From assembly GCA_011772205.1 (NCBI GenBank), contig WVZY01000059.1:1-58443 (forward strand): 58,443 nt of DNA, written 5' to 3'. The notes below the pieces were generated by a model, which did not search any database, was not told where the DNA came from, and was given only the letters and a program-made list of their open reading frames with translations. The position numbers and the translations under genes were made by a program. This DNA comes from Candidatus Latescibacterota bacterium. GTDB taxonomy: Bacteria; Krumholzibacteriota; Krumholzibacteriia; WVZY01. Shown one piece after another: positions 1-58,443 of this stretch (position 1 is its first letter; each line of letters opens with the position of its first letter).

Positions 1-131
1 CTTCGCTCGGCTATCCACCTCCGGCGGGGAATCCTCGCTCGCTCCGCGTAACGGTTCGTCGCCCCCACGGGGTCTCGCTGCTCGCTCCGCGTAATCCCCC
101 ATCACAGCTAGTTGGCTCTCAAATCTGTTCG
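1..131. repeat. Intergenic repeat-bearing sequence at window edge
   Basis: GC-rich non-coding stretch downstream of the ggt gene. A 15-base unit (GCTCGCTCCGCGTAA) occurs exactly at 37-51 and again at 80-94. Bases 31-66 match 11298-11334 at about 31 of 36 positions, so this is one copy of a dispersed intergenic element. No gene is supported here; the left end is cut by the window. Confidence 0.6.
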
Positions 132-1868
132 TCAATACCCGGCTGCTTGGCCGTCCTTACGCGATTCGGAGGCCCCGTAATACACTCCGTTCTCCCAATC
201 AAACAGAATCGCCTGGTATCCCCCATAACCTCCTACGCTCATCTGGACACGGTGTCCCAATTTCATGAGCTCCCGCGCGGTTTCAAAGGGGATACCGCTC
301 TCGAGGTTCACGAATCCTCCGCCCGTCATGGTTTCGCCGGTTGGCTGTGACGATCCAGTGTGCCGAACCCTCGGTGCGTCCCCTGCTTCCTGGAGGCTCA
401 TGCCGAAGTCGATCATATTTACTACAATTTGCACGTGACCCTGTGGCTGCATCGATCCCCCCATAACTCCGAAGCTCATGAGCGGTCTTCCATCCTTTGT
501 GATGAAGCCTGGGATAATAGTGTGAAAAGGCCTCTTATGCGGCGCGTACGTGTTGAACCTGCCCTCTTCCAGGTCGAACAACTCTCCCCTGTCTTGAAGA
601 ATGAATCCCAGTCCGTCAGGTGAGAGGCCGGATCCCATCCCGCGATAATTGCTCTGGATGAGCGAAACCATGTTGCCGTCCTTGTCGGCCGTGGTAAGGT
701 AGATCGTCTCGCCCGCGTCGAATTTGGGATTTCCTGGTTCATATTTCCTGGCGGCACGCTTCGGGTCGATGAGCATTCGTCGCTTTTCTGCATAGGTCTT
801 CGATATCAGCTGATCCACCGGAATGTCATTGAAATCCGGATCGGCGTAATACGTTGCGCGGTCTTCGAAGGCGAGTTTCTTGGCTTCGACAAATACGTGG
901 ATATATTCCGTACTTGCGAATCCCATGCGTTTAATGTCGTAACCTTCGAGGATGTTCAGTATCTGGAGGGCTGCGATTCCCTGGCCGTTCGGAGGAAGTT
1001 CCCAAACGTCGCAGCCGCGATAGTTGGCAGAAACCGGTTCGACCCACTCGGAATGGTGATCGGCGAAATCACGGTACGATAAGAATCCGCCGACGCGCTT
1101 CATGAATCCATCAATGGTTTTTGCGATGTCTCCTTTATAAAACGCATCCCGGCCGCCCCCGGCGATCTCTTCGTAAGTGTCTGCGAGTTTCGGATTCTTG
1201 AAGATCTCCCCCTTCTTGGGTGCGCGTCCATTCGGCATGAACGTGTCCTTGAAGCCAGGCCATTCTTCGAGAACGGGAACGCTCCGCGACCAGTAGTAGG
1301 CAATCAGCTCGCTTAGTGGAAATCCTTCTCGGGCATACTTGATCGCAGGAGCAAGGATCTGTTTCATCGAGAGCTTCCCGAACTTGCCGTGCAGCTCGAA
1401 CCATCCATCGACGCACCCCGGAACGGTGACGGGAAGTGGTCCATAAGGAGGAATCTGTGTAAGTCCTTCTTTTCTAAAGTGATCGAGGGTCAGCGAGTAG
1501 GGGGACCGGCCGCTGGCATTCAAGCCATAGAGCTTTTTCGACTTTGCGTTCCATACGATCGCAAAGAGATCTCCGCCGATCCCACATCCCGTAGGTTCCA
1601 TTAGTCCTAAAGCGGCATTCGCAGCGATGGCGGCATCCACCGCCGTACCGCCCTTTCTGAGGATATCCAGCGCGATTTGCGTGGCAAGCGGCTGGCTGGT
1701 TGCCGCCATCCCGTGACGGGCGATGACATCAGAGCGCGTGGCAAATGGCTTGCCCGTAATTCGATCTCCTCCGCCAACCGCGGCGGGGATGAGCCCGTAT
1801 GCGAGCGCAATGAGTATCACGAGACGGCCAAGCGGCAACACGCGGCTGACACGAACTGTCCTCTCCAT
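132..1868 (-). CDS. ggt: Gamma-glutamyltransferase (glutathione hydrolase), exported
   Basis: An Ntn-hydrolase that cleaves gamma-glutamyl bonds (glutathione and other gamma-glutamyl compounds) in the periplasm or at the cell surface. The 578-residue protein starts at the ATG at 1868, which has GGAGG six bases upstream; an upstream in-frame ATG at 1952 would add 28 non-signal-like residues. Residues 1-35 form a signal peptide (basic start, then VILIALAYGLIPAA). The large-subunit motifs are present (HGMAATSQPLA, GGTAVDAAIAANAALG, PTGCGIGGD). The autoprocessing nucleophile is probably Thr388 in DAGETIYLTTAD, followed by GNMVSLIQSNY and the MSFGVMGG-type small-subunit core. The family normally has about 530-580 residues, so the gene looks complete. 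It stands alone on the minus strand; no operon partner is visible. Confidence 0.93.
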   Translation of the reverse strand: MERTVRVSRVLPLGRLVILIALAYGLIPAAVGGGDRITGKPFATRSDVIARHGMAATSQPLATQIALDILRKGGTAVDAAIAANAALGLMEPTGCGIGGDLFAIVWNAKSKKLYGLNASGRSPYSLTLDHFRKEGLTQIPPYGPLPVTVPGCVDGWFELHGKFGKLSMKQILAPAIKYAREGFPLSELIAYYWSRSVPVLEEWPGFKDTFMPNGRAPKKGEIFKNPKLADTYEEIAGGGRDAFYKGDIAKTIDGFMKRVGGFLSYRDFADHHSEWVEPVSANYRGCDVWELPPNGQGIAALQILNILEGYDIKRMGFASTEYIHVFVEAKKLAFEDRATYYADPDFNDIPVDQLISKTYAEKRRMLIDPKRAARKYEPGNPKFDAGETIYLTTADKDGNMVSLIQSNYRGMGSGLSPDGLGFILQDRGELFDLEEGRFNTYAPHKRPFHTIIPGFITKDGRPLMSFGVMGGSMQPQGHVQIVVNMIDFGMSLQEAGDAPRVRHTGSSQPTGETMTGGGFVNLESGIPFETARELMKLGHRVQMSVGGYGGYQAILFDWENGVYYGASESRKDGQAAGY

Positions 1869-2054
1869 TCTTAGCCTCCGGCTGTTGGTTTGCGGCCTGT
1901 TCGATAGAATGAACTGCCCGGTTTGGCGTGGTCCTCGGTGGTGACTTCTCATTACTGTAACCGATTTTGGAACAACAAGGGAAACATGTTATCAGCGCGA
2001 TTGGCGAGGGATCGAACAACCTCGCTATGGCAAGTTTTCCAGTGTCGAAAATTC

Positions 2055-2083
2055 TTGACACCGAATGCGCAGATATATAATCT
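2055..2083 (+). promoter_or_regulatory. Sigma70-type promoter
   Basis: TTGACA (2055-2060), 17-base spacer, TAATCT (2078-2083): a near-consensus housekeeping promoter facing right. It lies in the 407-base gap between ggt and the small ORF at 2276, giving a leader of about 185 bases in which I see no other gene. The rest of the gap (1869-2054) shows nothing recognisable. Confidence 0.75.
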
Positions 2084-2275
2084 AACTAGACCTGAAATAT
2101 CTAAGAAATTGCTTGCGCTCAAGGCTTGTTTTATTTACATTGCTTTCGAAATACGCGACCAAATTAGTCCACGATAATTTTGATCGAACGTGTACGGATA
2201 TTGGGAAGTGTGGCTTTGTGGAATGTGCGTTGATAAACTCACCAAATGGTAATGGATCCAGAAGGGAACCTGACA

Positions 2276-2488
2276 ATGGAGAAAACGGAAACATATCGAT
2301 CAGAAAATCGGGTGATCGACGGTGTCACCCTCAAATTCACTACCTATCGGAATGGTGTGAGCTATCATTGTGTCGTTTCGAAGCTGGATCTCGGAGGCAA
2401 TATCGCCCGCTCAGTTGGGAAGACCAGAGAGCAAGCAGAGCGTATCGCAATGACAACGGTGAGGGAGATTCTCGGAAATGGATCCTAA
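2276..2488 (+). CDS. Small protein with dsRBD-like pattern
   Basis: A 70-residue protein with no certain family. The start at ATG 2276 is preferred because GAAGGGA lies eight bases upstream; ATGs at 2246 and 2252 would extend it by 10 or 8 residues. The pattern is beta-beta-beta-alpha: GVTLKFTTYRNGVSYHCVV, then LGGNIARSVG, then GKTREQAERIAMTTVREIL. The last segment closely resembles the C-terminal helix signature of double-stranded-RNA-binding domains (GKSKKEAEQxAAxxAL). The resemblance is by eye only; the N-terminal helix of a full dsRBD would be short or missing. The gene is monocistronic behind the promoter at 2055, with a long leader. An RNA-binding role is inference. Confidence 0.6.
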   Translation: MEKTETYRSENRVIDGVTLKFTTYRNGVSYHCVVSKLDLGGNIARSVGKTREQAERIAMTTVREILGNGS

Positions 2489-2898
2489 TGCGATTCAACC
2501 GGTACTTGTTTCGGGAGCGATCCTATAGATAGAACGTGTGTGAAAAATAGCCAGTAGAATCCAGCGAAATCAACGGACCCACCCAACTAAAGCCCCGGTA
2601 GGATCACGTAGCACGATACCACATCTTGCCGGGGCTATCCGCTTCATCGCCTCTCTCAACCGATGCCAAACAGAGAATCCATGCCCTGGGGGTGATGCGG
2701 AAGTAGCTTCCATTGGCATGAGGCATGCTTTTAACTTCATATTTACTAAAAATCTGTGTATTTCTTGAGTTGGACACCTGAGAAGGTGAATATTCGGGGA
2801 AAGCGGTGTGTAAGTTTGCTGGATGGCTCGATTGCGGAGAATCCATCTGGTTGCAGTTCCATCCAGCCAAAATCCGTTCGAGTTGAAGGGAGACAGCA
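2489..2898. other. Intergenic region with inverted repeat and repeat fragment
   Basis: About 410 bases without a supported gene. It contains an 8-base inverted repeat, AGCCCCGG (2591-2598) and CCGGGGCT (2629-2636), separated by 30 bases, and a reverse-orientation fragment (2551-2588) resembling the intergenic repeat at 11443-11485 (shared core TTTCGCTGGA). An open frame on the minus strand covers most of the region but has no family resemblance. The right edge holds GAAGGGA, the ribosome-binding site of the next gene. Confidence 0.45.
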
Positions 2899-3288
2899 TT
2901 GAACTGCCCGGTCTGCAGTGAGCCGATGGTCGTTCTCGAGTTGGACCAGATCGAGGTGGACCACTGCCTTAATTGTTATGGCGTGTGGCTCGATTCCGGC
3001 GAGCTCGAACTCCTCCTCGAAGGATCCGAGAACCGAGAGCGCCTGATGGAAGCATTCAAAAATGACAGAGGGGCAGCTGAGGAGAAGATCAGGTGCCCGA
3101 TATGCTCAAAAAAGATGAATAAGATACTGGTCAGCGGAACCCGGCGGGTTCTGATTGACAGTTGTCCTGCGAACGACGGGCTGTGGTTCGACAGTGGCGA
3201 GCTTTTGGGAATCGTGGAACTGGGCGATTTTCCGGGCGACCGCCGCGTGATCGACTTGATAAGAGACGTGTTTGGGAAAAAGGGTTGA
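2899..3288 (+). CDS. Tandem TFIIB-type zinc-ribbon protein
   Basis: A 129-residue protein made of two zf-TFIIB (PF13453-type) zinc ribbons. The first has CPVCSEPM and then DHCLNCYGVWLDSGELE (residues about 3-40). The second has CPICSKKM and then IDSCPANDGLWFDSGEL (about 65-105); its second knuckle keeps only one Cys (SCPAND), so metal binding there may be incomplete. The start is TTG 2899, with GAAGGGA seven bases upstream. It precedes lemA and an M48 peptidase that itself carries zinc ribbons, which suggests one operon for an envelope quality-control function. Proteins of this family have no established reaction. Confidence 0.85.
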   Translation: MNCPVCSEPMVVLELDQIEVDHCLNCYGVWLDSGELELLLEGSENRERLMEAFKNDRGAAEEKIRCPICSKKMNKILVSGTRRVLIDSCPANDGLWFDSGELLGIVELGDFPGDRRVIDLIRDVFGKKG

Positions 3289-3366
3289 TCGAGATGAAAT
3301 CATCTAAGACGCGTATTCGTTTTTGATCAAGCCGATTTCGAAGCGCATAGTGAAAGGAGGCATCAA

Positions 3367-3927
3367 GTGGCCGGACTCATTATCATCCTCGCGATTGTCG
3401 CATTGGTGATCTTTTACTTTATTGGGATTTACAACGCTTTGATTCGTCTGAGGAACAGGGTGAAAAACGCGTGGTCGCAGATCGATGTCCAGCTAAAGCG
3501 AAGACATGATCTCATACCGAATCTCGTGGAGACAGCCAAAGGATATGTGAAACACGAGAGAGAGACGCTGGAGAACGTCACTGAGGCGCGGAGTCGAGCG
3601 ATGGGTGCGAACAGCATTGGGGATAAATCGAGAGCGGAATCAGACCTCAGCGGTGCGCTTAGCAGATTCCTCCTCGTTGTAGAGAACTATCCAGATTTAA
3701 AGGCGAACCAGAACTTTCTCGCATTGCAGGAAGAGTTGACGTCGACGGAAAACAAGATTGCGTTTGCACGACAGGGTTATAACGACCAGGTGCTTTTCTT
3801 CAACAACAAGATTCAGATGTTTCCGTCGAACATCATCGCACAGACGTTCAATTTCAACCAGGAAGAGTTCTTCGAAATCGAAGACAAGGCCGAGAAGGAA
3901 GTGCCCAAGGTTAGTTTCACTACATAG
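3367..3927 (+). CDS. lemA: LemA family membrane protein
   Basis: LemA family protein of 186 residues, the usual length. Residues 3-22 form an N-terminal membrane segment (LIIILAIVALVIFYFIGIYN), followed by the typical helical region with LRNRVKNAWSQIDVQLKRRH, DLIPNLVETAKGYVKHE, YPDLKANQNFLALQEEL and ENKIAFARQGYN. The start is GTG 3367 after AAAGGAGG. LemA proteins are thought to be anchored with a large extracytoplasmic helical domain and are often linked to HtpX-like M48 peptidases, as here (the next gene). The exact role of the family is not established. Confidence 0.93.
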   Translation: MAGLIIILAIVALVIFYFIGIYNALIRLRNRVKNAWSQIDVQLKRRHDLIPNLVETAKGYVKHERETLENVTEARSRAMGANSIGDKSRAESDLSGALSRFLLVVENYPDLKANQNFLALQEELTSTENKIAFARQGYNDQVLFFNNKIQMFPSNIIAQTFNFNQEEFFEIEDKAEKEVPKVSFTT

Positions 3928-4014
3928 CAGCGCACCAGGCGCATCGTCCCAAGAAGTAGCTCGAGTCCTGCTGCTGTGCAGGCTTGCAGTCCGGAAAGGA
4001 TTCGTTGAAGCGTC

Positions 4015-5490
4015 ATGATGTGGGAAATCATAGCAGCGAACAAACGCAAGTCGATCATTCTCTTTTCGGGAATGGCGCTTTGCCTGGTATTGCTGGGATA
4101 TTTTATTGGCGCTGCGATCGAACCAGAGCATGGTGGGATCAGCGGTCTTTTCCTTGCTCTGGGAATCTGGGCGTTCCTGTCGATCGTCAGCTATTTCTCA
4201 GGAGATAAAATCCTCCTTACTGTTAGCGGCGCAAGGAAAGTCACCCACGATCTCCACCCTCAGCTCTTCAATGTGGTCGAAGAAATGAAAATTGCGGCGA
4301 ACCTGCCGGCTATGCCTGATGTGTACATCATCGATGAACCGGCGCCAAACGCGTTTGCGATTGGGATAAAACCGGAGAAATGCGCTGTGGCCGTTACGGC
4401 GGGGCTGTTATCCCGTCTCAACAGGGATGAGCTCCAAGGTGTCATTGCTCATGAAATTTCCCACATCCTCAACCGCGATGTCCAGTTTATGACTTTCGCG
4501 GGAATCATGCTGGGGAGCATCGTATTGGTTTCTGAAATCTTCCTGAGGTGGATGTGGTTTGCGCCTGGCGCCGGGAGGCGATATCGGTCCCGCAGTTCAA
4601 GCAAGTTCGGCGGCGATCACTGGATGATCGTAGTGGGAGCTATAGCACTGGCCATACTGGGACCGATTTTCGCGCGGCTTCTCTATTTCGCCATTTCAAG
4701 AAAGCGGGAATATCTTGCGGACGCTTCCGCAGTACGGCTCACGCGATACCCGGAAGGACTTGCCTCTGCACTGGAGAAAATCGCTTTGTCGGATGTTCAG
4801 CTCCAAACAGCGAACAAAGTGACGGCGCCGATGTACATAGTAAATCCGTTGACGGGTAAAAAAGCAGGTTTAACTGGGTTGACCAGCACGCATCCGCCGA
4901 TTCATGAAAGGATAATGATATTGCGAACCATGACGCGTGGTGCCGACTACTTGGATTACCAAAGAGCTTTCTCGAAAATGAAAGGAAAGCCGACGATGAT
5001 CATCCCGACCTCGGGATTGAAGCAGAGTAAAGGGATTCAAATCCGCGAAGGATCCATTGATAAGACTGCGCCGGCGGACGAGAAAGACGCGGTAAGAAAA
5101 GCTTTCGATTTAATGCGAGCGATGAACGGGTATGCATTTCTTGTTTGCGCGTGTGGTCTAAAAATCAAGCTTCCACCTGATTTCGACAAACCGGAGTTAC
5201 TCTGCCCGAGATGCGGACGCACCAACCACGTGCCCACCGCGGAACTCGCAGCGGTCGGCGCGGCCGCCGGCGTACTTACGGGTGTGGGTGGGGGCGAAAC
5301 TTTGGAACCGGCGCCGGCACCTCGCAATGATGAAGCACCGCTCGAATATGTGAGGAAGGGAAAGGGATGGGAAACGTATTTTTGTTCATGTGGGAAACGC
5401 ATGCAGATTTCTCCCGCCTTTTGTGCCACCCATATGAGCTGCACGACTTGCGGACGGATAACAAAGATAATCGATCATACGACGCAATAA
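4015..5490 (+). CDS. HtpX-like M48 membrane metallopeptidase with two C-terminal zinc ribbons
   Basis: A 491-residue membrane peptidase. Two membrane segments (about 13-33 and 43-62) precede the catalytic domain; the zinc site is H146-E-I-S-H150, with Glu232 of REYLADA as third ligand. Further hydrophobic segments lie near 158-180 and 204-226, as in HtpX/M48B enzymes that degrade misfolded membrane proteins. Beyond residue 370 there is an extension not found in ordinary HtpX. It contains a ribbon with Cys378, 380, 397 and 400, an Ala/Gly/Pro linker, and a second ribbon with Cys457, 459, 476 and 479. The gene follows lemA by 87 bases and shares the zinc-ribbon theme with the gene at 2899. The ribbons may bind a substrate or partner (inference). 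A second ATG at 4018 is equally possible as start. Confidence 0.9.
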   Translation: MMWEIIAANKRKSIILFSGMALCLVLLGYFIGAAIEPEHGGISGLFLALGIWAFLSIVSYFSGDKILLTVSGARKVTHDLHPQLFNVVEEMKIAANLPAMPDVYIIDEPAPNAFAIGIKPEKCAVAVTAGLLSRLNRDELQGVIAHEISHILNRDVQFMTFAGIMLGSIVLVSEIFLRWMWFAPGAGRRYRSRSSSKFGGDHWMIVVGAIALAILGPIFARLLYFAISRKREYLADASAVRLTRYPEGLASALEKIALSDVQLQTANKVTAPMYIVNPLTGKKAGLTGLTSTHPPIHERIMILRTMTRGADYLDYQRAFSKMKGKPTMIIPTSGLKQSKGIQIREGSIDKTAPADEKDAVRKAFDLMRAMNGYAFLVCACGLKIKLPPDFDKPELLCPRCGRTNHVPTAELAAVGAAAGVLTGVGGGETLEPAPAPRNDEAPLEYVRKGKGWETYFCSCGKRMQISPAFCATHMSCTTCGRITKIIDHTTQ

Positions 5491-5910
5491 ACTGCTTCAG
5501 TTCAACTTGAAGAACAACAAGACGCACTTAGAAATCAGGAACTCCCTTCTTCATTCAATTTGATTCACATCAAAACAACTCTAATTTTCGGTTTAAAAAT
5601 TCATAAGAAATAGTTTAAGGAACGCTTTGATTTGTGGATAACTGCTTATTGGCACGCGTAACCTTTATTGTTTATTAGAGTAAGATGTGCGGCAAATTTC
5701 CCGATGATTTATCGGGAAAACTATTGTTATTGAGATGACGAAATCCTTGAGAATGAAAGCGGATTAAAAACTTGAATCGTCTCGTAAAATCTGCTAACTT
5801 ATTATTGAAAGAAAAGATATTTGGTTGAACAACCACCGCTGCTGCGTAGTAATTGATACCAGTACTTCCGGCGTCTGGGTTTGATTTAGATCTCGACTCC
5901 ATTCTCAATC
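5491..5910. other. AT-rich intergenic region before the KamA-like gene
   Basis: About 420 bases, more AT-rich than the surroundings, with no supported gene. It contains a perfect 9-base inverted repeat, TTTCCCGAT (5697-5705), loop GATTT, ATCGGGAAA (5711-5719), without a clear T-tract; it could be a weak terminator for the M48 gene or a protein site. A promoter candidate follows at 5772. I looked for a lysine-riboswitch pattern and saw none. Confidence 0.5.
5772..5800 (+). promoter_or_regulatory. Promoter candidate for the KamA-like gene
   Basis: TTGAAT (5772-5777), 17-base spacer, TAACTT (5795-5800). Four to five of six positions match consensus in each box, and it is the best match in the 420-base gap. 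Transcription would begin near 5807. Confidence 0.5.
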
Positions 5911-7119
5911 GTGCCTTCACGAGAGACGCTGGTACCCAAAGAAAAAAAGAAAAATCTAACCGACGATGACCTTCGTTTACAAATAGACGCTGGAGGTATG
6001 TTTATGCGGAGACCTAAATACATCACAAAATTGGAGCAAATACCGCAACTAAGCGATGAAGAGCGCCGCGAATTGGAACAGGTAAAACAAAATTTCGCTT
6101 TCAGAACCAACGAGTACTACCAATCTCTAATCAATTGGAATGATCTTGGCGATCCCATCCGCCGCATTATTATGCCTGATGTAGAAGAACTGTTTGAATG
6201 GGGGGAATTAGACGCTTCTTGTGAGGCAGATTATACAAAAGTTCCTGGGTTAGAGCATAAATACGATTCCGTCGGCTTGCTTCTCGTAAACGATGTTTGC
6301 GGTGGCTACTGCCGGTTTTGTTTTCGAAAAAGGCTTTTTATGGACGAGAACGACGAGGTCGTGAAAGACATTTCTCAAGGGCTCGAATATATCCGCGAGC
6401 ACGACGAGATAACGAACGTTCTTCTTACCGGCGGCGATCCGTTGATCATGTCTACGGGAAAGCTCGAAAAAATCATCAGTGAGGTTCGCGATATCGACCA
6501 TGTGCAAATCATTCGCATCGGCACAAAGATACCGGCGTTCAATCCATTTCGAATCATCGATGATCCGGCGTTACTGGATATGTTCAAAAAGTACAGCACA
6601 CCAGAGAAACGAATATATGTTGTTGTTCATTTCAACCACCCTCGAGAACTCACCAAGGATGCAATCGAAGGTCTGGACCTCTTGCAGCAAGCAGGAGTCA
6701 TAACGGTCAACCAGACCCCGCTGATCCGTGGGGTGAATGACGATCCGGATACGCTGGCTGAGCTCTTCAGAAAATGTTCTTTCGTCGGTGTGCCGCCGTA
6801 CTATGTTTTCCAGTGCCGTCCCACTTTGGGGAACAAATCCTACGCAGTGCCCATCGAAGAGGCATATCAGATTTTCGAGCTGGCAAAGGAAAACTGCTCT
6901 GGTCTTGCGTTTCGCGCGCGATACGTGATGTCGCATCATTCGGGGAAAATCGAAGTTGTTGGACTTATCAATTCGAACATCATTTTCAAGTACCACCGTG
7001 CGGCCAATCCGGCAGATACAGGTCGGGTAATGGTTTTCAAACGCAACCCATTCGCTTACTGGTTCGACGATTACCAAGAAGCCGTCGATCACCATTCTTT
7101 CGGATCCCCCCTGGCCTGA
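5911..7119 (+). CDS. KamA-family radical SAM protein (lysine 2,3-aminomutase-like)
   Basis: A PLP- and radical-SAM-dependent aminomutase-like protein. The 4Fe-4S/SAM motif is C130-GGY-C134-RF-C137, followed by LLTGGDPLIMS, RIGTKIPAFNPFRI and NQTPLIRGVND. The PLP lysine is probably Lys346 in HHSGKIEVV. In clostridial lysine 2,3-aminomutase two Asp residues hold the substrate amine; the one seven residues before the PLP Lys is not an Asp here, so L-lysine may not be the substrate. At 402 residues it is longer than EpmB, and no efp or epmA lies nearby. Start: GTG 5911 gives the longest form but has no ribosome site; ATG 6004 has GGAGG seven bases upstream and would give 371 residues, so I favour 6004 as the real start. 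Expressed from 5772. Confidence 0.85.
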   Translation: MPSRETLVPKEKKKNLTDDDLRLQIDAGGMFMRRPKYITKLEQIPQLSDEERRELEQVKQNFAFRTNEYYQSLINWNDLGDPIRRIIMPDVEELFEWGELDASCEADYTKVPGLEHKYDSVGLLLVNDVCGGYCRFCFRKRLFMDENDEVVKDISQGLEYIREHDEITNVLLTGGDPLIMSTGKLEKIISEVRDIDHVQIIRIGTKIPAFNPFRIIDDPALLDMFKKYSTPEKRIYVVVHFNHPRELTKDAIEGLDLLQQAGVITVNQTPLIRGVNDDPDTLAELFRKCSFVGVPPYYVFQCRPTLGNKSYAVPIEEAYQIFELAKENCSGLAFRARYVMSHHSGKIEVVGLINSNIIFKYHRAANPADTGRVMVFKRNPFAYWFDDYQEAVDHHSFGSPLA

Positions 7120-7220
7120 TAGGCTCTCAGGCCAATTATGCTATGGGAGCGAGATCCCTCAAACGTTCTGGCGGCGCGCGATCGCGGGCCTACGTTTTTG
7201 CCTCTCCACACCGGAGAGGC
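7112..7220 (+). terminator. Two hairpins after the KamA-like gene
   Basis: Hairpin one, GGCCTGA (7112-7118) with TCAGGCC (7126-7132), overlaps the stop codon. Hairpin two is GCCTCTCC (7200-7207), loop ACACC, GGAGAGGC (7213-7220), followed by the moderately T-rich TTCGTTGTTTC and preceded by GTTTTT. Hairpin two is the better terminator candidate, possibly working in both directions. The remaining 7221-7421 stretch has no other recognisable feature. Confidence 0.4.
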
Positions 7221-7421
7221 TTCGTTGTTTCACGCTCTCTCGTTGGGCGCAGGAATTTCATCTTCGACGCCGGGGGCCCAGCCTGAGCGGTCGGAGCAGA
7301 CCCGTGCCCAATCTTCTGGAATCAATCAATCCGTTCGATATTTTCTGTCCACTCGGAGAGTTTTTGTGTATTATATGCGGAGACTGCTTTGATATTTGTC
7401 TCGTTGCAGGGAGGTTCATGG

Positions 7422-9101
7422 ATGAGACTCGTGGAGTGCGTTCCCAATTTTAGTGAAGGAAGGGATCGTGCGGTGATCGATTCGATCACTTCCGCTATCG
7501 AGGAAACCGAAGGCGCCTACCTTCTCGACGTCGATCCTGGAAAAGACACCAACCGCACGGTAGTGACGTTTGTCGCAGAGTTTTCGGCGGCGGTGGAAGC
7601 GGCTTTCAGGGCTATCGAAACAGCCTCCAGGCTCATCGATATGAGTAAACATCAGGGGGCGCATGCGAGACTCGGGGCGACGGATGTCTGCCCTTTTGTT
7701 CCTGTTCGGGGCGTAACGATGGAGGACTGTGTGCAGCTCGCCAATGAGCTTGGAGCGCGTGTTGGCAACGAGCTGCGAATCCCGGTCTACCTATATGAGT
7801 CCGCCGCAAAGAAAGAGGACCGCAGGAACCTCGCCACCGTCCGTGCGGGAGAGTACGAGGGACTGAGTGTTAAACTCAAAGATCCCGAGTGGAAGCCCGA
7901 TTATGGACCGGCGGTGTTCAACGCGAAAACAGGCGCAACGATCGTCGGTGCGAGAAAATTTCTCATCGCCTACAACGTGAACCTCAACACGAAGGACCGA
8001 AAGATCGCTCATGATATAGCCCTCACCATTCGCGAGGCCGGAAGGGCGAAACGCGATGGGGCGGGCAAGATGGTGAGGGATGCACAGGGGAACGTGGTCA
8101 AGGTCCCGGGAACACTCAATGCGCTCAAGGCTGTGGGGTGGTACATAGAGGAATACAATCGAGCACAAGTATCGATTAATCTCGTCGATTACGATGTGAC
8201 ACCGCCGCATGTCGCTTTCGATGAAGTGAAGCAACAAGCTGAGCTGCGCGGGGCCAGGGTCACCGGGAGCGAACTTGTGGGACTCATCCCGCTGCAAGCG
8301 GTACTCCAAGCTGGGCGACATTATCTCGATCTCCAGGGGAAGTCCACGGGTGTGCCAGAGAAGGAAATAATTGAAACAGCCGTTCAATCCTTGGGGCTCA
8401 ACGATATCACGCGGTTCGATCCTCAGCAGAAAATTATCGAGTATCGTGTGGCCGAAAAAACTCCACTCGCAGACCTGGCCATTAAGGATTTTCTCGACGT
8501 GACGTCTATTGATACGCCAGTTCCGGGAGGCGGAAGCGTTTCCGCTCTCATTGCATCGCTAGCCTCGGCACTGGCGAGCATGGTCGCAAACCTCACTGTT
8601 GGAAAGAAGGGCTACGAATCGGTCGAGGGGCAGATGAAGGAAGTAGCGGTTAAGGCCCAGGCGCTAAAAAGCGCGTTCCTGCAAGGAGTGGACGAAGACT
8701 CGAAAGCCTTCGACAGAGTGATGGAGGCGATGAGGCTTCCAAAGAAGACCGAAGAAGATAGGCAGCGCCGTGATGAAATGGTGGAAGCGGCAACAAAAAG
8801 AGCAGTGGACGTGCCGATGGGCGTGATTACGGCTTGTCTCAGGGCAGTGGAGGTTGTCGAAGCTGTAGCTAGGAGCGGCAATGTCAATTCTCTCAGCGAT
8901 GCGGGCGTGGCTGCTCTCTCGTTGCGGGCAGCAGCGGAAGGGGCATTGTTCAATGTGTTGATCAACCTGCCCGGTATTTCGGATGCTGAATATGTAAAGG
9001 AGACCCACCGGGATGCTATCTCAACCGCGGGTGAGGTAGATGCCAGGTGTCAGGAGGTAGTGAAAAAGGTTAGGGAAGAACTCAATCGCCCACTTGCATG
9101 A
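7422..9101 (+). CDS. ftcD: Bifunctional glutamate formiminotransferase / formiminotetrahydrofolate cyclodeaminase
   Basis: Transfers the formimino group of N-formimino-L-glutamate to tetrahydrofolate, then deaminates and cyclises it to 5,10-methenyl-THF. The 559-residue protein holds both activities, as in the animal enzyme. The transferase half (about 1-325) begins MRLVECVPNFSEGRD and includes HQGAHARLGATDVCPFVPV, whose His residues match the catalytic region. The cyclodeaminase half (about 350-559) includes DFLDVTSIDTPVPGGGSVSA and SLSDAGVAALSLRAAAEGA. The start is ATG 7422, with GGGAGG seven bases upstream. No hutH, hutU or hutI is nearby, so the source of formiminoglutamate is not visible; the gene may serve one-carbon supply. 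Confidence 0.95.
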   Translation: MRLVECVPNFSEGRDRAVIDSITSAIEETEGAYLLDVDPGKDTNRTVVTFVAEFSAAVEAAFRAIETASRLIDMSKHQGAHARLGATDVCPFVPVRGVTMEDCVQLANELGARVGNELRIPVYLYESAAKKEDRRNLATVRAGEYEGLSVKLKDPEWKPDYGPAVFNAKTGATIVGARKFLIAYNVNLNTKDRKIAHDIALTIREAGRAKRDGAGKMVRDAQGNVVKVPGTLNALKAVGWYIEEYNRAQVSINLVDYDVTPPHVAFDEVKQQAELRGARVTGSELVGLIPLQAVLQAGRHYLDLQGKSTGVPEKEIIETAVQSLGLNDITRFDPQQKIIEYRVAEKTPLADLAIKDFLDVTSIDTPVPGGGSVSALIASLASALASMVANLTVGKKGYESVEGQMKEVAVKAQALKSAFLQGVDEDSKAFDRVMEAMRLPKKTEEDRQRRDEMVEAATKRAVDVPMGVITACLRAVEVVEAVARSGNVNSLSDAGVAALSLRAAAEGALFNVLINLPGISDAEYVKETHRDAISTAGEVDARCQEVVKKVREELNRPLA

Positions 9102-9181
9102 CACGTCAGGATTGTTACTATATAGGTAACAGAAAAAAACAGATTCGATTGGGTCATAAGAACCAAGAGAAAGGAGGCACC

Positions 9182-9445
9182 GTGAGTTTCCAGAACGTAC
9201 TCAAAGCATGGGAAGGGAGCCAAGTTACGGTTGTGAATCCGGAGAGTTACAGGAGTACTGCCCTTAAGGAAAGCTTGGGATTTCAAGCGTATGGTGCGAA
9301 GATAAGCGAAGTTGGTGAGGATTACGTAATGCTCGTATACTCAGCGCAGAAAAAGGGACAGGAAGAAAATGTCGAGCAATGGATCCCGATTGATATGATT
9401 AAGAGAATCACGATCCAGGGAGGCGAGAGGTTTATTCACCTCTAA
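9182..9445 (+). CDS. Small conserved-looking protein of unknown function
   Basis: An 87-residue protein with no family I recognise. The start is GTG 9182, five bases after AAAGGAGG (9170-9177). The sequence is mostly beta-like and hydrophilic: MSFQNVLKAWEGSQVTVVNP, then GEDYVMLVYSAQKK and EQWIPIDMIKRITIQG, ending ERFIHL. The pattern of alternating hydrophobic residues, ending in a strand with an I-P-I-D-M-I-K-R-I turn, is reminiscent of small SH3/Sm-like barrels, but this is only an impression. It lies 80 bases after ftcD, with a GTTAC...GTAAC palindrome (9115-9131) between them. No signal peptide or membrane segment. Confidence 0.65.
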   Translation: MSFQNVLKAWEGSQVTVVNPESYRSTALKESLGFQAYGAKISEVGEDYVMLVYSAQKKGQEENVEQWIPIDMIKRITIQGGERFIHL

Positions 9446-9492
9446 AAATCGTTCTGCAGTCTTGGTCCATCAGGTCGGCGGGGCTGTAGCGG

Positions 9493-10041
9493 TTATCCAC
9501 CCAATCTAGCGAGTTCCTTTTCGAAAAATGCAATGTAATTTCTCAAACCGGCGGCTCTTATCGCAACGGCTCCAGAAGCGACCGCAAAAATAAGTTTCGC
9601 CTTCGCCTCGGGAATCCGACCCAATGGGTCGTGGAAAGCTGCCGGTATTTTCACATAATTCGGAAGCGTATCGTTCAGCGTCCAGTCTCTTGCCAACGAG
9701 AAGACATCGCAGCTCTTCTCTCCTCGAGGGATCCCGTTGGAACCCTGAAGCAGGTGTACTAGTTCGTGTGCAATCGTATGATAACAGACGCGGGAAGGGT
9801 TGAACCAAACTTCAGTACCTCCGGGGATTGCCATGCCGCTTGCCGCCCGGGTTAATCCAACCTTTATCGTCGTCCCACGGAGTTCGGGGAAAAATCGCTC
9901 TACATAATTGAGTTTCTCGAGAAGCTTTCCGCAGAATCGATGCTGGGAGAGAGGCGGAGTGAGGATGAATCTGCGTTGGTCGCGCTTATCCTCGCGTAGA
10001 AAGAAAAACTCGAGCTGATTGGGCACTCTGGTCGGCATCAT
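9493..10041 (-). CDS. Putative zincin metallopeptidase-like protein
   Basis: A 182-residue cytoplasmic protein with the zincin motif TIAHELVHLLQG (His92, Glu93, His96). Candidates for a third ligand lie in the following DVFSLARDWTLND, where Asp residues sit about 13-20 positions downstream. There is no signal peptide. The start ATG overlaps the stop of the upstream aminopeptidase gene (TGATG at 10043-10039), so the two are translationally coupled and probably act together on peptides. I cannot assign a named family; the HExxH arrangement resembles SprT/DUF-type minigluzincins. A second ATG (10038) is equally possible as start. Confidence 0.75.
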   Translation of the reverse strand: MMPTRVPNQLEFFFLREDKRDQRRFILTPPLSQHRFCGKLLEKLNYVERFFPELRGTTIKVGLTRAASGMAIPGGTEVWFNPSRVCYHTIAHELVHLLQGSNGIPRGEKSCDVFSLARDWTLNDTLPNYVKIPAAFHDPLGRIPEAKAKLIFAVASGAVAIRAAGLRNYIAFFEKELARLGG

Positions 10042-11003
10042 CAGACAATAAGCTTCCCGTTTTTCATTATTATCCGACCGTCGAATGTGATCGTTGGTTT
10101 AAAGACGATTACGTCTATATGCAGAGTGCTCGGGTTTCTGCCTCCAGGATAACTGGTGTTATCTCCGAAAGCGATATGACACGTTCCGTACACTTTTTCG
10201 TCTTCGAGGATCAATCCCGTCACCTTGGCGCTCTTGTTCGTACCGATGGCGAATTCGGCGATGAAAGCTGCGTTGTCGTTTCCGTCTTTCTGCTTGCAGG
10301 CTTCCACCAACTTCCTGAAACGTCGGCCTGAGGGATTGCCCTCGTATTTGATGATATAGCCATCTTTGATCTCGAGTTTTGTTGGCTCGGTGATAAATTT
10401 GCCGCATCTATCGGCTACCAGGATACCGTTGGCCGTCTTGGGCGCAAGTTCCGACTCTCCAGTAGGCAAGTTGGAACAAGATCCCGGCATTTTCAAGTTG
10501 CCGTCGCTAACGAGAGCTTTGTTGCGGATGTCGAGGTACAGATTGCATCGGGAAGGGGAAGTAACATGTGCCACTTTCGCTTGATCCAATAATGTTTGGA
10601 CCTTCTTCGATAATCTCTGGATTTCGTTGTAATCTGCGCTGAGCCCCCGCACAAAAAAGTCCTCGGAGATATCAGGCATCGTGGCCACGCGTGCCTTTGC
10701 CTTGCATGCGCGGCGTCTCGCTTGGGTGTGGGTTAAGCTGGTCACCGTGGGCGCGATGATGACGTCGGATTTGAGCATTGCTTCGGCAACCAGATTGGGA
10801 GGCTCTTCGCCGTTGATGGATCCTTTGGGGTAGAAGAGAAGTATTGGATCGGCCCCGAGTTTTTCACCCTCCTGGAAAAGAGCCTCGGCGATCCGCCTCT
10901 TCTCCGGATTCGTTACGATGAGCAGCTTTTCCCCTTCTTTAACCCCGAGGCACTGGGTGAGCGCGACCCTAGCTGCGCTCGCTAGCTTTTTTTCACTCAC
11001 CAT
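10041..11003 (-). CDS. M29/NicX-like aminopeptidase family protein
   Basis: A 320-residue member of the family annotated as leucyl aminopeptidase (M29-like, also related to NicX dihydroxypyridine dioxygenases), which uses metal ions bound by conserved Glu, His and Asp. Characteristic segments are LPTGESELAPKTANGILVAD, IAEFAIGTN, YGTCHIAFGDNTSYPGG and STLHIDVIVFKPTI. The length is normal for the short branch of the family. The start ATG 11003 is preceded by AAAGGAG. It is followed by the coupled zincin gene and is transcribed from the minus-strand promoter at 11133-11162. Peptidase versus other hydrolytic activity cannot be settled from sequence alone. Confidence 0.85.
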   Translation of the reverse strand: MVSEKKLASAARVALTQCLGVKEGEKLLIVTNPEKRRIAEALFQEGEKLGADPILLFYPKGSINGEEPPNLVAEAMLKSDVIIAPTVTSLTHTQARRRACKAKARVATMPDISEDFFVRGLSADYNEIQRLSKKVQTLLDQAKVAHVTSPSRCNLYLDIRNKALVSDGNLKMPGSCSNLPTGESELAPKTANGILVADRCGKFITEPTKLEIKDGYIIKYEGNPSGRRFRKLVEACKQKDGNDNAAFIAEFAIGTNKSAKVTGLILEDEKVYGTCHIAFGDNTSYPGGRNPSTLHIDVIVFKPTITFDGRIIMKNGKLIV

Positions 11004-11132
11004 TTTGCTACTCCTTTTTGAGTGTGCAGTGTGCCGTCTGTCGGAGAGTTGCCGATGCTACCAGCTCATTCTTCGGGTCCTCCCCAGCGGGTTGCCGAAC
11101 GAATTCAAGAGGTCTCCGGACAGGCTGGACTC

Positions 11133-11162
11133 ATCATAGTAGAGACAGTGGCAGGGGGTCAA
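11133..11162 (-). promoter_or_regulatory. Promoter for the aminopeptidase-zincin operon
   Basis: On the minus strand: TTGACC (11162-11157), 18-base spacer, TATGAT (11138-11133). It faces left, about 130 bases upstream of the aminopeptidase start, and is divergent from the pyr promoter at 11587. Confidence 0.65.
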
Positions 11163-11219
11163 ATAACTTCATTCAGCTCGCGATAGCAAGCCGTCCATTG
11201 GTTTCGATCCACCATTCTT

Positions 11220-11510
11220 CAGAATAGGCTGTAGGTGCCAGATGGGCTGTTTCCTCACCTGCGCCCGCTTCGGTCGGCTTCCCGCCTGCGGTGGGCGATC
11301 CTCCCTCGCTCCGCGCAATGGTTCATCACCCCCCTCACGCGGCAATCTTCGCTCCCTCCAATAAAGGTCATCACCTCCACGAAGCCTTCTCGTTGCTCCG
11401 CATGAAGGATTTCCCCAAGTCCGGACCATTCTTCGGTTCAACAGCTGGGTGGTTGGATTTCGCTGGAATCCGCTGGAATCCGGTCATTCCTTTTTTTTCA
11501 AGCTCTTAGG
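11220..11510. repeat. Intergenic repeat region between divergent operons
   Basis: Part of the 765-base gap between the aminopeptidase and pyrR genes. Bases 11298-11334 match 31-66 (about 31 of 36). Bases 11443-11485 resemble the reverse complement of 2551-2588. A tandem 10-mer, CGCTGGAATC, occupies 11461-11480. The region has no supported ORF. It looks like a dispersed intergenic element present at least three times in this window, sometimes as fragments. Confidence 0.55.
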
Positions 11511-11556
11511 GAGATTAAGAGCAGGAGCGAATGGCTGGCATGTGAAGTGGGCCCAG

Positions 11557-11577
11557 GATCAAAAGACATTTTTGATC
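11557..11577. promoter_or_regulatory. Perfect inverted repeat upstream of the pyr promoter
   Basis: GATCAAAA (11557-11564), spacer GACAT, TTTTGATC (11570-11577), ending 9 bases before the -35 box of the pyr promoter. The position suits an operator for a dimeric regulator; it is less like a terminator because no T-tract follows on the plus strand. Confidence 0.4.
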
Positions 11578-11586
11578 AAAAACTTC

Positions 11587-11615
11587 TTGAACAACGCTCT
11601 CAGGAACGGTAATAT
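11587..11615 (+). promoter_or_regulatory. pyr operon promoter
   Basis: TTGAAC (11587-11592), 17-base spacer, TAATAT (11610-11615). Transcription would start near 11622, about 8 bases before the PyrR-binding-loop-like hairpin, which is the arrangement expected for an attenuated leader. Confidence 0.75.
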
Positions 11616-11629
11616 GTGATGGACGAAAA

Positions 11630-11712
11630 CCTTTTAATCTGGTCCGGGAGGCCAGGAAAGGGCGAAGGGAATATCATGGCCCACCCCCTAGGTTTCTCGG
11701 GGGGTTTTTTTT
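11630..11712 (+). promoter_or_regulatory. Putative PyrR-dependent transcription attenuator
   Basis: The leader can form three structures. (1) A PyrR-binding-loop-like hairpin: CCTTT (11630-11634) pairs with AAAGG (11657-11661), then CTGG (11639-11642) with CCAG (11652-11655), closing on the loop TCCGGGAGG, very close to the Bacillus binding-loop consensus but one base shorter. (2) An intrinsic terminator: ACCCCC (11683-11688) with GGGGGT (11700-11705), followed by T8 (11705-11712). (3) An antiterminator: GGCCA (11650-11654) with TGGCC (11677-11681), which excludes both others. This matches the UMP/PyrR attenuation design. Fifty-six bases separate the T-run from the pyrR start. Inferred from sequence only. 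Confidence 0.75.
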
Positions 11713-11768
11713 GCCTGCCCGGGGCCGTCCCGCTGACCATCTTTTACATCTACTACGGAGGACCTGGT

Positions 11769-12320
11769 TTGGACTTTCAATACAGAGCGACGATCATGGA
11801 TACGGATCAAATCCGGAGGGCAATCAAGAGGATTGCTCATGAGATTGTCGAGCGAAACACTGGTGTAAAAAACATTGTGGCCGTCGGAATCCGCCGGAGA
11901 GGTGTCTACCTGGCTGAACGAATCGCGACCTATCTCGAGACTATAGAAGGTGAGGAAGTCCCAACGGGCATTTTGGACATCACCCTTTACAGGGACGACT
12001 TCCAAACGATGACGAGCAAGCCCGTCATCGGAAAGACGGAGATTAAAGTGGATATCACCAATAAGGTAATAGTTCTCGTCGACGACGTACTGTACACGGG
12101 GCGGACGGTTCGTGCGGCCCTCGATGAGCTCATCGATTTCGGGCGTCCGCGACAGATCCAGCTCGCTGTGCTCGTCGACAGAGGCCATAGAGAATTTCCG
12201 ATCAAAGCGGATTACGTGGGGAAAAATATACCGACATCCGAGAGAGAACAGGTGGAAGTCCACCTGAGAGAATTCGATGGAGAAGATGAAGTCATACTAG
12301 GGGAGCTGGTGCCATCATGA
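11769..12320 (+). CDS. pyrR: PyrR pyrimidine operon attenuator / uracil phosphoribosyltransferase
   Basis: RNA-binding regulator of pyrimidine genes that senses UMP/UTP and often also makes UMP from uracil and PRPP. The 183-residue protein starts at TTG 11769, seven bases after GGAGG (11757-11761); an ATG at 11616 lies within the promoter and would translate the attenuator, so it is rejected. PyrR hallmarks are [32 protein letters not shown] and the PRPP-binding loop [14 protein letters not shown] (100-113). It is the first gene of the pyr operon, directly behind its presumed own RNA target, and its stop overlaps the pyrB start (ATGA). Confidence 0.95.
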
Positions 12321-13300
12321 CGCTTGGAAGGAATGATTTGCTCGGTCTCGAAGGAATGAGCGCTGAAGAAATCAACCTGATTCTCGATACGGCCGACTCT
12401 TTCAAGGAGATCTCCGAGCGCCCCGTCAAAAAAGTGCCCGCATTGCGCGGAAAAACGGTCGTGAATCTCTTCTTTGAGCCAAGCACCCGGACACGTACGA
12501 GCTTCGAGCTGGCGGAGAAGCGCCTGAGCGCCGACACGGTAAACATATCGGCGTCAACGAGCAGCGTGAAAAAGGGGGAAACCCTCAGGGATACGGCAGA
12601 GAACATCCAGGCAATGAAAATCGACCTCATCGTCATGCGCCACAGCGCAGCTGGGGCGCCCCATTTTCTTGCCGGACTCTTGGATGCAGCCGTGGTCAAC
12701 GCGGGAGACGGTTGCCATGAGCATCCCACGCAAGGACTTCTCGATATCTTCACGCTGCGGGAGAAGTTGGGAGACCTGAGAGGGAAGCGAATCGTGATCG
12801 TTGGGGACGTTGCTCACAGCCGGGTTGCTCGCTCTGATGTGTTTGGCTTGACCACGCTGGGCGCGGAAGTGGTCCTCTGCGCCCCGCCAACGATGATCCC
12901 CAGGGATATCGAGAGGTTCGGCGTTCAGGTAGAAACGAACCTCAAAAGAGCGATAGAAGGAGCAGACGCGATCAATGTGTTGCGAATCCAGCTGGAGCGA
13001 CAGAAGGTGAACCTGTTCCCAAGCTCCCTCGAATATAACGAAGTGTACGGAATTACGGCGGAGTCTCTTGCCTGGGCGACGCCTGAGTGCCTCATCATGC
13101 ACCCAGGTCCGATGAATAGGGGAGTCGAAATCAGCCAGGAAGTGGCCGATAGCGACAGGGCAGTGATTCTCGACCAGGTGACCAATGGAGTTGCCGTACG
13201 GATGGCGGTACTCTATCTCATTTGCGGAGTGGGGCAGAAAGAGGGATTGATCGAAGAAGAGGTGCAAAGCGCTCCAGAAGAAAATCGGGAAGCGGTTTGA
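12317..13300 (+). CDS. pyrB: Aspartate carbamoyltransferase catalytic subunit
   Basis: Condenses carbamoyl phosphate with L-aspartate, the committed step of pyrimidine synthesis. 327 residues. The carbamoyl-phosphate site is seen as [13 protein letters not shown] (Ser56-Thr-Arg-Thr-Arg60); [11 protein letters not shown] and [11 protein letters not shown] are also present. The ATG start overlaps the pyrR stop by four bases, implying translational coupling. No pyrI regulatory subunit is present, consistent with control by the PyrR attenuator rather than by allosteric PyrI (inference). Confidence 0.97.
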
Positions 13301-13427
13301 TTGGGCTCGTTTCTAGTACGAAGTGGAGTTCTTCGTCAAAGGGCCTCCGGGTATTGGCCAAACACGCCCAAGGGAAACCTGATGACATCTCACATGGCCC
13401 CTCGGGCGATTTGATGAAAGGGAAGCC

Positions 13428-14747
13428 GTGGAAGCGATTTCGAAACTGCGGGATGTGTGTGATTATGCGATCGCAAACATCAAGGTTGTCGATCCGGAGA
13501 ACGAGCGGATCTTTCCGGGTTGTGTCGGAGTCGAAGGCGGGAAGATCGCATTTGTGGAGGAGGGGCTCCCGGAGTTCGGGGATAAAACCGTCTACGACGG
13601 CGGAGGGCTGCACCTGTCTCCGGGATTTGTAGATATTCATGTGCACCTTCGGGAACCTGGCTACGAACACAAGGAAACGATCCATACCGGAACCGTAGCA
13701 GCCGCGTCCGGTGGATTCACTTCGGTCGCATGCATGCCGAACACTTCACCGGCGATCGATAACAAAAGTGTGGTTGATTTTATACTGCGGAAGGCGAAGT
13801 TATCCGGTTTTGCCAAGGTCTATCCAGTCGCTGCAGCCACTGTAGGCCGGGAAGGTGAGCGATTGACAGAGATCGGTCGCCTCGTCTCGGCAGGAGCTGT
13901 GGCGGTGAGTGATGACGGGGCACCGGTATCAACTGCTCAAATGGTTCGGAGAGTCCTCGAATACGCCTCACGGTTCGATATACCGCTCATCGAGCATTGT
14001 GAAGATCCTTCTACGTCAGCCGGTGGGGTGATGAACGAAGGATTTTACTCTACGAAACTCGGTTTGCCCTCCGTACCCGCTTTCAGCGAGGAGCTGTGTC
14101 TCGCAAGAGACTTAATAGTGCTGAATGCGGTGAAATCAAAACTTCATGTGGCGCACGTGTCCACTCGTGGAGCCGTCAACCGGATCCGGGAGGCAAAAGA
14201 AAATGGACTTCCAGTGACGGCTGAAACAGCTCCGCACTATATTTCACTGGAAGAAAAAGATCTCGAGACATATGATACGAACTTCAGAGTCAACCCACCC
14301 CTTCGATCTGCAGAGGACAGAGAGGCAATCATCGAAGGGTTAAAAGATGGGACACTGGATTGCATCGCCTCCGATCATGCCCCCCACGCGCAGGAGGAAA
14401 AACAGGTAGAGTTCGAATATGCCCCGCCCGGTATGATCGGGCTCGAAACGACATTTTCCGTTGTCCTGACGCACTTGGTTGAGCCTAGGCATCTTGCGCT
14501 CCCCCAAGCGCTGGCGCTCATCACGTATAAAGCCGCTCAGGCGCTGGGAATTCCAGGCGGAACATTACGAAAAGGTGATGCCGCCGACTTGGTGCTGTTT
14601 GATCCGACGGTAACATGGATCGTATCGAGTGATGGATTCTATTCGAAATCCCGGAACTCTCCTTACATCGGACGGAAGCTTTCCGGGAGAGTGTTGCACA
14701 CTATCCTCGATGGAACGCCGGTGGTTCCATCCGAAGCAGCGCTCTAA
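13428..14747 (+). CDS. pyrC: Dihydroorotase
   Basis: Zinc amidohydrolase closing carbamoyl aspartate to dihydroorotate. 439 residues, class I type: the metal motif is DIHVHLREPGYEHKET (His71, His73), with further ligands in LIEHCED and LHVAHVSTRG, and IASDHAPH near residue 320. Start GTG 13428 with GAAAGGGA just upstream. It lies 127 bases after pyrB; the gap shows no other gene. It could in principle be a non-catalytic PyrC' partner, but the metal ligands are intact. Confidence 0.95.
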   Translation: MEAISKLRDVCDYAIANIKVVDPENERIFPGCVGVEGGKIAFVEEGLPEFGDKTVYDGGGLHLSPGFVDIHVHLREPGYEHKETIHTGTVAAASGGFTSVACMPNTSPAIDNKSVVDFILRKAKLSGFAKVYPVAAATVGREGERLTEIGRLVSAGAVAVSDDGAPVSTAQMVRRVLEYASRFDIPLIEHCEDPSTSAGGVMNEGFYSTKLGLPSVPAFSEELCLARDLIVLNAVKSKLHVAHVSTRGAVNRIREAKENGLPVTAETAPHYISLEEKDLETYDTNFRVNPPLRSAEDREAIIEGLKDGTLDCIASDHAPHAQEEKQVEFEYAPPGMIGLETTFSVVLTHLVEPRHLALPQALALITYKAAQALGIPGGTLRKGDAADLVLFDPTVTWIVSSDGFYSKSRNSPYIGRKLSGRVLHTILDGTPVVPSEAAL

Positions 14748-14790
14748 CAGCTGCGGTAATCCTTTGCCCCGAAAGCCCGCGAGAGATTAT

Positions 14791-16191
14791 ATGAGGCTTC
14801 GCTCGAGAGCCGTTCGAAAAAGCGGCCTTACAATGTTCCCATCCTCCACATTGGCCGTGCTAGTATGCCTTATCCTCACATTCCAATACGGGTGCGCGTA
14901 TTTCAACATGTTTTACAATGCCAAGAAAAAGTACCGGGAAGCGAAGGCACTGCCTGTACAGAAGGACGGGAGCTTGAGCAGGCAACATATTACAATTTAC
15001 GATGATGTAATCGAGAAATGCCAGCAGTTGATAACGACATACCCCAATAGTAAGTGGGTGGATGATGCGGTCCTGCTCATCGGCAAATCTTATTACGAAC
15101 AGAGAGAGTATGATAAAGCAATCCAAACATTGGAGGCGCTGAAAGCGGATTTTCCTGACAGCGAACTGAACGAAGAGGCCACTGAGTATCTCGCAAGATC
15201 GTATATTGCAAAGGATCGGCTGGATGATGCTGCAATATTGCTGAAGTCATTCCTCGAAAAATACCCGAAAAGCCGCTATAAAGCTGTTACCCTTTACCTT
15301 CTCGGAACAGTTTCCCTTAAGGCTGGCCGCGAGGACGAGGCGATGACTTATCTGGAAACACTCGCCAGGGAACACGCCACCAGCAGGTATAAATTGAGAG
15401 CGGACCTTGAGATGGCGGAAATCTTCCTCGAGCGCGAAGAGTATGAAAAAAGCATCCACGTTTACGAAAGACTTCTGAACAGCAAGCTCAGGCAAGAAGA
15501 GAAAATCAGATGTCTGATGAAGCTGTCGGAAGCCTATATAAAACTGGAGAGATACGGGGATGCATTGAGTGCCATTCGGGAGATCGAACAATTCGTCCTG
15601 CCGCTAGAAGAAAAAGCTGATGTACTGCTGCTCAAATCGGAAAGCTATGTGGGGCTCGACTCGCTGAATCAAGCAATCGGTCTTTACCGGATGGTGGGAT
15701 CCAGCTACCCTAAGACGAAATTCAGTGCGGAAGGATACTATCAGCTCGGCATCATCTATCAGGAAAAGCTGGACAGCTTGGAGACAGCGAAGGGATTCTT
15801 CGAAAGAGTTTCCGGTGAGTACGCAAAATCGCGTTTTGCTGACGAAGCGCTGGAACGCAGTTCAAATATCTCGAAACTGTTGAGACTGCGCTCATCGCTC
15901 GGGGAGGCAAACGAGGAAGAAAAAGCTTTTGCTGGGTTCTCTCTCGCCGAGGTTCAGCTGTTTCAATTCAATAACCTTGAGGAAGCTATCGCTCAGTACA
16001 GGAGTGTATTGAATGACTATCCAGAAAGCGATGTGGCGCCGAAAGCCGCATACGCGATTGGCTACATATATGCAGTTATGATTGGAGATACGTTGAAGGC
16101 GAGAGAGGCATACGAATATCTGCTCGACCGGTTTCCCGATTCCCAGCAGGCGGCATACGCAAAACATTTTCTGGGAGGGACAGAAGAATAA
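14791..16191 (+). CDS. Tetratricopeptide-repeat lipoprotein inside the pyr operon
   Basis: A 466-residue exported protein. Residues about 18-34 are hydrophobic (STLAVLVCLILTFQYG), followed by Cys35 and then AYFNMFYNAKKKYREA. The C-A-Y-F-N-x-x-Y-N-A-K start is typical of a TPR lipoprotein family of the Bacteroidota-related phyla. About ten TPR/BamD-like helical repeats follow (for example YEQREYDKAIQTLEALKADF and NLEEAIAQYRSVLNDYPES). ATG 14791 is chosen as start because it precedes the signal; an open frame extends upstream into pyrC. It sits between pyrC and pyrK (one base before pyrK), an odd location for an envelope protein. It probably acts in outer-membrane or cell-envelope assembly. Confidence 0.85.
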   Translation: MRLRSRAVRKSGLTMFPSSTLAVLVCLILTFQYGCAYFNMFYNAKKKYREAKALPVQKDGSLSRQHITIYDDVIEKCQQLITTYPNSKWVDDAVLLIGKSYYEQREYDKAIQTLEALKADFPDSELNEEATEYLARSYIAKDRLDDAAILLKSFLEKYPKSRYKAVTLYLLGTVSLKAGREDEAMTYLETLAREHATSRYKLRADLEMAEIFLEREEYEKSIHVYERLLNSKLRQEEKIRCLMKLSEAYIKLERYGDALSAIREIEQFVLPLEEKADVLLLKSESYVGLDSLNQAIGLYRMVGSSYPKTKFSAEGYYQLGIIYQEKLDSLETAKGFFERVSGEYAKSRFADEALERSSNISKLLRLRSSLGEANEEEKAFAGFSLAEVQLFQFNNLEEAIAQYRSVLNDYPESDVAPKAAYAIGYIYAVMIGDTLKAREAYEYLLDRFPDSQQAAYAKHFLGGTEE

Positions 16192-16192
16192 C

Positions 16193-17047
16193 GTGAATTT
16201 TACCCGTATTGAAATACCCAAGCCCGCTCGATTCGTTTCCACGGTTGTCGAAAATCATCAGCTGAGTTCTCGTTATTTTTTGATGGTGCTTTCCAAACCG
16301 GAAGGATTCCCCGATCCCGCTCCTGGAAGCTTTCTCCATATGGCAGTTCCGACCTCCGGCAGGTTCTTCCTTAGACGCCCTTTCAGCATTTTCGATTGTA
16401 ACGGTGAAACTATCACGCTTCTCATCGTGGAAAAAGGTGAGGGCACGCGAATCCTACGAGAGTTGGGAGCTGGGGAAACAGTGGACTTCCTCGGTCCGCT
16501 CGGCGAAGCTTTTCCGCTGCTCCCCGGGCAAAGGATTCTCGCCGTTGCGGGGGGTGTAGGGCTTGCGCCGCTCTATTATTATCAGAAATTTGTCTCGCGA
16601 ACGCTCGATAAGAGAGTATGTCCTGAATGTTACCAGCTGGTATATGGAGGCCGATCGGAGGAAGACTTGTTTCTTTCGGCGATCGATCTCGCAGATGAAG
16701 GGTCGCTGCTCGCCACGGATGATGGGAGTTACGGATTTAGGGGGAACGCCGCCCAGCTCGCCGAGGTCGAACTCGAACGTAATCCGGTGGACGCGCTTTT
16801 CTCCTGCGGGCCAACGCCGATGTTAAAAGCCGTAGCCGATCTTGCTGTGCAAGCGGGAATAGCGCATTGGGTGTCGCTGGAGAACCGAATGGCCTGCGCT
16901 GTGGGTGCTTGCCGATCCTGCGTAATCCCTGTAAGCGCCAAGGAGCAAGCTGGGAAAGATGTGAAAGAGAGATATAAAACCGTCTGTCACGACGGCCCTG
17001 TATTCAATGCGAATGAGGTGATCTGGGAACGACTCCCCGAACCGTAA
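16193..17047 (+). CDS. pyrK: Dihydroorotate dehydrogenase electron-transfer subunit
   Basis: FAD and 2Fe-2S protein that passes electrons from the class 1B dihydroorotate dehydrogenase to NAD. 284 residues. The FAD region has RPFSIFD, the nucleotide region VAGGVGLAPLYYY, and the iron-sulfur ligands are Cys235, Cys240, Cys243 and Cys265. The gap before the last Cys is longer than in Lactococcus PyrK, so the loop carries an insertion. GTG start one base after the TPR gene stop. It pairs with pyrD, the next gene. Confidence 0.95.
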   Translation: MNFTRIEIPKPARFVSTVVENHQLSSRYFLMVLSKPEGFPDPAPGSFLHMAVPTSGRFFLRRPFSIFDCNGETITLLIVEKGEGTRILRELGAGETVDFLGPLGEAFPLLPGQRILAVAGGVGLAPLYYYQKFVSRTLDKRVCPECYQLVYGGRSEEDLFLSAIDLADEGSLLATDDGSYGFRGNAAQLAEVELERNPVDALFSCGPTPMLKAVADLAVQAGIAHWVSLENRMACAVGACRSCVIPVSAKEQAGKDVKERYKTVCHDGPVFNANEVIWERLPEP

Positions 17048-17063
17048 GGGATCGGCGTGAAAC

Positions 17064-17969
17064 ATGAGTGCGAGTAATAACGATATCAGTGTGAAGATCG
17101 GGCCGGTTGCGTTCAAGAATCCGGTATTTCTGGCGTCGGGAATCTGTGGATATGGCGAGGAGTATGCCTCGATTATCCCCCAGAAAAAATTGGGGGGCAT
17201 TGTAACCAAAACGATTACCCTCGAGCCGCGCGCTGGGAATCCGCCTCCACGCATACGTGAGCTGCCCACAGGAGCGCTGAACAGCATCGGCCTCGAGAAC
17301 GTGGGTTTAGATGCCTATATAAGGGAAAAGTTACCCCTTCTAAAAGACTTGGAAGTGGATGCTGTGGTGAGCATCACGGCTGAAACGGAGGATGAGTTCA
17401 CTCGGATTGCCGAGGCCTTCGCTCCTTTGGAAGGTTACCGGGGAATCGAGCTGAACTTGAGCTGCCCAAACGTCGAGGGAACAGCGCTGGATCATGGGAG
17501 GGATCCGGCCTACGTTGAGAAAATCACATCCATCGTGAAGGAACGGATACCGAAGAAAACTCTTTGGGTGAAAATCACTCCCAACCTTGCTGATGTCGGG
17601 CTAGTGGCCCGGGCCGCCGAAGCGGGGGGGGCGGATGCTATCTCCGCAGTTAACACGGTGATCGGCACGGACTTCGACCTGAGCACCGGCAAGCCCATCT
17701 TCGCCAGGGTGGGAGCAGGGTATTCGGGCCCAGGTATTCTCCCCATTGCACTTTTCAAGGTGTGGGAGGTCGCGCACAGCGTTTCGATTCCGGTCGTTGG
17801 CATCGGTGGAATCTCTTCGGTTGAAGACGCTAGAAAGTTCTTTTTGGCGGGGGCGATAGCGGTCCAGGTTGGAACAGCGCTGTACTCGGATCCGGAGCTG
17901 CCGATTCGGATCGTCGAGGCGCTCCGAGCGCATCCGGAATGGGCGCGCAGGGAAGGAGGATCGACGTAA
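17064..17969 (+). CDS. pyrD: Dihydroorotate dehydrogenase, class 1B catalytic subunit
   Basis: FMN enzyme oxidising dihydroorotate to orotate; class 1B because pyrK is adjacent. 301 residues. Motifs: IGPVAFKNPVFLASGICGYG, TLEPRAGNPPPRI, NLSCPNVEGTALDHG (its Cys is the class 1 catalytic-base position), WVKITPN and VVGIGGISSVEDARKF. ATG 17064 lies 16 bases after pyrK. Confidence 0.97.
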   Translation: MSASNNDISVKIGPVAFKNPVFLASGICGYGEEYASIIPQKKLGGIVTKTITLEPRAGNPPPRIRELPTGALNSIGLENVGLDAYIREKLPLLKDLEVDAVVSITAETEDEFTRIAEAFAPLEGYRGIELNLSCPNVEGTALDHGRDPAYVEKITSIVKERIPKKTLWVKITPNLADVGLVARAAEAGGADAISAVNTVIGTDFDLSTGKPIFARVGAGYSGPGILPIALFKVWEVAHSVSIPVVGIGGISSVEDARKFFLAGAIAVQVGTALYSDPELPIRIVEALRAHPEWARREGGST

Positions 17970-17971
17970 GC

Positions 17972-18700
17972 ATGTCGGGAGATAATGCTGAACGGCTGAT
18001 TGTCGCCTTGGATGTAGAAACGTACGAGAAAGCGTCCAAGCTGGTCGAACTGCTCTCGCCACAGGTGAGGTGGGTAAAAGTCGGCAGCCAGCTGTTCACT
18101 CGCGAGGGGCCAAGAATTTGCGAGCTCGTGAGAAGCAGCGGCTTGAACCTTTTTCTCGATTTAAAATTCCATGACATTCCGAATACTGTTTACGGCGCCG
18201 TACGCTCCGCCCTCGAGCTGGATGCGGGAATGCTCACTCTTCATACGTCCGGTGGTACCGAAATGATCCGGGAAGCCATGCGCGCCGTTGAAGAATCGGG
18301 CAAGCGTCAGGTGATGCTTCTCGGTGTCACGGTCCTCACGCACCTAAGGATAGATGATTTCGTCACGTTGTTTTCGAGCACTTGTGCGCCCCGCGAAATG
18401 GTGCTCAATCTGGCTAGCCTCGCCCAGCAAGCCGGATTGGACGGCGTGGTCGCCTCGGCACATGAAGTAAAAATTTTAAAAGGCCATTTGGGCAAGGATC
18501 TCAAGGTAGTGACGCCGGGAATCAGGCTTGAGGGAGAAGGAGGAAAGGACGACCAGGTTCGTGTGGTGACACCTGAAAAGGCGATCGAGGCGGGGGCGGA
18601 TTTTATCGTTGTCGGAAGACCGATTATCGCAGCCCAGGACCCTGCGAAGGCCTGCCAACGGATCTTCGAGCGGATGCGATCCGCAGAACAGCGGGACTGA
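17972..18700 (+). CDS. pyrF: Orotidine 5'-phosphate decarboxylase
   Basis: Decarboxylates OMP to UMP, the last step of the pathway. 242 residues, type 1: LIVALDVETYEKA, the catalytic LFLDLKFHDIPNTV (Asp63, Lys65, Asp68) and VVGRPIIAAQDP. ATG 17972 starts two bases after the pyrD stop; GGAGG lies inside the end of pyrD. pyrE (orotate phosphoribosyltransferase) and carAB are not in this operon and must lie elsewhere. Confidence 0.97.
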   Translation: MSGDNAERLIVALDVETYEKASKLVELLSPQVRWVKVGSQLFTREGPRICELVRSSGLNLFLDLKFHDIPNTVYGAVRSALELDAGMLTLHTSGGTEMIREAMRAVEESGKRQVMLLGVTVLTHLRIDDFVTLFSSTCAPREMVLNLASLAQQAGLDGVVASAHEVKILKGHLGKDLKVVTPGIRLEGEGGKDDQVRVVTPEKAIEAGADFIVVGRPIIAAQDPAKACQRIFERMRSAEQRD

Positions 18701-18722
18701 ACGGCGGAGGAGGCATCAGGGT

Positions 18723-19991
18723 TTGAGTGACAGTCTACTGGCGAGCTTGATTTTCCTTCTGAGCTATGCGGCCATCATTTGTTTCAAGCACATCAAAAGC
18801 CAGATCCTATGGGTAGGGATCGGGGCCGGCGTCCTTGCCGGACTGATACGAACGGGATCCATCTTTCATGATATCAACTGGAATGTAATGGGGATCTTTG
18901 CCGGAACGCTCGTTTTGGCGGAGTTCTTCATTCTCTCGCGCGTTCCAGCGGTACTCGCTTCATATCTCGTGAAGCGCTCCTCCACTGTCGGGAGCGCGTT
19001 TCTTGGCGTGTGCCTCTTATCTTCCGCTCTATCGGTTTTCATAGAAAACGTGGCGGTGGTTTTGATCGTAGCGCCGATTGCTTTTGCACTCGCTCGAAGA
19101 ATCAACGCGTCTCCTGTCCCTGCCATCGTTGGGATCGCTATCGCTTCCAACCTCCAGGGGACTGCAACATTGATTGGGGATCCGCCCAGCATGATCCTGG
19201 CAAATTACCAGCATATGAACTTCAACGATTTCTTCATTTACAAAGGCAAGCCGGGGATTTTCTTTGCGGTGGAAGTGGGAGCGATCGGGGCAGTCACGTT
19301 TTTGTATTACTATTTCCGGCGCTACAAAGGCTCCGCTGACGTTGTGTCTGAAGAAAAAATCCGGAGCCTCGCGCCGACGTTCTTCATCCTGCTCATGGTG
19401 GTTGCGCTGACGCTCTCATCATTGGTGGATCCCGATTTCCGCTGGTTTGGCGGCACGGCGACAATGGGCTGTGCGCTGCTGTGCGTGATTTTCTGCCGCT
19501 TTGCCAGCACTTCCGAAAAGCGAGGCCTTGGCGCACGGTACGACTGGGCGACCACCATGTTTCTGGCAGGTGTTTTCGTCATGGTGGGCATGCTTGAGCG
19601 GGCCGGTGTGATTGATGGATTTGCCCATTTCCTCGGCCGGCATATTGGAACGAATCCACTCGTTGCGTTCACCGCCGTTGTTTGGGGCTCCGTTGCTTTC
19701 AGCTCATTCGTGGACAACGTTCCTTACCTCACGGCAATGATCCCGGTCGTTCAGACCATGTCACGGACAATGGAGGTGAATATCGAACTCCTGGTATTCG
19801 GTCTCCTGATCGGCGCCTGTCTGGGCGGCAACGTCACGCCCGTTGGTGCTTCGGCGAACGTGGTGGCGACCGGAATGCTTCGAAAAAACGGTTACACGAT
19901 ATCTTTTTGGGAATTCATCAAGATCGGATTGCCGTTTACGATTATTGCGACGCTGCTGGGGGCGGGTTTCGTGTATGTCATTTGGGGGTAG
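18723..19991 (+). CDS. ArsB/NhaD/SLC13-type ion transporter
   Basis: A 422-residue inner-membrane protein with about 11-12 hydrophobic segments. The start is TTG 18723, downstream of GGAGGAGG (18704-18711); the open frame extends into pyrF but that part is hydrophilic and not signal-like. It belongs to the ion-transporter superfamily with ArsB, NhaD and SLC13. It has two pseudo-symmetric halves, each with an Asn/Ser/Thr-rich re-entrant motif: SVFIENVAVVLIVAPI with GTATLIGDPPSMI, and SFVDNVPYLTAMIPV with GGNVTPVGASANVV. The substrate is not predictable; the end-of-pyr-operon position makes an organic acid such as orotate or a dicarboxylate possible (inference). Confidence 0.88.
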   Translation: MSDSLLASLIFLLSYAAIICFKHIKSQILWVGIGAGVLAGLIRTGSIFHDINWNVMGIFAGTLVLAEFFILSRVPAVLASYLVKRSSTVGSAFLGVCLLSSALSVFIENVAVVLIVAPIAFALARRINASPVPAIVGIAIASNLQGTATLIGDPPSMILANYQHMNFNDFFIYKGKPGIFFAVEVGAIGAVTFLYYYFRRYKGSADVVSEEKIRSLAPTFFILLMVVALTLSSLVDPDFRWFGGTATMGCALLCVIFCRFASTSEKRGLGARYDWATTMFLAGVFVMVGMLERAGVIDGFAHFLGRHIGTNPLVAFTAVVWGSVAFSSFVDNVPYLTAMIPVVQTMSRTMEVNIELLVFGLLIGACLGGNVTPVGASANVVATGMLRKNGYTISFWEFIKIGLPFTIIATLLGAGFVYVIWG

Positions 19992-20007
19992 CTCGGAACT
20001 TCCGAGC
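19991..20007 (+). terminator. Hairpin at end of the pyr operon
   Basis: GCTCGGA, loop ACT, TCCGAGC: a perfect 7-base stem starting on the last base of the transporter stop codon. No T-tract follows, so intrinsic termination is uncertain. Confidence 0.35.
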
Positions 20008-20068
20008 CGCGCGCCGGGAGATGCAGGCCCTCAAGTTCTTCCCAAAATCGCTCCGCTGAGCCAATTCC

Positions 20069-20097
20069 TTGACTTTACAGGGATTTTCGCATAATAT
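20069..20097 (+). promoter_or_regulatory. Promoter of the polysaccharide cluster
   Basis: TTGACT (20069-20074), 17-base spacer, TAATAT (20092-20097). It heads a run of closely spaced genes (20142-27642), most overlapping or within 40 bases, suggesting one transcript for nucleotide-sugar synthesis. Confidence 0.8.
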
Positions 20098-20141
20098 CGC
20101 AAGGTTATATATTATAAGCCCTTCTGAAGAAAGGACATGTG

Positions 20142-21092
20142 ATGCGGGTGCTCATTACTGGGATCACCGGCTTTGCCGGTAGCCATCTCGCCGACTACTG
20201 TCTGGAGCGAGGGGGGATCGAAGTATATGGAATTGTCCGCTGGCGCAGCCGGACGGAAAACATCGAGCACATCGAAGATCGAATCAACCTCCTGGAGTGC
20301 GATCTTCGCGATGCGACGTCAACAAGGGAAGTCATCGAGGAAATCCACCCCGATTACATTTTTCATCTTGCCGCTCAGAGTTTTGTCCCGACCAGTTGGA
20401 AAGCGCCGACGGAGAGCCTGACAACGAACGTCATCGGCGAGTTGAACATCTTCGAAGCAGTGCGGAAGATCGGCCTTGGCTGTCGGATACAGCTTGCCTG
20501 CTCGAGCGAAGAGTACGGCATGGTCTACGAAAATGAGCTGCCCATTACAGAAGATAATCCGCTCCGTCCTCTGAGTCCCTACGGAGTGAGCAAGGTGGGT
20601 CAGGATCTTCTCGGTTACCAGTACTTTATGAGTTACAAGATGGATATCGTGCGAACCAGAGGATTCAACCATACGGGCCCAAGAAGGCCGCCAGTATTTG
20701 TCTGCTCGGATTTCGCCAAGCAAATCGCCGATATCGAAAAAGGTTTGAGGCCTCCGGAGATGTATGTGGGAAACCTCGATGCCAAAAGGGATTTTACCGA
20801 CGTGCGTGATATGGTGCGCGCGTATTTTCTCTCTCTAGAGAAGGGAAAGAGCGGCCAGGTTTACAACATTTGTTCTGAAAAGAGCTGGGCCATTCGAGAG
20901 GTTCTCGACATGCTCCTTGCGATGTCCCAAGAGAAGATCGAAGTAAAGGTAGACAAAGCGCGGCTCCGGCCGTCCGATGTCGCTATTCTGCAGGGCGATT
21001 GTTCCCGCTTTAAAAAGTGCACGGGGTGGAAACCGGAGATACCCTTCGAGCAGGCGTTACGGGACGTCCTCGAATTCTGGAGAAACAGGTAG
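20142..21092 (+). CDS. gmd: GDP-mannose 4,6-dehydratase-like SDR protein
   Basis: Extended short-chain dehydrogenase, 316 residues. It has the NAD(P) motif GITGFAGSHLADYC (Gly7, Gly10, Gly13), the GMD-like GIVRWRSRTENIEHI, CSSEEYG (Ser121-Ser122-Glu123), Tyr147 and Lys151 of YGVSK, and RGFNHTGP. It most likely converts GDP-mannose to GDP-4-keto-6-deoxymannose, the substrate of the next gene. It is shorter than the classical 340-370-residue GMD, so assignment to GMD rather than another nucleotide-sugar dehydratase is not certain. ATG 20142 has GAAAGGA six bases upstream; a GTG at 20139 is less likely. Confidence 0.8.
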   Translation: MRVLITGITGFAGSHLADYCLERGGIEVYGIVRWRSRTENIEHIEDRINLLECDLRDATSTREVIEEIHPDYIFHLAAQSFVPTSWKAPTESLTTNVIGELNIFEAVRKIGLGCRIQLACSSEEYGMVYENELPITEDNPLRPLSPYGVSKVGQDLLGYQYFMSYKMDIVRTRGFNHTGPRRPPVFVCSDFAKQIADIEKGLRPPEMYVGNLDAKRDFTDVRDMVRAYFLSLEKGKSGQVYNICSEKSWAIREVLDMLLAMSQEKIEVKVDKARLRPSDVAILQGDCSRFKKCTGWKPEIPFEQALRDVLEFWRNR

Positions 21093-21101
21093 GATGGATC
21101 G

Positions 21102-22046
21102 TTGAAACGGGTGTTGGTCACGGGATGCTGGGGATTCGTTGGCAGAGTCGTCGTCGAATTGCTGCGATCCCATGGATATGAAGCATGGGGAACGGATCTA
21201 AAGGGTAGTATCGCGGCTTTTCCCGGAAAGGAGTATGTACCCTGTGATCTGCAGGACGAGCGGGCCGTCACGCTTCTTCTCGAGGATGTACGGCCCGGTG
21301 CCATCATTCATCTGGCCGCCCAATCGAGTGCGGCCATTTCTTTCGATGAACCCCTTCGAACATTTCGGAACAACGTCCTGCCGTGTCTGCATATCCTCGA
21401 TTTTCTCCGGACACGGTCGTCCAAAACGCGACTTCTCGCCATCGGATCTGCCGATGAATACGGCCCTTTGAGCGCGGATATCATGCCGATAAAAGAGAAT
21501 CGTTCCCCCCGACCGGTAAATCCGTATGCTCTGAGCAAAATGGTCCAGAGCGAATACTGCAGGAGTTATGTGTCGTTGTACAATGTCGACGTCGTTATCA
21601 CGAGAAGCTTTAATCATACCGGTCCAGGGCAAAAGGAGCCATTTGTGCTGGCTAGCTTCGCCCGCCAACTGATCGAAATCAAGGAAGGATTGAGACCTCC
21701 GGTGATCGAAGTGGGAAACTTGGATGTGCGCAGGGATTTTCTCGATGTAAGGGATGTTGGAGAAGCTTACATCGCGCTCATTGAAAGGGGAAAGCGCGGT
21801 GAGATTTATAATGTCTGCTCGGGTACGGCGTTCAGCGTGCGTGAACTCCTGGACAAGCTCCGCGGGATAGCGGGGTTGGATGTGAAAGTGCAGGTCTCGA
21901 AGAACCGGCTCCGCCCGGTGGATACGCCGGAACTAAGGGGGGACCCCAGCAAGATTATTGCTGATACCGGTTGGAAGCCGCGGATCCCGATCGATGAAAC
22001 CCTTGAGGCACTCCTGGATTCCTGGCGTGATTTCGGAGGGAAGTAA
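21102..22046 (+). CDS. rmd: GDP-6-deoxy-D-mannose reductase-like SDR protein
   Basis: Extended SDR, 314 residues: VTGCWGFVGRVVVELL, IGSADEYG (Ser116), PYALSKM (Tyr142, Lys146) and RSFNHTGPGQKEPFV, the last being characteristic of Rmd. It would reduce GDP-4-keto-6-deoxymannose to GDP-D-rhamnose. It shares long stretches with its upstream neighbour (the GLRPP...VGNLD.RRDF.DVRD region in both), so the two look like an ancient tandem duplication. TTG start 21102, nine bases after the previous stop. Confidence 0.82.
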   Translation: MKRVLVTGCWGFVGRVVVELLRSHGYEAWGTDLKGSIAAFPGKEYVPCDLQDERAVTLLLEDVRPGAIIHLAAQSSAAISFDEPLRTFRNNVLPCLHILDFLRTRSSKTRLLAIGSADEYGPLSADIMPIKENRSPRPVNPYALSKMVQSEYCRSYVSLYNVDVVITRSFNHTGPGQKEPFVLASFARQLIEIKEGLRPPVIEVGNLDVRRDFLDVRDVGEAYIALIERGKRGEIYNVCSGTAFSVRELLDKLRGIAGLDVKVQVSKNRLRPVDTPELRGDPSKIIADTGWKPRIPIDETLEALLDSWRDFGGK

Positions 22047-22084
22047 AGCGATCAATTCGAATGAGAACCGATGGGAGGATATAA

Positions 22085-23416
22085 ATGAGCAAGATCTGTA
22101 TGATCGGTACGGGGTACGTCGGTCTGGTCTCGGGTGCATGCCTCGCTGATTTCGGGAATACGGTGTGGTGCGTGGACATCGACGAAGGACGGATAAAAAC
22201 CCTTCGCAGCGGCGGCATCCCGATCTACGAGCCCATCCTTAAGGACATCGTCACTCGGAACACTTCAGCAGGGCGGCTTTTCTTTACCACCGACCTTGGG
22301 GACGCGGTGAAAAACTCCGAAGTAATTTTCATCGCCGTGGGTACCCCACCGCTTCCAGATGGCAGCTCGGATCTATCGCACGTTTTCGACGCATCCAGAG
22401 AGCTTGCTGGATTTTTGAACGACTATAAAGTAGTGGTCCAGAAGAGCACGGTGCCCGTAGGAACGACGCGCCAGGTGGCTGATGTTATCAGAAAGCATGC
22501 ACCTGAGGGCGCCGATTTCGATATGGTCTCTAATCCAGAGTTTTTGAGGGAAGGCTCCGCCATCGAGGATTTCTTGAGACCGAACAGGGTGATAATTGGT
22601 GTTGAGTCGGAGCGGGCAGAGGAGGTGATGAAAAGGGTTTACAGGCCCCTTTACCTTCTGGAAACACCTGTTGTCGTGACAACGCTCGAGGCGGCGGAGC
22701 TCATCAAATATGCCAGCAATGCCTATCTCGCCACGAAGATCTCGTTCATCAACGAGATAGCAACAATTTGCGAGCTGTGTCAGGCAAACATCGACGATGT
22801 GGCGAAAGGAATGGGGCTCGACGGACGTATAGGCTCCAAGTTTCTCCATGCTGGTATTGGCTATGGGGGCTCGTGCCTCCCAAAAGATATTACAGCCCTC
22901 ATTCACATTGCGAGAGAAAAAGGATACGATCCTCGGATCATCCGGGCGGCTCATGAGGTGAACGCCGGCCAAATAGAGATCGCGTTCGACAAGCTCAAGG
23001 CAGAGGTCGGTTCGCTGGAGGGAAGGACGATCGGGATCCTCGGTTTATCTTTCAAACCGAACACGGACGATTTGAGGGAAGCCCCTGCGCTGAAGGTACT
23101 TCAGCTTCTTCTCGATGCGAAAGCGCAAGTGAAAGTATTCGATCCCGTTGCGATGGACAATCTGAGAGAGAATTCCGGTTTGAACGTCGAATACTGCAAG
23201 AACCCTTATGAAACCGCGGAAAACGCACATGCGTTGGTGCTGATCACCGAGTGGAACGAGCTTCGGGAACTTGATCTCGAGAGACTCAAACGATTGATGC
23301 TGGAGCCGGTTTTCATCGATTGCCGGAACGTTTATAAAAAGGATCGAATGGTACAACAAGGTTTCCGATATAATTCTTTCGGACGTGGTGTCGATCCAAA
23401 GGAGCCAGTGAAATGA
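22085..23416 (+). CDS. ugd: UDP-glucose 6-dehydrogenase family
   Basis: NAD-dependent four-electron oxidation of UDP-glucose to UDP-glucuronate. 443 residues: Rossmann start MIGTGYVGLVSGACLADFG, VGTPPLPDGSSDL, STVPVGTT, SNPEFLREGSAIEDF, catalytic Cys264 in GIGYGGSCLPKD, and a C-terminal UDP-binding domain with GLSFKPNTDDLREAP. Related GDP-mannose and UDP-ManNAc dehydrogenases share these motifs, but the overall pattern fits UDP-glucose best. The stop overlaps the next start (ATGA). Confidence 0.93.
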   Translation: MSKICMIGTGYVGLVSGACLADFGNTVWCVDIDEGRIKTLRSGGIPIYEPILKDIVTRNTSAGRLFFTTDLGDAVKNSEVIFIAVGTPPLPDGSSDLSHVFDASRELAGFLNDYKVVVQKSTVPVGTTRQVADVIRKHAPEGADFDMVSNPEFLREGSAIEDFLRPNRVIIGVESERAEEVMKRVYRPLYLLETPVVVTTLEAAELIKYASNAYLATKISFINEIATICELCQANIDDVAKGMGLDGRIGSKFLHAGIGYGGSCLPKDITALIHIAREKGYDPRIIRAAHEVNAGQIEIAFDKLKAEVGSLEGRTIGILGLSFKPNTDDLREAPALKVLQLLLDAKAQVKVFDPVAMDNLRENSGLNVEYCKNPYETAENAHALVLITEWNELRELDLERLKRLMLEPVFIDCRNVYKKDRMVQQGFRYNSFGRGVDPKEPVK

Positions 23417-23868
23417 TAGAAGGAGTGAAGATCAAGCAGCTCAAGGTAATACCCGATGAGCGGGGGTTTCTGATGGAGATGCTCCGCTGTGACGATGAGT
23501 TTTTTCAAAAATTCGGACAAGTATATCTCACGGTAGCATATCCAGGCGTTGTCAAGGGATGGCACTACCACAAGAGGCAAACGGATCACTTTGTTGCGGT
23601 CTCGGGAATGCTGAAGGTCGTTCTCTACGACATGAGGGACGGTTCACCCACGAAGGGCGAGATCAACGAATTTTTTATGGGGGACAAGAATGCAATTCTC
23701 CTTGTGATTCCGCCATACGTCGTTCACGGGATGAAAGGCATCGGAACGCAACCTGGATACCTGATCAATATTCCCACGGAGCCTTATAATTACAAAAAGC
23801 CCGATGAATACAGAATCGATCCGCACGACAACGACATACCGTACAATTGGGAAAAAAAAGACGGGTAA
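23413..23868 (+). CDS. RmlC/WxcM-like cupin sugar epimerase
   Basis: A 151-residue cupin related to dTDP-4-dehydrorhamnose 3,5-epimerase. It has DERGFLMEM, VKGWHYHKRQTDHFV (His51, His53, His59), GMLKVVLYDMRDGSPT and IPPYVVHGMKGIG. True RmlC is about 180 residues with a catalytic His and Tyr; this shorter form fits dTDP-sugar isomerase or epimerase relatives. It overlaps ugd by four bases and precedes the dTDP-glucose dehydratase, whose product is a likely substrate. Confidence 0.8.
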   Translation: MIEGVKIKQLKVIPDERGFLMEMLRCDDEFFQKFGQVYLTVAYPGVVKGWHYHKRQTDHFVAVSGMLKVVLYDMRDGSPTKGEINEFFMGDKNAILLVIPPYVVHGMKGIGTQPGYLINIPTEPYNYKKPDEYRIDPHDNDIPYNWEKKDG

Positions 23869-23959
23869 CCGTTTCAAGAGTTGATGATTCCCTCTAGCCG
23901 CATCGTTCGTGCGAGTTCTGGACACAATCATGCCGCCATAGAGTTCAAAGGGGGAAGCG

Positions 23960-24997
23960 TTGAAATTTTTTCGGTCAGTCCTGATTACGGGAGGAGCCGG
24001 ATTTATCGGCTCGAATTTCGTCCATTATCTCCTCAAGAATTACCCGGAATGCAAGATTACAGTATTGGATGCGCTTACATACGCTGGAAACCTTGAAAAT
24101 CTCTCCAGTGTACTGGATGACAGCCGAGTTACTTTCATCAAGGGCTCCATATGCGATCCCCCCCTTGTTAGTAAGGCAATAAAGGGCAGCGAAGCCGTAT
24201 TCAATTTTGCCGCCGAGACGCACGTCGATCGCTCCATCGAGGAAGCGGGCTCTTTTATCCAAACGGACGTTTTCGGAACGTATACATTGCTCCGTCAAGC
24301 GCTCGAAAGCGGCGTTGAGAGATTCATCCAAATCTCTACGGACGAGGTTTATGGAAGCGCTTCAGATCGAGCGTTCAGGGAGGACTCTCCACTGAAACCT
24401 GGCAATCCCTATTCGGCCAGCAAATGCGGGGGCGACTTGATGTCTCTGGCATTCCGTAATACGTATCAAGCACCCGTGGTCATCACCCGCAGCTCCAACA
24501 ATTTCGGGCCCTACCAGCATGTCGAAAAGTTTATTCCTCTATTTATAACCAACACAATCGAAGGGAAGGATCTTCCTCTCTATGGAGACGGGATGCATCA
24601 GAGGGATTGGATTTATGTAGATGACAACTGCAGTGCCATAGCAATGGTGGCCCTCAAGGGGGAGTTGGGCGCGGTATACAATATCGGGGCAGGGGAGAGC
24701 CGACCGAATCTACTGGTTGCCGAACGGATACTCGATCTGCTCGGGGCACCCAAGACGCGAATCGTGTTTATCGAAGACCGAAAAGGCCATGATCGCGTTT
24801 ACGCCATGGACGCGAAGCGGATCCGCAAGCTGGGCTGGAAACCGGAATGGGATTTTGACAGGGCATTGGAGCAAACGGTCAAGTGGTATTGCAACAACAG
24901 AGAATGGTGGGAAAGCGTGAAGTCGGGTGCCTTCAGGGAATATTACGAGAAACATTACAGCAAGAAGCTGAAAGAAGGAAAATCCAGAGGAGCTTGA
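23960..24997 (+). CDS. rfbB: dTDP-glucose 4,6-dehydratase
   Basis: 345-residue extended SDR making dTDP-4-keto-6-deoxyglucose. Motifs: LITGGAGFIGSNFVHYLL, LDALTYAGNLENL, AAETHVDRSI, QISTDEVYGS (the Asp-Glu pair specific to dehydratases), YSASKCGGD, TRSSNNFGPYQ and PLYGDGMHQRDWIYVDD. TTG start 23960 after GGGGGA. rfbA and rfbD are not in the cluster, so the final dTDP sugar may not be L-rhamnose. Confidence 0.95.
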   Translation: MKFFRSVLITGGAGFIGSNFVHYLLKNYPECKITVLDALTYAGNLENLSSVLDDSRVTFIKGSICDPPLVSKAIKGSEAVFNFAAETHVDRSIEEAGSFIQTDVFGTYTLLRQALESGVERFIQISTDEVYGSASDRAFREDSPLKPGNPYSASKCGGDLMSLAFRNTYQAPVVITRSSNNFGPYQHVEKFIPLFITNTIEGKDLPLYGDGMHQRDWIYVDDNCSAIAMVALKGELGAVYNIGAGESRPNLLVAERILDLLGAPKTRIVFIEDRKGHDRVYAMDAKRIRKLGWKPEWDFDRALEQTVKWYCNNREWWESVKSGAFREYYEKHYSKKLKEGKSRGA

Positions 24998-25000
24998 GAG

Positions 25001-26104
25001 TTGTCTTCAAGTGCAAAGCCGAAGATTATGGCCGTTGTGGGCGCGCGGCCGAATTTCATGAAGGTGGCGCCTATTTGGAGGGAAATGGATAAAACGAATC
25101 GGTTTGCGAAATTCCTCCTTCACACCGGGCAGCACTATGATGCGAACATGTCGAAGATTTTTTTCGAGGATCTGAAGCTTCCGGAGCCAGATGCTTATCT
25201 CGGCGTGGGATCGGGAACCCATGCCGAACAGACGGGAAGAATAATGATCGCTTTGGATGATGTGCTCCTCGATGAGCGGCCGGATCTTGTTATGGTTGTG
25301 GGAGATGTCAACTCGACAATGGCTGCGGCCTTGGTAGCCGTCAAGCATGAAATCCCAGTCGCCCATGTTGAGGCAGGTCTTAGAAGTTTCGACAGGAGCA
25401 TGCCGGAGGAGATCAACCGGATGGTTACGGATATCGTTGCTGAACTTCTCTTTACCACCTGCAGCGACGCGGAAAAGAACCTTCTTCGAGAAGGCGTGGA
25501 TCCGCAGAAGATCCATTTTGTCGGAAATGTGATGATCGATAGCCTCCACTACTATAAATCCATGGCGGAATCCTCCAGGATCCTTGAAAATCTCGCTCTC
25601 GAGAAGCATGCTTACGGCCTTGTAACCATCCACCGGCCTACCAATGTGGATGACGTTGCTACGCTCCAAAACATCATCGATGCCCTGCTCGTACTCGGAG
25701 AGGAGTGTCCTCTGATCTTTCCCGTTCATCCTAGGACGAGAAAGATTATCGATGCGAACGACTTGGAGATACCACCCGGAAAATTGAGGCTGATCGAGCC
25801 GATCGGTTATTTGGACTTTATTAAGTTGATGAAGTATGCTAGAATCCTGCTCACAGACTCAGGAGGTATACAGGAAGAAACTACTGCTCTTGGCATCCCC
25901 TGCTTGACGATTCGGGAAAACACAGAAAGGCCCATCACAATCGAGATGGGTACGAACCGTCTCGTCGGGATGGTTAAAAACCGGATCGTCGATGAGGGCC
26001 GAAAAGCCCTCCGTTTTGGAATCAAGGATAGCAGGATTCCAGACTTGTGGGATGGAAAGGCTTCCGTTCGAATCGTAAAAGTTTTCGAAACTTACTTTTC
26101 ATGA
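25001..26104 (+). CDS. wecB: UDP-N-acetylglucosamine 2-epimerase (non-hydrolysing)
   Basis: 367 residues; interconverts UDP-GlcNAc and UDP-ManNAc. Motifs: MAVVGARPNFMKVAPI, LLHTGQHYDANMS, HVEAGLRSFDRSMPEE, HRPTNVD, PVHPRT, LTDSGGIQEETTALG and RENTERPIT. TTG 25001 starts three bases after rfbB; its stop overlaps the flippase start. With ugd upstream, the cluster could make ManNAc- or uronate-containing glycans. Confidence 0.95.
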   Translation: MSSSAKPKIMAVVGARPNFMKVAPIWREMDKTNRFAKFLLHTGQHYDANMSKIFFEDLKLPEPDAYLGVGSGTHAEQTGRIMIALDDVLLDERPDLVMVVGDVNSTMAAALVAVKHEIPVAHVEAGLRSFDRSMPEEINRMVTDIVAELLFTTCSDAEKNLLREGVDPQKIHFVGNVMIDSLHYYKSMAESSRILENLALEKHAYGLVTIHRPTNVDDVATLQNIIDALLVLGEECPLIFPVHPRTRKIIDANDLEIPPGKLRLIEPIGYLDFIKLMKYARILLTDSGGIQEETTALGIPCLTIRENTERPITIEMGTNRLVGMVKNRIVDEGRKALRFGIKDSRIPDLWDGKASVRIVKVFETYFS

Positions 26105-27642
26105 GCCAAACCAAGAGCAGCTGGGCCTATCTGGATACCCCTCTGGAGAGAAACTATCTCTGGAGCCTCGCCACTACTATCCTTCCCATTGTTTCGAGTT
26201 TCATCGTTTCCTGGATTGTTGCCCGGTGGGCCGGTCCTCAGGTTATCGGTACGGTTTCCTGGGCGATGGCGTTTGCCACGGCGGCGTTGATCTTTGGCAA
26301 ATTCGGAATGGGACTAGCCACGTCACGCCTCGCCAGCGAATACGGAGTGGTGGATCCGGGGCGTTTGCGGGCGCTCTTCAATACAGGTCTTTCCTTCCGC
26401 CTGGTTTTTACAATGATTGTTGCCGTGCTGGCGTTTGCTTACGCGCAACAAGTGGCCGCCTTTTTCGAAGAGGCCAACCTCGAGAAGCCGATCCGTGTGT
26501 CAGCATTCGTCATTTTATGCGCGAGCCTGTACGAATTCATGGAACACTATCTCATTGGGTTGAATCGCGTGCACACTGTCTACCAGGTGCGAAGCGTCAA
26601 CTTCCTCGTCCGGGTGGCCATCACGGCGGTTCTCGTGTTTGGAGGTTGGGGGGCTGTAGAAATCCTCGGGGGGTATTGCGTTGCGTGGGTTATCGCGATC
26701 GTCGTGTATCTTGTATTGTTACTGAGGTATTTCCCTGCTTCGGGCCCATCGGAAAACCACCGGGCGATCGCTAAGCGGTTGCTGGTCCTGGGAGTCCCAT
26801 TAGCGGCAAGCAGCGCATCGGTGACAATTTTTTCCCAAACGGACAGGCTGATGATTGGATTTTTCCACGACATGGAAGAAGTAGGGCAATACGCCATCGC
26901 GAGAAACGTTACAGAAGTTTCTCTTTTTCCCGCCTTCGCACTCATTATGACCCTCCGCCCGGCGCTCGCCTCCCGTTTCTCGACCGGAAAGCTGGAAGAG
27001 TGTTCGCAGATTCTTCAGAGGACGCTCCTGCTTGCATTGGTCTTTGGAGTCATGTTCGCATCGATTTTCGCAGTTTTTGCAGTTCCGTTATTTACATTGG
27101 TCTATTCGCGCGAGTTCCTGTACGCCGGCGAGTTGATGATATTTTTCATCTGGGTGCTCGCTCTCCGATCGATCGGGGCCATAATGCTGCCTGCCCTGGT
27201 CGCTGCAGAGCGCACGACGTACTATGCGGGTGTGACGGCGATCTCAGCGGCAGCAAATTTCGCGCTGAATTTGGTGCTGATTCCATCCCTGCGGTCGAAA
27301 GGAGCAATTATCGCAACTCTCGCGTCATACGGGCTCCTGCTCGTCCTGGGTTTGAGACTAGTGTCCAGAATCTTCAGCGTGCGCTATGGGATGAGAGAGT
27401 TTTCCCTCGTTGTGCGCACGGTTCTTGCAGGCGCCTTGACGGTTGGCGTGTTTTGGCTCCTATTCTGGGAATTCGGTAAAGCAGAAGCAGGCTCATCATA
27501 CCCTATCGTATTCGTCTGGCTAATTTTGCAAGCGCTTATTTACACTGCGCTTATTTCCCTGTTCAGGGTTCTGAGCGTGGGTCAGGTGTTGGAAGCGATT
27601 TCGAATATCAGAAAACAAGATACTAAAGGGGTTAACGCTTGA
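26101..27642 (+). CDS. wzx: Polysaccharide (O-antigen/teichoic-type) flippase
   Basis: 513-residue MATE-like/MVF-fold polytopic membrane protein with about 13-14 hydrophobic segments; it belongs to the polysaccharide-biosynthesis flippase group. Typical features are the Arg-containing first helix region (LPIVSSFIVSWIVARWAGPQ), FGKFGMGLATSRLASEYG, and FSQTDRLMIGFF in the second half. It would move lipid-linked sugar units to the periplasmic side. ATG 26101 overlaps the wecB stop (ATGA). No wzy polymerase or wzz is present in the window. Confidence 0.88.
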   Translation: MSQTKSSWAYLDTPLERNYLWSLATTILPIVSSFIVSWIVARWAGPQVIGTVSWAMAFATAALIFGKFGMGLATSRLASEYGVVDPGRLRALFNTGLSFRLVFTMIVAVLAFAYAQQVAAFFEEANLEKPIRVSAFVILCASLYEFMEHYLIGLNRVHTVYQVRSVNFLVRVAITAVLVFGGWGAVEILGGYCVAWVIAIVVYLVLLLRYFPASGPSENHRAIAKRLLVLGVPLAASSASVTIFSQTDRLMIGFFHDMEEVGQYAIARNVTEVSLFPAFALIMTLRPALASRFSTGKLEECSQILQRTLLLALVFGVMFASIFAVFAVPLFTLVYSREFLYAGELMIFFIWVLALRSIGAIMLPALVAAERTTYYAGVTAISAAANFALNLVLIPSLRSKGAIIATLASYGLLLVLGLRLVSRIFSVRYGMREFSLVVRTVLAGALTVGVFWLLFWEFGKAEAGSSYPIVFVWLILQALIYTALISLFRVLSVGQVLEAISNIRKQDTKGVNA

Positions 27643-27667
27643 CACAATATGGCTTGGAAGATATCGT
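27639..27667 (+). promoter_or_regulatory. Promoter candidate before wecA
   Basis: TTGACA (27639-27644), which overlaps the flippase stop codon, 17-base spacer, TATCGT (27662-27667). It would give wecA independent expression with a leader of about 50 bases. Confidence 0.55.
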
Positions 27668-27724
27668 GCTCGATAAGTTGAGGGGACGAGCCAGAGGTTT
27701 GGTCAGTGCACAGGAGGCAACCGC

Positions 27725-28837
27725 TTGCTATTCAATAACATAGCCGTCTCGACAGCGGCTTTCCTGGTTGTTTTCGTAACGACACCACTGGTGCGAAAAT
27801 ACGCTTTGCGCTGGAAGCTGGGTGACAAGCCGAACGGAAGAAAGGTGCACACTTGCCTCATTCCGCATTTGGGAGGCGTGAGTCTTGTGCTCGGTACAAT
27901 CGGCGCCTTATTTCTTTACAAGATGCTGCCCGAAGAAGCGTATTCAACCGGTGGGATTTTTGCACTGTGGCGGGCGCTCCCAGGAGTGGGCCTGGTCGTT
28001 GCACTTGGCCTTGTGGATGATATGAGGAGTCTGAAGGTCTTTCAGAAGCTCGTCGTTCAGATAATTGCCGCTCTTCTTCTTGTCGCTTCGGGCTTTAGCC
28101 TGCTCGTCGGGCTGCCGATCATCGACCAGGTTGGCCTCTTGTCGTTGCTGCTCACGGTATTCTACCTCGTTGGGATCTCAAGCGCCGTCAATCTCATCGA
28201 TGGGCATGATGGGCTTGCCGGCGGAATCTGCTTGATCGCTTCGGCTGCATTCACCGGTATCTCGCTGCTCTTTGGATCCTACTCGCTATTGGTCGTCTCG
28301 TTGGCTCTGGGCGCGGCTTGCCTCGCCTTTCTGGTTTACAACTTCCCTCCAGGGAAAATCTTTATGGGCGACACGGGCAGCATGTTCTTGGGCCTAATGT
28401 TGGGGATAACAGCCTGCTCGCTTTCGATGCTGAGGCCGGGTGTTGGCACGTTCTTCGGCGTCTGCTTCGTGCTCGGTGTGCCCATATTGGACACTTTTCT
28501 TGCCATCGCAAGGAGGATTGCACTTCGTACTCCGATCTTCAAAGCAGACGCGCTTCATATGCACCACGTCTTGAGTTCTTTTGGCTTTTCTCCGAGACAA
28601 GCTTTGCTCATACTGTATTCCATCCAAACCGTTTCGGCCGCCCTGGGAATACTTGCTGCGAAAGGATACGCATTTCCCATTTTCGTAGGGAGTTCCTTTC
28701 TCATCGCCGTATTCCTGTCGTTCTTCAGGTTGATGATCGCCGAAGGCCGGAGAGAGCGGGAGGCTGCGGACGCACTTGCCAGGAATTCAATCGCCGCTAT
28801 AGAAGGTGAGGCTGTCGCTACTAAATCATCGCGCTAA
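27725..28837 (+). CDS. wecA: Undecaprenyl-phosphate GlcNAc-1-phosphate transferase (WecA/TagO type)
   Basis: Polytopic membrane enzyme (370 residues, about 10-11 membrane segments) that starts lipid-linked glycan synthesis by transferring sugar-1-phosphate to undecaprenyl phosphate. Catalytic motifs are LGLVDDMRSL, NLIDGHDGLAGG, NFPPGKIFMGDTGSMFLG and ALHMHHVL (the His motif of the WecA branch). TTG 27725 follows AGGAGG. The C-terminal cytoplasmic tail is charged and Ala-rich. It closes the polysaccharide cluster. Confidence 0.93.
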   Translation: MLFNNIAVSTAAFLVVFVTTPLVRKYALRWKLGDKPNGRKVHTCLIPHLGGVSLVLGTIGALFLYKMLPEEAYSTGGIFALWRALPGVGLVVALGLVDDMRSLKVFQKLVVQIIAALLLVASGFSLLVGLPIIDQVGLLSLLLTVFYLVGISSAVNLIDGHDGLAGGICLIASAAFTGISLLFGSYSLLVVSLALGAACLAFLVYNFPPGKIFMGDTGSMFLGLMLGITACSLSMLRPGVGTFFGVCFVLGVPILDTFLAIARRIALRTPIFKADALHMHHVLSSFGFSPRQALLILYSIQTVSAALGILAAKGYAFPIFVGSSFLIAVFLSFFRLMIAEGRREREAADALARNSIAAIEGEAVATKSSR

Positions 28838-28847
28838 AGTTTGACCG

Positions 28848-28876
28848 TTGACGACACCTTCCTCCTGTGCTACGTT
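28848..28876 (+). promoter_or_regulatory. Promoter candidate before the HemC-like gene
   Basis: TTGACG (28848-28853), 17-base spacer, TACGTT (28871-28876), in the 94-base gap after wecA. Confidence 0.5.
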
Positions 28877-28931
28877 CTAGACACCTTACCGTTCCTGAAG
28901 TTTCAATCTCTACACTTTCAGGGAGCATCCC

Positions 28932-29855
28932 GTGGCGTCGAGGACGAGCTATCGCTTATGCGGGGATAACGATCTTCTGTCGAGAATTCAGACCGAAGAA
29001 GTAACTACTCAATTGCAGAAGCACTCTCCAAAAGCCGTGATCGAAGTCATCAATCCCAACGCGTATCCATCGCATGCAGACACCAAGCAAACTCCTAACT
29101 CGCCCAACCGGGTTGCGTTCCTGATGAATAAACTCCTCGGGGGAGCGTTCGATGCACTGGTGCTCAGCGCCTCCACGCTACCAGCGAGGCTTCCCGGCGG
29201 GCTAGCTGTCGGCGCTATCACCAGCCGGCTGACCCCGTATGATGTTTTGATTTCGAAAGAAGATCGTATCCTGGACGAGCTCCCACTTAACGCCACGATC
29301 GCAGCGAACGAAATTCGACGAGAAGCACAAATGCTGTATTACAGATCGGATCTCAAAATGGTCCGTATGAAGGGCAGCGTTGATTCGCTGATCCAGAAAG
29401 TAAAGTACGGCAAAATAGACGCGGTGATTCTGTCAGCCGCTGATGTCGAAAGGCTTCACAAGCAAGATTGTGTTGTAGAATTCCTCACGAATTCCGTGTG
29501 TGTTCCCGCAGCGGGGCAAGGCTCGCTTGCGATCCTCACCCGGATGAGTGATGAACGCACCAGGAAGCTTGTGGGCACGTTGAACGAACCCGCTTCCTTC
29601 AGCGAGGTCAAGGCCGAGTGGTCTTTTCTGGAGCACATTGGCCTCTGCGAGTCCGACCCGGTCGGGGTTCTCGGCAGCATCGAGGGGGACAGACTAGAAC
29701 TCGAAGGTGTCGTCGCACTCCCGGACGGAAGGGAGAAGATCTCTTCGGTGGTAAGGGGTTCGCCTGGGCAAGAGGTGGAGCTTGGGAAATTACTTGCCGA
29801 TGAGATACTTGTATCCGGAGGCCGGGAGGTCTTACAGGAACTCAACCTCATCTAA
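28932..29855 (+). CDS. Divergent hydroxymethylbilane synthase (HemC)-like protein, catalytic Asp absent
   Basis: A 307-residue protein aligning along the porphobilinogen deaminase fold: FDALVLSASTLPARLPGGL, LTPYDVLISKEDRI, IRREAQMLYYRSDLKMVRMK, KYGKIDAVILSAADVERL, VPAAGQGSLAI, and a cofactor-type Cys239 in GLCESDPVGVLGS. The near-universal HSxKDxP segment, which holds the catalytic Asp (Asp84 of the E. coli enzyme) and a Lys, is replaced by LSASTLP (residues 78-84). The Arg pair (129-130) is kept. Heme synthesis by this protein is therefore doubtful; it may bind a tetrapyrrole or have a new role. No other heme gene is near; serS follows 29 bases later. GTG start 28932. Confidence 0.7.
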   Translation: MASRTSYRLCGDNDLLSRIQTEEVTTQLQKHSPKAVIEVINPNAYPSHADTKQTPNSPNRVAFLMNKLLGGAFDALVLSASTLPARLPGGLAVGAITSRLTPYDVLISKEDRILDELPLNATIAANEIRREAQMLYYRSDLKMVRMKGSVDSLIQKVKYGKIDAVILSAADVERLHKQDCVVEFLTNSVCVPAAGQGSLAILTRMSDERTRKLVGTLNEPASFSEVKAEWSFLEHIGLCESDPVGVLGSIEGDRLELEGVVALPDGREKISSVVRGSPGQEVELGKLLADEILVSGGREVLQELNLI

Positions 29856-29884
29856 ACCGGATCCAAAATCCCGAAAGATCAATC

Positions 29885-31153
29885 ATGCTGGATAAAAGGT
29901 TGATTCGCGACAACCCGGAGGCGATTCGTCGCGCCATCGAGACAAGAGGCTATACGATGGACGTTGATCAAATTATCGCTCTGGACAAAGAACTCCTCGA
30001 GAATCTGCAGGCGGCTGACAAGCTGAAGCACGAACGAAATGTGAAATCAGAAGAGATTGGGAATAGGAAAAGGGCAGGCAAAAGCACTAAAGAGCTCCAC
30101 GAACATTTGAAAAAGATCTCCCTGGAGATAAAAACTCTCGAGGCGAAGGATAAAAATCTGAGTGAAAAGCTAAACGAGCTCCTTCTGTTACTACCCAATA
30201 TACCGCACGAGAGCGTGCCTGTTGGAAACGGTCCCGAAGATAACGTCGTTGTGCGCATCCATGGCGAGATTCCAGAGCAGTTTTTCGATATAGCGCCCCA
30301 TTGGGAGATCGGAGAGAGAATAGGCGTCCTCGATCTCGAAGCGGGACGGAAGATCAGCGGGAGAGGATTCATCGTATTCCGGAAAGAGGGCGCTCTGCTG
30401 TGCCGGGCGCTCGTGAACTTGATGCTGGACACTCATAGGGAAAAAGGTTACGAGGAAGTGCTCATTCCCTATATGGTAAATCGCGATGCGATGATCGGCA
30501 CCGGCCAACTTCCGAAACTATCGGATGATATGTACCTTTGTGAGGTGGATGATCTATTTCTCATCCCGACGAGCGAGGTTCCCATTACGAACATCCATCG
30601 GGATACGTTTATCGCCCTTGAAGATCTTCCCCTCAAGCACACGGCCTTCAGCCCTTGTTTCCGCCGGGAGGCGGGCAGCTATGGAGCGGATACCAGAGGA
30701 CTGCTCCGAGTCCACCAGTTCGATAAAGTCGAAATAGTCAAAATCGTTCATCCGGATACCTCTTACGAGGAGCTCGAAAGCCTTGTGCTCGATGCCAGTG
30801 CGATTCTTGATGCGCTCGAGCTGCCATATCGGGTTGTGGAACTCTGCACGGCCGATTTGGGTTTTGCGGCCGCCAAGTGCTACGACCTCGAAGTCTATGC
30901 TCCTGGCATAAAGAAGTGGCTGGAGGTCTCTTCCTGCAGCAACTTCGAGGCGTTCCAGGCGCGTCGAGCGAATATCAAGCTCAAAAAAACACCCGGCGAG
31001 AAACATCGTTTCGCCCACACGCTCAATGGATCGGGGCTGGCCCTTCCCCGCATTATCGCGGCGATCTTCGAATTCCATCAAACTCCTACGGGTCGCGTGA
31101 AGATCCCCAAAAGGCTCGTCCCGTATATGCATGGAGTAGAATATCTGGGTTAG
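29885..31153 (+). CDS. serS: Seryl-tRNA synthetase
   Basis: Class II synthetase, 422 residues. An N-terminal coiled-coil tRNA-binding arm (about 30-105, charged heptads) is followed by catalytic motifs: TSEVPITNIHRDTF, motif 2 FRREAGSYGADTRGLLRVHQ and motif 3 NGSGLALPRIIAAI. It starts MLDKRLIRDNPEAIRRAIET at ATG 29885. It is probably cotranscribed with the HemC-like gene before it and the kinase after it. Confidence 0.97.
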   Translation: MLDKRLIRDNPEAIRRAIETRGYTMDVDQIIALDKELLENLQAADKLKHERNVKSEEIGNRKRAGKSTKELHEHLKKISLEIKTLEAKDKNLSEKLNELLLLLPNIPHESVPVGNGPEDNVVVRIHGEIPEQFFDIAPHWEIGERIGVLDLEAGRKISGRGFIVFRKEGALLCRALVNLMLDTHREKGYEEVLIPYMVNRDAMIGTGQLPKLSDDMYLCEVDDLFLIPTSEVPITNIHRDTFIALEDLPLKHTAFSPCFRREAGSYGADTRGLLRVHQFDKVEIVKIVHPDTSYEELESLVLDASAILDALELPYRVVELCTADLGFAAAKCYDLEVYAPGIKKWLEVSSCSNFEAFQARRANIKLKKTPGEKHRFAHTLNGSGLALPRIIAAIFEFHQTPTGRVKIPKRLVPYMHGVEYLG

Positions 31154-31180
31154 CGCGTTTCTCCCCGGCCAGCGATTTCG

Positions 31181-32437
31181 ATGAACCACATTTCAGGCTA
31201 CAGGGGCAATATCCGCTTATGGCTCAAGGGCTACCTGTTTATCGGAGTGGCCGTGCTCATTCTCGCCGTCCTGTTTTATTCCAATCACATCATCAGCCGA
31301 ATGGAGGAGCAGTCGGAGGCGACAACGCGACTATTCTCACGATTCATCGCGGATGTCGTTCTCCAGGTCCAGGATGTTGGAAAGCGGGAACTCCTGCAGG
31401 AGGTACTCAGGGAAATCAAACTCCCCATTATATTTTCGGACGCCGATGGGCGGCCACTGGCTTGGCATCGCGTGGGGATCCCGGAACCGAGCGACGAAGA
31501 ATTTGCCACCCTTCTCTCTATCGACCCGAAAGATCCTCCCCCAGGCAAGATTAAGAGGCTCGTTGAGATGGCGGCGGATTTCGATGAGGCCAATTCACCC
31601 GTGCCGGTCCGACTCGGGGTATCAGGGAACATTCAGGGTTATGTCCATTTCGGAGCCTCCGAACTTCAGCGTGAGCTTCGTTTAATGCCACTCATCCAGC
31701 TTGGTATCTTTCTCGTTTTTATGGGTGTTGGCCTGCTCGGGTTCCGCTATCTGAAGCTCAGCGAACAACGCTCGATCTGGATCGGAATGGCCAAGGAAAC
31801 AGCTCATCAGCTGGGAACACCCCTGTCCGCTCTGCTCGGATGGACGCAAATCCTCAAAGACAAAATAAACGAGGGCAAATTTGATGAGGTCTCTCTGTCG
31901 CTGGGAGAGATGGAAGAGGATCTGAACCGCCTGAACAAAGTAACTGGCAGGTTTAGCAAAATCGGCTCGAGACCGGAGCTGACCGGTATTGATATCGCAC
32001 CCGTCCTCGAACGAACCGTGTCGTATTTTCATAGAAGGCTTCCAAGTATCAAAGCGGATTCGACGATTTCCATCGATGTCGGCGAAATCCCAAAGGTCGA
32101 GGCGAATGAAGAACTTCTCGAGTGGGTATTGGAAAATCTCTTCAAAAACGGCTTGGATGCCTTGGGTGAGGGTGGGGGGCGCATTCAGGTGAGCACGAAG
32201 CATGATGCCTCGAAGCAGTGCGTAGATATCTATATAAGAGATACAGGAAGGGGCGTGCCGGCTGTGGATAGGGAGCGGATTTTCTCCCCCGGATTTACCA
32301 CAAAAAAACGGGGATGGGGTTTGGGATTGACGCTGGCCAAGAGAATCATCGAGGAATATCACGGTGGTGAACTCAAACTGGTCGAGTCCAAACCCGGTAA
32401 ATGGACGACGTTCCTCATTAGACTCCCTGTTGCATGA
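31181..32437 (+). CDS. Membrane sensor histidine kinase, PorY-like partner of PorX
   Basis: 418 residues. Membrane segments at about 13-34 and 168-188 enclose an extracytoplasmic sensor region of roughly 130 residues. The H-box is AKETAHQLGTPLSALLGW (phospho-acceptor His209), of the HQLGTP type. An intact HATPase domain follows: N-box ENLFKNGLDAL, DTGRGVP, FSPGFTTKKRGWGLGLTLAK. It lies 205 bases upstream of the PorX-like regulator, the only response regulator next to it, so the two probably form a phosphorelay equivalent to Bacteroidota PorY-PorX (inference). Confidence 0.88.
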   Translation: MNHISGYRGNIRLWLKGYLFIGVAVLILAVLFYSNHIISRMEEQSEATTRLFSRFIADVVLQVQDVGKRELLQEVLREIKLPIIFSDADGRPLAWHRVGIPEPSDEEFATLLSIDPKDPPPGKIKRLVEMAADFDEANSPVPVRLGVSGNIQGYVHFGASELQRELRLMPLIQLGIFLVFMGVGLLGFRYLKLSEQRSIWIGMAKETAHQLGTPLSALLGWTQILKDKINEGKFDEVSLSLGEMEEDLNRLNKVTGRFSKIGSRPELTGIDIAPVLERTVSYFHRRLPSIKADSTISIDVGEIPKVEANEELLEWVLENLFKNGLDALGEGGGRIQVSTKHDASKQCVDIYIRDTGRGVPAVDRERIFSPGFTTKKRGWGLGLTLAKRIIEEYHGGELKLVESKPGKWTTFLIRLPVA

Positions 32438-32642
32438 GATCGCCCCCGGCGGCAAACACTCGAATCGAATGAGTTTCCATTTTCCCCTGCGCGCTAAATC
32501 CCACAGCTCTGCCTTCTGTCCTTCGATGCCTCATAAAATCCACTGTCCCCAAGGGCCGCAGCCGTATATAATTATTGGGGATGGTAAAAGTCAGTATTTC
32601 AAGCTGTTCGTTGCATGAATCGCTTGCTCGAGAGGTCGGAAA

Positions 32643-34193
32643 TTGGCAGTACCGCGGATCTTATGGGTAGATGACGAGATCGAGCTTCTCAAATCTCACA
32701 TCCTTTTTCTGGAGGGGAAAGGTTATGAGGTGAAAGTTGCCACGAACGGGGAGGACGCCCTCTCCATGGTGCGGAAGGAAAGATTCGATGTCCTGCTACT
32801 CGATGAGTCGATGCCGGGGATGGGTGGGCTCGAGACGCTCAACGAAATCAAAGATATCGACTCGGCACCCCCAGTGATAATGATCACGAAGAACGAGGCG
32901 GAGCATCTGATGGATGAGGCCATTGGGATGAAAATTGACGATTATCTCCTCAAGCCGGTGAATCCTCTTCAGATCTATTCCGCTTGCAAGCGAATCCTCG
33001 ATGCCAGAAAGATCCAGAAAGATAGGCTATCCCGCGATTATATAAGGGAATTCAATGATATAGAGGACTTCATTCGGGAGAACACATGGGAGAGCTGGCT
33101 ACGGATCCATAGAAAATTATGTGCATGGGATTTGGAGTTCGACAGGTTTCCCGACAGTGGTCTTGGTGTCACACACGACGACCAGCGCCAAACCTGCAAC
33201 CAGCACTTCGGCCGTTTCATTGAAAGCCGGTACCTCGATTTGATCCATTCAGAGGAGCGCCCTCCGCTGAGCGTCGATGTATTCAAAACGTTCGTCTCTC
33301 CTCATCTTCGCGAAAGGGGAAATGTTTATTTCATTGTGATCGACTGCGTCAGGCTCGATCAATGGCTGGTCATAGAAAGGCTCCTCGAGGATTACTTCTC
33401 TATTGAAAAAGATTACTACCTCTCTATTCTTCCAACGGCGACCCCGTATGCGAGAAACGCTATCTTCAGCGGGCTGTTTCCCGTCGAGCTCAGCAAGCGC
33501 TATCCCGACCGCTGGCTCGAGAGAAGCGGTGACGAGATTAGCAAAAACCGGTTCGAGCAGTTTTTCCTCACCGAACAGCTCAAGCGCCTCGATCACAATT
33601 GGAAAAAGATGAAGTATATCAAGGTGTACACAACGGAGGAGGCCAGCGATCTCAAAAAGCAGATCGGGTCCTATCTCTCTGTGCCCTTTGGAGCCTTCGT
33701 TTTCAACTTCGTCGACATTCTTACCCACGGCAGAAACCAATCGGAGATCCTTAGAGAAATCGCCCCAGATGAGTCGGCATTTCGATCACTCATGCGTTCT
33801 TGGTTCTCGCACTCCGTACTCCTCGACATCCTTAAAGAGATCTCGAAACAGGATGCAAGGGTAATCATGACAACGGATCATGGTTCCGTATTGGGGAGGA
33901 AAGCGAGCCTGGTCCAAGGCAGGCGGGATACCTCCACGAACCTCCGCTACAAATTCGGCGACAACTTGAAATGCGACGAGGGGCAGGCGATTTCAGTAAA
34001 ACGCCCAACAGATTACAAGCTGCCATCGGAATCGAAGACCAAAACCTACGTTTTCGCCAAAGAGTACTACTACTTCGTTTATCCCACGAATTTTCGCGAG
34101 TACGAAAAGCAGTACCAAGGGAGTTTCCAGCACGGCGGGGTCTCAATGGAAGAGATGATCCTGCCTTGCCTCACGTTGACCCCTAAAGCCTGA
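32643..34193 (+). CDS. porX: PorX-like response regulator with PglZ/alkaline-phosphatase-fold domain
   Basis: 516 residues: a CheY-type receiver domain (Asp10, Asp11, phospho-acceptor Asp54, Lys104), a helical linker (about 120-215), then a PglZ-type alkaline-phosphatase-superfamily domain. Likely metal and nucleophile positions are Asp234 (VIDCVR), Thr267 (PTATPYARN), Asp358 and His362 (FVDILTHGRN), Asp412-His413 (TTDHG) and His497 (QHGGVS). This is the architecture of PorX, which controls type IX secretion in Bacteroidota and can hydrolyse nucleotides. TTG 32643 is the start; a perfect -10-like TATAAT lies at 32567-32572 without a good -35. tsaE follows one base after the stop. Confidence 0.92.
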   Translation: MAVPRILWVDDEIELLKSHILFLEGKGYEVKVATNGEDALSMVRKERFDVLLLDESMPGMGGLETLNEIKDIDSAPPVIMITKNEAEHLMDEAIGMKIDDYLLKPVNPLQIYSACKRILDARKIQKDRLSRDYIREFNDIEDFIRENTWESWLRIHRKLCAWDLEFDRFPDSGLGVTHDDQRQTCNQHFGRFIESRYLDLIHSEERPPLSVDVFKTFVSPHLRERGNVYFIVIDCVRLDQWLVIERLLEDYFSIEKDYYLSILPTATPYARNAIFSGLFPVELSKRYPDRWLERSGDEISKNRFEQFFLTEQLKRLDHNWKKMKYIKVYTTEEASDLKKQIGSYLSVPFGAFVFNFVDILTHGRNQSEILREIAPDESAFRSLMRSWFSHSVLLDILKEISKQDARVIMTTDHGSVLGRKASLVQGRRDTSTNLRYKFGDNLKCDEGQAISVKRPTDYKLPSESKTKTYVFAKEYYYFVYPTNFREYEKQYQGSFQHGGVSMEEMILPCLTLTPKA

Positions 34194-34194
34194 A

Positions 34195-34656
34195 ATGCCC
34201 GTTGAGAGAACCGGCATCTTCAACATCTGCACCGCCTCGGAATCCGAAACAGAAATTTATGGAAGGGAACTGGGGCTGAAGATCAACTCCAGTTTCTGTA
34301 TTTCACTCGTTGGAGCACTGGGCAGTGGAAAAACCGTTCTGGCGAGGGGATTATGTCGGGGACTCGGTGTGGATGAGGAAATTATCAGTCCAACGTTCAT
34401 TCTCTACGAGGAGTTTCGGGGACGGTTGCCTGTAATCCATGTCGATCTTTATCGTTTGGAACACGAATCCGAAATCGAGGAGCTGGGTGTCTTCGAGAAA
34501 CTCCGTGACAAATGTGTGATTATCGCCGAGTGGGGGGATCGATCCGATATGATTTTGAACGCTTCAGACATTGTCATTACGCTCCGTTCCCTCGCAGAAA
34601 CGAAAAGGGACATCATGGTTGGTTACTCAGGGAGGGCGAGAGCGCTTTTCAGGTGA
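34195..34656 (+). CDS. tsaE: tRNA threonylcarbamoyladenosine biosynthesis ATPase TsaE
   Basis: 153-residue P-loop protein (VGALGSGKT, residues 39-47) with SPTFILYEEF, HVDLYRLEH and IIAEWGDRS, all TsaE signatures. It supports the TsaB-TsaD complex in making t6A37 of ANN-decoding tRNAs. It begins directly after porX and is followed one base later by tsaB; tsaD is not in the window. Confidence 0.95.
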   Translation: MPVERTGIFNICTASESETEIYGRELGLKINSSFCISLVGALGSGKTVLARGLCRGLGVDEEIISPTFILYEEFRGRLPVIHVDLYRLEHESEIEELGVFEKLRDKCVIIAEWGDRSDMILNASDIVITLRSLAETKRDIMVGYSGRARALFR

Positions 34657-34657
34657 A

Positions 34658-35386
34658 ATGATCATTCTTGCCGTCGATACATCGAGCAGAAGAGGGAGCG
34701 TCGCCTTATCGGTCGATCAGGCGATTGCCGGACCAATCCGTTTTGGGAGCGAGGATTCGCACCTCGTCGCGCTGAGCACAACGATCGATAGATTGCTCAA
34801 GGAGCGCGGATTAACGATACGTGACGTGGACCGGATCGCACTGGTTGCAGGTCCGGGCAGCTTCACCGGGCTGAGAATCGGTATGGCCTTCGTAAAGGGA
34901 ATCCATGCAGCTCTTGCAACGGAAGTGGCGACCATGACGAGCCTCGAACTGATCGCATATCCACTTCTGGACAACCGGTGTCTCGTTTGTTCGATGATCG
35001 ATGCCAGGAAAAGCGAAGTATATGCGGCGCTATATCGCCTGGGCAGGGAAAAGCCGGACGAGGGGGTAGAGGTCGTCATTCCCCCAAAGGCGGTCTCCCC
35101 GAAGATCTTTCTCGAAGCGCTGAGAAAAACAACCAGTAGCCCTGTGCTGTTCGTCGGATCCGGAGCATTGAGGTACCGGAAGCGCATCGATGGCTGTGAG
35201 GGAGTGAGAGCGTCGTTTGCACGTGGGGACGCAAATACGGCATCCGCGACCGTCCTTGCCAGTATCGCAGAGAAGCTCACGCCGCTCGCAAATGAAGAGA
35301 TCCTGATGCTCGAACCATTCTATATCCGATCGAGCGATGCAGAGCTCAAACGATTGAAAGCACATCGCACCGATGAAAGGAATTAA
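34658..35386 (+). CDS. tsaB: tRNA threonylcarbamoyladenosine biosynthesis protein TsaB
   Basis: 242-residue ASKHA-fold protein that scaffolds TsaD in t6A synthesis. Features: MIILAVDTSSRRGSVAL, LVAGPGSFTGLRIGMAFVKG (the GPGSFTGLR signature) and IDARKSEVYAALY. ATG 34658 is one base after the tsaE stop; the upstream in-frame ATG lies within tsaE. The C-terminus overlaps rimI by 14 bases. Confidence 0.95.
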   Translation: MIILAVDTSSRRGSVALSVDQAIAGPIRFGSEDSHLVALSTTIDRLLKERGLTIRDVDRIALVAGPGSFTGLRIGMAFVKGIHAALATEVATMTSLELIAYPLLDNRCLVCSMIDARKSEVYAALYRLGREKPDEGVEVVIPPKAVSPKIFLEALRKTTSSPVLFVGSGALRYRKRIDGCEGVRASFARGDANTASATVLASIAEKLTPLANEEILMLEPFYIRSSDAELKRLKAHRTDERN

Positions 35387-35867
35387 GATCGAGCCAATGA
35401 GAGTCTCCCACCTTCCGGAGGTTCTCGCGATAGAGAGCGAAGTATTTTTCACTCCGTGGACAGAGGGAATGTTTCGCCAGGAGCTGTCTCGCGGCTGGGT
35501 ATCGCGTGTGTATGTTGCATTGCTGGAGGAACGTGTGGTCGGGTACGAGATCGCTTGGTTCGTGGAGGATTCGGTGCATTTGGTCAATATTGCGGTTGCC
35601 CAATCCCTTCGGCGCAGGAAGATCGGCAGCGTTCTTCTGGAAAATATCCTGGATGAGGCGATCGGCGAGGGAAAACGGCATGTCACTCTTGAAGTTCGAA
35701 AAAGCAATAGGGCCGCGCAGGCCTTCTATCGTTCTTTTGGTTTCGAACTCGTGGGGATCCGGGAGGGGTACTACTCGGATAACCACGAAGACGCCGTTCT
35801 CATGACGCTCTTCCTTCCTAGTTACGTTCGCAAGCGGAGGAGACACGATGAGACGGATAGGATCTGA
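35373..35867 (+). CDS. rimI: Ribosomal protein S18 alanine N-acetyltransferase RimI
   Basis: 164-residue GNAT acetyltransferase. RimI pattern: FTPWTEGMFRQEL, VNIAVAQSLRRRKIGSVLL (acetyl-CoA pyrophosphate loop), VTLEVRKSNRAAQAFYRSFG and REGYYSDNHEDAVLM. The tsaE-tsaB-rimI order is common in bacteria. The gene overlaps both neighbours, suggesting tight coupling; the C-terminus is rich in Arg and Lys. Confidence 0.92.
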   Translation: MKGIKIEPMRVSHLPEVLAIESEVFFTPWTEGMFRQELSRGWVSRVYVALLEERVVGYEIAWFVEDSVHLVNIAVAQSLRRRKIGSVLLENILDEAIGEGKRHVTLEVRKSNRAAQAFYRSFGFELVGIREGYYSDNHEDAVLMTLFLPSYVRKRRRHDETDRI

Positions 35868-36693
35868 CCCGAAAAGTGAACTCGGCGGCGCAGATCTGAC
35901 TGTACTGTTGGGGAGCGGGCTTGGAGGAGCATGCGAGCGGTTCCCCGTAGTAAGATCGCTGGAGTTCGAGCAAATTCCAGGACTTACCCCTCCCAGCGTA
36001 TCCGGACACAGAGGTGAATTCAGGCTCTGCAGCATCAATGACAGGCGCTGCCTCTTTATTGTTGGCCGAAAGCATTACTACGAGAGAGCGGATAAAGAGA
36101 TCCGGGCCATGGTCCGGTTTGCCGCCGCACTCGGCACGGGAGAGCTGGTCCTTACTTCCGCCGCAGGAAGCGTCGATAGTCGCTTGTCTCCAGGAGAACT
36201 CGTTGTCGTTGAAGATATTATGGATTTTCAAGACCGGGATTACAGGCTTACCCGGCCCGCGGAACCCGCTGGACGATCCTCGGTTGTTCCACGTCCGCTT
36301 CGTGGGGGAAATTCGCCGCTTCTGTGCCTGGACCCGTCCCTGCGAAGCCGGATCGAAAAGGCGGCTATCAAAGCCGGGATTGCTCTGAAACGTGGGGTGC
36401 TCGCATGCGTATCGGGGCCCGCCTATGAAACACCGGCAGAAGTCCGGGCGCTCCAAGAGATTGGCGCGTCCCTAGTCACCATGTCCGCCGCACCGGAAGT
36501 TTTTTTTGCAAATCAGGCAGGCTTGAGAGTCGCAGCACTCTGTCTTGTTACAAATCTTGCAACAGGCCTCGCGCAGAGCGCGCCCAGCCATAAAAGTGTC
36601 CTGGAGATAGGAAAACGGTCATCCCGCGCTCTTGGGGATCTTATCGTCCATCTGGTGAGAGGACCCGATGTCACCGCCGCACCGGACGGGTGA
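35848..36693 (+). CDS. Purine nucleoside phosphorylase-like protein (divergent)
   Basis: 281 residues, PNP/MTAP (PNP_UDP) family. Phosphate and base-site motifs are LGSGLGGACERF, SGHRGEF (His54), GRKHYYERADKEI (Arg74, His76), VSGPAYETPAEVRAL and LVTNLATGLAQ (purine-binding Asn). The usual TNAAG is TSAAG (103-107) and VGMST is VTMSA, so specificity may differ from classical PNP; a typical EG after HYYE is changed to RA. It overlaps rimI by 20 bases. Likely role: phosphorolysis of purine nucleosides for salvage. Confidence 0.83.
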   Translation: MRRIGSDPKSELGGADLTVLLGSGLGGACERFPVVRSLEFEQIPGLTPPSVSGHRGEFRLCSINDRRCLFIVGRKHYYERADKEIRAMVRFAAALGTGELVLTSAAGSVDSRLSPGELVVVEDIMDFQDRDYRLTRPAEPAGRSSVVPRPLRGGNSPLLCLDPSLRSRIEKAAIKAGIALKRGVLACVSGPAYETPAEVRALQEIGASLVTMSAAPEVFFANQAGLRVAALCLVTNLATGLAQSAPSHKSVLEIGKRSSRALGDLIVHLVRGPDVTAAPDG

Positions 36694-36701
36694 AAATAGG
36701 G

Positions 36702-36730
36702 TTGTTTGACCCATTGCGAAGCAGTATAGT
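36702..36730 (+). promoter_or_regulatory. Promoter candidate before accD
   Basis: TTGTTT (36702-36707), 17-base spacer, TATAGT (36725-36730), 55 bases before the accD start and the best match in the 91-base gap after the nucleoside phosphorylase gene. It would drive the accD-folC-ROK-lptD operon. Confidence 0.55.
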
Positions 36731-36784
36731 CTCTTAGATAGTGATTCGATCTAACCGTTTTTATTCGAAAGAGTTTTTGGAACG

Positions 36785-37684
36785 ATGTCGTGGTTCAAGC
36801 GCACGAAGCAAAGCCTCAGGAAAACACCGAAGAAAACCGTGCCGGACGGGCTTTGGCGAAAGTGTGATTATTGCAGCGAGATTCTCTACGCCAAGGAGTT
36901 GGAGAAGAAGCTGTGGACTTGTTCCAAGTGTGGATACCACTTTCTGATATCGACCGAGCAATACATCGATATTATATGCGACTCAGGCTCGTTCCAAGAG
37001 ATGCACCGAGGGCTGCGCTCCGGCGATCCTTTGGGTTTCAAAGATCTGAAGCGGTATGGGGACAGGCTCAAAGAATACTCGAAGAAAACGGGCAAAGAAG
37101 AAGCGGTCGTCACCGGATTCGCCAAAATTGGCGGCAGAGATGTAGTTCTGGCCGTGCTGGATTTTTCATTCATGGGCGGAAGCATGGGATCCGTGGTTGG
37201 CGAGAAGGTCAGCCGGGTCATCGAGGACGCAACGGAACATCGCAGGCCCCTCATTATCGTTTCCCGCTCCGGTGGTGCACGGATGCAAGAGTCGATATTT
37301 TCCCTCATGCAGATGGCGAAGACGAGTGCCATGCTCGCCAAAATGTCCGATGAACGTGTTCCCTATATTTCGATTCTTACCAATCCCACGACGGGAGGCG
37401 TGACCGCCAGCTTCGCAAGCCTTGGGGACGTGATCATAGCCGAGCCAAAAGCGCTGATCGGATTTGCCGGTCCCCGCGTGATCCAGCAAACGATCCGCCA
37501 GGATCTCCCAGAAGGATTCCAGCGGAGCGAATTCCTTCTGGAGCACGGAATGATCGATATGGTTGTACCAAGAGGCAATCTTCGGCGTACGCTCGAGCAA
37601 TTGTTGGAGTTCCTGGCGGCCGGATTGGCTTCGACAGCCGCAGAGGCAATGAAGGATGAAGAGCAGTCACCAGCTGTTTCGTGA
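36785..37684 (+). CDS. accD: Acetyl-CoA carboxylase carboxyltransferase subunit beta
   Basis: 299 residues; with AccA it transfers carboxyl from carboxybiotin to acetyl-CoA for fatty-acid synthesis. N-terminal zinc ribbon (Cys27, Cys30, Cys46, Cys49) and crotonase-type domain with MGGSMGSVVGEK, SGGARMQES, NPTTGGVTASFASLGD and GFAGPRVIQQT. accA is not present here. folC begins inside its 3' end in another frame. Confidence 0.96.
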   Translation: MSWFKRTKQSLRKTPKKTVPDGLWRKCDYCSEILYAKELEKKLWTCSKCGYHFLISTEQYIDIICDSGSFQEMHRGLRSGDPLGFKDLKRYGDRLKEYSKKTGKEEAVVTGFAKIGGRDVVLAVLDFSFMGGSMGSVVGEKVSRVIEDATEHRRPLIIVSRSGGARMQESIFSLMQMAKTSAMLAKMSDERVPYISILTNPTTGGVTASFASLGDVIIAEPKALIGFAGPRVIQQTIRQDLPEGFQRSEFLLEHGMIDMVVPRGNLRRTLEQLLEFLAAGLASTAAEAMKDEEQSPAVS

Positions 37685-38996
37685 GATATCACCCCCCCTC
37701 CCTTCCAATCTGGAATTCATCTTCAACCTTTCGCCTTCGGCGATGACCTTGGGCCTCGGTAATATGCGGGCTCTTCTCGCGCGAATTGATCACCCCGAAA
37801 AATCGTTTCGATCCGTTGTTATCGCCGGCACCAACGGCAAAGGATCCGTCGCCGCTTATCTTGCTTCTCTTCTGCACGCCAACGGATTGGCGGTGGGCCG
37901 TTACACCTCCCCTCATGTCTATTCGGTTACTGAAAGAGTATGGGTGAGCGGGGAACCGATATCGCTCGAGCGCATGGAAGCGCTCGCATCGCGCATCGTT
38001 CCCCTCTATTCCACTGTTCCTTTCAGTTATTTCGAAGCGATTACTGCTATTGCGTTTCTCGAATTTGCCGAGCGTGGCGTGGATTATGCAGTGCTCGAGG
38101 TGGGGCTGGGGGGAAGATTCGATGCGACGAACGTCGTGGATCCATCGCTGACCATTCTAACCAACATCTCCATCGACCACCGGAGAATATTGGGGGATAG
38201 TGAGGAAGAAATTCTCCGCGAAAAGCTGGGGATCACGCGGGAAGGAGTCCCTCTGCTCATCGGCAACCTCTCCGATGGGATTCTCCCGATCCTGGAGCGA
38301 AAGGCGAAGCGGGATGGTGTTCCGCTGCTAAAACTGGATGGGATCGGAACGGCCTCATTGGACGAACTATCGGTCCATACGATACGGGCCAAGATTCGGA
38401 CCAACCGTTCGGATTATGGTGAGCTTCGGCTGCCTTTTAAGGGGGAGCAGCAGATATACAACGCGCTCCTCGCCGTGGGTGCAGCGGAATGTCTCCTGGA
38501 GAGAGTGCATAACGTCAGCGGTGCTTTTGAATCCACATATCTTCCGGGACGTTTTGAAGCGTTCAAGCGATCTGGGAAGACCTTTTTTCTGGATGTTGCA
38601 CATAACGATGCGGCCCTATCAGCGTCAGCCGAAACATTGTCGAAGATTTCTGAGCCCGAATCGAATGCCGTTGTCATTGGGATGATGCGTCGAAAAGAGC
38701 TGATGCATTCCCCCGGCCGGTTTTTAACATCCGCGAAGAGGGTATATCTAACTGCTCCAGAGGCCGGAGAAGCGTATGCGCCCCAGGAGCTTCTGGCGAA
38801 ATTTTTTCCCGAGGCCGCGCGGCGGGCCAGGTGCGAGGTCGTCGTGTGGAACAGTGACAATCCCTCCACCGGCTGGGACCTACTCGTTAGAACACTCCTG
38901 CATCCCTCAACTCGTTTTTCGAACATTCTCGTGACGGGCTCGCACCGCACAGTGGAGTGCTTCGGGCGGAGGCTATTCGAAAAGGAGATGGAATGA
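37656..38996 (+). CDS. folC: Folylpolyglutamate synthase / dihydrofolate synthase
   Basis: 446-residue Mur-ligase-family enzyme adding glutamate to dihydropteroate or folates. P-loop VIAGTNGKGSVAAYL (57-64), YTSPHVYSVTERVWVSGEPI, YAVLEVGLGGRFDATNVV, TNISIDHRRILGDS (substrate and metal His) and FFLDVAHNDAAL. The start ATG 37656 overlaps accD by 29 bases; accD-folC linkage is common in bacteria. The ROK gene overlaps its stop. Confidence 0.94.
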   Translation: MKSSHQLFREISPPLPSNLEFIFNLSPSAMTLGLGNMRALLARIDHPEKSFRSVVIAGTNGKGSVAAYLASLLHANGLAVGRYTSPHVYSVTERVWVSGEPISLERMEALASRIVPLYSTVPFSYFEAITAIAFLEFAERGVDYAVLEVGLGGRFDATNVVDPSLTILTNISIDHRRILGDSEEEILREKLGITREGVPLLIGNLSDGILPILERKAKRDGVPLLKLDGIGTASLDELSVHTIRAKIRTNRSDYGELRLPFKGEQQIYNALLAVGAAECLLERVHNVSGAFESTYLPGRFEAFKRSGKTFFLDVAHNDAALSASAETLSKISEPESNAVVIGMMRRKELMHSPGRFLTSAKRVYLTAPEAGEAYAPQELLAKFFPEAARRARCEVVVWNSDNPSTGWDLLVRTLLHPSTRFSNILVTGSHRTVECFGRRLFEKEME

Positions 38997-39949
38997 AGAA
39001 GAACGCCTATCTCGGCATCGACATTGGCGGGACCAATATCAAGATCGCTGCTGTGGAACCTTCCGGCCGTGTGCTGACCAGGGGTATCATAGAAACGCCA
39101 GCCGGGAAGGGACCAACGGCTGCCTTCGATCGAATTCGACGGGCCGTGCCTACCTTATTCGGTGATCAATGGCGTGTCGCTGCAGCGGGTGTAGGATGCG
39201 CGGGGCTCGTGGATTCAAGGAAAGGGCGACTTCTGACCTCACCAAACCTTCCTGCATGGAATCAAACCCCGCTCAGACGGATCGCCGTGAAGGCATTGGG
39301 TGTACAAACGTACGTGGAGAACGATGCCAACGCGGCTGCTTACGGGGAGTACAAGTGCGGAGCGGGGGAAGGCTATGAAAACGTGATCTGCATAACACTG
39401 GGGACCGGTGTGGGGGGCGGTATCGTATCTGGCGGAAAGCTCCTGAAGGGCGCGTCCGATTTCGCGGGCGAGATCGGGCACATGTCCATCAGTGTCGAGG
39501 GACCGCTCTGCAAATGCGGAAACAGGGGATGCCTCGAAGCGTACATCGGGAAGAATGCCTTGGTGCGGTCGGCGAGAGAAAAGCTTAAGTTCAAAAAGGG
39601 GAAGGTGCTGGGGAACCTCAGCGAGAGAGGGAAGCGTGAGCTGACGCCGAGAATGATTTTCCAGGCCGCCCGCCAGGGAGACCGGGTGGCGAAGGAGGTG
39701 CTGAATGAGGCAGCGGACTATCTCGGCAGTGCCTTGGCATCCCTGGTCAATATTTTCAATCCCGAGATCATCGCCATTGGTGGAGGGATCTCGGGCGCTT
39801 TCGATCTCATGAAACCGAGGATTGAAAAAAAGGTCCGGTCTCGAGCATTCGATGCGCCCGCCGCGATGGTTCGAATCACGAAGGCTGTGCTCGGAAACGA
39901 CGCCTCCACCGTGGGCGCCGCCCTCATCGCGAAAGAGTCCGCAAAATGA
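38993..39949 (+). CDS. ROK family kinase (glucokinase-like)
   Basis: 318 residues. N-terminal ATP-binding LGIDIGGTNIKIAAV (Asp10), VENDANAAAYGEYKCG, LGTGVGGGIV, and the ROK zinc motif with CKCGNRGCLEAYIG following GHMSI. It probably phosphorylates glucose or an N-acetyl sugar in the cytoplasm. ATG 38993 overlaps the folC stop (ATGA) and has AAAGGAG upstream; its own stop overlaps the lptD start. Confidence 0.92.
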   Translation: MKKNAYLGIDIGGTNIKIAAVEPSGRVLTRGIIETPAGKGPTAAFDRIRRAVPTLFGDQWRVAAAGVGCAGLVDSRKGRLLTSPNLPAWNQTPLRRIAVKALGVQTYVENDANAAAYGEYKCGAGEGYENVICITLGTGVGGGIVSGGKLLKGASDFAGEIGHMSISVEGPLCKCGNRGCLEAYIGKNALVRSAREKLKFKKGKVLGNLSERGKRELTPRMIFQAARQGDRVAKEVLNEAADYLGSALASLVNIFNPEIIAIGGGISGAFDLMKPRIEKKVRSRAFDAPAAMVRITKAVLGNDASTVGAALIAKESAK

Positions 39950-42900
39950 GCGCCAAAGGACGCGCGGCCATGAAGCGATTCTTCATTTTTCTTCTCATTG
40001 CTGCCATCTATGTGCCTGTGATGAGTTCTTCTCAGGAGCGCCCCGGGAGTGGGGATCGTCCCACGAAGGGACGGAGAACCCGGAGTCTCGGGAAGGACAG
40101 CATATCCGTGTCCGCCAGAAGCAGCTCTTACCGGGACACGTTGGGTGAGAGAATCCTGGAGCTCAGAGACAGTGTGACAATCATACGCGGCAACGTAACG
40201 ATCACTGCAAGAAGGGGCTATCAATTCACGGAGCGACGGGTCACGCATTTGATAGGAGACGTCACCATCGTTCAGGAAGGCCTCCGTATGAAAGGGGAAG
40301 AAGGGGAGTACCAGCGTGATAGCGACCGCGCGGTTCTAAAGCGATACGTGAGAATCACGGACGAGGGGTGGAATGTGACATGCGATCGAGCTGTTTTATT
40401 CAGGGCTACCGACACCGCGTGGCTTTTAGGCAATGTGGTGGCATCGGATTCAACGACAACGCTGCAAGCGGACAGTGTTATTTATGAGAGGGACCGTCTC
40501 ACGGCAGAAGCATTCGGGAGGGTGGTTGTTACGAATCGTGCAGAAGGTTTCACGGTGAAGGGCGACCATGGATTCTATTTCCGTGACGTGAGGGAAGGCA
40601 TGGTGGACCGGAATCCGCATCTCATTGTGGACCTGGAAAGCCCGGAACCCGCAACGGTGGATAGCGACACGATGCGCTTTTTCCCCGATTCGAGACGCGC
40701 CATCGCATACGGGAGGGTGAAGATCCTGAAGGGCAACACGGTTACCCAGTGCGATTCGGCTGCGATATTCGATGAAGAGAGCAGAGCCGAGCTGTACGGA
40801 CAGCCGCTGGCCAAGCAGGAGAACGTATCGATGAAGGGGACAGCGATGGTCCTGCGCTACACGGACGACGAGGTGGACAGAATCCACCTTCTTGGGGATG
40901 CGCTTATCGAGGAAAAGCAGGCCGATTCTCTGATCATAGGAAGAGACAGCTGGATCCGCGGGGACACCATGGTGCTCTTTCTGCGGGACAACCGTGTGGA
41001 TTCGATTCGGGTGCTGGGAAATTGCTCCAGCGAATATTACCCGGTCCCCAGAAGCCGCGTGGAAAGCAACTACGCCACGGGAAACAAGATGTTCTTTCAT
41101 TTCGTGAAGGATACGCTCGACTACGTGAAAATCACCGGCAGCTCGGACGGCATCTATCGGTATCTCGACCTTCGGGAAGAAGAGACGAGCGACAGCCTTC
41201 GGTCCGAAGCCGATACATCGCTCAGCTATCGCCCGTTCTCGAAACATGCGGATAAGGTGGTCTACTCGGCAAAGAGGATCGAGTATTTCGCGAAGGAGAA
41301 GGATATCGTACTGGAAGACGATGCCGAAGTGGTGTATCAGAACCGGACGCTACTGGGAGACCGCATCGTGTATCACTCGACCCTTCAGCTTCTCGATGCA
41401 ACCGGCTCGCCGATACTCATAGAGGGAGGCGACAAGTTTTACGGTGAAGAAATGGCCTACGATCTCGAATCTGGGGTCGGAGTCGTCAAAGATGGATCCA
41501 CAAAGTTCATGCAGGGATATTACAACGGGGAAGAAGTTGCAAAGGTTGCCGACAACGTGATGAAGGTGTGGAACTCGACCTATACAACGTGCGACCTGAA
41601 GGTGCCGCACTACCATTTCGCAACCAGAGAAATGAAAGTGTATCTGAAAGACAAAGCGGTTTCGGGGCCGATTTGGCTATATATCGGGAATACACCGATT
41701 TTTGGCCTCCCATTTCTTGCCAACAACATCCAGAAGGACCGGCGATCCGGCATCTTGAGACCGGAATTCGAATTCGGGATCACGAAGAGCACGGGGAGAT
41801 TTATTCGCAACTTCGGTTATTACTGGGCAACGAACGACTACACGGACTTTACGTTTATCGGGGACTTCAATGAAGACGCTTCCTTCAGACTGTTCGCCCG
41901 GAACCGCTACAAGCTACGTTATCATTTTACCGGCAATGTGGATTTTTCGTTTTTGCGGGATCTTGCCAACTATCGGAACGAGTGGGACATCTCCTCGAGT
42001 CATAGCCAGACCCTCGGGGAGAAATTCGACCTCACGAGCGATTTGCGGTTCGTGAGCAGCGATGCGGCACCCAGCGCGATCAACCGAATCGACGATGTGG
42101 AGAACGTGGTCAACCGGCGGATCGAATCCAAAGTCAGTGTGAGAAAGTCATGGAGTTCTATTGGATTCAGCGCATCCGCTCGAAGGATCCAGAACCTCAA
42201 CATTGCCAATCCCGATGCGGTGAGAATCCAGACTGAATTCCCGTCCGTGTCGCTGTCGATTCCATCCCGAAATCTATACTTCGGCAGGGAAACAAAGCGG
42301 GGGGAGAAACCTTTCCTGGAAAAGCTGCTGTCAGGGGTTCGATACTCACCCGGCGTCTCTGGAAAGCGCGCAACCGAAAAAAAGCAGTTCGAGGACAAAG
42401 AGGTAATCAACGGCAATCTGTCTCTCAATTTCTCGAGCCCCAGAAAGCTTGGGTTCGTCAACATATCCCCCTCCCTCTCGATGAACAACAATTACACCCG
42501 CACGCAAGTGACGATCGAGGAGCACGAGGAAGAACAGGCAGACAGCATGGTCTTGGTACCAGCAAGCCATACAGTCGTCAGCGATAACGTGTTCACTTGG
42601 AGGACGGGAGGTCTGATGAAGACGAATTTTTACGGCACCTTCTACCCGGAGGTCGGATCTCTTATCGGTATCCGCCATACGGTGACACCATCGGTGGGCT
42701 ATTCTTACCAGCCTCCCATCAGCGGCTTGGATTCCCGCCAGAGCTTCAGCGTCAGAATGGATAACGTTCTCGATCTCAAAGTTCGAAGCGGTGAGAAAGA
42801 GCGAAAGCTTTCCGGGGTGATGATCTGGAACCTGAGCTCGAGCTACAATCCAAAAGCACCCGAGCGCCGGGGATGGAGCAACGTTTCCAGTAGGGTAAAC

Positions 42901-43479
42901 CTCCGGTTGTTCGGAGCTTCGGTGTCGATGACCCAGACGATCGAGCCCTATGAGTGGCAACTGACGAACACGACGATTACTTCATCCGTTTCCCTGCACG
43001 GTACCCACAGATTCGGCGCTATCGGGCAGGCGGCTGCGCCGGAACTCAACGTGATCGCATCTGACACAACTGGCGGCTCGGCAGTAATCGTCGAAAGACC
43101 CGAAGAACCTGAGGAAGAATCATTCGAGCCGCCAGTAGCCGGTGACTCATGGAATCTCTCCTTGGCGTTCAGCTATTCAAAATCGCAATTCGGTGATGCC
43201 CGGTCAACGTTGAATGCAAACGGAAGCTTTCAACTGACGAAGAATTGGAAGATTAGTTATTCGACGACTTACGATGTGCAAAACCGAATGCTGATGGGCC
43301 AAAACTTCAGCATCAACAGGGATCTGCATTGCTGGCAGATGTCGTTTTCCAGACAGAAACTCGGAGATGAATGGCAGTATTATTTCCGAATCAATGTCAA
43401 GGCCCATCAGGAAATCTACGCGGAGTCCGGAAGGCGGGGCGTCGGAAGAGGCGGATTTGGTACCCCGTTCGATTACTAG
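39946..43479 (+). CDS. lptD: LPS-assembly outer-membrane protein LptD (OstA)
   Basis: 1177 residues. Signal peptide MKRFFIFLLIAAIYVPVMSS begins at residue 9, so ATG 39970 is an alternative start. Residues about 45-560 contain several OstA/LptA-like beta-jellyroll repeats (for example HLIGDVTIVQEGLRMKGEEG, VYQNRTLLGDRIVYHS), more than the single domain of E. coli LptD. Then KVWNSTYTTCDLKVPHYHF leads into a beta-barrel domain (IWLYIGNTPIFGLPFL, RSGILRPEFEFG). The last part is rich in alternating strands and ends FDY. It implies lipopolysaccharide or similar glycolipid at the surface. Start overlaps the ROK stop (ATGA). Confidence 0.88.
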   Translation: MSAKGRAAMKRFFIFLLIAAIYVPVMSSSQERPGSGDRPTKGRRTRSLGKDSISVSARSSSYRDTLGERILELRDSVTIIRGNVTITARRGYQFTERRVTHLIGDVTIVQEGLRMKGEEGEYQRDSDRAVLKRYVRITDEGWNVTCDRAVLFRATDTAWLLGNVVASDSTTTLQADSVIYERDRLTAEAFGRVVVTNRAEGFTVKGDHGFYFRDVREGMVDRNPHLIVDLESPEPATVDSDTMRFFPDSRRAIAYGRVKILKGNTVTQCDSAAIFDEESRAELYGQPLAKQENVSMKGTAMVLRYTDDEVDRIHLLGDALIEEKQADSLIIGRDSWIRGDTMVLFLRDNRVDSIRVLGNCSSEYYPVPRSRVESNYATGNKMFFHFVKDTLDYVKITGSSDGIYRYLDLREEETSDSLRSEADTSLSYRPFSKHADKVVYSAKRIEYFAKEKDIVLEDDAEVVYQNRTLLGDRIVYHSTLQLLDATGSPILIEGGDKFYGEEMAYDLESGVGVVKDGSTKFMQGYYNGEEVAKVADNVMKVWNSTYTTCDLKVPHYHFATREMKVYLKDKAVSGPIWLYIGNTPIFGLPFLANNIQKDRRSGILRPEFEFGITKSTGRFIRNFGYYWATNDYTDFTFIGDFNEDASFRLFARNRYKLRYHFTGNVDFSFLRDLANYRNEWDISSSHSQTLGEKFDLTSDLRFVSSDAAPSAINRIDDVENVVNRRIESKVSVRKSWSSIGFSASARRIQNLNIANPDAVRIQTEFPSVSLSIPSRNLYFGRETKRGEKPFLEKLLSGVRYSPGVSGKRATEKKQFEDKEVINGNLSLNFSSPRKLGFVNISPSLSMNNNYTRTQVTIEEHEEEQADSMVLVPASHTVVSDNVFTWRTGGLMKTNFYGTFYPEVGSLIGIRHTVTPSVGYSYQPPISGLDSRQSFSVRMDNVLDLKVRSGEKERKLSGVMIWNLSSSYNPKAPERRGWSNVSSRVNLRLFGASVSMTQTIEPYEWQLTNTTITSSVSLHGTHRFGAIGQAAAPELNVIASDTTGGSAVIVERPEEPEEESFEPPVAGDSWNLSLAFSYSKSQFGDARSTLNANGSFQLTKNWKISYSTTYDVQNRMLMGQNFSINRDLHCWQMSFSRQKLGDEWQYYFRINVKAHQEIYAESGRRGVGRGGFGTPFDY

Positions 43480-43570
43480 TTTCCCACAAATTACCGGTGA
43501 CACTTGAGAAGGGCCAATTCCTTTCGATGGAAAAAATAGCGTCCTTATGGGCAAAAATTGATAATTTTTA

Positions 43571-43600
43571 TTGACAGCTTTTCGACGTGTTGCCTAAAGT
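43571..43600 (+). promoter_or_regulatory. HU gene promoter
   Basis: TTGACA (43571-43576), 18-base spacer, TAAAGT (43595-43600), 30 bases before the HU start codon. The -35 box is perfect. Confidence 0.75.
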
Positions 43601-43629
43601 GCCCGTAGGAATCGGAAGGAGGTGATTCT

Positions 43630-43923
43630 GTGAACAAAACAGAACTCGTGGACAAGGTTGCCCGCAAGACCGGGTTGACTTTGAAGGACTCCAAGATGGT
43701 GGTCGACGCGATTTTCAGCACGATCCCCAAGGAAGGCATCATCGCTTCGGAGCTGAATGCTGGCCGCAAGGTTCAAATAACCGGATTTGGTACTTTCCAG
43801 ATCAGGAAGAGGAAAAAGCGGGAGGGCAGGAACCCACAGACCGGAGAGCCGATTCAGATTCCTGCGAGCCGGTTCCCATCCTTCACCGCGGGCCGCGCGC
43901 TCAAAGATCGTATCCGTAAGTAA
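43630..43923 (+). CDS. hup: HU/IHF-family DNA-binding protein
   Basis: 97-residue nucleoid protein. Pattern: MNKTELVDKVARKTGL, VVDAIFSTIPKEGI, GRKVQITGFGTFQIRKRKKR, the arm motif GRNPQTGEPIQIPASR and FTAGRALKDRIRK. GTG 43630 follows AGGAGGTGATTCT, a near-perfect anti-16S match, consistent with high expression. Monocistronic between its own promoter and a strong terminator. Confidence 0.96.
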   Translation: MNKTELVDKVARKTGLTLKDSKMVVDAIFSTIPKEGIIASELNAGRKVQITGFGTFQIRKRKKREGRNPQTGEPIQIPASRFPSFTAGRALKDRIRK

Positions 43924-43943
43924 TCGTTCGATGAATTTCAGGC

Positions 43944-43974
43944 AAAAAGCGGGGTGTTCTGCCCCGCTTTTTTT
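43944..43974 (+). terminator. Rho-independent terminator after HU
   Basis: AAAAA, GCGGGG (43949-43954), loop TGTTCTG, CCCCGC (43962-43967), T7. Classic intrinsic terminator; the A-run on the left makes it potentially bidirectional. Confidence 0.92.
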
Positions 43975-44040
43975 ATTCCATCGAAGCTGAGGCGGTACGA
44001 TGCGAGTCGCTCATCAATCGTTGCGCAGCACAACAGGAGC

Positions 44041-44069
44041 TTGCCCTCGCCTGCAGGGTATGCTATCTT
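44041..44069 (+). promoter_or_regulatory. Promoter candidate for the cytochrome fusion gene
   Basis: TTGCCC (44041-44046), 17-base spacer, TATCTT (44064-44069), about 75 bases before ATG 44145. A small hairpin, AGCGG/CCGCT, lies in the leader. Confidence 0.45.
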
Positions 44070-44144
44070 TGCATATAACAGCGGCTTTTCCGCTCTACTG
44101 CTTCATGTTTGGGTGCCGAGTGAGATTCAGGTTTTGAGGTCACC

Positions 44145-45551
44145 ATGAAGAGAGCCATTATATTATTCGTGATCATCGCAACAGCCGGAAGCTGTCTGGC
44201 GCCGAAGAAAAAATATATTTACCAATCGTTTCAGATCGTTTACCACAGTGACACGCGGGGATACGTCCAGCCGTGCGGGTGACTCGCGAACGCCGCGGGC
44301 GGGCTTGCCCGGAGGGCTGGCCTCTTTGAAAGATTCCGTGAGGAGGGTCTCCCGGTTATTCTCTGTTCGGCAGGAGACTTCTACGGCGGTTCGGATGCGT
44401 ATAACGAACCCAAATCACGCTTCGTCGCTGAAATGATGGGTTATTTCGGATACGATGCAATTGCCGTCGGGGAGAAGGACCTCAATTACGGGCTGGCAAC
44501 GCTCGTTGAGGACCGCGATAAGTTCGGTTTGAATCTGATCTGTGCGAACATTTTCGAAAAAACGGAGGGAGAGCGCGTACAGGAGGCGAGGCGCTCCAAG
44601 CGCCCTCGCGAGCGCAAAAGCCCTTTCCCTGCTTACCGCATCGTGGAGAAGGATGGGATCGAAATCGGTTTCATCGGCCTCCTTTCCCCGGCAACGAAAA
44701 TGCCTCGCTCCACGCTTGGAAAAGGCGAGCTGGAAGCGCTAACCTATGTCATCAAGGATCCCGCGCCCATTGCGAAGGATCTCGTACCAAAGGTGAAGAA
44801 AAAATGTGACATCCTCGTGCTGCTCGCTCACATGGAACGTCATGAACTGGAAAAGCTGTTACCCGATTTGCCTGGAGTGGATATTGCGATCCTGGGTCAC
44901 AGTTCCAAATCTTACAAAACTGACGAGCCTCTTCTCATCGGAAACGTTCCCGTTTACATGTCTTCGAACCAGGGCCAGTATATCGGCCGCCTGCGGGTAA
45001 CCCTCGATCCCGAGAGGAAAATCGCTGATAGGAGGAATAAAATCTATTTCCTCGATGCAACTTTCCCTGATGATTCCGTGGTGGTGGAACTCGTAAGAGC
45101 TTTCGAAGAAGACTTCCGGGCCGTCCAAAAGGAAATCTATGCCAGGGAGATGTTGCGCAGAAGTGGGGATTCCGCAGGTGCCGGGGACATCTATCTCGGT
45201 GTCGGCGTCTGCCAGAACTGCCATGGGGACGCTTTCGAGTCTTACATTAAAACGGCTCACGCTGGGGCTTATGAGACTCTGGCGACTCAGTTCCGCCACC
45301 GAGATTCCAACTGCGTCGGATGCCACTCGGTTGGATACGGAGAGCCAGGTGGTTTCACGGGCGTGAGAATGATCGGCAGTACGGTGGATCTCGTCGATGT
45401 CCAATGCGAAGCCTGCCACGGACCCGGCGCCGAGCACAGTAGGGATGGATCATACCTTCGAAGAGCGTCTGAAAGCTGCGAGAACTGCCATACGGAGGAA
45501 TGGGATCCTTCGTTCGATTACACGGAGGCCTGGAAAAAGATCGCGCATTAA
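44145..45551 (+). CDS. Putative selenoprotein: UshA-like domain fused to a four-heme c554-type cytochrome (in-frame TGA)
   Basis: Read with TGA 44280-44282 as an amino acid, this is a 468-residue lipoprotein. ATG 44145 has GAGGT five bases upstream. Residues 1-16 are a signal ending AGSC17. Then comes FQIVYHSDTRGYVQPCG-U46-LANAAGGLARRAGL, where related metallophosphatase-like proteins carry PCGC (family recall). Residues 60-290 continue the UshA/5'-nucleotidase-like fold (SAGDFYGGSD, FGYDAIAVGEKDLNYG, LLAHMER, AILGHSSKS), although the metal-binding GNHE is GEKD. Heme motifs: CQNCH (356), CVGCH (390), CEACH (421), CENCH (445). Without readthrough the next start would be about 44433, losing the domain start. 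Nonsense mutation or sequencing error are the alternatives. Confidence 0.75.
44280..44321 (+). promoter_or_regulatory. Recoding site: in-frame TGA and SECIS-like hairpin
   Basis: TGA at 44280-44282 (codon 46). Eighteen bases later is a six-base apical loop, GGGCTT (44301-44306), closed by the perfect stem CGGGC (44296-44300) / GCCCG (44307-44311). A lower stem GCC (44292-44294) / GGC (44315-44317) is possible. Bacterial SECIS elements sit just after the UGA with a small G-containing apical loop about 17-18 bases away, as in E. coli fdhF. Energy and conservation were not computed. Confidence 0.6.
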
Positions 45552-46317
45552 GACCGCTTGCACCTGGGCGATCTGGGTTTCTGTTCTATGCCCTATTCTC
45601 GTCTTGGCAGAGGAGCAATTTGTCATTCCTGGGGCGGATTTCTCCCGCCTCGATCTGACTCCCGGGGCCTGGTGCCGGTACCTGGTCGTGGATATGGCAC
45701 TTGGCATTGTGGATTCCACCGAGATCTATATCGCTGTCCCTTCCCATTGCAACACCCCTAGTGGGGGAGCTTACTGGGTGGAAATCGAGAGCAAGCCTGC
45801 GGGAGCAGGTGTGGAGGATTCGGAGCTCTTCCGGCTCCTTGTCTCCGAAGCCATCACCAGGGCATCGCCGCAGGATTCACTTGTGGACTATGTGCTCGAG
45901 TTCTATATTAAGAAAGGATCTGACTCCATAAAAGCAGAAGAACCAGCACGGTTGAGGGACTTCCCCCTGGGCCCCAACGCCGACTCGGAATGGGCCCTCG
46001 TTCCCGGAGTGACTGTATCGACGCCAGCTGGTGACTTTTCGTGCGAGGAGAAGTCGCGCTCCATCGTTCACGAGAAAGAAATTCCTACTGGGCGCGTCAA
46101 ACTCGTCGAGAAAAGAAATGACCGCTGGACGGTGTGGTTTTCTCAGGGTGTGCCAATTTTTCATCTTGTGAGGTGCTCGATCGAACGCTCGAAGGAAACG
46201 GAAACGGTCCCTGCGATACCCGGTATCCCATCATCCGGCAAAAGGGAGTCGCAGACGGTCGCCGAGCTTGTTGGATTCGGATACGATGCCGAGCCGATTA
46301 TCTCCGTTGATCCTTGA
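45397..46317 (+). CDS. Exported protein of unknown function (start unresolved)
   Basis: An exported protein with no family I recognise. The signal peptide TACTWAIWVSVLCPILVLAEE begins about 45553, immediately after the upstream stop codon, but the only in-frame ATGs are at 45397 and 45445, inside the cytochrome gene. An ATT at 45547 overlapping that stop (ATTAA) would give a more natural N-terminus if it can initiate. The mature part (about 235 residues) is beta-rich: LDLTPGAWCRYLVVDMALG, EWALVPGVTVSTPAGDFSC, WTVWFSQGVPIFHLVRCSIE. The phrase V-x-T-P-A-G-x-F-x-C resembles periplasmic lipocalin- or DUF3108-like proteins. It ends just before the M64-like peptidase gene. Confidence 0.6.
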   Translation: MSNAKPATDPAPSTVGMDHTFEERLKAARTAIRRNGILRSITRRPGKRSRIKTACTWAIWVSVLCPILVLAEEQFVIPGADFSRLDLTPGAWCRYLVVDMALGIVDSTEIYIAVPSHCNTPSGGAYWVEIESKPAGAGVEDSELFRLLVSEAITRASPQDSLVDYVLEFYIKKGSDSIKAEEPARLRDFPLGPNADSEWALVPGVTVSTPAGDFSCEEKSRSIVHEKEIPTGRVKLVEKRNDRWTVWFSQGVPIFHLVRCSIERSKETETVPAIPGIPSSGKRESQTVAELVGFGYDAEPIISVDP

Positions 46318-46344
46318 TCGAGAGCATTTGAGGAGGTGGCATCC

Positions 46345-48750
46345 TTGACGAGGGTTGCTGGTATGAAGCTTCTATTTGTTTCTCTTCTCATTTTCACATT
46401 CATCCCTCCTGCGCCGGCTTCTTCAGCGGACGAAGTCTTTCTCGTAAAAGCCTTCACAGCTCCGGATTCGCACCGGGGACTTCCACTAAAGCGGGTCTAT
46501 GTCTCTTCGACCACTGCGAGCGAAATCCGGCTCCTCGAGCTCCGCGATAAGCTGATAAAGATGGGAGCCAAGAAGGTCAATTTCTTCGTCCCTTCGCTGC
46601 TGGTCTTTGAAATGCCCCCCGACCCGGGAATCGAATCACTTCTCACAGCCCCTGACCTGCAGGTGACCGAAGAGATGCAGATCAGCAGGGTAGTACCCAA
46701 TGAAAAAGCGTTTTCTCCAGCATGGGTGAAGGGCTGTTATCAGCAGGCGGCCCGCATCCATCAGAGGAGCATTTCACCGCTTCCGCGCGATGCGTTCCGT
46801 AGAAGCTTCAGGGATACCGTTGTTGTCATCTCCGAAGCTCATGCAAAGAGAATACAAGCAGCACTCCTGGAGGAGATGGGAGTAACAGACGAGAAGAATG
46901 TCAATCAAAATAGCGAGTTCATGATCGGGGATATTCTCGTCCAGTTGATTTTTCCCGAGAGCAATGGAGCCATGGAGAAAGATACGGAGGAGTGGTCGAA
47001 TGCGGAACTCTCCGCGGCCACCTCGGGGGCAGTTTCCGCGATGCTTCATTTCCAAACGGAGTACAGTTACTTACCGATGAACTACGTCTTTAATGTCTTG
47101 GAGAGAGTGCCAACCCGGTTCGAACCCATCTCTCACAACATGGGGGATGATCACGTATGGATAAAAGATGTGATGATGAGCCTCGGGTACACTCTCGACG
47201 ATCCTGCGGGCGCGGTGCACGCATTCAACAATGATGGTAAGAAGCGGTACGGCACGGACTGGGTATTCACCGCTTTTACCGCGAATAGCGAGAATTCGCC
47301 GTTGCACCGCTTCAAGGACGCCTTCTACACCGCCTATGCGTTTCTCGGGGGACCCTACCTCGTTATGCCTTTCCCGGCAGGAGAGAATCCGTTCTATATC
47401 GACGAGGTGCTTCTCTACTCGCAGATATTCCAACACGAAACGGCTCATATCTTCTGGGCGCTCGACGAGTATCCTACTGCTCCTGGAATGTGCGGAGACC
47501 ACTCGGGCTATCTGGATATCTACAACAAGAATAAGCTCTGGTACGGCCCGGATGGACAACTTGCCAGCTGCCAAGATACCGTTCCCTGCACCATGATCAA
47601 CGCAAAAGAAGATGTAGGTAAACCATGGTGCAAGTACACGAGTGGACAGATGGGACTATCGGTCTCCCAATCGACGGGAATCCCGAGAGTGTTCGACTCA
47701 CTCCCAATCATTGAATTCGAGAGAGCGGGCTTGGAAACGGTTCAGACCGATGAGTTCGTCATTCGGCTCAAGGCGATTTCCACTGCTGTTCCCAATCGAA
47801 ATCCTAGCCAGCTTGAAAGTGAGCGAATCGACTATGCCGCGCCATTGAAGGACGCAACTTTCAACGTGGATGGTGTCGGGAAGATCAAAATTTTCCCGGA
47901 AGACGGCAAATGGGATGAAACGGAGGAAGACCTCGCCGTACGGCTCGCTTCGCTGCGCGCCGGGCTCATCCAGATTGGCATCTCGGTGAGGAACGCTTTC
48001 GGCCGAGCATCACCCTTCTACACAAAGAAAGTGTTCAATATCGGTCTCAATTACGCCTACTTTATCATCGATGAACGGGAGGAGGGCGTCCACATCGCCT
48101 GGAACATGGCGGGAGAGACGTTTGGTGCGTCGTTCGATCTTCACCGGATCGAACCTGGACCGGAACAGTTTGATCGAATCATCGCCCACGATCTCGCACC
48201 ATCCGATACAAGCAATAGTCAATTCCTTGGCTTTTCATACTTGGATAGCGACGTGAAGCCAGGAGCAACATACCGCTACTATGTAAGAGGCACGTTCACC
48301 TTGAATGTCGGCGGATCACCAAGAACATATACATCCGACTCGATCGTTTTTAAAGCAACGGCGATGCTCCCTATTGCTAAAGGGAGTATCCTTTCCTACC
48401 CTTCACCGAATCCATTCAATCCAGCAAATGGGAGATTGTTCCTATCGATCGACATCCCAGGCCGATTTACCCCGCTCGGGGATGTCGTGACGCCATCCGG
48501 TGAATCGGGAGTTGGGCCGGATCTGGTCCCTGGAGCAGGCGAAGTGGGCTCACAGGTCGACGTGTATGTTTATGACGTGCTCGGCCGCCGGATTAAAGGG
48601 CTTTATTCCCAGAAAGAACTGTCCGGTGTTCTCACTATCCCCTGGGACGGTACCAACGACAACAATGAACCTGTTCCAAGCGGGATCTATTTCTTCAAAG
48701 TCCGGGCGGGCGCAATCACGGAAACTCGTAAGGTCCTCCTTATCCGGTAG
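46345..48750 (+). CDS. Secreted M64-like metallopeptidase with FlgD/type IX-like C-terminal domain
   Basis: 801 residues from TTG 46345 (GAGGAGG eight bases upstream; ATG 46363 is an alternative). Signal peptide MKLLFVSLLIFTFIPPAPASS. The peptidase site is FQHETAHIFWALDEY (His364, Glu365, His368, Asp374), the HExxHxxxxxD arrangement of M64 peptidases. A fibronectin-like region (about 560-675) follows. The last roughly 115 residues read YPSPNPFNPANG, VYVYDVLGRRIKGLYSQ, IPWDGTNDNNEPVPSGIYFF and TRKVLLIR: the type A C-terminal sorting/FlgD-Ig-like pattern of type IX secretion cargo. Likely exported to the surface or medium. Confidence 0.8.
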   Translation: MTRVAGMKLLFVSLLIFTFIPPAPASSADEVFLVKAFTAPDSHRGLPLKRVYVSSTTASEIRLLELRDKLIKMGAKKVNFFVPSLLVFEMPPDPGIESLLTAPDLQVTEEMQISRVVPNEKAFSPAWVKGCYQQAARIHQRSISPLPRDAFRRSFRDTVVVISEAHAKRIQAALLEEMGVTDEKNVNQNSEFMIGDILVQLIFPESNGAMEKDTEEWSNAELSAATSGAVSAMLHFQTEYSYLPMNYVFNVLERVPTRFEPISHNMGDDHVWIKDVMMSLGYTLDDPAGAVHAFNNDGKKRYGTDWVFTAFTANSENSPLHRFKDAFYTAYAFLGGPYLVMPFPAGENPFYIDEVLLYSQIFQHETAHIFWALDEYPTAPGMCGDHSGYLDIYNKNKLWYGPDGQLASCQDTVPCTMINAKEDVGKPWCKYTSGQMGLSVSQSTGIPRVFDSLPIIEFERAGLETVQTDEFVIRLKAISTAVPNRNPSQLESERIDYAAPLKDATFNVDGVGKIKIFPEDGKWDETEEDLAVRLASLRAGLIQIGISVRNAFGRASPFYTKKVFNIGLNYAYFIIDEREEGVHIAWNMAGETFGASFDLHRIEPGPEQFDRIIAHDLAPSDTSNSQFLGFSYLDSDVKPGATYRYYVRGTFTLNVGGSPRTYTSDSIVFKATAMLPIAKGSILSYPSPNPFNPANGRLFLSIDIPGRFTPLGDVVTPSGESGVGPDLVPGAGEVGSQVDVYVYDVLGRRIKGLYSQKELSGVLTIPWDGTNDNNEPVPSGIYFFKVRAGAITETRKVLLIR

Positions 48751-48782
48751 ATCCTCGGTTTCGAGCTGCTTGAATGGGGCTG

Positions 48783-48809
48783 GGATGGAGAATATCAGCT
48801 GTTCCATCC
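48783..48809 (+). terminator. Hairpin after the M64-like gene
   Basis: GGATGGA (48783-48789), 13-base loop, TCCATCC (48803-48809), then a pyrimidine-rich TTCCTGGTGTCTTCC. The T-tract is weak. Confidence 0.35.
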
Positions 48810-48923
48810 TTCCTGGTGTCTTCCCCAATTGCTATGAATCCGACAATGGCGGGCTTGGCAACGAAGCAAAATACGCAGGTCCCCAATCCTTCGAGCTTAG
48901 TGGCTAGTTAGCAGTGAGCTGCG

Positions 48924-48953
48924 TTGACACCGATTTGCGCTCTGTGGTAGAAA
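48924..48953 (+). promoter_or_regulatory. Promoter candidate for the transsulfuration genes
   Basis: TTGACA (48924-48929), 18-base spacer, TAGAAA (48948-48953). The leader of about 75 bases holds an orphan AAGGAGG without a nearby start codon. No SAM riboswitch pattern is visible. Confidence 0.55.
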
Positions 48954-49031
48954 CATACTGGCAACCAGCAATAATTTTTCATGAAACCGTCAAGGAGGGA
49001 GACGGCTTAACGCATTTAAGTCGCAATAACT

Positions 49032-50426
49032 ATGGCGAATTCGACGAACGACATGAGATACGCAAAGAATGTTCTCGAGACGATCGGGAACACTCCTCTG
49101 GTCAAGCTCAACAAAGTCACCGAAGGGATTAAGGCAACGGTTCTGGCCAAGGTGGAGACTTTCAATCCCGGAGGGAGCGTGAAAGACCGCATCGGTGTCA
49201 AAATGATCGAAGATGCAATCCGGACGGGGAAGCTCAATCCTGGGGGGACTATCGTTGAAAACACATCTGGGAACACTGGTGTGGGCCTCGCACTCGTCGC
49301 TGCAATCATGGGTTTCAAAGCGATTTTCACGATGCCCGATAAGATGAGCAAAGAAAAAATACGACTCCTCAAGTCTCTGGGTTCAGAGGTGATCACCTGT
49401 CCAACGGCTGTACCGCCTGATTCTCCTGAGAGCTACTATTCTATCGCCAAGCGCATCGTCGAGACCACGCCGAACTCGGTACTGGCGAATCAGTATTTCA
49501 ATGACTTGAATCCCCAGGCCCACTACGAGACCACCGGACCGGAAATTTGGGAAGCCACGGCGGGCAGGGTTGACTACTTCGTGGGCGGACTGGGAACAGG
49601 AGGAACGATCAGCGGCGTCGGTCGGTTTCTCAAGGAGAAGAAACCGGAGGTAAAGATCATCGGCGTCGATCCGGAAGGGAGCATTTTAAAGGAATATTTT
49701 TATACAGAGAAAATCGGAGAAGCGCATCCATATCTCGTCGAAGGGATCGGTGAGGATATGATTCCGGGGACTTGCCATTTTCAGTATATTGATGAAATGA
49801 TAACGGTCGGCGACAAGGAATCTTTCCGTATGGCGAGAAGGCTTTCTCGAGAGGAGGGTTTGATCGTTGGAGGATCCTCCGGATCGGCCGTTCATGCAGC
49901 GATCGAAGTAGCGAAGACATTGGATGATGACAAGGTCGTGGTAGTGCTTCTCCCCGACACAGGTGAGCGTTATCTATCGAAATTCCATTCAGACGAATGG
50001 ATGCGCGAAAATCGAATGTTCGATGCAAAGCTGCTCACTGTTGCGGACCTCCTAAAAGCGAAATCGTCCGCGCTGCCGCCTCTCGTTTTTGTGAAAGTCG
50101 ATGATACGATTCACACGGCGCTGGACTTTATGAAAAGTTATAACGTCTCTCAGCTTCCCGTGCGAGGGGAGAGAGATTGGGTCGGGCATGTTGCCGAAGG
50201 AAATCTGATGGATCTGGTGCTGGCGAGCAAGATTGCGGGAGATGAGCCGGTGGAAAAGGCTATGGGCAACCCATTCCCCAGCCTTGCTCTCGATGCACAT
50301 TATGCCGATGCGCTCAAACTCCTTGCAGAAAAGAATCCCGCTGTGCTCGTAAAGGACGGGGACGCTGTCGTAGGGATTCTCACCAAGTATGACCTTGTTG
50401 AATTCATGCTAACTAAATTGGATTGA
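49032..50426 (+). CDS. Cystathionine beta-synthase (or cysteine synthase) with CBS domain pair
   Basis: 464 residues. PLP fold type II domain (1-320): IGNTPLVKLNKV, PLP Lys51 in NPGGSVKDRIG, ENTSGNTGVGLAL, GGLGTGGTISGVGRFLKEK and GGSSGSAV. A tandem CBS module follows (about 335-462: FVKVDDTIHTALDFMKSYNV, PAVLVKDGDAVVGILTKYDL). The following gene for a gamma-cystathionine enzyme suggests condensation of homocysteine and serine (reverse transsulfuration) rather than O-acetylserine sulfhydrylation. The ATG 49032 start lacks a clear ribosome site; ATG 49053 is an alternative. Confidence 0.92.
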   Translation: MANSTNDMRYAKNVLETIGNTPLVKLNKVTEGIKATVLAKVETFNPGGSVKDRIGVKMIEDAIRTGKLNPGGTIVENTSGNTGVGLALVAAIMGFKAIFTMPDKMSKEKIRLLKSLGSEVITCPTAVPPDSPESYYSIAKRIVETTPNSVLANQYFNDLNPQAHYETTGPEIWEATAGRVDYFVGGLGTGGTISGVGRFLKEKKPEVKIIGVDPEGSILKEYFYTEKIGEAHPYLVEGIGEDMIPGTCHFQYIDEMITVGDKESFRMARRLSREEGLIVGGSSGSAVHAAIEVAKTLDDDKVVVVLLPDTGERYLSKFHSDEWMRENRMFDAKLLTVADLLKAKSSALPPLVFVKVDDTIHTALDFMKSYNVSQLPVRGERDWVGHVAEGNLMDLVLASKIAGDEPVEKAMGNPFPSLALDAHYADALKLLAEKNPAVLVKDGDAVVGILTKYDLVEFMLTKLD

Positions 50427-50543
50427 AGCAGATACGCTCGACCAGCAGGCTGCGCTGAAAGGTAGCGGCGAAGGATATCCGGCGCTGCAGGGCGGCGCCA
50501 GCGCAATGGGCGGGCGCCGCTTGAAGCTATCAGGAGGAGGCAA

Positions 50544-51680
50544 ATGGGATTTTCGACCGATGCTGTACATGGGGGTCAGGAAGCGGAGCCAATTACTGGT
50601 GCTGTTATTACGCCGATTTTCCAGACCTCGACATACAAGCAAGATGGTCTGGGAAGGCACAAGGGTTACGAGTACGCACGAACGCACAATCCCACGCGGG
50701 AAGCCTACGAGCGGAACATCGCCGTGCTAGAGCGGGGCAAATACGCGGTTGCATTCGCATCTGGAATGTCCGCCATAGACGCAGTGGTGCGGCTTTTCAA
50801 GGAGGGTGACGAGATAGTCGTTACGGATAACGTGTACGGCGGTACATATAGGCTGTTTGAACAGCTACTTGCGAATGCGGGACTCCGGTTCAAGTTCATC
50901 GATACAGCGAAGCCGGCTGAGGTTGAGAAAGCTATCACTGGACAAACAGCTCTTCTGTTCATTGAAACGCCCACGAATCCCACTCTCAAAGTAACCGATA
51001 TCGCCGCGGTATCTGAAATCGCCCATAAAAGAGGCATTCCCGTCGCAGTGGATAACACTTTCATGAGTCCTTACTTGCAGACTCCACTGGAACTCGGCGC
51101 CGACATCGTCATCCACAGCGCGACAAAGTACCTCAACGGGCACAGCGATATGGTGGGTGGTGTAGTGGTCCTCAACGATAAAAGCTATATGGAGAAGCTG
51201 CGTTTCATTCAGAACGCTGTTGGGGCCGTACCCGGCCCTTTCGACTGCTGGTTGGCGCTGCGCGGAACGAAGACGCTGGCAGTCCGAATGAAGCAACACG
51301 AGGAAAACGCGAGAATTCTGGCAAAATACATAGCCGGGCACCCAAGGCCGCAAAAGGTATACTACCCGGGTCTTCCTGATCATCCACAGCATGTACTTCA
51401 AACGAACCAAGCCAGGGGATTCGGTGGAATAATCTCCTTCGATATCGGTTCCCTCGCGGAAGCCGAAAAGGTATTGGGACGAGTGAAACTGTTTATGCTC
51501 GCAGAAAGTCTGGGCGGCGTCGAGAGTCTTATCAGCCATCCAGCGACAATGACTCATGGAAGCATTCCAGAACAGGATAGAATCAAACTTGGCGTGACGG
51601 ATGGTCTGGTGAGACTATCCGTTGGGATCGAAGATGTCGAAGATCTCAGGGCCGATCTCGAACAAGCGCTTTCATTTTGA
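50544..51680 (+). CDS. Cystathionine gamma-lyase / gamma-synthase
   Basis: 378-residue PLP fold type I Cys/Met-metabolism enzyme. Signatures: MGFSTDAVHGGQEAEPITGA, YEYARTHNPTREAYERNIA, FASGMSAIDAV, ETPTNPTLKVTDI, VDNTFMSPYLQTPLELGAD, PLP Lys195 in HSATKYLNGHSD, and ESLGGVESLISHPATMTH. Next to the CBS gene it most likely splits cystathionine to cysteine, but lyase and synthase cannot be told apart by motif alone. ATG 50544 follows AGGAGGAGG. Confidence 0.93.
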   Translation: MGFSTDAVHGGQEAEPITGAVITPIFQTSTYKQDGLGRHKGYEYARTHNPTREAYERNIAVLERGKYAVAFASGMSAIDAVVRLFKEGDEIVVTDNVYGGTYRLFEQLLANAGLRFKFIDTAKPAEVEKAITGQTALLFIETPTNPTLKVTDIAAVSEIAHKRGIPVAVDNTFMSPYLQTPLELGADIVIHSATKYLNGHSDMVGGVVVLNDKSYMEKLRFIQNAVGAVPGPFDCWLALRGTKTLAVRMKQHEENARILAKYIAGHPRPQKVYYPGLPDHPQHVLQTNQARGFGGIISFDIGSLAEAEKVLGRVKLFMLAESLGGVESLISHPATMTHGSIPEQDRIKLGVTDGLVRLSVGIEDVEDLRADLEQALSF

Positions 51681-51832
51681 AACTCAAGTACAAACCAAGG
51701 CCTCGATCAAACTAGATTTCGTTACTTTCCGAGTTATATTTTCCCCCCCCTTGCTAAGTTTCCAATGTTTTGATATATTGTGTTAAGTTGCTGCCGCATT
51801 CGCCGCTTTTCTGCTTCGAGTGGATTTTGTGC

Positions 51833-51861
51833 TTGACTTGGGAAAGCGCATCCTCTAGTTT
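51833..51861 (+). promoter_or_regulatory. Promoter before small zinc-protein genes
   Basis: TTGACT (51833-51838), 17-base spacer, TAGTTT (51856-51861), about 100 bases before the start at 51969. The rest of the 288-base gap (51681-51968) is AT-rich with a C8 run (51743-51750) and no visible gene. Confidence 0.6.
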
Positions 51862-51968
51862 TGCACAAAATATTGTGTATCTTCCATCTCGAAGCACTGC
51901 ATCCTGTGTATCCCGGCTATAGTGTGAGTGAAATCCCAGTTCACCACGTGCCTTGAAGGAGGATAGTT

Positions 51969-52151
51969 ATGGATAAGCAGGAAAAAGCGGGGTTGCTGGC
52001 GAAAGAAAAAGAATACGTGAAGTACGATCAGCTTTTGAAGCGCGCGGAAGAGGAGGGGCGGTTGGATGGAAGTTTTGTTTGTGGTCTATGCGGTATGAAG
52101 TATCACACCAAGGACGAAGCAAAATTATGCTGCCGTTCTTCAGTCTCCTAA
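51969..52151 (+). CDS. Small Cys-rich (zinc-finger-like) protein
   Basis: 60 residues: a charged helical N-terminus (DKQEKAGLLAKEKEYVKYDQ and then LLKRAEEEGRL) and a compact C-terminal knuckle, VCGLCGMKYHTKDEAKLCC, with a Cys-x2-Cys plus His and Cys-Cys arrangement suited to one zinc ion. AAGGAGG lies eight bases before ATG 51969, so it is well translated. No named family. It is followed 11 bases later by another zinc-ribbon protein, probably in the same transcript. Confidence 0.75.
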   Translation: MDKQEKAGLLAKEKEYVKYDQLLKRAEEEGRLDGSFVCGLCGMKYHTKDEAKLCCRSSVS

Positions 52152-52162
52152 TCAATGGATGA

Positions 52163-52570
52163 GTGCAGATGCCGGAAACAACCGAGAAGACGATGAAGCA
52201 GTACTGCTCGGTATGCAAAAAGCAGTTCGAGATGAAGATCATTAAGCAGGGGGGCGACGAGAGCGTAGTCTGGTTGAAGTGTCCCGGTTGCAAAGGATTT
52301 TTGCCTTTCATACCGGAAGAGGAGGTTGAAGACCAGGAGGTGCGTGAAGCACAGAGTGGAGCAGAACTCGCTCTCGAGGATTTGGACATTGAAAATTCTA
52401 AAGAATATTCGGACAAGCTCGAATTCGAGATCGGTGAGGTAATTCATCACCGGTCGTGGAATGATTACGGGAAAGTCATCGCTAAGGATCTCCTGCCGGG
52501 GAACCGAAAGACCATTTGGGTGCAGTTTCTTCGCCAGGGAAAGGTCCAGCTCCTTGAAGGGGTAAAATAA
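52163..52570 (+). CDS. Zinc-ribbon protein with UvrD/PcrA-tail or CarD-like Tudor-type domain
   Basis: 135 residues. N-terminal zinc ribbon YCSVCKKQF ... WLKCPGCKGFLPF (two CxxC pairs), an acidic linker rich in Glu (about 48-80), then a C-terminal small barrel, FEIGEVIHHRSWNDYGKVIA with IWVQFLRQGKVQLLEG. That domain resembles the Tudor-like C-terminal domain of UvrD/PcrA and the start of CarD, which contact RNA polymerase (family knowledge; match by eye). A transcription- or repair-coupled role is inference. Start GTG 52163 or ATG 52169. Confidence 0.7.
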   Translation: MQMPETTEKTMKQYCSVCKKQFEMKIIKQGGDESVVWLKCPGCKGFLPFIPEEEVEDQEVREAQSGAELALEDLDIENSKEYSDKLEFEIGEVIHHRSWNDYGKVIAKDLLPGNRKTIWVQFLRQGKVQLLEGVK

Positions 52571-52608
52571 AGCCCGTCGCCAACGTATATTCAAACTGCT
52601 CGTGCAGG

Positions 52609-53376
52609 TTGAGGGGTATCAGTCTCTTCAGCGCAGTCCTATTGTGTCTCTTCCTTCCAGTGGCGGCTCCAGCCGCCGGTCTCTTTGAAGATGTAACCGA
52701 CCTATCTTCATTCATCCTGGCTTCAAGCCGTAATTCCGTGGTGGCTACGATAATCCGCACGGAGGACGACAAAAGGGATGCGTCGATATTTTTGCTGCGT
52801 GCCTGCTACAGTTTCAAAACTCACTTCCTAATTCAAGCCGAACAGCCCTATGTCACAGTTTCCTCTGTAAGCGGCATCGAGAGCGGCTTCGCCGATTTTC
52901 GATTTCGTATCCGCGCCACGCTGGTATCGCGGCCGGGAGCGTCGGTTTTCTTCCTCACCGGGCTCCGGACCGGATCGGGATCACGAGAGGTATTTCCGTT
53001 TGCATCAGGAAGCATCGATGCGGAATTCGGCTGGGCTGTGGTAGATACGCTGTCCTCATTCATTCTGCTGGGCGCAGCTACGACCGCCTTTGTATGGCGA
53101 GGGCCGGAAACATTCGATGAAGCGACGGCGCACGGGAACCACCTGATAGTGAACGTGGGGATTTCATTCCCGGTTCGCGAAAGTGTGGACGTAGCGTTTC
53201 TCGGAACCGGATATGTTCTCACTTCCGGTGCCTTCAGGGAATTATACGCAATCCAGGGATCTTACAAGCCATCAACCTTTTTCGGGTTCTTCGGATCCCT
53301 CCAGGCGGAGGGCGGCAAGGAGAAAGAGCGCGTGAGCGATTTCGCAATCACGGCCGGCGTGCGGATATTTTATTAA
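52609..53376 (+). CDS. Putative outer-membrane beta-barrel protein
   Basis: 255 residues. Signal peptide MRGISLFSAVLLCLFLPVAAPAAG with TTG 52609 as start. The mature region is made of alternating hydrophobic/polar strands (for example FADFRFRIRATLVSRPG, VFFLTGLRTGSGS, HLIVNVGISFPVRESVDVAF) and ends with the aromatic residues of VRIFY, typical of outer-membrane barrels recognised by BamA. No specific family is recognised. It lies 38 bases after the zinc-ribbon gene and may share its transcript. Confidence 0.65.
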   Translation: MRGISLFSAVLLCLFLPVAAPAAGLFEDVTDLSSFILASSRNSVVATIIRTEDDKRDASIFLLRACYSFKTHFLIQAEQPYVTVSSVSGIESGFADFRFRIRATLVSRPGASVFFLTGLRTGSGSREVFPFASGSIDAEFGWAVVDTLSSFILLGAATTAFVWRGPETFDEATAHGNHLIVNVGISFPVRESVDVAFLGTGYVLTSGAFRELYAIQGSYKPSTFFGFFGSLQAEGGKEKERVSDFAITAGVRIFY

Positions 53377-53800
53377 CCATTACCCACGCTCTCGAGATGG
53401 CTCGCAAGGGCGGTGGCGCTAATGGATCCATTGAGAGGCAATTCAACAGTGGCACCGACGAATGTTTTCCGGCACGGGAAACAAAACGGTGAATGCCCGC
53501 AATCGAAGCCCACATTGCACGGGAAGCGGTCGATTTGCAGATTGCTTTCCCGGGCGCGTTCTCTATTACTCCTCGCTGAACATTCATCGGAGTTCCCCCA
53601 AGTTTCCCGTAATGTAATCTGAAGGCCTTCCGGGTACGGGAAGTTCCCTGATTCTAAAGCTCTTTTTCGCGAGTCCAGCAGAGGACCTGTGGCATGGAGT
53701 TTGCCTTATTGGTATGCAGCAAACACCCCCTTGCTCATGGAGCATCATCTATGTTTTGCAGCTGGCCCGGACCGTAGTGCAGGGCCTGAGCGGAGGGACA
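53377..53800. other. Intergenic region with inverted repeats
   Basis: 424 bases without a supported gene. It contains the palindrome AATGGATCCATT (53422-53433) and the inverted repeat TTCCCGTA (53604-53611) / TACGGGAA (53635-53642) in a CCC/GGG-rich stretch. A 69-codon open frame at 53413-53622 has no ribosome site or family resemblance. Ends with GGAGG before the start at 53801. Confidence 0.45.
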
Positions 53801-55270
53801 ATGAAGCATATTATCGTCGTAGAGGACGAGGAATTAATGCGGGAAGTACTCACCCGCCACCTCGAAAAAGAAAAATATCAGGTTAGCACGTTCGCTTCAG
53901 CAGAAGAGGCTTTCGATAATATCATGACCGATCCCCCCGATCTCGTTCTCTCGGATGTCAAGATGCCAGGAATGAGCGGTCCCGATCTCATTGAACTGAT
54001 CAGAGGAGCTGGCATCGCTGTACCGGTCATTTTTCTCACCGGCGGACCTACGGATGATATTCAATCCCGAGCCATCGATCTTGGCGTGATAGAAATTCTG
54101 GAGAAGCCCCTGAAAGACCTTTCGTGCCTTTCCTTGGCAGTAGAGAACGCGTTGTCCTGTCCAGGGTACGAGGGAGTCCGAATAGGGCTGGACGAACTTC
54201 GCCTGAACTTTCTTACCGGACTCGCCCACGAGTTGCGCACCCCAATCACCGCTTTGCGGCTTTCCCTCGATGAGCTTTTCGCGCAGCAGTCGGCCGATGG
54301 ACCAAGGGAAAGCCAAAATCTCGTTAAAATAGGGCAGCGCAACCTAGATCGCGTCGTTTCGCTGGTTGAGAAGCAGATCAACCAGCTGCAAACCATGCTG
54401 GGGAGCGTATGCGTATCGAGGCAACTCGTGGAGGTCCGCGAAATCATTGATAAAGCGCTCGATTCGGAGGCGGCTGATGGCGGTCCGTCGATCGAGAACG
54501 TTGTATCGGATCGTGATCGGATTTATCTCTTTACGGATCCGGAGAGACTCTTGACCGTTCTCGAGTGGGCAGTAGGCACTGCGAATGGCGGCGGTGACGG
54601 TGTCATGCAACTGCTGCTGGACGACACCCAGAAGGAAGTTCACTTGGTCGTTAGGTCGAACGGTGAAAATCGCGAGTCAGGCGCTGCCAATCCCTGCTCC
54701 GGGCGAGTGAATCCGTCGACAAGCGTGTCGGCCTGCCCGATCCCATTCATTACCGAGTTCAAGCTGGAAGAGAGGGCTTGCCGGACCATTATCGAAGCGC
54801 TTGGGGGAAAACTTTGGACCGAAGGCAGAGAAGCAGAGCGGCTCGTGTGCCTCGATTTGCCCATACTTCCCTCATACGATCGCAGAAAAGATTTCACCCT
54901 TCCCATGAAGCGTGTGAGGGAAATGACGCGGTTACAGGGCAAAAGCATGGATCTTCTGAAATGCGAGATCATCAATCACAGCGCATCGACAGGCAGCGAA
55001 GCATCGCTACTTTACGAGCTTCTCGAAGGATTTCATGCAGCGCTCACAAAAGGCGATGTGGTCATTCGCGGAAAGCGCGTCGGTATGTGTTATCTGGCAT
55101 TGGTCGACAGGCAACCCGAAGAGATCGATCATACAATTAGGTTTCTTAGAACATGCTGGGAGGAAATGGAAACGGATGGGCGGGACTTGGATATTATCTT
55201 TCTTCAGCGCGTAACTCCGGATTCAAAAGATGTGGAATCTTTGCTGGCCACCATCGACAACGTATTTTGA
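53801..55270 (+). CDS. Receiver-domain regulator with HisKA helix and degenerate kinase core
   Basis: 489 residues, no signal or membrane segment. The N-terminal receiver domain (1-120) has VVEDEELMREVL, phospho-acceptor Asp52 (LSDVKMPGMSG) and Lys102. A HisKA region follows with LAHELRTPITALRLSLDEL (His143). The expected ATP-binding boxes are missing: no N-box Asn, no DxGxG, no GxGLG. The last part (about 370-489) has weak GGDEF-like order (FHAALTKGDVVIRGKRVGM, DHTIRFLRTCWEE) without the GGDEF signature. It is likely a phosphorylation-responsive regulator rather than an active kinase. ATG 53801 is chosen since the upstream extension is not domain-like. It ends three bases from the convergent TPR gene. 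Confidence 0.8.
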   Translation: MKHIIVVEDEELMREVLTRHLEKEKYQVSTFASAEEAFDNIMTDPPDLVLSDVKMPGMSGPDLIELIRGAGIAVPVIFLTGGPTDDIQSRAIDLGVIEILEKPLKDLSCLSLAVENALSCPGYEGVRIGLDELRLNFLTGLAHELRTPITALRLSLDELFAQQSADGPRESQNLVKIGQRNLDRVVSLVEKQINQLQTMLGSVCVSRQLVEVREIIDKALDSEAADGGPSIENVVSDRDRIYLFTDPERLLTVLEWAVGTANGGGDGVMQLLLDDTQKEVHLVVRSNGENRESGAANPCSGRVNPSTSVSACPIPFITEFKLEERACRTIIEALGGKLWTEGREAERLVCLDLPILPSYDRRKDFTLPMKRVREMTRLQGKSMDLLKCEIINHSASTGSEASLLYELLEGFHAALTKGDVVIRGKRVGMCYLALVDRQPEEIDHTIRFLRTCWEEMETDGRDLDIIFLQRVTPDSKDVESLLATIDNVF

Positions 55271-55273
55271 GTT

Positions 55274-56701
55274 TTATTTCTTGCTCTCCAGAAGCTCTCT
55301 CATCTTGGATTTGGGTCTGCGATGAGCTGCTGATCTTTTATCTTCGACTTTTTCCCTTCGGATGCCCATCAAAATGAGGCTCAGCGGAGTATCGATGGTT
55401 TTCTTGAATGAAGAAAGGCCGTCTGCAAACTCGAAGTATCCCTCGCGCGATTTCTCCAACAACGCGGAGAGCGCATCAACTCCCTTCAACTTACCCGCCT
55501 CACAATGGCGGGCCTCCCCGTTTTCGAAGTAGATCTCTCCTTTGAGTCCCTTTGAGCGGACTTTTATAACGCCGGTCCGAGCGTCCGCGTTGAGAAGAGT
55601 GAGGACCTGTTTCAAGCTGAAGTAAGAAAGCCTGCCTGATAAGGGCGGCTGCAATGCGAAGTTCTTGAGTTTCTCATATGCTAAAATGGCGATGCCCAGA
55701 AACAGAGCGATCGATAGAGATAGGAGAATTTCCCTGCTCACCATAACATCGCTGAGTGCATCGAGCACGTCTCTCCTGGCCCTGCCGAGTCGAGAACTTG
55801 CTTGTGCGGCTACTTCATCGGGGAGTTCGGTTTCTTCTGTTATACTTTCAATATCTTCCTCGCCACTGGTCAAGCGAAGGAACGCCTGTTTGGCCCATTC
55901 CTGTTCCGGGTCGATCTTGAGAATTTTCCCAATGAACTCCAGGGCGGCCTCCTTATCTTTGGGCGAGCCGCGCCTCATTAGTTGTATCGTTTGGCGGATG
56001 AGGTCTGTGATCTGCTCTTTCTGCAAGAGCTCGTGTGCTTGAGACCGAAGTTTGTAATACGCTTCATTCTGCTCTAGCTTGAGAGCATCGTCGATCACCT
56101 GAATCGCGAATTCGGGTCTTTTAAGCTCGAGATGGCAGAGCGCCTTTTTATAATAAAGTTCAGAATTCTCTGGCTCCATTGTGAGCAGCATGGAAAGTTT
56201 TGGGATCGCCAGCTCGCATTGTCCCCTGGCGATGAGCGAGTCAACCTCGAGGTGAAGGGTCGAAGAGAGCTGGGTAGTGATTTCAACGCTCTTAGCGAGG
56301 ATCGCCCGGTTTTGAGGGCGAAGGACGGATGCGCGCAGAAGAAGCCCTCTTGCGTGCTCGAGCTTCCCCGTTGCTTCGTAAACAGCGGCGAGTTCGAGAA
56401 TCGCATCCAAGTTTTGCCGCTCACGGATCAGGATGGCCCGGTAAAGCGCCTCTGCCTTTGAGAAATTGCGCCACTCTGCGGCTTCTCGGGCCGACTTGAG
56501 CAAGTGGGCGATCGACAAGGTCGAATCCGCAGCCACGTTGCTTTCCATTTGGCTCGGGGAACCGCTCGCCCCTGGCGGGACGGCATCGGGCACTTGGTGC
56601 CTCGCAGCGGATCCTGAGGATCCAACCGCCAGACCCACCACGACTAGTGTCATGAGGCAGGCCGACCAGATGAGAAATCTCAGGGAAGAACGGTCTATCA
56701 T
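55274..56701 (-). CDS. Membrane TPR protein with C-terminal DUF4388 domain
   Basis: 475 residues. N-terminal hydrophobic signal/anchor (about 9-27, IWSACLMTLVVVGLAVG), a periplasmic TPR region (about 62-240: WRNFSKAEALYRAILIRERQ, LYYKKALCHLELKRPEFAIQ), a second membrane segment (about 327-345, LLSLSIALFLGIAILAYE), and a cytoplasmic DUF4388 domain (LSGRLSYFSLKQVLTLLNAD, GVIKVRSKGLKGEIYFENGE, KSREGYFEFADG). DUF4388 is often found in regulatory proteins of delta-proteobacteria and related groups. Convergent with the receiver-domain gene. ATG 56701 is the chosen start. Confidence 0.82.
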   Translation of the reverse strand: MIDRSSLRFLIWSACLMTLVVVGLAVGSSGSAARHQVPDAVPPGASGSPSQMESNVAADSTLSIAHLLKSAREAAEWRNFSKAEALYRAILIRERQNLDAILELAAVYEATGKLEHARGLLLRASVLRPQNRAILAKSVEITTQLSSTLHLEVDSLIARGQCELAIPKLSMLLTMEPENSELYYKKALCHLELKRPEFAIQVIDDALKLEQNEAYYKLRSQAHELLQKEQITDLIRQTIQLMRRGSPKDKEAALEFIGKILKIDPEQEWAKQAFLRLTSGEEDIESITEETELPDEVAAQASSRLGRARRDVLDALSDVMVSREILLSLSIALFLGIAILAYEKLKNFALQPPLSGRLSYFSLKQVLTLLNADARTGVIKVRSKGLKGEIYFENGEARHCEAGKLKGVDALSALLEKSREGYFEFADGLSSFKKTIDTPLSLILMGIRREKVEDKRSAAHRRPKSKMRELLESKK

Positions 56702-56873
56702 GATACATGATAAGACGCAATTACTATACCAGCGGGGATTGTAAGGTGATTCTGTAGGTGATTATTTTTCAGTAAGTTGCAAAGTGGTATTTCCCTCCGG
56801 CCCTGGTCGCCAGGAGAACCGATTGCAAAACGACCCTGGAAAAGCGGGAGTAGATTTTCTTAAATCGCGGATC

Positions 56874-58319
56874 TTATTCTTCGAGCTGGAGCTGAACGCG
56901 CTCGGTTATCCATTTCTCTATAACGGTCAGGGCTTTTGGCTCCATCTTGAGCGCTTCGACGCCGTGACCTGCATTCTTTAACGGGTAAGTTTCGAGATGG
57001 CTGAACGGTTTCACGTCGATAAAGTAGCGGTAAGATCTGGCTGCAACGATGTCTTCGGCGCTGTATATGAACAAGATCGGCCGGTCCCGGCGGAAAGCGA
57101 TGGCATTATAGAGCTCCCGGCTGTTGAGATCGAACGAAGGGGATAGGTATAGAACGGCAGGCGCGATGTCAGTCCGGTAAATAGCTTCCTCTACCACTCC
57201 GCAGCTGCTCCCTTCTGCAACGATGACGATTTCGTCTCCAGAAGATACCAGGGTGTTCGTCATGAAATGGAGGGCGGAAGCGATGTCCCCTGGGAAGCGC
57301 GCTAAATCGGATGGAGCTAAATCCTCGCTGGACCGGAGTGAATCGTTCTTGCTTCCCCCATGGCCGCGGAGGTCGATGGTTAGAGCATTGATACCTGCAA
57401 TCCTGACTAACTGTGCGTATACGTCAAATGAGAGCCGCGTATGGCCCAAATCCGGCACGAACAGAGCGGCGCCCGACCCGGTTCCCCGATACAACGTGCC
57501 TTCGATTGGAAAGCCGTCCTGCGAAACAATGGAAACGATCTCTGCTCCCAACGCCTCGTGCCGCTCTCTCTGCCGGCGATTCTCACTCGTCACGGCGATG
57601 GCAACTGTTTCTGAGATCGATTTTTCGCGGTATTTTTCAGTCTGGATCAGGAATGTTTCGAGAAAGTTGATATCTTCCGAATTGAAACCTTTTTCCCTAC
57701 CAATGAGCTCGAGATAAACGTCCGCCGCATCATCGTACTTACCAAGCAGATAGTAGCTTCGCCCGAGGGTTCTCAAAACAGGTGAGGTGACCTCCTCGCC
57801 AAGGAGCAAACGGGCCTCTTCGAGATTTCCGATCGCTCTCTCGTAGCTCTTCAGGGAATATTGGAGAGTTCCGAGGAGGAAAAAGGTTTGTCCCATGAGG
57901 TCCGACGCCGCAGCGGTGTGTCTGCCGTATGCGATGGAATCGCGCAGGATCTCGTGCGCCTTCTGGGTGTCTTTGAGTTTATCGATTAAAAACTCCGCAT
58001 ACATGTTGCGGATTCTAACGTCGTAAGGGTAAAAGGAAAGGATCTTTTCGAAACTTTCCATTGCATCGTTCAGCCTGCCAACGGATACGTAAAGCTCTAT
58101 CAACCATTGGTGCAAGACTGCCTGCCTTTCAGCAGGCATGTCCAGATTCGCGCTCAGCCTTGCCTCGAGCTTCTCGATTTCCTCCAGCCTCGCTTGTGAT
58201 AAATCGATGAATCCGCGTTGGTTCACCTGAGGCACCGCATATGAGGCCGCGCTTGTGCATAGAATTATCATGAGATAAAAGAGGCGACGCGGTGGGACGA
58301 ATGAAGTGAATCCGGACAT
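56874..58319 (-). CDS. Exported TPR protein with alpha/beta-hydrolase domain
   Basis: 481 residues. Signal peptide about 1-29 (LFYLMIILCTSAASYAV). TPR repeats at about 60-240 (WLIELYVSVGRLNDAMESFE, LGRSYYLLGKYDDAADVYLE). The C-terminal alpha/beta hydrolase domain (about 255-475) has IDLRGHGGS, the nucleophile elbow EGSSCG (Ser372), acid Asp423 (YSAEDIV) and His452 (NAGHG), a complete Ser-Asp-His triad. The substrate is unknown; esterase or peptidase-like action in the periplasm is inferred. The 172-base gap to the next minus-strand gene shows no clear terminator. The 124 bases beyond its start contain no clear promoter. Confidence 0.82.
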   Translation of the reverse strand: MSGFTSFVPPRRLFYLMIILCTSAASYAVPQVNQRGFIDLSQARLEEIEKLEARLSANLDMPAERQAVLHQWLIELYVSVGRLNDAMESFEKILSFYPYDVRIRNMYAEFLIDKLKDTQKAHEILRDSIAYGRHTAAASDLMGQTFFLLGTLQYSLKSYERAIGNLEEARLLLGEEVTSPVLRTLGRSYYLLGKYDDAADVYLELIGREKGFNSEDINFLETFLIQTEKYREKSISETVAIAVTSENRRQRERHEALGAEIVSIVSQDGFPIEGTLYRGTGSGAALFVPDLGHTRLSFDVYAQLVRIAGINALTIDLRGHGGSKNDSLRSSEDLAPSDLARFPGDIASALHFMTNTLVSSGDEIVIVAEGSSCGVVEEAIYRTDIAPAVLYLSPSFDLNSRELYNAIAFRRDRPILFIYSAEDIVAARSYRYFIDVKPFSHLETYPLKNAGHGVEALKMEPKALTVIEKWITERVQLQLEE

Positions 58320-58443
58320 GATCCTCAGAAATCTTTCGCTAACTTCAATTGCGCGGAAGCAGATAGGGAGGCTCTGTGGGCTTCCTCACCACGCTCCCGC
58401 TTCCATAGAAAGCGCCTGTCAAGTATGTACTCCTGCTGTGATC

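Follow-up and report, generated by a model that had tools for sequence, protein, structure and literature searches.

A gene on the forward strand at positions 44145-45551 of the window (the whole stretch of DNA that was analysed, 58,443 nucleotides of contig WVZY01000059.1 from a Candidatus Latescibacterota bacterium) encodes an UshA-like tetraheme protein of 468 residues, in which the in-frame TGA at 44280-44282 very probably codes for selenocysteine (Sec46), as judged from the reading frame together with the alignment and tree of its homologues. The product is almost certainly a selenoprotein, but it belongs to an already catalogued family and hence is not a new kind. The new details are degenerate catalytic residues, a clade whose CxU motif lacks its first Cys, three extra conserved histidines and a downstream secreted protein.

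Coding Frame and Exported Product

The TGA at 44280-44282 is the sole stop between ATG 44145, which is immediately preceded by GAGG, and the TAA at 45549-45551. When this TGA is read as U, residues 43-46 are PCGU, followed by GGLARRA. An earlier note, made from the letters alone, had described a frame broken by this TGA only, a good ribosome site and conserved sequence on both sides of the TGA; re-reading of the frame and the homologues, many of which have TGA at the same place, bears this out. The lipoprotein signal that it had also proposed corresponds to an N-terminal signal sequence (44145-44195) with a lenient lipobox (TAGS-C17), and the lipoboxes of close relatives are clearer; the gene product is exported and probably carries a lipid anchor. 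The signal is followed by a 5'-nucleotidase/SoxB-like domain of the metallophosphoesterase fold with degenerate catalytic residues (44226-45134, about residues 28-330) and by a cytochrome c554-like tetraheme domain (45207-45548) with four CXXCH motifs, the first residues of which are 356, 390, 421 and 445.

Selenocysteine at Residue 46

The bacterium's own genome (4.13 Mb, 96.5% complete) contains selA, selB, selC and selD, whose presence the earlier note had proposed as a check: a tRNA-Sec (selC) with anticodon TCA (72.6 bits, above the cut-off), SelB (383.7 bits), SelA (474 bits) and two copies of SelD. One SelD gene is itself interrupted by an in-frame TGA, within a CAGU motif (L024:1501-2424, minus strand of contig C3), and therefore serves as an internal control for selenocysteine use in this genome; the other, on contig C25, has no TGA and lies within a 739-codon open frame. 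SelA is present in 76 of the 78 genomes of the phylum sample.

Among the matches listed, most full-length homologues, from many genomes, carry exactly one internal TGA at the same place, so that it is not a chance occurrence. Residue 46 is encoded by TGA in 82 and is Cys in 16 of 98 distinct loci drawn from this phylum and many others, with no third residue, the search pattern itself having required Sec or Cys; this is the Cys/TGA alternation that the earlier note had suggested looking for. Fair checks against an overlooked third residue are an independent alignment of 51 rows (48 Sec, 3 Cys and none other at position 46) and an unfiltered listing of homologues, in which six rows were judged by eye: four were Cys (in the form CTC/CNC) or extended past the displayed sequence, one ends before the site, and one is a known Sec gene displayed from too early a point. 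The Sec/Cys state changes seven times on the tree, where the branching of the most distant rows is uncertain (long branches), and at least three of these changes are forced by well-supported branches. L117 and L120, a close pair within one phylum, differ in this state, and a single genome (G077) encodes two versions of the protein, one with Sec and one with Cys (L028 and L057).

A bacterial SECIS element (bSECIS) is predicted at 44301-44323 (forward strand), with an apical loop (GGA, 44311-44313) that starts 28 nt downstream of the TGA and a minimum free energy of -14.5 kcal/mol. Below the loop, the hairpin has an upper stem of 4 bp, a U-U mismatch (a 1x1 internal loop) and five further pairs. 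It fits the published bSECIS model, which calls for a loop of 3-9 nt with a G in its first two positions, a spacing of 16-37 nt, an upper stem of 4-16 bp and an MFE of at most -7.5 (PMC13188914). An equally stable fold was obtained with 3 of 200 shuffled sequences. In statistics that are descriptive, because the related sequences are not independent, 81% of the stem cells pair in register across the 78 Sec loci that share this spacing, versus at most 55% when the stem is slid and 57% in Cys homologues, and the apical loop starts with G in 77 of these 78 loci; in 21 Sec sequences, 20 cells had changed on both sides of the stem, versus a shuffled mean of 7.2, and none of 500 shuffles scored as high. 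In a likewise descriptive control, in which codons were swapped for synonymous ones of the same gene, hairpin strength had a mean z of +0.99 in Sec genes, of -0.39 in Cys genes and of about 0 at two other places in Sec genes, so the hairpin of Sec genes exceeds in strength what the amino acid sequence requires. Conservation of the ARRA motif in the protein also constrains part of this hairpin. The window's own hairpin reaches a z of only 0.16 with a detector of ungapped stems because of its U-U mismatch. Folding of longer stretches 3' of the TGA gave no significant energy, the signal being confined to the short hairpin, and Rfam returned no known RNA over the window and no SECIS family match at the site.

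The complete selenocysteine machinery, the alternation between Sec and Cys only and the covarying bSECIS together strongly support insertion of selenocysteine in place of Cys, as the earlier note had proposed. Because other genes of the window use TGA as an ordinary stop, the codon could also be taken for a genuine terminator, the lesion of a pseudogene or an error of sequencing; this is highly improbable, since dozens of independent genomes have the same TGA, flanked on either side by conserved protein sequence, and it is accompanied by a covarying SECIS and the full machinery, and on these grounds pseudogene and sequencing error were discarded. Reassignment of TGA in this lineage to another amino acid, such as Trp or Gly, has an even slighter chance of being correct, and no evidence in its favour was found. 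Of 44 long ORFs picked mechanically from the window, 23 end in TGA, among them that of the next gene (at 46317), in line with the earlier view that it is not generally reassigned; a tRNA-Sec with anticodon TCA is present; and the homologues that do not have TGA have only Cys, which rules out general reassignment.

A Divergent Branch of a Known Family

The description of this selenoprotein as undescribed in the earlier note has to be abandoned. UshA-like selenoproteins of COG0737 with a CxU motif were reported in 2008 in an ocean survey (GOS; PMC2398784) and also appear in catalogues of 2022 and 2026 (PMC9312934, PMC13188914), and the family, heme domain included, is in NCBIfam as NF041198 (UshA_like_PCGU, "UshA-like (seleno)protein"). 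The same note's assignment to an UshA-like tetraheme protein agrees with profile and fold matches to both domains. The protein matches two stretches of the 519-position NF041198 model (5-275 and 347-519; an UshA-like and then a multiheme domain) with E 6.1e-73, and it shares with this family the PCG(U/C) motif (PCGU at 43-46) and the Sec/Cys alternation, but its score of 246.2 bits lies under the curated cut-off of 275 bits. By the strict cut-off rule it is not a member of NF041198; its architecture, motif and homology place it as a divergent branch of the family. The nearest relatives score 246-263 bits, two members of the PAGU clade described below 178-209 bits, and other branches 178-288 bits. 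Automatic annotation would probably miss this divergent relative. A search of the genome contigs with the single protein gave no match, and a search with the alignment succeeded.

There is also a weak N-terminal match (40.5 bits) to NF049981, UshA-like selenoprotein family 2, although this model has a cut-off of 140, a different Sec motif (CxxU) and 262 positions. Shorter homologues, in frames of about 330-380 codons with one in-frame TGA, occur in many genomes of the phylum (for example, G013:C150:5455-6309 and G025:C15:208324-209229) and are possibly family 2 proteins. Two nearly identical gene copies come from records labelled Gemmatimonas (L098) and Fibrobacter (L100); either at least one of these labels may be mistaken or the gene may have moved. 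No functional study of an UshA-like selenoprotein was found in the open-licence literature, although one may exist elsewhere.

In 14 rows the CxU motif has lost its first Cys (PAGU, PSGU, AGGU or AFGU); all of them keep Sec and form one well-supported branch of the tree (L037, L047, L055, L056, L060, L067-L070, L075, L076, L101, L104 and L128). A selenenylsulfide formed within CxU with the first Cys is not essential in this clade, since it keeps Sec without that Cys. The redox centre suggested in the earlier note is therefore weakened as far as a CxU pair is concerned.

Degenerate Phosphoesterase-Fold Domain and Tetraheme Domain

The N-terminal domain shares the phosphoesterase fold of UshA/CD73 and SoxB, matching 5'-nucleotidases in profile and fold searches (3ivd, E 7.5e-20) and SoxB by profile (2wdc). 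In contrast to those enzymes, it has the Sec loop, its DxH, NH and GHxH residues are mostly replaced, and a tetraheme domain takes the place of the C-terminal nucleotide-binding domain. The dimetal catalytic set (DxH, D, NH, H, GHxH) is incomplete: DxH is DTR (H38 is R), NH is EK and GHxH is GHxS. DxH is kept in only 3 of the 98 rows, D36 in 71 and D78 in 73. This protein keeps D36, D78, H229 and H252; in 17 rows D36, H229 and H252 are jointly absent while Sec/Cys and the hemes are retained. The positions invariant over all 98 rows are 46 (Sec/Cys), G52, G53, C356, H360, H372, H394, H425 and H431. The catalytic residues are mostly lost, whereas residue 46 is Sec or Cys throughout and the heme ligands vary hardly or not at all; what is under selection thus appears to be Sec together with the hemes, not hydrolysis. 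A metal-dependent role is nevertheless possible, since some relatives keep several metal ligands.

The C-terminal domain, with its four CXXCH hemes, matches the cytochrome c554 family (PF13435, E 1.3e-12, 48.9 bits, where the cut-off is 20.8) and the solved structure 1bvb, although here it is fused behind a Sec-bearing phosphoesterase-fold domain. Besides those of CXXCH, only three histidines are conserved for the four hemes (372, 431 and 468), which suggests that one heme lacks a conserved sixth ligand; this heme may have none supplied by the protein. In cytochrome c554, one heme likewise lacks a conserved sixth ligand.

Neighbouring Genes

A conserved gene directly downstream on the same strand encodes a secreted protein that matches no Pfam family; the longest ORF is 45397-46317, and the true start is probably near or after 45520. 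Homologues are found directly downstream in at least 20 other related loci (not a count of independent genomes, as two collections may share genomes), and two sub-families of this protein align at 98.5% hhalign probability. Their shared location suggests that the two genes are a unit. Next to them, 46336-48750 encodes a large secreted protein whose C-terminal domain is FlgD-like, and in five related loci the gene pair is likewise followed by a homologue of this protein. The upstream block, which recurs in many relatives, contains accD-like (assigned by eye), folC-like, ROK kinase, lptD-like and HU-like genes.

Proposed Mechanism and Alternatives

The protein is most likely a periplasmic oxidoreductase that combines Sec and hemes. 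At TGA 44280, Sec would be incorporated by SelB and tRNA-Sec as directed by the bSECIS, a step that is well supported. The N-terminal domain would retain the UshA/SoxB phosphoesterase fold with most catalytic residues lost, and Sec46, in the loop after the first strand and adjoining the position of the old metal site, would probably react with a small substrate, either in a redox step or as a nucleophile. The c554-like module would pass electrons to or from a periplasmic electron-transport chain, Sec thus acting as the reactive centre and the hemes as a wire. This path between Sec and the hemes is inferred, because in the AlphaFold model (mean pLDDT 82) the Sec loop (44-50) falls below 50. Taken as a whole, the explanation (an exported Sec protein with SECIS-directed insertion, a redox-active Sec46 and heme electron transfer) is somewhat favoured by the sequence comparisons.

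Two other roles have been considered for Sec46, and both are unlikely. A SoxB-type Sec hydrolase or thiol-transferring enzyme, in which a metal is still bound, a sulfur or selenium group is carried or attacked by Sec and the hemes only accept the electrons released afterwards, would agree with the SoxB model, which matches 35 of the 37 members aligned (with E values down to 1.3e-29), and with the four putative ligands kept in this protein. However, the DxH motif is nearly always lost and the NH pair replaced, the 17 rows without D36, H229 and H252 still have Sec/Cys and hemes, and this protein scores 52 bits against the SoxB cut-off of 550. Slightly less probable still is a structural or electronic function, in which Sec46 would bind the fourth heme or a metal, for instance, instead of being a catalytic residue. 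The three extra histidines for four hemes and an invariant Sec/Cys whose partner Cys is dispensable would fit such a ligand, but geometry lends it no support, as neither the Sec loop nor the way in which the heme domain is oriented is well modelled. In a bolder and rather doubtful reading, a phosphoesterase fold would have become a novel type of respiratory or detoxifying selenoenzyme, with a lone Sec at the former hydrolase site acting together with a heme that has an open coordination site and with the co-encoded, unannotated secreted partner.

Implications

These results confirm the use of selenocysteine in this lineage and extend a catalogued selenoprotein family well below the cut-off of its curated model, so that such genes are probably split or shortened by automatic annotation. 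The conservation pattern, in which Sec/Cys46 and the hemes are fixed, the hydrolase residues variable, the partner Cys dispensable and a conserved partner gene located downstream, provides handles on the function of the family and speaks against the nucleotidase label.
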